DNA of 32,861 nt, from NCBI GenBank assembly GCA_016781885.1, contig JADDPM010000002.1, forward strand, positions 1-32,861. Reading direction: 5' to 3'. The notes beneath the pieces were generated by a model. It ran no database searches. It had not been told where the DNA came from and saw only the letters and a program-made list of their open reading frames with translations. This document shows positions 1 to 32,861 of the stretch, piece after piece. Position numbers and translations under genes: made by a program. Each line of letters opens with the position of its first letter. Position 1 is the stretch's first letter. The DNA is from Rubrobacter sp. (GTDB lineage Bacteria; Actinomycetota; Rubrobacteria; Rubrobacterales; Rubrobacteraceae).

Positions 1-614
1 ACGAACATGGGGTTGAAGATCCCGGTCAGGGACGCCCCGAAGGAGTTGAGCACGCCCTCCGAAGCCACCTCGGAGTTGGGCCCGCCGCCCGTGGTCATGT
101 ACGTGTCTATGCCGGTCATAAGGACCATCCAGATCCAGATGAACGCCCCCATCGTAAAGCCGAGGAGCGCATGTCGGCGCTTGCTGAGGACGCTATAACG
201 GTCCCACTTGTAGTAGTAGGAGTACATCCCCCAAAGCGCGATCAGCATCGAAGCCATCGCAATCGCGATGATATAGAAGAACTGCGTAAAGAGCGCCGTC
301 GTGAGCCTCGGGTAGAAGCCGACTAGCAAGACCACAAACAACACCGCGAACGTGGCGCCGGTCGAGAAGGTGAGGACGTTGAAGCGCGCCATGGAATGGG
401 CGAGGCGGTCCATCCGGGGACTGCCGGTCCGCGCCCCCCACGCCTGCAAGACGGGCGCCGCGATCGCGAACCCGACGAACAACTCCGCGAAGAACATATG
501 CGTGAGCATCGTCACGCCTGTAAAGCTCCGAGGACCTCCGGGGAAATTAAAGCCCGAGTAGTCTATCTGGGCCAGGAGGTGGTATAGGCTCGCCCAAGTC
601 GTGATCAGACTCAT
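1..614 (-). CDS. Cytochrome bd ubiquinol oxidase subunit I-like membrane protein (partial, N-terminal 204 residues)
   Basis: The reading frame is open from an ATG at 614 to the left edge, so the C-terminus lies outside the window and the ORF track misses it. The translation is strongly hydrophobic. An early helix carries a histidine (TMLTHMFFAELFVG, about residue 39). It is followed by MDRLAHSMARFNVLTFSTG and several more membrane spans. This order resembles CydA, where a histidine in the first helix binds haem b595 and a positively charged loop precedes the second helix. The CydA Q-loop and other haem ligands cannot be checked here. The stop of the upstream gene (632) is only 17 bases before this start, so the two are probably co-transcribed. 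It could instead be another multi-haem or quinone-linked membrane subunit. Confidence 0.5.
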   Translation of the reverse strand, partial: MSLITTWASLYHLLAQIDYSGFNFPGGPRSFTGVTMLTHMFFAELFVGFAIAAPVLQAWGARTGSPRMDRLAHSMARFNVLTFSTGATFAVLFVVLLVGFYPRLTTALFTQFFYIIAIAMASMLIALWGMYSYYYKWDRYSVLSKRRHALLGFTMGAFIWIWMVLMTGIDTYMTTGGGPNSEVASEGVLNSFGASLTGIFNPMF

Positions 615-631
615 CCTTTACAGAGCTCCTT

Positions 632-1279
632 CTAGGTACCCTGGGCACCCACTACGGACCCCCCGTGCTCGTTCGGACCTGCCCTATGTAAGACGGCCTG
701 GGCCACCGCCCGCGGTTCCATCCGTCCCTCTACTATATAGTAGTCGGCATTGTTGGTCTGCAAGATCTCCCGAATCGGCCGTATAAGGTGGCGCTCCCGG
801 GTCATGGCGAAGATCAAGACTTTACCCATCTCGAACTCGTCGTTCCAGGTGCCGGCCTCTGCCCTGGGCGCCTCCATGTCGGTTAGTATCGGCTGGGCCC
901 CCACCCTTGTGAACGACCCGGCCAGAAGGACCGCGGCCAGCGAGATGAACACCAGGAACGTCGGGAGGCCTATGGAGGGTACGACGGCGACGAAGAACAG
1001 CCCCAGCAGCACGAAGGCTATGGCGAAACCGACCGGCACCTCAAGGCCCCGCCTGTCATCGGGAATCACAATGTAGCGCGTCCCATCCGGGAACGGCTGG
1101 GGCTCGTCGGGATCCTTGCGTTTGAGGATGACCGTGAGGTCGTCCTTGCTCACGCCGAGGTCCCGGATCTCCCTGACCGATCGATTGAGCTCGGCGCCGT
1201 CGCTTACAACCCCTACGATAGTATACTCGGATACGCGCTCCTCAGAACCCGCTCCCGAAACCTCCCGCTCTTTCTCCAA
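632..1279 (-). CDS. Unknown membrane protein with stress-protein-like N-terminus
   Basis: This is a 215-residue protein of unknown function. After a polar N-terminus comes a region (YTIVGVVSDGAELNRSVREI) resembling the small alpha/beta domain of bacterial general stress proteins of the 17M type. Two adjacent hydrophobic segments follow (about residues 80-125). A soluble C-terminal part contains MGKVLIFAMTRERHLIRPI and a conserved-looking YYIVEG. The start is a TTG at 1279; no clearly better start is visible. It precedes the bd-oxidase-like gene by 17 bases on the same strand and is probably its operon partner. Function is not assigned; the stress-protein resemblance is weak. Confidence 0.6.
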   Translation of the reverse strand: MEKEREVSGAGSEERVSEYTIVGVVSDGAELNRSVREIRDLGVSKDDLTVILKRKDPDEPQPFPDGTRYIVIPDDRRGLEVPVGFAIAFVLLGLFFVAVVPSIGLPTFLVFISLAAVLLAGSFTRVGAQPILTDMEAPRAEAGTWNDEFEMGKVLIFAMTRERHLIRPIREILQTNNADYYIVEGRMEPRAVAQAVLHRAGPNEHGGSVVGAQGT

Positions 1280-1477
1280 AACCCTGCCCTCACCTTATCT
1301 CTGTGGAGAACCTCTTCCCTCGGCCCGATAGCTCCTTCGCGAGCCCTGCATCAGCATAGCGTTTTACTCCCCGGCGCACCAGTCCCGCCTACGCTTGGCC
1401 GGTATCGCGTTCACATTCTGCATACATAGCAGGAGAACCGCTGTGAAATCACCCCTATACCGACATCCACCTTCGGT

Positions 1478-1490
1478 TAAACTACCAACA
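1478..1490 (+). promoter_or_regulatory. -10 element giving a leaderless mRNA
   Basis: TAAACT at 1478-1483 is followed by seven bases and then the ATG at 1491. No Shine-Dalgarno sequence is present. The spacing puts the predicted transcription start at or within a base of the ATG. No convincing -35 hexamer is visible. Confidence 0.4.
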
Positions 1491-2153
1491 ATGGATACCC
1501 GCGATCAACGACGCATCTTAGGCCACGAGCCGGAGCCCTACGACCACGACGAAGAACCGGGGCTCGGGACCTGGATCCGGCGCAACTCCTGGCTACTCGT
1601 CCGCCTGTTCATGGTCATGGTCTTCACCTTCGGCGCCACTACCACCGCCGCGAACTTCTCCTACGGGTTACAGGGCGAACCAACAGTCCTTGGCGTAGAG
1701 CAGATCAACGACGGCGAGTTGCCGGCGGGCGTACAACTCGGTGACTACGTGGAGGTTACTGGCACCCCGGATTTCGGTCCCAACCCCGAAGAGCCCCGAA
1801 TAGGCGTCTCCCAACGCTACAGCGCAGACTACTACTACTTCGCCCTCGAAGAGACCGGAGACAACCTGCTTATCCAGACCGCCCAGACCGGGCCGGACAC
1901 CTCGGAGACCGGTGAACAGGTCTGGCGCGGCAAGCTCGCAACCGTAGGCACCGTGATCTTTCACGACACTACCCAGAGCGGCCTGGAGATAGCCGGCCTC
2001 CCCCGGGACGAGTCTATCCCGGTCATAGAGACCGGCGACACCCCAGAATACTATCGCCAGATCTTCCCGGCCTACTCGGCCATCATCGGGCTCTGGCTCC
2101 TCTCCATAGCCTGGCTAGTCTGGAAGAAGAACAAGCCCTTCCTCGGTTTATAG
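1491..2153 (+). CDS. Unknown two-span membrane protein
   Basis: The ORF track starts at 1395, but the ATG at 1491 (220 residues) is preferred because a -10-like hexamer sits directly upstream, fitting a leaderless message. The protein has an acidic cytoplasmic N-terminus, a membrane span near residues 34-56, and an extracellular domain of about 130 residues. That domain contains GDYVEVTGTPDFG and a tyrosine-rich strand (SADYYYFAL). A C-terminal span (YSAIIGLWLLSIAWLVW) is followed by a short basic tail. I do not recognise the family; the middle region has an OB-fold or beta-barrel look. It is divergently oriented to the gene at 632-1279 and stands alone. Confidence 0.65.
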   Translation: MDTRDQRRILGHEPEPYDHDEEPGLGTWIRRNSWLLVRLFMVMVFTFGATTTAANFSYGLQGEPTVLGVEQINDGELPAGVQLGDYVEVTGTPDFGPNPEEPRIGVSQRYSADYYYFALEETGDNLLIQTAQTGPDTSETGEQVWRGKLATVGTVIFHDTTQSGLEIAGLPRDESIPVIETGDTPEYYRQIFPAYSAIIGLWLLSIAWLVWKKNKPFLGL

Positions 2154-2265
2154 TTCTAAGTCTTCAGCTTTCGCCGCGCAGCACTTGGGGTCCCTCGGTA
2201 CTAACGCATGGGCAGCTCGAAACTCCTTGTCCAACCCCTCTACTAAAACCGGTCGATAAACGAGC

Positions 2266-2294
2266 TAGACACCCTGCCGCTGGCTGGCTATATT
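2266..2294 (+). promoter_or_regulatory. Sigma-A-type promoter of the purine permease
   Basis: TAGACA at 2266-2271 and TATATT at 2289-2294 are separated by 17 bases, close to the housekeeping consensus. Transcription would begin around 2301, leaving a leader of roughly 35 bases with the GGGAG ribosome site at 2325-2329. No purine riboswitch is evident in the leader. Confidence 0.6.
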
Positions 2295-2336
2295 GCCGTT
2301 TGCACAGAGAGAGCGGTCTCGAAAGGGAGAAAGATA

Positions 2337-3701
2337 TTGGCCAGTTTCTTCAGGTTCTTCGAGCGGGGCACGAACCTCCGGACGGAGGTGATCGCCGGGC
2401 TTACGACCTTTATGACGATGGCCTACATCATCTTCGTCAACCCCGCCATCCTCGGCACCGAAGGTACCGGCCTCCCGGTGTCGGGCGTGTTCTTCGCTAC
2501 CTGCATCGCGGCGGCGGCGGCGAGCATAGCGATGGGCGTCTTCGCTAACTTCCCGGTCGCGCTCGCCTCCGGGCTGGGTCTGAACGCGGTCGTGGCTTTT
2601 ACCCTGATCCTGGGCCAGCAACTCCCCTGGCAGACGGCAATGGCGGCCGTAATCGTGGAGGGCGTGCTCGTAACGATCCTGGTGCTTACCAACCTGCGCG
2701 AGGCCGTGCTCAACGCCATCCCGCTCTCCCTGAAGTTCGCGATCGCGGTCGGCATCGGACTGTTCATAGCGTTTATCGGCCTCAAGAACGGCGGCATCGT
2801 GGTCCCGGACCCCGTTACCTACGTGAAGCTCGGGGACTTTACGCAGGGTCCCGTCCTGCTCGCGGCCCTCGGGCTCGCCCTGACCCTGGCGCTCGTGGCC
2901 CGTGGGATCAGGGGCGGCCTCATATTAGGTATCCTCCTCACCGGACTGGCCGGCATCATCTTTGGTCTGCTGCCGCTACCTGGCTCGGTCGCCTCCTTTA
3001 ACTTCGACACTTCGACGATAGGCGGCGGAGTGCTGGCGCTACCGGACGTGTTGCGGCTCTCGCTCGTGCCGATCATCTTCGCCCTGTTCATGACGGACTT
3101 CTTCGACACGATGGGAACCGTGATCGCGGTCGGCCAGGAGGCGAAGCTCCTGGATGAAGAGGGCCGGCTGCCGGACGCTAAGAGGGTGCTGCTCGTAGAC
3201 TCCCTGGCGGCGGTCGGGGGCGGGGCCGCAGGCGCGAGCTCCGTCACCAGTTACATCGAGAGCGGCTCGGGCGTGGCGGAGGGCGGCCGGACGGGGCTGA
3301 CCAGCGTGGTGGTGGGGATCCTCTTCCTGCTTGCGCTGCCGTTCGCGCCCATCATAGAGGTTATAGGACGGTCGATCTCGATCCCCGGTCCCGAGGGACA
3401 GGATATCTTAGTCTCCCCCGTCACGGCGCCGGCCCTGATCGTGGTCGGCTTCCTGATGATGACGGCGGTGCGCTTTATCCCCTGGGACCGCTCGGACGAG
3501 GCGATCCCCGCCTTCCTGACCATCCTGACTCTGCCGCTGACCTTCAATATCTCCTACGGGATCGGCTTCGGCTTTATCTCCTACGTGCTTATCAAGCTCG
3601 CCCGCGGCAAGCCTGGCGAGGTCCACCCTCTGCTCTACGCCGTCGCGATCCTCTTTGCCCTGGCCTTCGTCGCCCCCGCCTTGCAGGGACTCTTCTCTTA
3701 G
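2337..3701 (+). CDS. NCS2 family purine permease (AzgA-type adenine/guanine/hypoxanthine transporter)
   Basis: This 454-residue polytopic membrane protein has the usual length and pattern of the AzgA-like branch of nucleobase:cation symporters, which import adenine, guanine or hypoxanthine with protons. Recognisable stretches are FFRFFERGTNLRTEVIAGL at the N-terminus, MAYIIFVNPAILG in the first helix, GLGLNAVVAF, FALFMTDFFDTMGT, and SSVTSYIESGSGVAEGGRTG. These are characteristic of the family and lie in its substrate-binding half-helices. Start is TTG at 2337, supported by GGGAG seven bases upstream. It is a single gene with its own promoter. Which purine it prefers cannot be told from sequence alone. 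Confidence 0.93.
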   Translation: MASFFRFFERGTNLRTEVIAGLTTFMTMAYIIFVNPAILGTEGTGLPVSGVFFATCIAAAAASIAMGVFANFPVALASGLGLNAVVAFTLILGQQLPWQTAMAAVIVEGVLVTILVLTNLREAVLNAIPLSLKFAIAVGIGLFIAFIGLKNGGIVVPDPVTYVKLGDFTQGPVLLAALGLALTLALVARGIRGGLILGILLTGLAGIIFGLLPLPGSVASFNFDTSTIGGGVLALPDVLRLSLVPIIFALFMTDFFDTMGTVIAVGQEAKLLDEEGRLPDAKRVLLVDSLAAVGGGAAGASSVTSYIESGSGVAEGGRTGLTSVVVGILFLLALPFAPIIEVIGRSISIPGPEGQDILVSPVTAPALIVVGFLMMTAVRFIPWDRSDEAIPAFLTILTLPLTFNISYGIGFGFISYVLIKLARGKPGEVHPLLYAVAILFALAFVAPALQGLFS

Positions 3702-3725
3702 CCTCTTCTCGCCCCCCCCGAGCGC

Positions 3726-3751
3726 GTTTACAGGGTATAACGGCGGGGTAA
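3726..3751 (+). promoter_or_regulatory. Sigma-B/sigma-F-type promoter candidate for the envelope-stress operon
   Basis: GTTTAC at 3726-3731 and GGGTAA at 3746-3751 are separated by 14 bases. This fits the GTTT-N(12-16)-GGGTA pattern of general-stress sigma factors of the SigB/SigF group. It lies about 100 bases before the GTG of the GlsB-like gene, the first gene of a stress-type operon. A second element of the same kind precedes rsbW. Confidence 0.5.
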
Positions 3752-3852
3752 GAGCGGGGAGAAGAACAGCGCGTAGCTTGGCTTTAGGCTATATTGCTGC
3801 GGCCCGGTAGCATAAAGCACGATGGTAAGAGGGGAGGGGAGGTGAGAAAGTC

Positions 3853-4125
3853 GTGGACGTCTCAGCCGTAATAGCCCTTGTAGTAGTAGGGCTCATTGCG
3901 GGCGTGTTAGCGAAGATAGCCATGCCGGGACCGGACCCGGGAGGGATCCTGTTGACCATCGTCGTAGGCATCGCCGGCTCTTTCCTCGGATGGGTGATCG
4001 TCTACAACCTTCTGGGACTCGCGAACCCCAACTCGACGGGCCTTCTCGGCTCCATCCTGGTGGCTACTTTAGGCTCCATCATCCTCCTGGTTTTGTACCG
4101 GACGATCACACGCCGATCAGTGTAG
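3853..4125 (+). CDS. GlsB/YeaQ/YmgE family stress-response membrane protein
   Basis: This is a 90-residue protein with three hydrophobic helices separated by glycine-rich turns: VVVGLIAGVLAKIAMPGPDPGG, LTIVVGIAGSFLGWVIV and GSILVATLGSIILLVL. The pattern is that of the transglycosylase-associated/GlsB family of small stress-induced inner-membrane proteins. Members are often encoded beside Asp23/Gls24 proteins, as here. Start is GTG at 3853 with a strong GGAGGTGAG ribosome site. It is the likely first gene of the six-gene operon to 6350. The molecular role of the family is not established. Confidence 0.85.
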   Translation: MDVSAVIALVVVGLIAGVLAKIAMPGPDPGGILLTIVVGIAGSFLGWVIVYNLLGLANPNSTGLLGSILVATLGSIILLVLYRTITRRSV

Positions 4126-4200
4126 GAGTCCGGATACGCCGACAACCGTAGTCATCAAGAGCAGACAAGTTTTTGCAAGCGAAGGGAGTAAGGAGAGAGC

Positions 4201-4683
4201 ATGAGTGAACAGAGGAGCCAGCAGCAGCAGCAGGACAGCCCACTCCAGACAGAGCGTGGCAGCACCAGGATCGAGGACAGCGTCGTCTCCAAGATCGCCG
4301 GCATCGCCGCGCAAGAGGTGGACGGCGTGCGGATGGGCGGCGGCACCAGCCAGGCTATCGGCGGTCTTTTGAGCAACGTCCCCGGCATGGGCAGCAGCAG
4401 CAGCGAATCCCGCGGAGTCTCGGTCGAGGTCGGCGAGGTTGAGACCGCGGTTGACGCTACGTTAACGGTTGCCTACGGTAAGTCTATCCCTCAAGTAGCC
4501 GAGGCCGTGCGGAGGAACATCATCAACCGGGTCGAGAGCCTCGTGGGCTTGAAGGTCACCGAAGTGAACATCTCGGTCAACGACGTGTTCTTCCCGGAGC
4601 AGGAGCAGCAACAACAGCAGCAGCGCGAGATCGAGCAGCAGCAACAGCAGCGCCAGGCCGAGCAAGAGCAGAGGGTCCGGTAG
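4201..4683 (+). CDS. Asp23/Gls24 family envelope stress protein with glutamine-rich tail
   Basis: This is a 160-residue protein. An N-terminal Q-rich tract is followed by the Asp23/Gls24 domain (about residues 20-130): IEDSVVSKIAGIAAQEVDGV, VEVGEVETAVDATLTVAYG and INRVESLVGLKVTEVNISV. The C-terminal 30 residues are almost entirely Q, E and R. The family forms membrane-associated assemblies tethered by AmaP in Firmicutes and responds to alkaline and cell-wall stress. Start is ATG at 4201 with AAGGAG upstream. It lies between the GlsB-like gene and a second, shorter Asp23-like gene. The unusual Q/E tail could mediate polymerisation, but that is inference. Confidence 0.9.
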   Translation: MSEQRSQQQQQDSPLQTERGSTRIEDSVVSKIAGIAAQEVDGVRMGGGTSQAIGGLLSNVPGMGSSSSESRGVSVEVGEVETAVDATLTVAYGKSIPQVAEAVRRNIINRVESLVGLKVTEVNISVNDVFFPEQEQQQQQQREIEQQQQQRQAEQEQRVR

Positions 4684-4715
4684 AGAACATGACCGAGAGA
4701 TAGACGAGGTTCGCC

Positions 4716-5018
4716 TTGGCAGACGACCTACAAACGGCGAGGGCCGTACAAGATGCGGCCCTCGCCACCGAAGGGGTAGCCTCTCTGGGTACCGGACGTT
4801 GGGCCGAGGCTGCAACCTATGGCGCGCGCGACAAGGTGACCGGTGTGGTCGTAAGCCCTAACGAAGTGAGAGTACACATAGTAGTCAACTATCCGCCGCC
4901 CGAGCCTTTACCGGCGCTCGCCGAACGAGTTCGAGAGCGCGTAACGTCGAAGGTAGGCGGACGCCCGACGATAGTGGTAGTCGAGGACATTGAGGTGGTC
5001 CAGGATGAGAATCTTTAA
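4716..5018 (+). CDS. Short Asp23/Gls24-like protein
   Basis: This 100-residue protein has the core beta-alpha pattern of the Asp23 domain: VVVSPNEVRVHIVVNY, then LPALAERVRERVTSKV, then TIVVVEDIEVV. It lacks the Q-rich extensions of its neighbour. Start is TTG at 4716 after a modest GACGAGG; no ATG is available nearby. Its end overlaps the start of the first AmaP-like gene by 14 bases, indicating translational coupling. It is probably a divergent paralogue of the preceding Asp23 protein. Confidence 0.75.
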   Translation: MADDLQTARAVQDAALATEGVASLGTGRWAEAATYGARDKVTGVVVSPNEVRVHIVVNYPPPEPLPALAERVRERVTSKVGGRPTIVVVEDIEVVQDENL

Positions 5019-5583
5019 CAGGATAATAGTCATCCTGCTCCTCGCGGGGATAGTGGCTCTTGGCGTGACCACGGTATTCTACATCTTTGACGTGTCAGAC
5101 TATCATCTGGAGGATCTGTCGCGCACGCTGGGGCTGAACGGCCTCTACGACGGCGTAAACGGCTTCGTACAGAGGGCCGAGAACCGTAATTTGGACGTCC
5201 TGGACATTGTGGTGCTGGCCCTTGTCGCGCTCCTGGGGCTGGTGTTGCTGATCCTGGAACTCAAGCCCCCCTCTCCCCGCCGGGTTCGCATGCAGAAGGG
5301 TACCTACGTAACCAGAAAAGCCGTCGAGGATGAGGTCAACACCGCCGTGGAGGAGAGCCACGAGGTACTTCAATCCAACGTAAAGGTCAAGGCCCAGAGG
5401 AGACCGGGGGCCATAGTGAACGTCACGGCCAGCGTCCGTCCCGGAGAGAATGCCCGGAGTATAGAGGCAGACGTGCGGGATCGGGTAAAGCGGCGCCTTG
5501 ACCAAGTAGGCATACCGGTCGGTACCATCAACGTGCAGGTCAGGGAGTCCGACCCGCGCCAGACAAGGACGAGGGTGAAATGA
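5005..5583 (+). CDS. amaP: AmaP-like membrane anchor of the alkaline-shock proteins (first copy)
   Basis: The protein has 192 residues from the ATG at 5005. The TTG at 4990 in the ORF track is less likely, since GAGGTGG sits about eight bases before 5005. Membrane span 1 is at residues 5-27, followed by an extracytoplasmic loop of about 35 residues. Span 2 is VVLALVALLGLVLLILEL. A soluble C-terminal domain follows, with an Asp23-like pattern (AVEDEVNTAVEESHEVL, AIVNVTASVRPGENA, INVQVRESD). Two spans plus an Asp23-like tail is the AmaP/actinobacterial DUF6286 architecture, which anchors Asp23 proteins to the membrane. It overlaps both neighbours. Confidence 0.78.
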   Translation: MRIFNRIIVILLLAGIVALGVTTVFYIFDVSDYHLEDLSRTLGLNGLYDGVNGFVQRAENRNLDVLDIVVLALVALLGLVLLILELKPPSPRRVRMQKGTYVTRKAVEDEVNTAVEESHEVLQSNVKVKAQRRPGAIVNVTASVRPGENARSIEADVRDRVKRRLDQVGIPVGTINVQVRESDPRQTRTRVK

Positions 5584-6149
5584 ACGGTTTCAATCGCCTG
5601 ATCATGCTGATCCTGGCCCTGTTGCTGATCGCCGTGCCGGTGTTTCTACTCCTGATAGGCCTCGGCGTCCTCTCGGCGGACCAGATCAACGCATACACCA
5701 ACTACCGGGGCGGGCTCGACGCTTTGGGTAGGCTATCCGTCTCCGATTTCGAGGACCTTACGGTCAGGGTAATCGTCGGCATCATCGTAGCGCTGTTGAC
5801 GCTCCTGGCCGGTTACCTACTCCTGCGGGAGCTAACCTTCGGACGCCGCCTCTCGCGGCGTGCGTTGCTCGAGGAGGAGCCCGGGCGGGAGACCGCTATT
5901 ACCGCAACTGCGGTTCGTCACCTCGCCGAAGGCGCCGCCCGCGAGACGGGGGCGGCTTCCCCTACCTGCCGCCTGGCCTCCGACAAGAACCGCTACGAGG
6001 TAGGCTGCGATATACGCGTGCCGGGCTCAGGGAACTTTACCGAGATCGGCGCCAACAGTCGAGCCAACATCCGGAGGGTACTCGAAGAACAGCGAGTACC
6101 CCTAAAAGACGTCGAAGTCACGGTGCAGGGAACTGCATCTCAAGGATAA
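5580..6149 (+). CDS. AmaP-like membrane anchor (second copy)
   Basis: This is a 189-residue protein with the same layout as the preceding one. Span 1 is at residues 6-30, with a loop containing INAYTNYRGGLDALGRL. Span 2 is VIVGIIVALLTLLAGYLLL. A soluble tail follows (AITATAVRHLAEGAARETGA ... VPLKDVEVTVQG). The ATG overlaps the previous stop by four bases (ATGA). The two copies are too diverged to be a recent duplication. The tail contains two cysteines (ASPTCRLAS and EVGCDIRV), absent from the first copy. It is probably a paired or alternative anchor for the two Asp23 proteins. Confidence 0.72.
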   Translation: MNGFNRLIMLILALLLIAVPVFLLLIGLGVLSADQINAYTNYRGGLDALGRLSVSDFEDLTVRVIVGIIVALLTLLAGYLLLRELTFGRRLSRRALLEEEPGRETAITATAVRHLAEGAARETGAASPTCRLASDKNRYEVGCDIRVPGSGNFTEIGANSRANIRRVLEEQRVPLKDVEVTVQGTASQG

Positions 6150-6158
6150 GGGAGGAAA

Positions 6159-6350
6159 ATGGCTACCTGGACCTACAAGCAGTGGGGGGCTCTAATCGGA
6201 GCTCTCGTGGCATTCTCTATAGGTCTGATCGGCTTTGACGAGACTATCCTCGTCGTGCTCGTCGGCGTCATTTGCTACTTCGTGGGCAAGTTCCTCGACG
6301 GGGAATTGGATGTCGAAGATATCAGGAACCGCGCCCAGCGCCGGGGGTAA
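6159..6350 (+). CDS. DUF2273 family small integral membrane protein
   Basis: This 63-residue protein has two short hydrophobic segments (GALIGALVAFSIGLIGF and TILVVLVGVICYFVGKFLDG) and a charged tail (ELDVEDIRNRAQRR). This is the DUF2273 pattern, a small protein regularly encoded with asp23 and amaP in Gram-positive bacteria. A strong GGGAGG precedes the ATG. It closes the operon, ten bases after the second AmaP-like gene. Confidence 0.85.
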   Translation: MATWTYKQWGALIGALVAFSIGLIGFDETILVVLVGVICYFVGKFLDGELDVEDIRNRAQRRG

Positions 6351-6617
6351 GCGAGTTCCATCAGTCTGTTAGGCTCGTATAGAATTCGCGCGGTAAGAGA
6401 CCTCTAGAGATAGGGAGGTACGGGGAGCGTTACGGCGGCTGTCTGACTGGCTCTGGTTGCCCTCTTAATGGATCTGTCCACAGCGTGCTTCGCGTATCTA
6501 GGCGCTCAAGCTTTTGAGGATGGCGCTATTTCTGCTGGACCACTACCGTTATCACCGCATCCCTTTTACCCTTCCTGGTAACGAGGGTGAGGTAGAACCA
6601 ACTACAAAATACGCTCT
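6351..6617 (+). other. Long intergenic / 3' untranslated region
   Basis: About 270 bases lie between the DUF2273 stop and the terminator hairpin. There is no ORF with a ribosome site and no recognisable structured RNA family. It could be the 3' UTR of the envelope-stress operon or hold a small RNA that uses the terminator at 6618-6645. I see nothing that decides between these. Confidence 0.3.
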
Positions 6618-6645
6618 AGCGGGCTCCATAAGGGGCCCGCTTTTT
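6618..6645 (+). terminator. Rho-independent terminator
   Basis: AGCGGGCTCC and GGGGCCCGCT form a ten-base-pair stem (one G-T pair) around the loop ATAA, followed directly by TTTTT. It is a textbook intrinsic terminator on the + strand, ending the stress operon or a small RNA upstream. Confidence 0.9.
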
Positions 6646-6689
6646 GCGCCCGGTGGAGCCTCACCCACGCTTCTGGCGTTCTAAGCGTT

Positions 6690-6701
6690 TATGATGTCGC
6701 C
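6690..6701 (+). promoter_or_regulatory. -10 element of a leaderless glycerate kinase mRNA
   Basis: TATGAT at 6690-6695 is followed by exactly six bases and the ATG at 6702, with no ribosome site. The transcript is therefore expected to begin at the start codon. No clear -35 is visible. Confidence 0.45.
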
Positions 6702-7991
6702 ATGAACAAGGATTTGAAGGAGATACAGGAGACGGCGCTGGCGGCGGCGGAGCCCGGCAAGACGGTGCGCCGGGTCTTGAGCGCCGGAGACGGGCTTGTA
6801 GAGGTCGGAGAAGAGTCCTTCGAGCCGCAACGCGTCTTCGCGCTGGCTATAGGCAAGGCTTCCGGGGCGATGGCGCGGGCCGCTGCGGAGATCCTGGGCG
6901 ACGCGTTAGACGGTGGGTTGTGCGTGACGAAGGCCGGACACGAGCAGCCGCCACCTCCCTTCGAGACCGTCGTAGGAGGGCATCCGGAGCCCGACGAGGG
7001 AAGCGTCCGGGCAGCCGAAAAGGCAGAGGAGTTTTTGGACGGGCTAGAGGATGGGGACCTCTTCCTGGTCCTGGTGTCGGGCGGCGCGTCGGCGCTGCTG
7101 GCGGACGCGGCGGACGGTATCTCATTCGAAGACCTCAAGGCGCTCAACGGGGCGCTGCTGAAGAGCGGGGCGGCTATCGGGGAGATCAACACCGTCCGCA
7201 AGCACGTCTCGACTCTGAAGGGCGGCGGCCTCGTCCAGCGAGCCGCGCCGGCGCGGGTGGTCGCGCTCCTGCTCTCGGACGTCGTCGGTGACGAGCCCTC
7301 GTCCATCGGCAGCGGCCTTACGGCTCCGGACCCGACTACGCTCGAAGACGTATCGAAGATCCTGGATCGCTACGGCATAGAAGCGCCCGAGAGCGTCACC
7401 GAGCACCTCGCCGAGGGGCACGAGACGCCCAAGCCCGGCGACGAGGCGTTCGAGAAGCTCACGAACCTGGTAGTTGGTGGTGGACGACTCACGGCGACCG
7501 CCGCTGCTGAGAAGGCCCGCGCTTTGGGCTATGAACCGCTCCTGCTCTCCACTTACCTGACCGGGGACGCCAGGGACGTGGCCGGTCTACACGCGGCGGT
7601 GGTTAAAGAAGTACTGGAGAGCGCCAACCCCCTCTCCCCACCGTGCGCCATCGTTACCGGCGGGGAGGCGACGGTCGTGGTGCGTGGGGAGGGTACGGGC
7701 GGTCCCAACCAAGAGTTCGCGCTGTCTCTGGCCATAGAGCTGGAAGACGTGGAAGGCTGGGCAGCTCTCGCGCTCGACACCGACGGCAACGACGGTTCGA
7801 CGGACGCCGCCGGGGGCCTCGTGGACGGTACGGTCGCAGCCCGCATCCGCGAGGGCGGCGTGGACCCGGCTGAGGCCCTCGACCAGAACGACTCGTACCG
7901 GGCGCTCGAAGCCGGCGGCACCCTCGTCCGCACCGGCCCGACCGGTACGAATGTCAACGACCTGAGGGTAGTGCTCGTCTCCGGCCTCTGA
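6702..7991 (+). CDS. Glycerate 2-kinase (DUF4147/MOFRL family)
   Basis: This is a 429-residue protein of the class II glycerate kinase family, which phosphorylates D-glycerate to 2-phosphoglycerate with ATP. The N-terminal DUF4147 domain shows VFALAIGKASGAMARAA, VVGGHPEPDEGS, FLVLVSGGASALL, NTVRKHVSTLKGGGLV and LLLSDVVGDEPSSIGSGLT. The C-terminal MOFRL domain shows IVTGGEATVVVRGEGTGGPN, QEFALSLA and ALDTDGNDGSTDAAGG. All the usual motifs are intact. It stands alone between a terminator and a pseudogene. In lineages that make mannosylglycerate, glycerate recycling would be a fitting role, but the window does not show this. Confidence 0.93.
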   Translation: MNKDLKEIQETALAAAEPGKTVRRVLSAGDGLVEVGEESFEPQRVFALAIGKASGAMARAAAEILGDALDGGLCVTKAGHEQPPPPFETVVGGHPEPDEGSVRAAEKAEEFLDGLEDGDLFLVLVSGGASALLADAADGISFEDLKALNGALLKSGAAIGEINTVRKHVSTLKGGGLVQRAAPARVVALLLSDVVGDEPSSIGSGLTAPDPTTLEDVSKILDRYGIEAPESVTEHLAEGHETPKPGDEAFEKLTNLVVGGGRLTATAAAEKARALGYEPLLLSTYLTGDARDVAGLHAAVVKEVLESANPLSPPCAIVTGGEATVVVRGEGTGGPNQEFALSLAIELEDVEGWAALALDTDGNDGSTDAAGGLVDGTVAARIREGGVDPAEALDQNDSYRALEAGGTLVRTGPTGTNVNDLRVVLVSGL

Positions 7992-8006
7992 GCGTAGGAG
8001 ACGGAG

Positions 8007-8353
8007 ATGAGTAACCACGACTACAGCGAGCGTCACTTCGTTCCAGCTAGAGAACGCGGAGAAAGGCGAGGTCAGCGGAGAGACCATCTTTTGCCGCCAG
8101 AAGGGCTCAGTAAACTGGGCAGCCTGCGCGGGAGGAGCGATAGGTCAGGTGCGCTGGTCGGGAAGACAGATGCAGACGTCAACCTCGCCTTTCCCTACCA
8201 GTGCCTCAACGCGCAGAGGGAGTTAGTGACGGTCCGATCAGATCCGCCGCCGAGGTCCTCGAAAACAGCCGCTACCGAGTACACGAGTCCCGACGGTTGA
8301 CGAGTGGCGACTGCTCTTCTCACCGCTCAGTAATCAAGGAGGTAGAACGTTGA
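8007..8353 (+). pseudogene. Frameshifted remnant of a small conserved protein (family often annotated 'n-acetylglutamate synthase')
   Basis: The ORF track gives a 97-residue frame, but recognisable sequence is spread over three segments in different frames. After MSNHDYSER the frame shifts to FQLENAEKGEVSGETIF and GSVNWAACAGGAI. It then returns to GALVGKTDADVNLAF and LNAQRELVT. It shifts again to EVLENSRYRVHES and TSGDCSSHRSVIKEV, ending at TGA 8351-8353. In order, these pieces match a small protein (about 110 residues) often annotated as n-acetylglutamate synthase, a doubtful name. At least two frameshifts are needed. The ribosome site (GGAGACGGAG) and start survive, so decay appears recent. 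Its end overlaps the otsB start. Confidence 0.72.
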
Positions 8354-9141
8354 GCATGGAGGACTGGAAGCGATTGCAGGAGTGGGGCAGGACTTTGGGC
8401 GTGGTCGCCCTGTTAACGGACATAGACGGGACGCTCGCCCCCATCGTCGCGACACCGGACGCGGTGGAGATCTCCGGGGAGCTGCGGGGGCTCCTGCGAC
8501 ATCTGAGCGGGGGTTGCCGGGTCGTGGCCGGGATCAGCGGACGGGCGGCTGTGGACGCCTTTCGTCTCGTCGGGCTGGAGGAGATCGTCTACTATGGCAA
8601 CCACGGGTTCGAGGTCCTGCGCGGTGGCGAGGTCGAGGTGGTTCCCGAGGCCGCGCCCTACGAGGAGAAGGTCGAAGAGCTGGAGAAACGAGCAAAAGAG
8701 GAGCTGGGACCGCTAGGCGCCTTCGTCGAGGAGAAGGGGATTACGCTCTCCGTCCACTACCGGAACGTCTCGACCGAGATCGGCGAGCGCTGCAAGGAGT
8801 TTGTAGAACGTGAGGGGGAGCGGCTAGGGCTCAGGGTAACCGTCGGTCGCGGCGTGGCAGAGGTCCGCCCTCCCATCCAGGCCGACAAGGGCACCGCCGT
8901 CCGCAAGATCGTCGAGGAGTACGAGCCCGAGAAGGCCCTCTTCATAGGCGATGACACCACCGACCTCGATGCCTTCCGGGAGCTCGAGAAACTGCGCGAG
9001 GAAGGCACTCTAAAGGAGACGCTGCGGATCGGAGTAAAGAGCGACGAAGGACCGCCGGAGATCGTCTCGGAGGCTGACGTAGTGGTGGATGGCGTCGAGG
9101 GGGTCGAAGAGGTGCTGCGAGTGCTCGTTGGCGAAAGCTAG
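8350..9141 (+). CDS. otsB: Trehalose-6-phosphate phosphatase
   Basis: This 263-residue HAD-superfamily enzyme removes phosphate from trehalose 6-phosphate made by OtsA. The nucleophile motif is LLTDIDGTLAPI (about residues 18-29), motif II lies in VVAGISGRAAVDAF, GNHGFEVL is typical of OtsB, and the metal-binding motif is FIGDDTTDLDAF. PPIQADKGTAVRKIVEE supplies the conserved lysine region. TTG at 8350 is chosen because AAGGAGG lies seven bases upstream; the ATG at 8356 is an alternative. It converges on otsA, so the synthase and phosphatase are on opposite strands rather than in one operon. Confidence 0.93.
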   Translation: MSMEDWKRLQEWGRTLGVVALLTDIDGTLAPIVATPDAVEISGELRGLLRHLSGGCRVVAGISGRAAVDAFRLVGLEEIVYYGNHGFEVLRGGEVEVVPEAAPYEEKVEELEKRAKEELGPLGAFVEEKGITLSVHYRNVSTEIGERCKEFVEREGERLGLRVTVGRGVAEVRPPIQADKGTAVRKIVEEYEPEKALFIGDDTTDLDAFRELEKLREEGTLKETLRIGVKSDEGPPEIVSEADVVVDGVEGVEEVLRVLVGES

Positions 9142-9279
9142 TCTCCGTTCCTGAACCGCCCAAGCCAACACGATTAGGTTCTTCAGCCCGACGAGGATGG
9201 CCGTGAGCCTCACAAAGACGGCAAAGTATCTTCCATCTATGTCGCTCACGGTGCTCGAAGAGGTGGTCTGGCTCCTCCT

Positions 9280-10767
9280 TTACCCGTACTGCTCCCGGTA
9301 AGCAGCTATGTCCTTTAATTGTATCTCCGCCCACTCCTCTATGGTGTTAAATCTGATGCTCTCCCTTAGCGCCTCGGCGCGGCGGGTGCGTTCGTCTTCG
9401 GGCATGGTGAGAGCTTCGTAGAGGGTTTCGGCCTGCTCGTCGATATCGAAGGGGTTTACGGTGAGGGCATGCTCGCCTAGCTCCTCGTGGGCGCCGGCGT
9501 TCTCGGAGAGGATCAGGACACCGTTCTTCTCGTTGGCGATGACGGCCTCTTTTGCGATGAGGTTCATGCCGTCGCGGACGGCATTTACTAGCAAGACATC
9601 GTAGTTCTTGTAGGCGGCGACCGAGAGCATGAAGTCGTCCTCCATGCTAAGAATTATGGGCTCCCAGGACTCCGTGGCGTGCTTCTGGTTGACCTCCTGC
9701 ACGCTCTTTTCGATGACCGCGGCATACTTTGCGTACTCGGGGATGTCGCCACGGGAGGGCTGGAGACGGGCGAGGAAGGTGACCTCCCCCTTCATCTCGG
9801 GATGTCGCTGCAGCATCCGGTCGTAAGCGCGGAAGCCTCGGACTATATTCTTTGAGAGGTCCGTTCGATCCACCCGGAGGAGGAGCTTGCCGGGGAGGTC
9901 CTTTACGGTCTCCTCCCGCTCCAGGACCGCTTCGCTCCTGGCTAGCTCCTCGAACTCGTTCGGGTCTATGGAGATCGGGTACGGACGCACCCACACCTCG
10001 CGGCCCTCGTAAGCTACCACGCCCTCCTCCTCGTCTACCTCAACCCCGAGCGTCTCGCGAACGGTACGGATAAAGCTCCGGGCGTAGCCTTTGGTGTGAA
10101 AAGCGACGACGTCGGCTTCGAGGAGGCTCTTCAGGACGCCCTCCCTGACGTAGCCGGGAAGTATGCGCCAGCCTTCTGGCTCGGGCCAGGGGATGTGGAC
10201 GAAGAGGGAGACGAAGGCGTCCCTACCGAAACGCTCCCTGAGGAAGTGCGGGACCATGTAGAGCTGGTAGTCATGGACGAGGATTATTGGCTCTCCGCCC
10301 TCAGGAGAGTTTTTGAGGAGGCGCGCTACGGCCTCGGCGAAGTTTTCGTTGACGGGGAGGTAGCCCTCTTCCCAGGCTCTCCTGGTCTCATCGCCAAGCT
10401 CCGGGGAGTACGGAAGGTCGTAGAGGCCGTGTTGTACGAGCCAGAGCAGGGGGTTGGCGAGATGGTTGTACATGAGGTCGTAGGCGTCGGTCTCGTGCTC
10501 GGCGAGCAGAATTCTCAGGCCCTCGACCTCGTGGGGTTCGCCGGTCTCGGAGGTCTCTTTAGCGACGCGGGCGTCCTCGTCGCTCTGGGCGGAGGCGATC
10601 CAGACGGTCTCTCTTCTCTGGCGGGAGAGGGCGTTTAGCGCGGTGACGAGCCCGCCGGCCCCACGGGAGTGCTCCCGCTCGCCGGAGTCGTTCCGGGAGA
10701 ACCTAACAGGCCCCCGGTTCGAGACGATCACGAGCCTCGCGTCCGGGTTGGTGTCTCGCTCGGCCAT
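9280..10767 (-). CDS. otsA: Trehalose-6-phosphate synthase (GT20)
   Basis: This 495-residue glycosyltransferase makes trehalose 6-phosphate from an NDP-glucose and glucose 6-phosphate in the cytoplasm. Visible motifs are RLVIVSNRGPV, GAGGLVTALNAL, HDYQLYMVPHFLRERF, FVHIPWPEPEGWRILPG and ADVVAFHTKGYARSF. The donor-site motifs are LLRVDRTDLSKNIVRGF (catalytic Arg and Lys) and VNAVRDGMNLIAKEAV followed by SENAGAHEELGEHAL. ATG at 10767 has AAGGAG upstream. It follows treT by 27 bases and is most likely co-transcribed with it from the promoter at 12091-12118. Confidence 0.95.
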   Translation of the reverse strand: MAERDTNPDARLVIVSNRGPVRFSRNDSGEREHSRGAGGLVTALNALSRQRRETVWIASAQSDEDARVAKETSETGEPHEVEGLRILLAEHETDAYDLMYNHLANPLLWLVQHGLYDLPYSPELGDETRRAWEEGYLPVNENFAEAVARLLKNSPEGGEPIILVHDYQLYMVPHFLRERFGRDAFVSLFVHIPWPEPEGWRILPGYVREGVLKSLLEADVVAFHTKGYARSFIRTVRETLGVEVDEEEGVVAYEGREVWVRPYPISIDPNEFEELARSEAVLEREETVKDLPGKLLLRVDRTDLSKNIVRGFRAYDRMLQRHPEMKGEVTFLARLQPSRGDIPEYAKYAAVIEKSVQEVNQKHATESWEPIILSMEDDFMLSVAAYKNYDVLLVNAVRDGMNLIAKEAVIANEKNGVLILSENAGAHEELGEHALTVNPFDIDEQAETLYEALTMPEDERTRRAEALRESIRFNTIEEWAEIQLKDIAAYREQYG

Positions 10768-10794
10768 ACACGCGCTCCTTTGCGGAGTAGTCTC

Positions 10795-12045
10795 TTAGAC
10801 GCCCAGCAGTTTGGCGAAGAGCTTGAGGTCGTCGCGCAGAAGGCGTGGGGTGAGGTAGTGCTCCCGGACGTGCTCCTTACCGTGCCGGCCCATCTGGCGG
10901 GCGAAGTCCGGGTCCTTGAGGAGCTTGGTGCACGCGGCAGCGGTCTCGGGGACGTTGTTTACGAGGATGCCACCGCCTCCCTCGACCTGCATCGGGATAC
11001 CGCCGGCCCTGCCCGCGACCAGGGGACGCGCCTTCCACAGCGCCTCGGTCACCACGAGCCCGAAGCCCTCCCTAATGGATTTCTGGATCACCACGTCGGC
11101 TACGGACTGGAAGGCGTTGACCTCGATGGCGCCGACGTTGGTCAGGTTGGAGAAGAGAAAGATATCCCGGTCGCCCGAGGCGTAGTTGACGGTCTTGTAC
11201 CAGTAGTCCCAGCCCTCGGGGTCGTCGTGCGCCATCGAGCCGATGAGCACGAGCTGTATCTCGGGGATCTCCTCCTTCACCATCCGGTAGGCGTCTATTA
11301 CGCCTAGAGGGTCCTTCCACGGGTCGAAGCGCGAGACCTGCAAGAGGAACGGCCTCTCAGCATCTACACCGAACTGGTTGGTAATAAAGCGCGCGTCGTC
11401 GGCCGAGAGCGCCATGTTCTTGGGACTAAGCGGGTCTATGGCTGGCGGTATGACGACGAGGCCGGGGAACTCAACGTCCGGCGGGGTGTACTCCTTCATC
11501 GTGTAGATCTGGGCGTCGTAATCCTGGATATAAGGCGAGAGGTAGTCGAGAACCTCCTGGTTGGGGGACGAGGTATCTATGTGGCAGCGCCAGATCCACT
11601 TGGTCGTCTCCGAGAGGCCGCCGGAGAAGTGTTTGAGGAGGGCCGGCTGCGGGTCGTGGACAAAGACAATATCCCACTCTTCCCCGGCCTCCACGAGCGC
11701 CGCCGCCGACTGACGATTGTACTCTTCGTAGATCGCCCGGCTCTCGATGCTCAACTTATAAGGAGCGCCTTGCAGGGCGTTGTGAAAGTCCTTGGTGACG
11801 TTGAAGAAGGCCTCCGCCCCGTACATAACGCCCCACTCAGCGTCGAGCCCTGCGTCACGCATGAGCGGCACCAGGGTATACAGTATCTCCGCCACTCCCC
11901 CGCCGAAGCTCGTCGCGTTGATGTGCAGCACCCGCGCGCCCTTCAGCCGCTCCGAGAGGTCTCGCAACTCCTCATAGAGATCCCGCCGGACGATACTGCG
12001 ATAGTCAGCAAGGGACTTGTTCCCCGCGTTTACCCGCTGTAGCAA
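10795..12045 (-). CDS. treT: Trehalose glycosyltransferring synthase (GT4)
   Basis: This 416-residue GT4 retaining glycosyltransferase joins an NDP-glucose and glucose directly to trehalose. Features are the N-terminal VLHINATSFGGGVAEIL loop, VHDPQPALL, WRCHIDTSSPN, and the donor-site segment LLQVSRFDPWKDPLGVIDAY. The GT4 EX7E-type region is SIREGFGLVVTEALWKARPLV, followed by AGGIPMQVEGGGGILV. The length and motifs match characterised TreT. Start is TTG at 12045 with GGGGAGG close upstream; no ATG lies nearby. It heads the treT-otsA unit, so two independent routes to trehalose are encoded together. Confidence 0.93.
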   Translation of the reverse strand: MLQRVNAGNKSLADYRSIVRRDLYEELRDLSERLKGARVLHINATSFGGGVAEILYTLVPLMRDAGLDAEWGVMYGAEAFFNVTKDFHNALQGAPYKLSIESRAIYEEYNRQSAAALVEAGEEWDIVFVHDPQPALLKHFSGGLSETTKWIWRCHIDTSSPNQEVLDYLSPYIQDYDAQIYTMKEYTPPDVEFPGLVVIPPAIDPLSPKNMALSADDARFITNQFGVDAERPFLLQVSRFDPWKDPLGVIDAYRMVKEEIPEIQLVLIGSMAHDDPEGWDYWYKTVNYASGDRDIFLFSNLTNVGAIEVNAFQSVADVVIQKSIREGFGLVVTEALWKARPLVAGRAGGIPMQVEGGGGILVNNVPETAAACTKLLKDPDFARQMGRHGKEHVREHYLTPRLLRDDLKLFAKLLGV

Positions 12046-12086
12046 GACCCTCCCCGATTGGTACTAGGCTCCTTACAAATTACGGG

Positions 12087-12118
12087 CAACAGTATATTGT
12101 TGTATGAGAACAGCGCAA
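12087..12118 (-). promoter_or_regulatory. treT-otsA promoter with palindromic operator candidate
   Basis: On the minus strand TTGCGC (12118-12113) and TATACT (12096-12091) are 16 bases apart, about 45 bases before treT. The -10 is covered by the palindrome CAACAGTATATTGTTG (12087-12102), with five-base perfect arms around a TATA core. A repressor bound there would block the promoter; which regulator is unknown. Confidence 0.5.
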
Positions 12119-12169
12119 GTCGTATGGAAGAATTTCCCGCAGGTTTGCGGTTTTGGTCTGGGAGACGGG

Positions 12170-12607
12170 CTAGGAGGAGGTTGCGCGCCGGACCATTCTG
12201 AGTCGCGTACCGCCCTCCGCCGTCGAGTCCACCTCCACCTCGTCAACGAGGCTCTGTATGACCGCGAGGCCGAACCCTCCATGCTCACCTGGCGTGGCCT
12301 TGAGGCTTCCTACCTCGAATCCTCCGCCCCTATCCACGACGACGACCTCGACAGCCCGAGAGAGCACCCTGTACTCAACCTGGAACTTCTCTACCGCCGC
12401 GTGCCGGATGACGTTGGTCGCAGCCTCGGTAACGGCTAGCTTCAGGTCGTAGACGTCTCCAGGTTCGAAGTCCGCGAGCCGTCCCACGCAGGAGACGACC
12501 AGTCGGGCGAGCAGTATATACCCCGAGTTGCTCGGCAACTCTAGTACTATAGGATCTGGGGGCTCGAGCCCTATGTTTTCGCTATTCTCCATAGTTTCGC
12601 TAGTCAT
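12170..12607 (-). CDS. rsbW: RsbW-type anti-sigma factor serine/threonine kinase (GHKL ATPase)
   Basis: This 145-residue protein has the HATPase fold of anti-sigma kinases. The N-box region is DVYDLKLAVTEAATNVIRHA, the G1-like motif is VVVDRGGGFEVG, and the G2-like region is HGGFGLAVIQSLVDEV. Such proteins bind a SigB/SigF-type sigma factor and are counteracted by an RsbV antagonist that they phosphorylate. Neither partner is in the window. ATG at 12607 has AAGGAC upstream. The gene is preceded by its own GGGTA-type promoter candidate. It could equally be a stand-alone regulator of the RsbW-like family with another target. Confidence 0.82.
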   Translation of the reverse strand: MTSETMENSENIGLEPPDPIVLELPSNSGYILLARLVVSCVGRLADFEPGDVYDLKLAVTEAATNVIRHAAVEKFQVEYRVLSRAVEVVVVDRGGGFEVGSLKATPGEHGGFGLAVIQSLVDEVEVDSTAEGGTRLRMVRRATSS

Positions 12608-12690
12608 ATCGTTTGTCCTTCAGGGAACCTGCGCGGAGGCCTCCACAGGCGCCAACCACGTTACCCATCCCTGTGCTACCGCGCACATCT

Positions 12691-12716
12691 CTACCCATGG
12701 GTCGAAAGGTTTAACC
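12691..12716 (-). promoter_or_regulatory. Sigma-B/sigma-F-type promoter candidate before rsbW
   Basis: On the minus strand GGTTAA (12716-12711) and GGGTAG (12696-12691) are 14 bases apart, similar to the general-stress sigma pattern. It lies about 80 bases upstream of the rsbW ATG. The same spacing occurs in the element before the Asp23 operon. Autoregulation of an anti-sigma factor by its own sigma factor is common in this system. Confidence 0.45.
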
Positions 12717-12748
12717 CGCGGCAGCCGATATAAGGTTTTCGTCGAGTT

Positions 12749-13651
12749 TTAGAGAGGATTCTCTCCGGTAGGCCGGTTCTCCACGGCCTCTTTGTAGAGG
12801 CGCTCAGCCTCCTTTTCCTCCCTGCGGCGCTCCTGCTGAGACTTCTGAGAGGAACCATCGCTCGCGGTGCCGTTCTGGCCGCCGCTTAGATAGGGCGTGA
12901 AGAGGTCCATCGGGATCGGAATGATTACGGTGGAGTTATTCTCCGAGGAGATTTCGCCCAGCGTCTGAAAGAGCCTGAGCTGGAGCGCGGTTGGACTCTC
13001 GAGCCTATCAGCGGCTTGCCGGAGACGCTCGGAGGCCTGGTACTCGCCCTCGGCGGCGATGATCTTGGCGCGCCGCTCGCGCTCGCTCTCGGCCTGGCGA
13101 GCCATCGCACGCTGCATCTGCTGCGGTATCTCGACGTCCTTAACCTCGACGACGCTGACTTTGATGCCCCAGGGGTCAGTCTGCTCATCTATTATCGTCT
13201 GAAGCTCATCGTTTATCTGCTCGCGGTTGGTAAGGAGGTCGTCGAGGTCCTTCTGGCCAAGCACGCTGCGCAGGGTAGTCTGGGAGATCTGGCTGGTCGC
13301 CAACACGTAGTTCTCGACCTCGATGACCGACCTGTTCGGGTCTATGACCCTGAAATAGACGACGGCGTTGACACGGGCGGGAACGTTGTCGCGGGTGATG
13401 ACATCCTGCGGCGGCACGTCCATGGTGACAGTCCTCAAGTCGACCTTGACCATCTTGTCGCGTATGGGGACGAGGAAGAATAGCCCCGGCCCTTTCGCTC
13501 CCTTGATCCGCCCTAACGAGAAGATGACGCCACGCTCATACTCGTTGACGATGCGCACCGCGCTGCCCACTAAAAAGATCACGAACAAAAGCGCCGCGAA
13601 CGCGACGATAACGAAACCAAACCCCGCCACCTGCAACAGCCCTAAGCCCAT
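12749..13651 (-). CDS. Slipin/stomatin-like SPFH-domain membrane protein
   Basis: The protein has 300 residues from the ATG at 13651. The ORF-track start at 13711 is rejected because AAGGAG lies seven bases before 13651. One N-terminal membrane segment (residues about 5-30) is followed by the SPFH/band-7 domain: [56 protein letters not shown] and YFRVIDPN. The helical region includes [19 protein letters not shown] and ends in a Q/E/R-rich tail. Slipins form membrane ring assemblies and often pair with NfeD proteases, but none is adjacent here. It lies between rsbW and the NlpC/P60 gene. Confidence 0.92.
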
Positions 13652-13769
13652 CCGTAAGCTCCTTGTCTGGGATTCTCGGCACATACGGGACGGTCTGCGC
13701 GAGCGTCCCACTCAGCCCCTCAGAAGACCCACAGATTGTATCATCGGGACGCCATCCTCCGAGCACCGG

Positions 13770-13804
13770 AAAGGGGAGGCCTCGATCGAGGCCTCCCCTT
13801 TTGG
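13770..13804 (-). terminator. Bidirectional terminator hairpin
   Basis: A perfect 16-base inverted repeat (AAAGGGGAGGCCTCGA and its complement) ends in T runs on both strands. It sits about 40 bases after the stop of the NlpC/P60 gene, which reads leftward toward it, and separates that gene from slipin. Confidence 0.88.
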
Positions 13805-13845
13805 ATACTGCGCCGGGCTTCTTGCTAGAAGCTCTTAGGCCGACC

Positions 13846-15588
13846 TTACCGCGTAGGCCTCACCGCGAATGCGTAGGGCTCCATATCACTGATCGGAACT
13901 TCGATAACCTTCATATGATAATTGGAGGCGTGAATCATTGTGTCGGGACCCGTGGCCATAGCGATGTGATAGCCAGGCCAGACGAGGATGTCGCCAGCTT
14001 GGGGCGGACCCGAAACCACAGGTCCTGAGGCAGCCTGCCCTTCTATAGAGTCTGGCAGGGCCACGATCCCCCGGTACGCCCACATAGTGAAGCCCGTGCA
14101 GTCCATACCACTGAGGTCCTGCCCGCCTAGCACGTAGGGCACTCCCTGCGCCTTCCGCCCCTCGGCGATGACGTCCGCTCCACCGCCTCCCGAGACCGGA
14201 GGAGTTGCAGCAGGCGGGTTAGGGGTGGGCTGGGCGTTAGTGGGCGGGGTGGGCTGGGCGTTAGTGGGCGGGGTGGGCTGGGGCGGGGTGGGCTGGGCCC
14301 CTGCAGGTTGGGTCTTCTTCTGCTCTTCGGCCAAGGCTTTCTCCGCATTCTGCTTAGCCTGCTCGGCCTCTGCCGCCTTGTTCGCCTGCTCTCTGGCGGC
14401 AGCCTCGGCCTCTTGCGCCGCAGCCTGGGCCTGCTGCCGCTCCTGAGCAGTCTGAGCTGCCTCCGCCGCTTTCTTCGCATTCTCGGCCGCTATAGCCTGC
14501 TTCGCAGCGTCTTCCTTAGCCTTCTGCTCAATCTCCCTCTGCTCTGCCATGAGCGTGGCCTGCTCGTCCGCTGCCGCCCGAATCGCCTGCTTCTTGGCTT
14601 GCTCATTCGCTGCCGCCCGGCTCGCCTCCTCCTTGGCCTGCTCGGCCGCCGCTGCCCGGCTCGCCTCCTCCTGGGCCTTCTTCTCGGCCTCTTCCGCCGC
14701 AGCCTGGGCCTCTTCTGCCGCAGCCTGGGCCTCTCTCTGCTCCTGCTCAGTCTGGGCTTGCTCCAGTGCCTTCTTGGCCTCCTCTGCCGCTGCAGCCTGC
14801 TTCGCGGCGTCTTCTCTGGCCGCCTGCTCAGCCTCCATCTGCTCCGCAGCACTCTTCTCAGCAGCGAGCTTGGCCTGCTCCGCTGCGAGGTCCGGCGCCG
14901 ACTCCGTGTCGGCCGTCTGGAGTTGCGCGGCAAGCAGGCTCTGGGCCTCTTCTTCGGCGGCGGCAGTCTGACGCTCCCGCTCGGCCTCGATCTCAGCAAG
15001 GACAGCCTCATTCAGCGAGCCGAGATAAGCCTCCATCTCAGTCTCAAGAGTCCTAGCTTTCTCCCACCGTGCCTCCATCTCAGCAGCAGTCTGCTCATGG
15101 TTCTGAACCTGCTGCTGACGCCTCTCCGCCTCAGCCTCAAGCTCCTCCATAGCTGCGCGGAGTTGCGCAACCTCGTCCCGCTCTGTGATAAGGAGCCTTG
15201 CCACAAGATTCAACCGAGTAGTGAAATCGGAGGCGCTCTTCGAATCGAGCAGGATGTCCGCGAAGGCGACGTTGCCTTGCTTATATATCTCCCCCGCTTG
15301 ACTAGCGAGTTTCGCCTCAGCCTCTGCGAGACGGTTCTCAGCTGCCTCGAGATCCCGGGTCGTATTCGTTATATCGCCGTTTAGCCCCTGTAACGTGGAG
15401 GCGGCAGTGTTGTACTCCTCGGCAGCCTTTTCCTGGTCTATCCGCATCTGCGCGAGCGTTTCTTGGGCCTCTGCGACCTCGTCGGTCGTACCCGTTTCCT
15501 CTGACTGAGCCCCCGCCGTAAGGCTAAACGAAAGCACACTGACCGTGATCAGACCAAGAAGTACTGCAAGGTTGAACTTTCGAGGCAT
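13846..15588 (-). CDS. Secreted NlpC/P60 peptidoglycan endopeptidase with long coiled coil
   Basis: The protein has 580 residues from the ATG at 15588 (GAGGAG upstream). The longer 609-residue ORF start gives no signal peptide at its N-terminus and is rejected. An N-terminal signal peptide (NLAVLLGLITVSVLSFSLTA, cleavage near AGAQ) is followed by a coiled coil of about 380 residues rich in Ala, Glu, Gln and Lys, with EQAKEEASRAAAA-type repeats. A Pro-Thr linker comes next, then an NlpC/P60 domain of about 110 residues. The catalytic Cys is in GMDCTGFTMWAY and the His in GYHIAMATG. The protein probably cleaves peptide stems in the wall, like RipA/PcsB-type hydrolases with inhibitory coiled coils. 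Confidence 0.92.
   Translation of the reverse strand: MPRKFNLAVLLGLITVSVLSFSLTAGAQSEETGTTDEVAEAQETLAQMRIDQEKAAEEYNTAASTLQGLNGDITNTTRDLEAAENRLAEAEAKLASQAGEIYKQGNVAFADILLDSKSASDFTTRLNLVARLLITERDEVAQLRAAMEELEAEAERRQQQVQNHEQTAAEMEARWEKARTLETEMEAYLGSLNEAVLAEIEAERERQTAAAEEEAQSLLAAQLQTADTESAPDLAAEQAKLAAEKSAAEQMEAEQAAREDAAKQAAAAEEAKKALEQAQTEQEQREAQAAAEEAQAAAEEAEKKAQEEASRAAAAEQAKEEASRAAANEQAKKQAIRAAADEQATLMAEQREIEQKAKEDAAKQAIAAENAKKAAEAAQTAQERQQAQAAAQEAEAAAREQANKAAEAEQAKQNAEKALAEEQKKTQPAGAQPTPPQPTPPTNAQPTPPTNAQPTPNPPAATPPVSGGGGADVIAEGRKAQGVPYVLGGQDLSGMDCTGFTMWAYRGIVALPDSIEGQAASGPVVSGPPQAGDILVWPGYHIAMATGPDTMIHASNYHMKVIEVPISDMEPYAFAVRPTR
14223..14290 (-). repeat. 24-base tandem repeat encoding the Pro-Thr linker
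   Basis: The unit GGGTGGGCTGGGCGTTAGTG plus four bases occurs twice exactly (14223-14246, 14247-14270), with a partial third copy. On the minus strand it encodes PTPPTNAQ repeats in the linker of the NlpC/P60 protein. It is 24 bases long, so copy-number change keeps the frame and only alters linker length. Confidence 0.85.
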
Positions 15589-15838
15589 GGCGTCCAGGCT
15601 CCTCTCTGCCGCTAGTTTTCTATTAACTTTTGGTTTTAAGGGGATTCGCTGGATCCCCCCTCCTAAGTCCGGCACTCTAGAGAATCAGAACGTGATGCGC
15701 AACGCCCTTATTGTTTCAAAATAAACCCACTATAGGCCGGATGTGGCTTAAATAACGGGAATTCCTGTTTCCCCCACGAAACCTTTTATTAATAAACTTT
15801 AATATTTGCAACGCTAGCGTAAGCTGGGTGTAGTGTTG

Positions 15839-16624
15839 CTACGACTTCTTGAGTAGAAATTTGATCAGGGGGTTCAGGTTTGCGAGGAGGAAGGAGAGGG
15901 CGATGAAGGGCAGGGCTGGGAGCGGGCGGTTGAGGAGGAGGCCGGTAAGCATGGCAAGGAGTATAGAGGCGCAACCAAGGGCGAGGGTCATCCGGGGACG
16001 CAGACCTTCGAGGCGACGGGCTATGGCGGCGAAGAGCGCGAGGAAGATAAGGTCGGAGACGCCGAGGGCGAAACCGATGGGGTTTCCGAAAGTCGGGAAG
16101 AGCAACAGCAGAAGGCTAAGGAGGTCGGCGAGGAGAGACGGTTCGCCCCCCTCTACGCTCTCGGTGAGGGCTCTGGTGGGACCGGCGAAGACGCTGAACA
16201 GGTCGGCGGCGGTGGCGAGGACGGCTACGAGGACGGCTATCCCCGGCGAGATTACGCGGCGGGCGAGGGCCAGGCCTATGGAGGTTGCCGCTCCTATCTT
16301 CAAGACGTCGGCCAGAAAGAGGAGCGCGAGGAACAGCGAGAGGTCGGTCTCCTGCCCCTCCAATAGTCCTGCGCGGAGGCCTGAGTAGCCGATGGCGAGG
16401 CCCACGGTACCGGCGACGGCGCCGACGAGCAGGAGCTTTGGCACCTCCATGTTCGCGGCCAGGGCGAGCAGCCCGTAAAGGAGCGCGCCCACGGGTAGGA
16501 TGACGAGGACGTAGGCTTCGATCTGCCGGGCGAAGGCGGGGAGTCCGTAAGGTATGTTCCCCAAGAATGGCAGCGCCATTATGACGGCCCCGAGACCGAG
16601 CACGCCCAGGACCGCGATGAGCAC
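15839..16624 (-). CDS. Presenilin-like polytopic membrane protein (putative intramembrane aspartyl protease homologue)
   Basis: The protein has 261 residues from GTG at 16624, chosen over the TTG at 16651 because AGGAGG lies six bases upstream. About eight or nine membrane spans are predicted. Three motifs appear in presenilin order. An aspartate occurs in TAADLFSVFAGPTRAL (Asp about 141; presenilin has YD with a following GP segment). A second aspartate is in GVSDLIFLALF (about 191; compare GxGD). A C-terminal PALP is in PLPALPFIALSF (about 236), the PAL motif. The 50-residue spacing of the aspartates also fits. The usual Tyr before the first Asp is Ala, and the GxGD glycine is Ser, so activity is uncertain. 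Neighbours do not name a substrate. Confidence 0.55.
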   Translation of the reverse strand: MLIAVLGVLGLGAVIMALPFLGNIPYGLPAFARQIEAYVLVILPVGALLYGLLALAANMEVPKLLLVGAVAGTVGLAIGYSGLRAGLLEGQETDLSLFLALLFLADVLKIGAATSIGLALARRVISPGIAVLVAVLATAADLFSVFAGPTRALTESVEGGEPSLLADLLSLLLLLFPTFGNPIGFALGVSDLIFLALFAAIARRLEGLRPRMTLALGCASILLAMLTGLLLNRPLPALPFIALSFLLANLNPLIKFLLKKS

Positions 16625-16669
16625 AGCGGACCTCCTGGAGGGCGCGGTCAAGGACGTTGCCGCTCCACG

Positions 16670-17185
16670 TTAGTAGGAGCCTCCGTCGGGTGAGAGGACG
16701 CGCAGGGCGAGGAAAGCTCGCCAGAAGCAGCGTTTGGCCTCCGCGTCTTTGAGGGCCGAGTCGAGGGCGGGGAGTCTGAGGCCGGCGGTCCCCTCGGTCC
16801 AGGCGAACCACGAGCCCTCCGGGCTCTCCGAAAAGCACGCTTTGGTGAGCGGGTAGTGGATAGCGTCTATAGAGTGGGCGGCGGCCGGACCGACCGCGAC
16901 GAGGACGGTCGGTTCGAGGGCGAGTATCTCTTCAAGGCTCGGGGGGGCCCAGGTGACGTATGCTCGATCTAGTTTCACGGCGGCGAGGCTGCGGCGGAGG
17001 GCGTCCACGGTCCGCCCAGCCTCTAGAGCGGGCGGCTCCGCGACGAGCACGACGCCGGAGAGAGGGTCGCCGAAAGGCTCCGGGCCGGTGTGCCTTCTAC
17101 GCTGGGCGAGGCGGGAAACCTCGTGGGAGGTCTTCGCCGCGTACTCTCTCGCCGAGGGGGGAGTGGTCGCGGCCTTTTTCGGCAT
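16670..17185 (-). CDS. Unknown protein, possibly a divergent uracil-DNA-glycosylase fold
   Basis: The ORF track reports 335 residues from 17677, but most of that overlaps the phosphatidyltransferase in another frame. The ATG at 17185 gives 171 residues and starts just after the upstream gene ends. The order VVLVAEPPALEAG, LAAVKLDRAYVTWAPP, ALEPTVLVAVGPAAAHSI recalls the UDG-superfamily core (GEAPG motif, then VALGATAA). However, the catalytic and iron-sulphur cysteine residues expected for an active family 4 or 5 enzyme are not visible. It may be a degenerate member or unrelated. It is co-oriented with and closely follows the CDP-alcohol transferase. Confidence 0.5.
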   Translation of the reverse strand: MPKKAATTPPSAREYAAKTSHEVSRLAQRRRHTGPEPFGDPLSGVVLVAEPPALEAGRTVDALRRSLAAVKLDRAYVTWAPPSLEEILALEPTVLVAVGPAAAHSIDAIHYPLTKACFSESPEGSWFAWTEGTAGLRLPALDSALKDAEAKRCFWRAFLALRVLSPDGGSY

Positions 17186-17196
17186 GCGGGGGCTTC

Positions 17197-17808
17197 TCAC
17201 TCCTTGGTGTTTGTAAGACGGCGGATGTGAAGGATACGTTGGGTGGTGGTCACGAGGGCGCCGACGGCGACGAGGCCGATACCGACGGCAAGGAACCCGG
17301 CGATAGAGAACAAAGAGAGAATCACGACGCGTCCCGCGCGCTCGAGGAGGCCGATCTCGCACGCTAAGCCGAGGCCCTCGGCGCGGGCGCGGGTGTAGGA
17401 GGTCATAAGCGAGAACGTCATCGCCATGCCGGCCAGGAGAGCCTCGTAAGGTTGCGAGTAAGACGCGTAGAAGAAGATCACGCCTACAAAGATCGCCGAC
17501 TCGGAGAGTCGATCCAGCGTGGAGTCCAGGAAGGCTCCAAAGGCGCTCATCCGGCCCGACTCGCGGGCGACCGCGCCGTCGAGAGCGTCGAAGAGCCCCG
17601 CGAAGAGCATCACGGCGCCCGCCGTCTTCGTATAGCCGAGCGCGAAGAGGACAGCGGCGGCCACCGCGAGAATCCACCCTGCAATAGTGAGGGAGTCCGG
17701 ACGAATCCGCATCGCCGAGAGGACGCGTGCCAGGGGCCGTATCATGCGGCGGAAGGCATCCTTATAAGAGAACGCTCGGCGCGGCTCCTCCTGGTGTGGC
17801 AGGCTCAT
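17197..17808 (-). CDS. CDP-alcohol phosphatidyltransferase (phospholipid head-group synthase)
   Basis: This 203-residue membrane enzyme transfers a phosphatidyl group from CDP-diacylglycerol to an alcohol. The complete signature D-x2-DG-x2-AR-x8-G-x3-D-x3-D is present as DALDGAVARESGRMSAFGAFL followed by DSTLD. Several membrane spans follow. ATG at 17808 has GAGGGG upstream and starts two bases after the AI-2E gene stop, so the two are coupled. The acceptor (glycerol phosphate, inositol phosphate or other) cannot be decided from sequence; in actinobacteria PgsA and phosphatidylinositol-phosphate synthase have the same signature. Confidence 0.88.
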   Translation of the reverse strand: MSLPHQEEPRRAFSYKDAFRRMIRPLARVLSAMRIRPDSLTIAGWILAVAAAVLFALGYTKTAGAVMLFAGLFDALDGAVARESGRMSAFGAFLDSTLDRLSESAIFVGVIFFYASYSQPYEALLAGMAMTFSLMTSYTRARAEGLGLACEIGLLERAGRVVILSLFSIAGFLAVGIGLVAVGALVTTTQRILHIRRLTNTKE

Positions 17809-17810
17809 GA

Positions 17811-18974
17811 CTACCCCTCACCCTTTGCAGAGCCCTGAACGATTGCTGCCTCTCCCTCCGAGGACACGACGGCCGGAGCTTCGGGGGGGGCTTGGGTAAC
17901 GAGAGACTTGCGCCAGTGTTCGAAGAGGAGCGTCTCGCGCAGGTAGCGTAGGGTGGCGGCGACGATAGCGACTATCGGCACGGCAAAGATCGCGCCGACG
18001 ACGCCATAGAGGGCGGTAGCGGCCAGAGTGGCGAAGAGCACCCAGAGAGGATGTACACCGACGGAGCCGCCCATGACCCTCGGTACCAGAACGTTCCCTT
18101 CGAGCTGCTGGGCGAGGAGGAAGAGCGCTGAGACCAGGAGGGCCTGATCCAGACCGCCCGCAAAGAGCGCTATCGCCACCGCCGGGACCGCCCCGAGGAA
18201 GGCGCCGACAACCGGGATAATCTCCATCACGCCGACCCACAGCCCGATCAGGAGCGCGTAGTCGCGGAAGGTAAAGTAGACGATGGCCCAGCCTATACTC
18301 CCCATGATCCCGCAGAGCAACAGCTGCGCCTTGAGGTACTTGACGAGCGTGTCCTCGACGACGTGGAAGAGCTCCATGGTCTGCTCCCGCACCGTCTCCG
18401 GCACCACGGAGAGCGTGGCGAGCGTGATCCTCTCCCTATCCAGCAGAAGATAGATGGAGACGATGAGCATGAGGAAGAGGTTGAGTATCGTGCCGAAGAT
18501 GCCGAATATTCCGCCTATAAAACCCAGGGCACCGTTGAGGACCTGCCCTGCTGAGGGCGCGTTGCTCCGCACGAACTCCGAGAGCACCGCCCCGTCCACG
18601 GAGGAGATCTGCTCCCCCACGTAGGGTAGCTCCCTTGCCCGCTCCACGAGACTCGCTACCCCGTGGGTCAGGACCTCCGGGTTCTGTACGAGAGCCTGCG
18701 CCTCGCTGGCGGCGGGGAGGATGAGGACCAGTAGCGCCGCAAGCACCGCCGCGACGAGCGCCAAAAATACTCCGAGAACCGCCACGATCCTGGGTACACG
18801 CCACCCTTCGAGCATTCGTACCACGGGGTTGAGCGCGTAGGCCAGGACGGCCGCCAGCAGAAACGTCAGGAGGACGCCGCCCAACTGCCGGACGAACGCG
18901 AACAATAGCAGCGCGCCCAGCACGATGAATATATACTGTAGATAGGTTGAGACGACTAGCTTCTTAGCTGACAC
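17811..18974 (-). CDS. AI-2E family transporter (YdiK/PerM-type membrane protein)
   Basis: This 387-residue polytopic protein is of the AI-2E/UPF0118 family. An N-terminal pair of spans (FIVLGALLLFAFV, LLTFLLAAVLAYALNPVV) is followed by a soluble stretch with LPYVGEQISSVDGAV. C-terminal spans include GLWVGVMEIIPVVGAFLGAV and the conserved GNVLVPRVMGGSVGVHPLWV. Members export or exchange varied small solutes, and some are Na+/H+ antiporters; the substrate is unknown here. Start is GTG at 18974 with GGAGAG just upstream. It heads the leftward group of 17811, 17197 and 16670. Confidence 0.9.
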   Translation of the reverse strand: MSAKKLVVSTYLQYIFIVLGALLLFAFVRQLGGVLLTFLLAAVLAYALNPVVRMLEGWRVPRIVAVLGVFLALVAAVLAALLVLILPAASEAQALVQNPEVLTHGVASLVERARELPYVGEQISSVDGAVLSEFVRSNAPSAGQVLNGALGFIGGIFGIFGTILNLFLMLIVSIYLLLDRERITLATLSVVPETVREQTMELFHVVEDTLVKYLKAQLLLCGIMGSIGWAIVYFTFRDYALLIGLWVGVMEIIPVVGAFLGAVPAVAIALFAGGLDQALLVSALFLLAQQLEGNVLVPRVMGGSVGVHPLWVLFATLAATALYGVVGAIFAVPIVAIVAATLRYLRETLLFEHWRKSLVTQAPPEAPAVVSSEGEAAIVQGSAKGEG

Positions 18975-19065
18975 ACTCTCTCCGGTGCCTGGTGGGGACG
19001 CTCTTCTTGCCTACATGCCAACTCTTTCAAGAAATATACCAGCCGCTCGGGTATCGGGAGGCTCG

Positions 19066-19095
19066 TTTACACTCCGGGCATCCCTTCTGTATAAT
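19066..19095 (+). promoter_or_regulatory. Strong sigma-A-type promoter before the LytM-like gene
   Basis: TTTACA (19066-19071) and TATAAT (19090-19095) are 18 bases apart. This is close to consensus and the best housekeeping promoter in the window. The predicted start lies around 19102, so the ATG at 19107 would have almost no leader. Confidence 0.7.
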
Positions 19096-19106
19096 CTCGC
19101 CCCGTC

Positions 19107-19958
19107 ATGCATGGGGGTAGCGCACAAAGAACCCAACATCTTGGGTCGAGGCCGGGCAGGACCGGCGCGGTGACGGGCAGACAGCGGTCCGCGCCCCGGC
19201 GCGCTGGCGACCCTGCCAGCTACGTCACCACCGTCGGGCGCCGGGAGGCACGCAAGACGAAGAAGACGAGCGTGTACCGGCGGAGGAGGATGGTCGCCGT
19301 CTTCGCGGTCGTGCTAGGCGTCGCGGCGCTCGTCCTCGCGGTGCTCGTACAGTCCTCGGAGGCAAGGGATCGGGCGCTGCCGATAGACCCGAATAATGCA
19401 GGCCCGGACGCCGTACTGGGCGAAGCCGCCGGGGTTAGCATCTCCACTCCCGTCCGGCCCGAGGACGTAACGGGGCTCGGCTACCACCCGGAGGGTGGAA
19501 GCCTCGTGGAGATCTCACCTCGTGGCAAAAGCCTCTCCGCGAACGCCGTGACGGGCCTCTTCGCGGGCGGCTCTACCCCGGAGAAGATTCAATACTACGT
19601 AATGGACTCCGCTAGTCGGCAGGGGCCGGCCACGGGCGCTCTCGACGTCGGGGCCGAGGCGGGCACCACGGTCTACGCGCCGGTGAACGGAGTGATTACC
19701 GCGATACGCCCGGACCCCGTACTGCAGAAGGACGCCAGTGTCGTGGAGATAAAGCCCGCAGACGACCCGAACGTGCGCGTCTCCGTCTCCCTGGTGCAGG
19801 GCCTGGGCGACGGTATAGGGCCGAAGTCTCCCGTAACCGCCGGGACGACGGAGCTCGGGAGCGTGGCCGACTCTGCTCAGGTACTCAAGCCCCAGCTCGC
19901 CTCCTACACCTCCGACACCGGCAATCACGTCACTGTCTCGGTATCGAGGGCCAACTGA
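19107..19958 (+). CDS. Membrane-anchored degenerate LytM/M23-domain protein
   Basis: This 283-residue protein has a basic N-terminal cytoplasmic region of about 60 residues, one membrane span (VAVFAVVLGVAALVLAVLV), and a C-terminal domain of about 180 residues. The domain end carries LDVGAEAGTTVYAPVNGVIT, which is the M23 core with the zinc-binding histidine motif replaced. The final TGNHVTVSVSR corresponds to the HLHFEV strand with one His left. The domain is therefore probably non-catalytic. A GTG at 19170 is an alternative start. The next gene encodes an M50 site-2 protease, an arrangement like SpoIVFA-SpoIVFB. Confidence 0.72.
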   Translation: MHGGSAQRTQHLGSRPGRTGAVTGRQRSAPRRAGDPASYVTTVGRREARKTKKTSVYRRRRMVAVFAVVLGVAALVLAVLVQSSEARDRALPIDPNNAGPDAVLGEAAGVSISTPVRPEDVTGLGYHPEGGSLVEISPRGKSLSANAVTGLFAGGSTPEKIQYYVMDSASRQGPATGALDVGAEAGTTVYAPVNGVITAIRPDPVLQKDASVVEIKPADDPNVRVSVSLVQGLGDGIGPKSPVTAGTTELGSVADSAQVLKPQLASYTSDTGNHVTVSVSRAN

Positions 19959-20008
19959 GCACACCTCCCATCTGCCCCGCGCCCCCGACTACGCCCCAAC
20001 TCGCGTAA

Positions 20009-20020
20009 TATAGTAAGGCG
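20009..20020 (+). promoter_or_regulatory. -10 element of a leaderless M50 protease mRNA
   Basis: TATAGT at 20009-20014 is followed by six bases and the ATG at 20021, so the message would start at the codon itself. The GAP-like AAGG in between is too close to the ATG to act as a ribosome site. Confidence 0.45.
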
Positions 20021-20662
20021 ATGTTCCTACTGCTCTTCGAACAGTCCCCGCTCGCGGCGGTGGCGCTGTTGGTCGGGGCTCTCGTCGGGATAGTGCTGCA
20101 CGAGGCGTCCCACGCCTACTCGGCCTACCTGCTGGGCGACGATACCGCTTATCGTATGGGCCGTGTAACGCTGAACCCGGCGTCGCACCTCGACCCTCTG
20201 GGCAGCTTGCTCATCGTGCTGGCCGGGTTCGGGTGGGGCAGGCCGGTACCGGTCCAACCGGCGAAGATGCGGGGAGGGGTATGGGGGCCGGTGGCCGTGG
20301 CATTCGCGGGGCCTACCGCGAACCTGGCGATAGTCGCGCTATGCGCTATCCTTATAAGGCTCGAACCTTTCCAGGGCCAGCTCGTGCTGTTCTCCATTCT
20401 GGGGGTGGCGTTCGTCAACGCGCTGCTGTTCGTCTTTAACCTGATTCCAATCCCCCCGCTCGATGGCTCGAAGGTGCTCTTCCCGTTCCTGCCACGCTCC
20501 CTGGACGGCTTCGTGAGCTTCATGAACCAGTACGGGCCCCAGATCCTGCTGGTCATCTTTCTCCTCACCTTCCTGCCAGGAGGAAGCTACGTACTAGGCT
20601 TTCTGCTCGCCCCGGTGCGACCGCTCCTTCTACTATTCGGGATTCCACCCCTGCTCGGCTAA
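20021..20662 (+). CDS. M50 family site-2 protease (zinc intramembrane metalloprotease)
   Basis: This 213-residue polytopic protein has the two zinc-ligand motifs of site-2 proteases: HEASH at residues 27-31 (HExxH) and NLIPIPPLDG around 140-149 with Asp148. LNPASHLDPLGSLLI is typical of the YwhC-like branch. Such proteases cut transmembrane segments of anti-sigma factors or other membrane proteins. It lies 62 bases after the degenerate LytM-like membrane protein on the same strand, suggesting a regulatory pairing. A convergent sensor kinase follows. Confidence 0.93.
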   Translation: MFLLLFEQSPLAAVALLVGALVGIVLHEASHAYSAYLLGDDTAYRMGRVTLNPASHLDPLGSLLIVLAGFGWGRPVPVQPAKMRGGVWGPVAVAFAGPTANLAIVALCAILIRLEPFQGQLVLFSILGVAFVNALLFVFNLIPIPPLDGSKVLFPFLPRSLDGFVSFMNQYGPQILLVIFLLTFLPGGSYVLGFLLAPVRPLLLLFGIPPLLG

Positions 20663-20690
20663 ACCTTTACGAGAGGTTCATGGAGCACGC

Positions 20691-20749
20691 AAAAGGGGCA
20701 GCCTCGGTTCGCGGGGAGGGGGGAGAATCCACGAACCAAATGCTGCCCC
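20691..20749 (-). terminator. Large inverted-repeat hairpin between convergent genes
   Basis: GGGGCAGC (20695-20702) pairs with GCTGCCCC (20742-20749), and inside it GGTTCG (20706-20711) with CGAACC (20732-20737). On the minus strand the outer arm is followed by TTTT. It fits a terminator for the leftward sensor-kinase operon, and may also serve the + strand M50 gene. Confidence 0.65.
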
Positions 20750-20823
20750 GGTCTATTCTACAGAACCAGATTTCGGAGCGGTAGGGGAAACCTTAATAAA
20801 AACTAAAAAATGTTGAACTTTGT

Positions 20824-22668
20824 TTACTTGTCATGTTGAGTACCGAGCGGGAGCTCCACGGAGAAGGTGCTGCCGCGGTCTGGCTCGCTCTGGACGCGGA
20901 TATCACCGCCGAGGTGGTGGGCGATCTCGCCGGCCAGGGCGAGGCCAAGGCCGGTACCGTCGGCGCGGGAGGAGCCCTGGGCGCGGTAGAAGCGCTCGAA
21001 GATATGCGGTATCTCGGTCTCGGGGATGCCGCAGCCGCGGTCGGCGACGCTTACGAGGGCGTGGCCGTTCTCGCGGTGCAGGTCGATCTCCACGGGTTCG
21101 TAGCCTTCACGCCCGCCCGAGTACTTGAGGGCGTTGTCGAGGAGGATGGCGAGCATTCGGTGGAGTTGTATGGGGTCTGTCCTCACGGGCGGGACGCCGT
21201 CTTCGGCATGAATACGGATCTCGCGTCCCGTGTAGGCGAAGTCCCGCCTCAACTCGTGCAGCAGGTCTTCCAGGTCCACCTCTTCGAGGCGGAAGGTTAC
21301 GGCATTCGCGTCGAGGCGGGAGAGGTCGAGGAGGGTGCGGGCGAGGTTCTTCAGACGCTCGGTCTGCGCGCGCATGTCTTCGAGGAAGGTCTTGCGGACC
21401 GTCTCATCCTCCTCATCTTCGAGCATCTCCAGGTAGCCTGAGAGGGCGAAGAGGGGGGTTTTCAGTTCATGGGAGGCGTTGGCGATGAACTCGGCCTTGG
21501 CGCGTTCGATCTGGCGCTGCTCGGTGACATCGCGCAGGATGGCTAGAGCGCCGTCTTCGAGGGGGGCGGCCCGGACCTCGATAATCCTATCCCCCGCCCG
21601 GACCTCGGGTTCGGTGATCGGACCGGAGAAGCGGCTCTTCGCGAGGACCTGCTGGAGGCGTTCGTGGAACTCGGGGTCGGAGTTATCAAGGAGCTCGCGA
21701 GCGCGGAGGTTTAGGAAGGTGGCGTTCAGGTCTTGATCCACGCCGACCACCGCGTCGGTCATGCCATCGAGGATCACCTGGCTGCGAGCCTTCTCCTGCT
21801 GTGTCTGCCGGAAAGCGCCCTTCAGGGAGGACGCCATCGCGTTGAACGTCTCGCCTAGAGAGCCTATCTCGTCCTCGACGCTGGTGGTGATGCGCTCCTC
21901 GAAGTTGCCGGCGGCGAGACGGCGGGCGGCTACGTCGAGGCGGTTCAGACGGCGGGCAAGCAGGTTCGCCACCACGTACCCGGAGAAGCCGGCGATCAGG
22001 AGCGCCAGAGCCCCCGCGAGCAAAGCTAGGTTGTTTATCCTTCTAAGGTCCGAGTCGGCGGTGGAGATGTCGCTCTCGGTGTAGTATCTAGTAAAGATGA
22101 GTGCGGTCTCGGACTCGCCAGGCACCTCTACCGGGGCGGCGTAGGTCGCGAGCGTCTGGCCCTGACGTTCGCCGCTCTCGACCTCCCTGAGCTCTGTGTC
22201 AGGCCTCCCCTGGGCCAGGGCAGTCTGCACGGCCACCAGGTTGTAATCGACCGCATCTCCCATAAGAACCTCGCTGTCCGCAATTCGGACTATACTCCAG
22301 TTCAGGCCCCGGGTGATCGCATAGGTGTTTATGAACTGCTCGTCCAACTGAGGAGTTTTCTCTATATAATCCTCCAGGTTCTCGAACGCCATGTTGAAGC
22401 TCGCCTCGGCGGACTGCTCCAGGATATGTTCGAGCCGGGGGTAGATGATCGAGTACGCCGTTCCAGCGGCGAACGCGGTCACGAACAGAAAGAGCAGGGT
22501 GAGCCAGACCTGTATGCTCACGCGGGAACGCAGCAGACGCGCCCCAAGCTTTCTCGGCCAAGTTAAAATCACCTGCTCGGGACGGCTGCTCTGTTGGGGG
22601 AGGCGGACGCCAAGGGCGTCCCGGGGCTTCTTGCGTTTCGGGAGTAGCCGGTCCCTAACGGAAAACAT
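20824..22668 (-). CDS. Membrane sensor histidine kinase (HAMP, PAS, HisKA, HATPase)
   Basis: The protein has 614 residues from ATG 22668, which overlaps the end of the response-regulator gene by 14 bases. The 651-residue start in the track lies in the shadow of the regulator. Span 1 is IQVWLTLLFLFVTAFAAG, followed by an extracytoplasmic sensor of about 130 residues. Span 2 is LALLAGALALLIAGFSGYVV, then HAMP (RLDVAARRLAAGNFEERI) and PAS. The HisKA box is ANASHELKTPLFALSGYLE and the ATPase has LLDNALKYSG, DRGCGIPE and GTGLGLALAGE. This is the PhoR/WalK-like architecture. The signal is unknown. Confidence 0.93.
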   Translation of the reverse strand: MFSVRDRLLPKRKKPRDALGVRLPQQSSRPEQVILTWPRKLGARLLRSRVSIQVWLTLLFLFVTAFAAGTAYSIIYPRLEHILEQSAEASFNMAFENLEDYIEKTPQLDEQFINTYAITRGLNWSIVRIADSEVLMGDAVDYNLVAVQTALAQGRPDTELREVESGERQGQTLATYAAPVEVPGESETALIFTRYYTESDISTADSDLRRINNLALLAGALALLIAGFSGYVVANLLARRLNRLDVAARRLAAGNFEERITTSVEDEIGSLGETFNAMASSLKGAFRQTQQEKARSQVILDGMTDAVVGVDQDLNATFLNLRARELLDNSDPEFHERLQQVLAKSRFSGPITEPEVRAGDRIIEVRAAPLEDGALAILRDVTEQRQIERAKAEFIANASHELKTPLFALSGYLEMLEDEEDETVRKTFLEDMRAQTERLKNLARTLLDLSRLDANAVTFRLEEVDLEDLLHELRRDFAYTGREIRIHAEDGVPPVRTDPIQLHRMLAILLDNALKYSGGREGYEPVEIDLHRENGHALVSVADRGCGIPETEIPHIFERFYRAQGSSRADGTGLGLALAGEIAHHLGGDIRVQSEPDRGSTFSVELPLGTQHDK

Positions 22669-23353
22669 ACCCGACACCCCGGGCGGTATGGATGAACTCG
22701 GGGTTCCGGGGGTCGCGTTCGATCTTCTCGCGGAGGTGGCGGATGTGGACGTCCACGGTACGCTCGTCGCGGAACTCATCGCCCCACACCCTTGTCAAGA
22801 GCGTGCTGCGTGAGAACACCCTGCCCGGGTTGGAGGCGAGCGTCACGAGAAGCTCGAACTCCGTGTACGTAAGGTCTACCTCCTCGCCGACGACCGCGAC
22901 CCGACGGCTCGGCAGGTGTATCTTCAGACCGTCGTAGGAGAGCTCGTCCTGGCGCTGTCCTGCGGGCACGGAGACGCGGCGCATGATCGCGCGCACCCTG
23001 GCGACGAGCTCCCTGACCGCGAAGGGTTTGGTGACGTAGTCGTCGGCCCCGAGCTCCAGGCCCACGACTCGGTCGATCTCGTCGTCTTTGGCGGTGAGCA
23101 TGATGATCGGAACGTCGCTCTGCGCCCGGATCCTTCGACAGACCTCCGTACCGTCAATCTTGGGCAACATGATGTCCAGGATAATTAGGTGCGGCTCGTA
23201 GGACTCGAACGCCTCCAGCGCCGCCTCTCCGTCCCCCACCGCATGGACCTGGAAGCCCTCCCGCTCCAGAGCGTGCACGAGCATCTTCTGGATCGAGGGC
23301 TCGTCGTCCACCAGAAGTATCCTGCGAGTGGTTCCCTGTACGCCCTGTGCCAT
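22655..23353 (-). CDS. OmpR-family response regulator
   Basis: The protein has 232 residues from ATG 23353; the TTG at 23362 is nearly on top of the AAGGAC ribosome site. The receiver domain has LLVDDEPSIQKML, phosphoacceptor Asp in IILDIMLPKIDG, MLTAKDDEIDRVVGLELGAD and YVTKPFAVRELVARVR. The winged-helix output domain has LTYTEFELLVTLASNPGRVF, RTVDVHIRHLREKIE and RGVGYVFR. It pairs with the downstream overlapping kinase. It resembles PhoP/RegX/MtrA-type regulators, but its targets cannot be inferred from the window. Confidence 0.94.
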   Translation of the reverse strand: MAQGVQGTTRRILLVDDEPSIQKMLVHALEREGFQVHAVGDGEAALEAFESYEPHLIILDIMLPKIDGTEVCRRIRAQSDVPIIMLTAKDDEIDRVVGLELGADDYVTKPFAVRELVARVRAIMRRVSVPAGQRQDELSYDGLKIHLPSRRVAVVGEEVDLTYTEFELLVTLASNPGRVFSRSTLLTRVWGDEFRDERTVDVHIRHLREKIERDPRNPEFIHTARGVGYVFR

Positions 23354-23411
23354 ATCTGACAACCGTCCTTAAGACTACCCCAAAATTCCAAACATCTTGA
23401 CGCTTATTTTA

Positions 23412-25223
23412 TCATGCTCCGGCGGTCGCCCCCGTCATCCTACCAGCTACTCTCTCCACGGCCTCCGTAAGGCCCCCAGGCTCCCACAGACGCACCACCT
23501 CGACAGGGGCCTGGCGTCGCCTGAGGTACGCGGCGACGACCCGGGCCTCGTCTGCGCCCTTCCCGCCGGAGGGCGGCCCGGGGTTGGAGAGGACTTCTTC
23601 GGCGAAGAGGGTAAGGCCGGCCGTATCGCCGGGCTCGAAGCCCGCGTGGGATACGAGGCGGCCCTCGGCGAGGGCGAAGACCTCGATCATGCCGGGTTCG
23701 GTCGAGGGGGCGACGACCGCCTGAACGCCCCCGGCGCTCACGATGGCGCGCGTCAGACGGATGCGCTCGATGCCGGAGATCAGGTCTCGAAGCCGGGCAG
23801 CGGCCTCGAACTCCAGCTCACCCGCCAACCGCTTGCGCTCCTCGACTAGCGCCATCAGGTGCTCCTCACCGCCCTCGCCGCGCATGAGGGACGCGAGGCC
23901 CCCGATCACCTCGACCCGGTACTCCTCCTCGCTCATCCCGAGACAGGGGGCACAGCGGCCCATCTGTCCGTAGAAGCAGACACCTTCCTCGGGATCGCCG
24001 GAGCAGCACCTGAGGGGGAAAATTCTGCCGAATGCTTCGATACAGGTGTCTAGCACGCTCGCGCTCCGGTAGGGGCCAAGGTAGGTTACACCGTTCCGCG
24101 GACTGTTCTCCGGCGACCTCTCCGGGATGGGGTAGGGCTCGTTGAGATCCAACCTTATAAACCAACTCGCCTTCTCACCCCTTCCGGCGGAGTTGTAGCG
24201 CGGGAGGAGGCGCTTTATCTCGCGGGCCTCGAAGATCAGGGCGTAGAGCTCGCTCCTGGTCTCCTCGTAGCGCACCTCGGCGACCTCGCGCACGAGGCGA
24301 CCGATCTTGCGCCGCCCGTCCCCACCGTTGAAGTACGTCCTCACACGCGCCTTGAGGTCCTTCGCCTTGCCGACGTAGAGGACCGTTCCCCCTTTATCCA
24401 CGAAGTAGTAGACGCCCGGCGTGCGCGGGAGATCTTCGGCGAGGTGTCCTTTCTGCGGTTTGATCCTCACGCCCGACTTCTTCAGCGACGACGCCTCCCC
24501 CACGCTCTTCACCCCGGCCGAGGAGAGCAGCTTCGAGAGCTTGAGGAAGACTTCAGCGGTCGCCGCCGCGTCGGCGAGAGCCCTATGGTTCGGCGCCGCC
24601 CGCACCCCAAAATGCGAGACGAGCGAGGCGAGCCGGTACCGCTTGAGACCCGGCACGAGCGCTCGCGCGAGCTTCAACGTGTCGAGGACGGGGTTCGGGA
24701 GCGGCGGGAGCCCGTTGGCCACGCGTGCCGCCGCGACGAACGCGCAGTCGAACTGGACGTTATGACCGACGAGTACGCACCCCTCGACAAACTCCTCGAA
24801 GAGAGGCATGACCTCCGCGGCCGCCGGCGCGTCGGCGACCATGCGGTCGGTGATCCCGGTGAGCCGGACGACGAACGGCTCTATCCTACGTCCCGGGTTT
24901 ATCAGAGTAGCGAACTCGTCCACCACCTGCCCGCCGACGACCTTGAGCGCCCCGATCTCCGTAATAGCGCCCTTCTCCGCCGATGAGCCCGTGGTCTCGA
25001 CGTCGAAGACCACGTATGGCGCGTCGCCTAAAGGCAGGGAAGCCGCGTCCACGATCCGCAGAGATCCCTCTTCCCATAGAAAGCGTGGGTCGTTGGCGGT
25101 TAGCTCACCGACGAGGGAGTGCGCGTCACCGTTGGGGTGTGGTAGGGCGAGGAACTCTCGGGCGACCTCCTCGGGCGTTACGGGCTCGTGACCCTTGACG
25201 AAGCCGTAGAGGCTAGGGGACAC
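23412..25223 (-). CDS. DEDDh 3'-5' exonuclease fused to UvrC-like GIY-YIG nuclease
   Basis: The protein has about 603 residues from GTG 25223, which overlaps the end of the HhH gene by 11 bases. The longer 681-residue start in the track is a frame shadow. A short N-terminal region (PTPEEVAREF-like) is followed by the DnaQ-type exonuclease: VVFDVETTGS, LVGHNVQFDCAFV and PNHRALADAAATAEVF. The GIY-YIG domain is PGVYYFVDKGGTVLYVGKAK, with the catalytic Arg and Glu in ARVRTYF and EAREIKRLLP. A cysteine cluster (GVCFYGQMGRCAPCLG) and a UVR-like helix pair near 445-485 follow. Actinobacteria carry the same fusion. It probably excises or trims damaged DNA. Confidence 0.92.
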   Translation of the reverse strand: MSPSLYGFVKGHEPVTPEEVAREFLALPHPNGDAHSLVGELTANDPRFLWEEGSLRIVDAASLPLGDAPYVVFDVETTGSSAEKGAITEIGALKVVGGQVVDEFATLINPGRRIEPFVVRLTGITDRMVADAPAAAEVMPLFEEFVEGCVLVGHNVQFDCAFVAAARVANGLPPLPNPVLDTLKLARALVPGLKRYRLASLVSHFGVRAAPNHRALADAAATAEVFLKLSKLLSSAGVKSVGEASSLKKSGVRIKPQKGHLAEDLPRTPGVYYFVDKGGTVLYVGKAKDLKARVRTYFNGGDGRRKIGRLVREVAEVRYEETRSELYALIFEAREIKRLLPRYNSAGRGEKASWFIRLDLNEPYPIPERSPENSPRNGVTYLGPYRSASVLDTCIEAFGRIFPLRCCSGDPEEGVCFYGQMGRCAPCLGMSEEEYRVEVIGGLASLMRGEGGEEHLMALVEERKRLAGELEFEAAARLRDLISGIERIRLTRAIVSAGGVQAVVAPSTEPGMIEVFALAEGRLVSHAGFEPGDTAGLTLFAEEVLSNPGPPSGGKGADEARVVAAYLRRRQAPVEVVRLWEPGGLTEAVERVAGRMTGATAGA

Positions 25224-26250
25224 GAACCTCCATCCGTTCGAGGTTCTCGCTCTTCGCCGCGGCCTCGGCGATGGTACGGGCCTGGGCCTCGGTGATGCCG
25301 GGGATGCCCACAAGGTTCTCGTAGGTGTACTCGGAGTCGAACAGGCCGCTGGCGAGCACCCGGGCGCGAGTCTTCGTGCCGATTCCGGGGAGCTTGGTGG
25401 TATGAAAGAGTTTGCCGCGCTGTATTCGCAGGGCGGGCACCCCGGCCAGCCTCTCACCCTCGATAAGGACGCGCCGCAGAACGTCGGCGAAGAGCGCTAC
25501 CTGCTCCGGGTAGTAGACGCTCCGGCCCATGAGGGACGGGGTCATCGGCAGCGGGTGCGAGAGGTTCGCGTTGCGGACCGTGGTGTGACCCGGCGGCTCG
25601 TTCGGGCCAAGGGGATCCGGGTCGCCCAAAGATTGGGCCCGGACCGCATGCGCAACGGCCTGCTCTTCGAGGTCCCCATCGAGGTCGAGCTCCGTAAAGA
25701 CCGGCGCGCCCCGGAAGCGATCGTTGCGGTTGGCGGCATAGAGGAAGCGGCGGGGGCTGCGCTCGTTCTTATAGAACTCGACCACCGCGTGCGCCCGCTT
25801 CTCCCCGAGCCCGGGCAAGCGCGCTAGCGATTTCGCGTCCTCCGTCTCTATCATCTCCCTGAGCTCGTCCGGGTCTATCGCCTCGGCGGCCTTGGCGGCT
25901 GCCCGCTTGTCCACACCACGGACGCGTTCGAGGATGCCCTGGACGCTCGCGGGGTCCATACAGCGCCTGAGGTGGTTGATCTTTCGCACCGCCGTGAACT
26001 CGTTGTGCTCCTCCCAGCGCCACACGAACTCCCGGACCCGCTCGACCGCCGCCGCGTCCTCGGGGACGAACTCTATCGTCACCGCCTCGCCGATGTAGCG
26101 GCCGTTGGCCCCCGGCAGTTGCTCGGCGGAGGACTGGACCTGCACCTTGACCATCGGAGAATAGAACGAGAAGTGTACGGGAACGCCCGGCGCGACCTCC
26201 TTCATCAGGCGGCGCCGGAAGACGTTGTCCTCGAAATCAGACTCGAACAT
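25213..26250 (-). CDS. Tandem helix-hairpin-helix DNA-binding protein of unknown function
   Basis: This 345-residue protein has two HhH regions. One is about residues 115-170 (VRGVDKRAAAKAAE, DPDELREMIETEDAKSLARL, PGLGEKRAHAVVEF), which follows the RuvA domain II pattern. The other is near the C-terminus (LPGIGTKTRARVLASG, LVGIPGITEAQARTIAEAA), a pair of hairpins. The N-terminal 110 residues have a beta-rich, OB-like look (VHFSFYSPMVKVQVQSSAEQ). It shares 11 bases with the DEDD/GIY-YIG gene, so a joint role in DNA repair or recombination is likely, but no catalytic motif is seen. TAAAAT nine bases before the ATG suggests a very short leader. Confidence 0.7.
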   Translation of the reverse strand: MFESDFEDNVFRRRLMKEVAPGVPVHFSFYSPMVKVQVQSSAEQLPGANGRYIGEAVTIEFVPEDAAAVERVREFVWRWEEHNEFTAVRKINHLRRCMDPASVQGILERVRGVDKRAAAKAAEAIDPDELREMIETEDAKSLARLPGLGEKRAHAVVEFYKNERSPRRFLYAANRNDRFRGAPVFTELDLDGDLEEQAVAHAVRAQSLGDPDPLGPNEPPGHTTVRNANLSHPLPMTPSLMGRSVYYPEQVALFADVLRRVLIEGERLAGVPALRIQRGKLFHTTKLPGIGTKTRARVLASGLFDSEYTYENLVGIPGITEAQARTIAEAAAKSENLERMEVRVP

Positions 26251-26296
26251 CAGGACTAGATTTTACCACCAGCACTATCCTCGACCCTGTAAAAGA

Positions 26297-27541
26297 TCAA
26301 GCCCCACCGCCGAGCAGGACTTCCTCGCGCAGCACTATCGCCTCGACCGGCTCGCCTGCCTGCAGACCCTCTGACTCGGGCCCGATAAGCGCCAACGCGT
26401 CGGCTTTGGTGAGCGAACTAACGAGCCCCGACCCCTGCGCGCCTACGGACTCGGCTCTCCAGCCCTTCTCCGTTCGTTCCAGGGTCACCCGCATCGCGTG
26501 CATGCGGCCGAACTTGTTCTCGACGTCCTCGTCGAAGTAGACTTGTATGCGCAGACGGCGCACGTCCTCGCGGCCCGTCATCCGCATGAGTGCGAGCCGG
26601 ACGAAGAGCTCGAAACAGACCATCGCGGAGACGGGGTTGCCGGGGAGGCCGAAGAAGCGGGCGTCCTCCCGCGCGCCGAAGAAGACCGGCTTGCCCGGCT
26701 TGAGCTTGACCCCCCAGAAGATTTGCTCGACCCCGAGGTCGAGGAGCGTGCCCTTGACGAGGTCCTTCTCGCCGACGGAGACGCCGCCGCTCGTAACCAC
26801 TACGTCGGCTGTCGTGAGAGCTTCCTGCATCGCGGCGCGCAAGGTCTCGGCCTCGTCGGAGGCTGCGTGCATGCGGCGGGCGTCTGCACCAGCTTCGAGG
26901 GCCTGGGCGAGCAGGGCGAAGGAGTTGGAGTCGAAGATCTCACCAGGCCGGAGGTCGCGCGTACCGGGTTCGACCAGCTCGGTGCCGGTCGAGAGCACGA
27001 CGACCTTCGGTCGCCGGTACACCGGCAGCTCGCCGTAGCCCTGGGCGGCGGCGAGCGCGATCTCGGGGGCACCTATCTCGGTACCGGCGCGCAGCATCAC
27101 GTCGCCCTCGCGCACGTCCTCGCCGCTTCGGCGCAGGTTGTTGCCCGCCTTGGTCGGCTTCTTGAGCTCGAACTCCTCACCCCAGCCGGAGGTGTTCTCG
27201 ACCATCACGACCGCGTCGGCGCCCTCGGGCATCACGCCGCCCGTAAAGATCTTGATGGCCTCCCCCTCCCCCACCTCCTTCCGCGCCGGGCGCCCCGCCG
27301 GAGCCTCATCTACAACTTTGAAGGTGCGTCCGGCCTCTCTCGCGTCCACACTCCTGACGGCGTATCCGTCTACAGCGGAGTTGTCGAACGGCGGCGAGTC
27401 AAACCTCGCCCGCAGGTTCTCGGCGAGCGCGAGCCCCCGTGCGTCCATCAGCGACACGTGTTCGACGGACAGGCGGGGGGTCTCCTCCAGCACTAGCCGC
27501 ACTGCCTCCGCGTGATCTATGAGTCTCTCGAAGAGTTGCAT
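26297..27541 (-). CDS. moeA: Molybdopterin molybdenumtransferase
   Basis: This 414-residue enzyme of molybdenum-cofactor synthesis ligates molybdate to adenylated molybdopterin. Recognisable segments in order are FDSPPFDNSAVDGYAVRSVD, GEAIKIFTGGVMPEGADAVV, GAPEIALAAAQGYGELPVYR, VVLSTGTELVEPG, IFDSNSFAL, VVTSGGVSVGEKDLVKGTL and FFGLPGNPVSAMVCFELFV. All are typical MoeA domain motifs. ATG at 27541 has GAGGG upstream. It is a single gene between the HhH gene and the cyanase remnant; no other cofactor gene is present. Confidence 0.95.
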   Translation of the reverse strand: MQLFERLIDHAEAVRLVLEETPRLSVEHVSLMDARGLALAENLRARFDSPPFDNSAVDGYAVRSVDAREAGRTFKVVDEAPAGRPARKEVGEGEAIKIFTGGVMPEGADAVVMVENTSGWGEEFELKKPTKAGNNLRRSGEDVREGDVMLRAGTEIGAPEIALAAAQGYGELPVYRRPKVVVLSTGTELVEPGTRDLRPGEIFDSNSFALLAQALEAGADARRMHAASDEAETLRAAMQEALTTADVVVTSGGVSVGEKDLVKGTLLDLGVEQIFWGVKLKPGKPVFFGAREDARFFGLPGNPVSAMVCFELFVRLALMRMTGREDVRRLRIQVYFDEDVENKFGRMHAMRVTLERTEKGWRAESVGAQGSGLVSSLTKADALALIGPESEGLQAGEPVEAIVLREEVLLGGGA

Positions 27542-27674
27542 TCCCTCGCCCCCATTCTCTAAGAGCCAACTCTCTCCAAGCTACCACAACACCGTTCGGC
27601 GCGGGGCGTGAACCCTCCGTGGCAGCCTCCCGTCTCGGGGACTACGCCTGCGTGTATGCGGCTTTAGGGGATTT

Positions 27675-28115
27675 TCAGTCCCAGGAGTATGGGAGGAACT
27701 TGCCGTCATCAGTGATCCTGACGCGGGGGCCTTCCTCGCTCTCGACTCTCTCTATATCCAGATTGAAGGTTATGGCGCTCATGATACCGTCTCCGAACTC
27801 CTCGTTTGTGAGGGCCTTGATGGTGCCGTAGGCCTGGGTGATTCTCATGGATGCGATAGATGGTGAAGTCTACCGGTATGTCCCCTTCCAGGCTGCCGCG
27901 TATCGGTATCTCCTGCAACGCCCGGGCGACCTCGGAGTCGAGTCCAAGGAGGGCCACGACGGTCCCATCCTGCTCCGCGCTCCTCGGATGCTGCCACAGC
28001 AGGGCGGACGTGGTCTAGACTTCGTGCGCCCCGACCTTCTGGGCGATAGCCTCGAAGGTGAGCTCCTGCTCCTTTTGGCCTCCAGGACCTGCTCGGTCGC
28101 TTCTTCGCGGTTCAT
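27675..28115 (-). pseudogene. cynS: Broken cyanase (cynS) gene
   Basis: The gene starts at ATG 28115 with MNREEATEQVLEAKR, typical of cyanase, which converts cyanate and bicarbonate to ammonia and CO2. A one-base shift leads to LTFEAIAQKVGAHEV, then a TAG where Trp is expected (before TTSALLWQHP). It continues as LLGLDSEVARALQEIPIRGS and [13 protein letters not shown] second shift restores [20 protein letters not shown] and GKFLPYSWD, ending TGA 27675-27677. Two frameshifts and one nonsense codon make it non-functional. Both ends are intact, so decay looks recent. Confidence 0.9.
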
Positions 28116-28330
28116 CTCGCTCCTCCCGTACGGTAACCTCGTTGACGAGCATAAGAAAGTGAACTACGCGCCCATCCGGTGGCGACCACTACCCCCTTTT
28201 CCTTCTCTCGCCCCATACTCTGTAGAGGATCACCCAAAATGCCGGAACATCGGCTCGTGGTAGTAGCGGGAACGCAGTTTACCGGGGTAGAGTTGTGGAC
28301 GAGACTTTTTGTTTGAGCAAGGAGGTTTGC

Positions 28331-29047
28331 GTGGAGAACGGGAGAGTGGCAGCGGTCCTGGGCGTGGGACCAGGGCTCGGGGCGGCGATAGCGAGGCGCT
28401 TCGCCCGCGAAAGCTTCGCGGTGGGCCTGATGGCGCGGCGAGAGGAGAGCCTGTCGGGGGCGCGCGAGGAGATCGAGGGCGAGGGTGGGACGGCGCTCGC
28501 GGTGGAGACGGACGCGACGGACGCGGCGTCTGTGGCTGGCGCCTTTGACCGGGTGAGAGACGAGCTCGGCGACCCGGATGTCTTTGTGTACAACGCCGGA
28601 GCCTTCCAGATGGGGGGCATCCTGGAGCTCAGCCCCGAGCAGTTCGATAACTGCTTCCGGGCGAACTGCTCGGGGGCCTTTTATGGGGCACAGCAGGTGC
28701 TCCCGGCGATGGCAGAGAGGGGGCGCGGCACGGTCATCCTGACCGGGGCGACGGCGAGTTTGCGGGGCTCGGCCAGATTCGCAGCGCTCTCGACGGGCAA
28801 GTTCGGTTTGCGGGCTCTCGCCCAGTCGATGGCCCGGGAGTTCTGGCCGCAGGGAATACACGTCGCCCACGTCGTGATAGACGGCCAGATCAACACCCCA
28901 AGGATGCGCGAGATGTCGCCGGACCGCGAAGAGCACACGATGCTCTCCCCCGACGCCATCGCCGAGGCCTACTGGCAGCTACACGCCCAAGATCCGACCG
29001 CCTGGGCGCTAGAACTGGACCTCCGCCCGGCGGTGGAGAGCTTTTGA
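28331..29047 (+). CDS. Short-chain dehydrogenase/reductase, atypical catalytic site
   Basis: The protein has 239 residues from GTG 28331, chosen because AAGGAGG lies five bases upstream; the track start at 28295 has no ribosome site. The Rossmann cofactor motif is VLGVGPGLGAAIARRFA, with VYNAGAFQMGG (NAG motif) and VILTGATASLRGS (catalytic Ser region). Where YxxxK is expected it reads LSTGKFGLRALAQSMARE, so the catalytic Tyr is Leu while Lys is kept. It may be a non-classical SDR, an enoyl reductase-like enzyme, or inactive. The stop overlaps the next gene by four bases. Confidence 0.88.
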   Translation: MENGRVAAVLGVGPGLGAAIARRFARESFAVGLMARREESLSGAREEIEGEGGTALAVETDATDAASVAGAFDRVRDELGDPDVFVYNAGAFQMGGILELSPEQFDNCFRANCSGAFYGAQQVLPAMAERGRGTVILTGATASLRGSARFAALSTGKFGLRALAQSMAREFWPQGIHVAHVVIDGQINTPRMREMSPDREEHTMLSPDAIAEAYWQLHAQDPTAWALELDLRPAVESF

Positions 29048-29808
29048 GGCTGGCCACGAGGAGGTGGGGCGAGGAGATTAATCCGCTCGCCATCCTCGTG
29101 CACGGAGTATCGGCCTCCTCGCGCACCTGGTGGCGGGTCGGCCCCTGGTTCGCGAGTAGAGGCTGGCACGCGGTCGCGGTCGACCTGCGCGGGCACGGTG
29201 AGAGCCCGCGAGCTACAGAGAACCTCGGACTGGAGGGCTTGGCCGAAGACCTGTACGAGACCATCTACGGGCTGGCAGGGGAGCGCGTATACGTGCTCCT
29301 CGGACACTCTCTGGGCGCGCTCGCCGCCCTCGAACTCTGTCGGAGGCACGCAGACCTCGTCAAGAGGTTGGTGCTGGAAGAGCCGCCGGGCTCGGAGAGC
29401 ACGGACTTCGCCGAGATCGCCCAGGGTATTGAGGCCGACGCCGTCCGGGCGAGGGAAGCACCCGAAGCCTTCGAGCGCGAGCAGCTCGCAGAGAACCCCT
29501 TATGGTCTGAGGAGGACTCTGTGGCGAACGTATTGGGCCTGCGACAGTGCGACGCCGGATCGGTAGCCGCGATGGTCCGGAAAGGTTTACGCTACGACCT
29601 GAAGGATCTGGCAAGGTCGGTAAAGGTCCCGTCCTTGCTCATTCTGGGGAGCGAGGCACGAGGCTCGTCTCTACCCGAACCCGAACGTACGTCCGTCGCT
29701 AGCGCGTTGAGCGGTGGCAGGATCGAGGTGTTCGACGCCGGTCACGGCGTACACCGGGACAACTACGAAGGCTACGTCCGACTCCTGGAGGGCTGGCTCC
29801 GAGAATAG
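29044..29808 (+). CDS. Alpha/beta-fold hydrolase
   Basis: This 254-residue protein starts at TTG 29044, overlapping the SDR stop. Oxyanion-side motif is ILVHGVSASSRTWWRVGP, the strand-4 loop is VDLRGHGESPRA, the nucleophile elbow is LGHSLGALAALEL, and the His is in FDAGHGVHRDNYEGYV. The acid residue is not obvious (LLILGSEARGSSLPEPE). It looks like a small esterase or C-C hydrolase of the family. Translational coupling suggests it acts with the SDR on one substrate, which is not known. Confidence 0.88.
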   Translation: MRLATRRWGEEINPLAILVHGVSASSRTWWRVGPWFASRGWHAVAVDLRGHGESPRATENLGLEGLAEDLYETIYGLAGERVYVLLGHSLGALAALELCRRHADLVKRLVLEEPPGSESTDFAEIAQGIEADAVRAREAPEAFEREQLAENPLWSEEDSVANVLGLRQCDAGSVAAMVRKGLRYDLKDLARSVKVPSLLILGSEARGSSLPEPERTSVASALSGGRIEVFDAGHGVHRDNYEGYVRLLEGWLRE

Positions 29809-29841
29809 GCTGCGCTGGAGGCTATAAGAAAGGCCCCAATA

Positions 29842-30200
29842 TTACATGTTCTCGTCCTGGGCGACGTCGCAGATGGTGATCCCCTCTCCCACGAAGCCTT
29901 TTCGTGGCCCATCTCCTGGAACTGCCCCTCATCTTCTGTAAGTGTTGGCGAAGTAACGCTTGACGATGGCCCAGCGAAGGTCAGTCTGGTGGAGATCTGG
30001 CGGTTACTCATGCCGTAGGCGATGAGCAGCAATATCTCCAGTTCACTGGCGGAGACTGCGTCACCCGCTCCCCCCAATGCCTCTTTGAGCGCCTCCCGCA
30101 GCCTCCCCGCTATCATGCTCTACCCTTCGGAGAGACCGCCACGCGGACCGGGCGAGCAGGTGCTCGGAGGAGGAGCTCTTGACCAGCTAGACCTTACCCC
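29842..30200 (-). pseudogene. Broken LuxR/NarL-type regulator remnant
   Basis: Only fragments survive. LVKSSSSEHLLA resembles the end of a receiver domain. VSASELEILLLIAYGMSNRQIS is the start of a LuxR-type helix-turn-helix. After a frame change, AIVKRYFANTYRR follows and hits a TGA. Then GEGITICDVAQDENM ends at TAA (29842-29844). These match, in order, the C-terminal part of NarL/LuxR-type regulators. The N-terminal receiver is mostly unrecognisable. At least one frameshift and one nonsense codon are needed. Confidence 0.6.
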
Positions 30201-30284
30201 CCGACGTACTGGCTATCGTAATGTATGTTATCGCGCCGAGCTTCCTACCTTTCGAGGCTCTTTCTGGCGACGGGGCCGGTTCCG

Positions 30285-31049
30285 TTAGCCCTTCCGGAGA
30301 CGGTTAGCGACGGAGGCGAAGGCAGCTCTCTCGGCGGAGTCGTCAAGTGGTTCGAGCTCCGCGCGCTCGTCCACGCGACGCAGGGCGCCCAGGATGAGCT
30401 GGTCGGTGAGCCAGGGGTTCTTGGGGAGAAGCGAGCCGTGCAGGTAGGTGCCGTAGGCGTTGAGGCGGCGCGCACCCTCGGTGCCGTCGCGGCCGTTATT
30501 GCCGTAACCTACTATCACGTCCGCGAAGGGCTCCGCGTCCTCGGCCAGCTCGGTGCGACCGCCGTGGTTCTCGAAGCCGGCGACCTCGCGGACTACGCGA
30601 TCTTCCTCCGGGTCGCGGACACGGGCGAGGACGTTTCCGATCAGACGCACCTCGTCTCCTCTACGCGGCCTCGTGTACATGTCGAAGACGCCGATGCCGG
30701 GTAGCTTCTGCCCCTCCGGCGTCTCGTAGTAGTGGCCCATGAGTTGGTAGCCCCCGCAGACGCCGAGGATCACGCCCCCGTCCTCGACGATAGCCCGGAG
30801 GTCCGCGCCCTTCGTACCGGAGAGGTCCTCGACGAGGAGCGTCTGCTCTCGGTCCTGCCCCCCGCCGAAGAGGAAGAGGTCCGCGGAGGAGGTAGGACTT
30901 ATAGGCTCGCCGATCCCCACGTCCACGACTTCGACCGCGATACCGCGCCACTCGGCGCGCTTCTTTATGGCGATGACGTTCCCGCGGTCGCCGTAGAGGT
31001 TCATCATGTCCGCGTAGAGATGGTGGATGGTGAGCTTGATTTGTCCCAA
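30285..31049 (-). CDS. gatD: Lipid II isoglutaminyl synthase glutaminase subunit GatD
   Basis: This 254-residue class I glutamine amidotransferase of the CobB/CobQ-like branch has LTIHHLYADMMNLYGDRGNV, LFLFGGGQDREQTL, catalytic Cys in ILGVCGGYQLMGHYYE, FENHGGRTEL, and catalytic His in YGTYLHGSLLPKNPWLTD. GatD supplies ammonia to MurT, which amidates the D-Glu of lipid II. The expected murT neighbour is absent: directly upstream is a recombinase remnant. Start is TTG at 31049 with AAGGGAG seven bases upstream. Both start and ribosome site lie within recombinase-derived coding sequence. Confidence 0.92.
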   Translation of the reverse strand: MGQIKLTIHHLYADMMNLYGDRGNVIAIKKRAEWRGIAVEVVDVGIGEPISPTSSADLFLFGGGQDREQTLLVEDLSGTKGADLRAIVEDGGVILGVCGGYQLMGHYYETPEGQKLPGIGVFDMYTRPRRGDEVRLIGNVLARVRDPEEDRVVREVAGFENHGGRTELAEDAEPFADVIVGYGNNGRDGTEGARRLNAYGTYLHGSLLPKNPWLTDQLILGALRRVDERAELEPLDDSAERAAFASVANRLRKG

Positions 31050-32155
31050 TGCATAACTCCCTTCGTGTTTGTGGCCCCTATCGTAATCTCCACGGTGCCG
31101 TCCGCGCGGACCGCAGCCCGCAGGCCAAGCCTCACGTAGAGTTCCCGGAACCTCCCGCCCCGGGCGGCCTCGGCGGCGAGGCGCTTGTCGGCCAGTTCCT
31201 CGTCGGTGAGGTACCTTATTCTATCGGGTGAGCATATAGATGCCGAACGGGTTGTCGGGCGTCCGCTCGTCGGGTACGGTCTCGTACTCGCGTACCCGGA
31301 CCTCCGGCCCCACGAACTACGGCAGGTCGCGCAGATACTCCTCGACCAACTCCGGCAACTCCTCAAGCTCCCGGAGGCGGGCCTCCCCATCCGCGAGTAC
31401 CGCGAGCCGCGCCTCCAGGTTCTCGCGCTCCTCCGCCAGCGCGTCGAGCTTCTCGCGGAGCTTAGTCATTGAGATCAAGCCCTCCGCCTGATGGTCGCGG
31501 AAGTTGTCCGCAACGAGCTCAAGTTTTGCGAGGCGCTCGCGTGCGCTCGTCCTCTCCCTCGCGTTGCGGAGCCAGGGTTTAGACTCCCGCTCAGCCCTCA
31601 CCTGCTGCTCCACCTGCTCCCGGAGGACGTTGGGGTCCTTAATGAGGCGCACGGCGAACTCACGCCCGCGCTCCTCCAAGGGCTCGGCGCGGTGGTTGCG
31701 GTTCGGGCAGCCCGACCTCCCCTTCTCCTCGACCTTCATCATACAGAGGTAGTAGTGGTACGGCCCTCGCTTGCGCCCCTTCGGCGCCACCGTGTGCCCG
31801 GAGAGGCCGCGACCGCACTCGGCACACGCCGCGAACCCCCCGAAAGCTCTCAGACGCGCCGCCCCGCCTTCGGTGCGAGGAGCCTGAGCCCAACGTTGCG
31901 CCTAGCCCTCTCCGCCACCTCCCTCAGGACGCCCGAGTCGGGGACGGGGAGGGCTATCCACTCCTCGCGGGGTTTCTCGGTGTGCTCGCGGACGTCGCGG
32001 TAGGTACCGTCAGGCCGCCTCTTGCGCCCGAGGACCTTCCAGTCGTGCCTCCCCGACCACGTGATGCCGTAGCTCGCGTCCTTGTCCAGCCGAGCGCCCT
32101 TGCGCGTGAGGGGCGAGCAGGAATACCCCGTCTTACCCCTGACGCTGCCCTCCTC
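31004..32155 (-). pseudogene. Degraded serine recombinase (large serine integrase C-terminal part)
   Basis: Only the recombinase, zinc-ribbon and coiled-coil parts remain. Pieces in order are GARLDKDASYGITWSGRHDW and REEWIALPVPDSGVLREV; a TGA after GRRV where Trp is expected; CAECGRGLSGHTVAPKGRKR after a shift in a G run; VEEKGRSGCPNRNHRAEPLE; the helical segment LREKLDALAEERENLEARLA; a TAG after LRDLP; and RIRYLTDEELADKRLAAEAA after another shift. The catalytic resolvase domain is missing at the right-hand end. It lies between gatD and a truncated + strand regulator. Confidence 0.78.
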
Positions 32156-32861
32156 AACCCAGAATCCAACAGAGGAGGAGATCCTAACAACCCCCTCGGG
32201 GCGGCTTTTTGTGGAGCGCACCCGGGCAGCCTCTCCTTTCTTTTCGCTCACTACTGAGAACGCCTCTTCGGTGGCGGCGATCTGCTGGCGGCTAGCCGGA
32301 CTGCCCTTGGCTCTGGAGCTGGCCGCGGCGAAGGTGAGCCTCCTTGAGCCCCAAGCCCTCCTCTCCAGGCTCGACCAGGCGCTTTCTATGGCGTGGGCTC
32401 GCGACCTACCCGAGCACCAGAGGACCATGCACGTCACACTGGACTGGAGTCACGAGCTGCTCTCAGAGCCGGAGCGCAGGCTTTTCCGTTGTCTGTCAGT
32501 ATTCGCGGGAGGCTTCACGCTGGAAGCCGGCCGAGACGGTCGGGGCGAGCGAGGAGCCAGAGGATGTGCTGGGTCTATTGGGTGCCCTGGTGGAGCAGTC
32601 GCTGGTCGTAGTGCAGTCGCCTAAGGAGGGCGGCGAGGCGCGCTACGGGACGCTCGAGCCGGTCAGGCAATACGCGCTGGAAAAGCTGGAGGGAAGCGGG
32701 GAGGGCGAGCGGGTCGGCATGCGGCACGCCGAGTACTACCTAGCGCTCGCGGAGCAGGCGTGCGGAGCTACAGGGACCGCGCCAGGCGGAGTGGCTGGAC
32801 GATCTCGCCCGCGAGCACGACAACGTGAGGGCGGCGATGGCGTGGCTGCTCGAGCGAGACA
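32155..32861 (+). pseudogene. Truncated and frameshifted LuxR/ATPase-type regulator fragment
   Basis: From about 32155 the + strand reads TPSGRLFVERTRAASPF, ICWRLAGLPLALELAAAKVS, LLSRLDQALSMAWARDLPEH, LDWSHELLSEPERRLFRCLS and VFAGGFTLEA. This is the middle of NB-ARC/AfsR-like ATPase regulators, which also have a LuxR-type HTH or TPR part. A shift follows to LLGALVEQSLVVVQSP and YGTLEPVRQYALEKLEGSG, and a second near QA gives QAEWLDDLAREHDNVRAAMA. The N-terminus is missing where recombinase homology begins, and the C-terminus runs off the window. Confidence 0.75.

Follow-up and report, generated by a model that had tools for sequence, protein, structure and literature searches.

LytM-like protein beside an M50 site-2 protease in Rubrobacteraceae: a candidate cell-envelope factor, less likely a counterpart of the protease switch of Bacillus sporulation

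Organization of the locus

The window, by which we mean the whole 32,861-nucleotide stretch analysed here (Rubrobacter sp., contig JADDPM010000002.1), encodes a degenerate LytM membrane protein and an M50 site-2 protease, both transcribed rightwards and separated by 62 bases, with a permease gene diverging to their left. The DNA comes from a soil bacterium, and the metagenome-assembled genome that contains it is a Rubrobacteraceae genome most similar to those of the uncultured AVDCRST_MAG37 and MAG14. The features are as follows.

17197..17808, minus strand: CDP-alcohol phosphatidyltransferase gene adjoining the permease gene (PF01066; also present in L144 and L145)
17811..18974, minus strand: AI-2E family permease gene, divergent from the LytM-like gene (PF01594)
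19066..19095, plus strand: putative sigma-70-type promoter of the LytM-like gene, TTTACA-N18-TATAAT, ending 11 bases before the ATG (scan)
19107..19958, plus strand: coding sequence of the degenerate LytM membrane protein, 283 residues (open reading frame, orthologues, model)
19290..19358, plus strand: single transmembrane segment, approximately residues 62-84, preceded by RRRR (sequence and model helix 45-87)
19473..19493, plus strand: family motif GLGYHPE around H127, conserved across the wider LytM family
19599..19949, plus strand: LytM/M23-fold domain, with His replaced by T176, D180 and H274 kept, and His replaced by T276 (model, alignment)
20006..20014, plus strand: TAATATAGT, a putative -10-like element just before the M50 start (intergenic comparison)
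20021..20662, plus strand: coding sequence of the M50 site-2 protease, 213 residues, without a CBS or PDZ domain (open reading frame, Pfam, alignment)
20099..20113, plus strand: HEASH metal-binding motif of the M50 protease (H27, E28 and H31 invariant)

Elsewhere in the window, 13846-15675 encodes an NlpC/P60-like secreted protein that has a proline-rich linker and whose long middle part is repetitive and rich in Ala, Gln and Glu, and overlapping recombinase-like and regulator-like frames at 31317-32624, near the contig end, are possibly a broken mobile element.

The LytM-like protein and the M50 protease

The AlphaFold2 model of the 283-residue protein has a long N-terminal helix (residues 45-87) and a LytM region that is mostly at pLDDT 88-98. 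Its top PDB matches in Foldseek are M23/LytM-type structures only, at probability 1.00 (Csd3, 5e-5; SpoIIQ, 7e-4; also LytM and EnvC), and DipM is among its Foldseek matches as well. A Pfam scan of the protein returned no M23 assignment and an NCBIfam scan no family above cut-off. The single-span protein with an M23/LytM domain described in the sequence-only reading is thus recovered in the model as one long helix and a LytM fold, and the RRRR preceding the span predicts a topology that is likely N-in/C-out.

Threonine takes the place of the zinc-binding histidine of HxxxD (T176) and of the second histidine of HxH (T276), while D180 and H274, the first HxH histidine, are retained, a pattern that is invariant or nearly so among 33 aligned Rubrobacteraceae orthologues. 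The earlier statement that the domain has lost its zinc ligands therefore holds for two of the three, each a His replaced by Thr, and fails for the third, D180, which is kept.

The downstream protein was correctly recognized as a site-2 protease: PF02163 is above cut-off and is the sole such Pfam family in its 213 residues, and both open reading frames and the gap between them are as described. The HEAxH residues (H27, E28, H31) and D148 are invariant in 33 orthologues, and the active site is intact. By sequence profile the closest solved relatives are the archaeal M50 protease MJ0392 and SpoIVFB, and the gene belongs to the short COG1994-type M50 proteases.

Gene order within Rubrobacteraceae

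Of 40 genomes of the class Rubrobacteria that were compared, 37 have the LytM-like gene and 38 have M50, with full-length orthologues of both proteins at 43-88% identity across the class, such that chance is ruled out. The LytM-like gene lies directly upstream of M50 on the same strand in 35 of the 35 Rubrobacteraceae genomes that could be evaluated, with both genes on one contig (34 complete cases plus G035, where there is a fragment at a contig edge); adjacency was not evaluable in G018 and G034, and G004 has neither gene. The gap between them is 7-80 bases in most genomes and longer in G002 and G003, that of G002 containing a small inserted open reading frame. The sequence-only reading had interpreted the two genes as a regulatory pair of the SpoIVFA-SpoIVFB type, and in the relatives they are indeed not rarely adjacent, nor is an intact zinc site conserved in the LytM protein.

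The same genomes, in essence, also conserve the larger block UvrC-RR-HK-M50-LytM-(AI-2E)-PgsA-UDG, and the neighbour pairs HK-M50, RR-HK, UvrC-RR and PgsA-UDG are about as well conserved as LytM-M50. Because the whole block is syntenic in the class, the class-wide adjacency test has no discriminating power, and adjacency as proof of a shared function of LytM and M50 was rejected. The two genes also part company: in genus g8 M50 is kept in place and the LytM-like gene is lost, being missing between the AI-2E and M50 genes in G012, with no LytM match in G013. G026 carries a second copy of M50 close to an integrase-like gene (L074, G026:C1:3772000-3789000), and this copy is without a LytM neighbour. 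LytM and M50 do stay together at loci where no AI-2E gene was found alongside (L067, L068, L072, L107).

The hexamers ahead of the LytM-like gene would constitute a near-perfect promoter, and 25 of the 32 orthologous loci have TTTACA-N16..19-TATA[AG]T upstream of this gene. Immediately ahead of the M50 start, CGTGTATCAT or a variant of it occurs in most orthologues with a long enough gap, and it is sometimes palindromic (GGGCGTGTATCATACGCCC). The partly palindromic CGTGTATCATACG is conserved at this position (20006-20014 in the window, and in the intergenic regions of L020, L029 and L036) and is possibly a promoter with an overlapping operator. Three genomes with gaps of 7-15 bases lack the -10-like element, and their LytM-M50 genes may form simple operons. 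The shared direction and short gaps in most of the class allow co-transcription.

In Bacillus subtilis, SpoIVFB is inhibited only when BofA and SpoIVFA act together, and it is BofA that fills the active-site cleft (PMC9042235, PMC12632252). BofA-like genes were recovered in six of the 40 genomes by Pfam and in seven by a Rubrobacter BofA-like query, both with poor control sensitivity. None was found in the genome of the window or beside the LytM-M50 locus; this absence is weak, since searching with Pfam also failed to recover the B. subtilis control. We note that BofA-like small membrane proteins do occur in some Rubrobacter (L283 1483-1725, L284 1498-1698), outside the known endospore formers, and that one of these two loci is near nadD- and rsfS-like genes and the other near a sortase-like gene.

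The LytM family and the M50 protease across the phylum

Of 199 genomes from the phylum, 75 match a profile of the LytM family, and 17 of those 75 are Rubrobacteraceae. The window protein belongs to this actinobacterial family by profile match, loss of the first zinc His, the G[YF]H motif and its placement in the tree. The first zinc His is absent from all 75 members of the family alignment (33 Rubrobacteraceae rows and 42 others), and yet H127 of the G[YF]H motif (33 of 33 Rubrobacteraceae rows, 37 of the 42 others), D180 and H274 are nearly invariant, which argues for strong constraint without the classical site. Position 276, the last zinc ligand, is His in the branch linked to recN-steA-steB and is lost in the Rubrobacteraceae and ymdB branches; it is conceivable that members of the former have rebuilt a metal site using H127. 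Scans of Pfam and NCBIfam gave no model of the family's own, and literature searches on LytM with recN/SteA or with YmdB returned nothing relevant and no description of the family. Proteins of ~580-740 residues carrying the family domain at the C-terminus (L151, L154, L166, L172, L175, L178) keep the HxH pair and are without the first zinc His; that of L151 also matches DUF5719.

Different neighbours are seen in different branches. Among 41 LytM loci from outside Rubrobacteraceae, nine have ymdB directly downstream and two have a phosphorylase gene; the ymdB arrangement, usually opposite an AI-2E permease gene, is that of the sister branch (L111, L142, L143, L147, L148, L153, L157, L158, L173). 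The divergent AI-2E permease, as in the window, is present at ten loci of the AI-2E/ymdB/phosphorylase branch, and is the most widely common neighbour of the window's LytM branch (L141-L147, L157, L158, L173). At 13 of the 41 the LytM gene is between recN and steA, with steB visible in twelve, and in one more it follows recN. These recN-LytM-steA(-steB) cell-division clusters are in other actinobacterial lineages (L149, L150, L152, L155, L159, L162, L164, L165, L167-L170, L177). In one representative, L164, a match to NF040608 confirms SteA and one to PF11382 confirms SteB. Rubrobacteraceae that have recN-steA-steB carry no LytM gene at that cluster.

In the tree the LytM proteins of Rubrobacteraceae have the ymdB-linked clade as their sister group (94/87), within the branch associated with AI-2E. 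The recN-steA-steB-linked members make up a branch of their own. M50 is downstream of an AI-2E-branch LytM gene only in Rubrobacteraceae, the other members having ymdB or phosphorylase there. Given this tree and these neighbours, the link to M50 most simply arose once.

Beyond Rubrobacteria, the adjacency was not recovered from either side: none of the 41 LytM loci has this type of M50 gene within ~6 kb, and none of 60 M50 loci outside the class has a LytM gene within ~3.5 kb. The M50 relatives at these 60 loci often adjoin trpS-, scpA- or xerD-like genes, as read by eye from the sequence. In several genomes with the recN-steA-steB arrangement, about 13-29 kb of the contig lie between it and M50, so that a loose ancestral neighbourhood is possible. 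This M50 is absent from 11 of 51 non-Rubrobacteraceae genomes carrying the LytM family and is present in genomes without it; co-occurrence of the two across the phylum is not significant (Fisher p = 0.15, a weak negative). A mirror-tree comparison, of 25 loci only and with two same-genome pairs among them, is a further weak negative, with a partial rate correlation of -0.02 for LytM-M50, and so no excess; the kinase-regulator pair scores 0.29 and M50-HK 0.40.

Interpretation

The best explanation, to which we give about an even chance, is that the LytM-like protein is a non-catalytic envelope factor that became the neighbour of M50 through a single event and is functionally independent of it. 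The protein would represent, in Rubrobacteraceae, an actinobacterial family whose members cross the membrane once, N-in/C-out, and have on the outer side a LytM domain unable to bind a catalytic zinc in the normal way. Anchored in the membrane, it may bind peptidoglycan or a partner through that outer domain and, by analogy with EnvC-like and SpoIIQ-like proteins, could position or gate a cell-wall enzyme. The M50 gene would be an ordinary short SpoIVFB-type (COG1994-like) housekeeping site-2 protease gene, which presumably came to lie downstream of LytM once, at the base of Rubrobacteraceae, and stayed there with the conserved gene block. The strongest support for an envelope role is the steA-steB cluster, and it is indirect, coming from another branch of the family and not that of Rubrobacteraceae. 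In Corynebacterineae, RipA, a hydrolase, and the separation of cells are under the control of SteAB (PMC12977500, PMC6705760), and, judging from gene order, the recN-steA-steB-linked LytM protein is a possible partner of that system; the text of a recent SteAB paper has no mention of LytM or M23. Also counting against this explanation are the same-direction short gaps, which permit co-transcription with M50, and retention of the two genes where no AI-2E gene accompanies them.

An alternative that we regard as doubtful is that Rubrobacteraceae independently assembled a pair like SpoIVFA-SpoIVFB, in which the LytM protein binds M50 in the membrane and either holds it inactive or feeds it substrate until a signal from outside removes LytM. 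The LytM protein shares the architecture of SpoIVFA, and in clostridia, too, genes for inactive LytM proteins that are not orthologues are found at the positions of spoIIQ and spoIVFA (PMC3533761). The invariable co-directional adjacency, the gaps of merely 7-15 bases in some genomes and the persistence of LytM-M50 without AI-2E are all in its favour. Against it, the background synteny is equally complete, the adjacency has a single origin and is absent elsewhere in the phylum where examined, and M50 persists without LytM in genus g8 and in the second copy of G026. In most genomes a separate -10-like element precedes M50, there is no rate covariation, and a BofA-like partner is mostly not found and never adjacent. 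The regulatory pair of the sequence-only reading is accordingly not supported by the comparison. The more specific proposal of an inhibitory or adaptor complex of LytM and M50 in the membrane of an actinobacterium that forms no spores, joined in some species by a BofA-like protein, is unlikely; such a complex would be a SpoIVF-type switch put together a second time from unrelated housekeeping parts.

Site-2 proteases cleave single-span membrane anchors, and the LytM protein, with one span and a long basic cytosolic tail, is encoded beside such an enzyme; it could be the substrate of M50, its outer domain being shed before M50 cuts the transmembrane segment for clearance or signal release. We consider this slightly less probable again, as M50 orthologues are found in genomes that lack the LytM family and the pair includes no site-1 protease. 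Common descent with SpoIVFA-SpoIVFB, from an ancestral module passed down to both Actinobacteria and Firmicutes, would account for the same two domain types in the same order but is highly improbable: an ancestral pair is contradicted by the nearest LytM relatives, which pair with ymdB, and by those of M50, which lie beside trpS-, scpA- or xerD-like genes; SpoIVFA is reported from Bacilli that form spores and from none of the clostridia that were examined (PMC3533761); and this M50 has no CBS domain.

A cell-envelope helper is therefore the more likely identity of the LytM-like protein, and the wider family is a more useful outcome than the pair itself, whose interest is modest. If the family interpretation is true, many Actinobacteria share a membrane LytM factor without its zinc site, a new candidate part of the regulation of wall hydrolysis, with the gene of one branch in the recN-steA-steB cluster. 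If the pair interpretation were true, LytM-controlled intramembrane proteolysis would have a second origin.

Comparison with known systems

SpoIVFA-SpoIVFB, which processes pro-sigmaK in B. subtilis, likewise has a single-span inactive-LytM protein encoded beside an M50 protease. The window protein resembles SpoIVFA in having a span followed by a LytM domain that is predicted to be outside, substituted zinc ligands and a gene directly upstream of M50, and the protease resembles SpoIVFB in its HExxH motif and membrane-embedded Asp, all four residues being invariant. In contrast, SpoIVFB has a C-terminal CBS domain where the M50 protein of the window has only PF02163, the Rubrobacter host is not a known endospore former, and a BofA-like partner was recovered in few of the 40 genomes searched and never alongside. 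The adjacency here has one origin, and LytM relatives elsewhere have other partners.

The degenerate LytM factors EnvC, NlpD and DipM, together with SpoIIQ, also combine a LytM fold with an altered zinc site and face the envelope. The window protein differs from them in having a transmembrane anchor rather than a lipoprotein, periplasmic or coiled-coil form, and its family in having the conserved G[YF]H motif and no known amidase partner. The SteA-SteB/RipA pathway is related through the family members between recN and steA(-steB) at the 13 loci of other lineages, whereas Rubrobacteraceae have their LytM gene at a different locus and its product falls in a different branch. The protease of the window is a member of the short COG1994-type M50 proteases found by trpS and scpA, which are LytM-adjacent in Rubrobacteraceae only.
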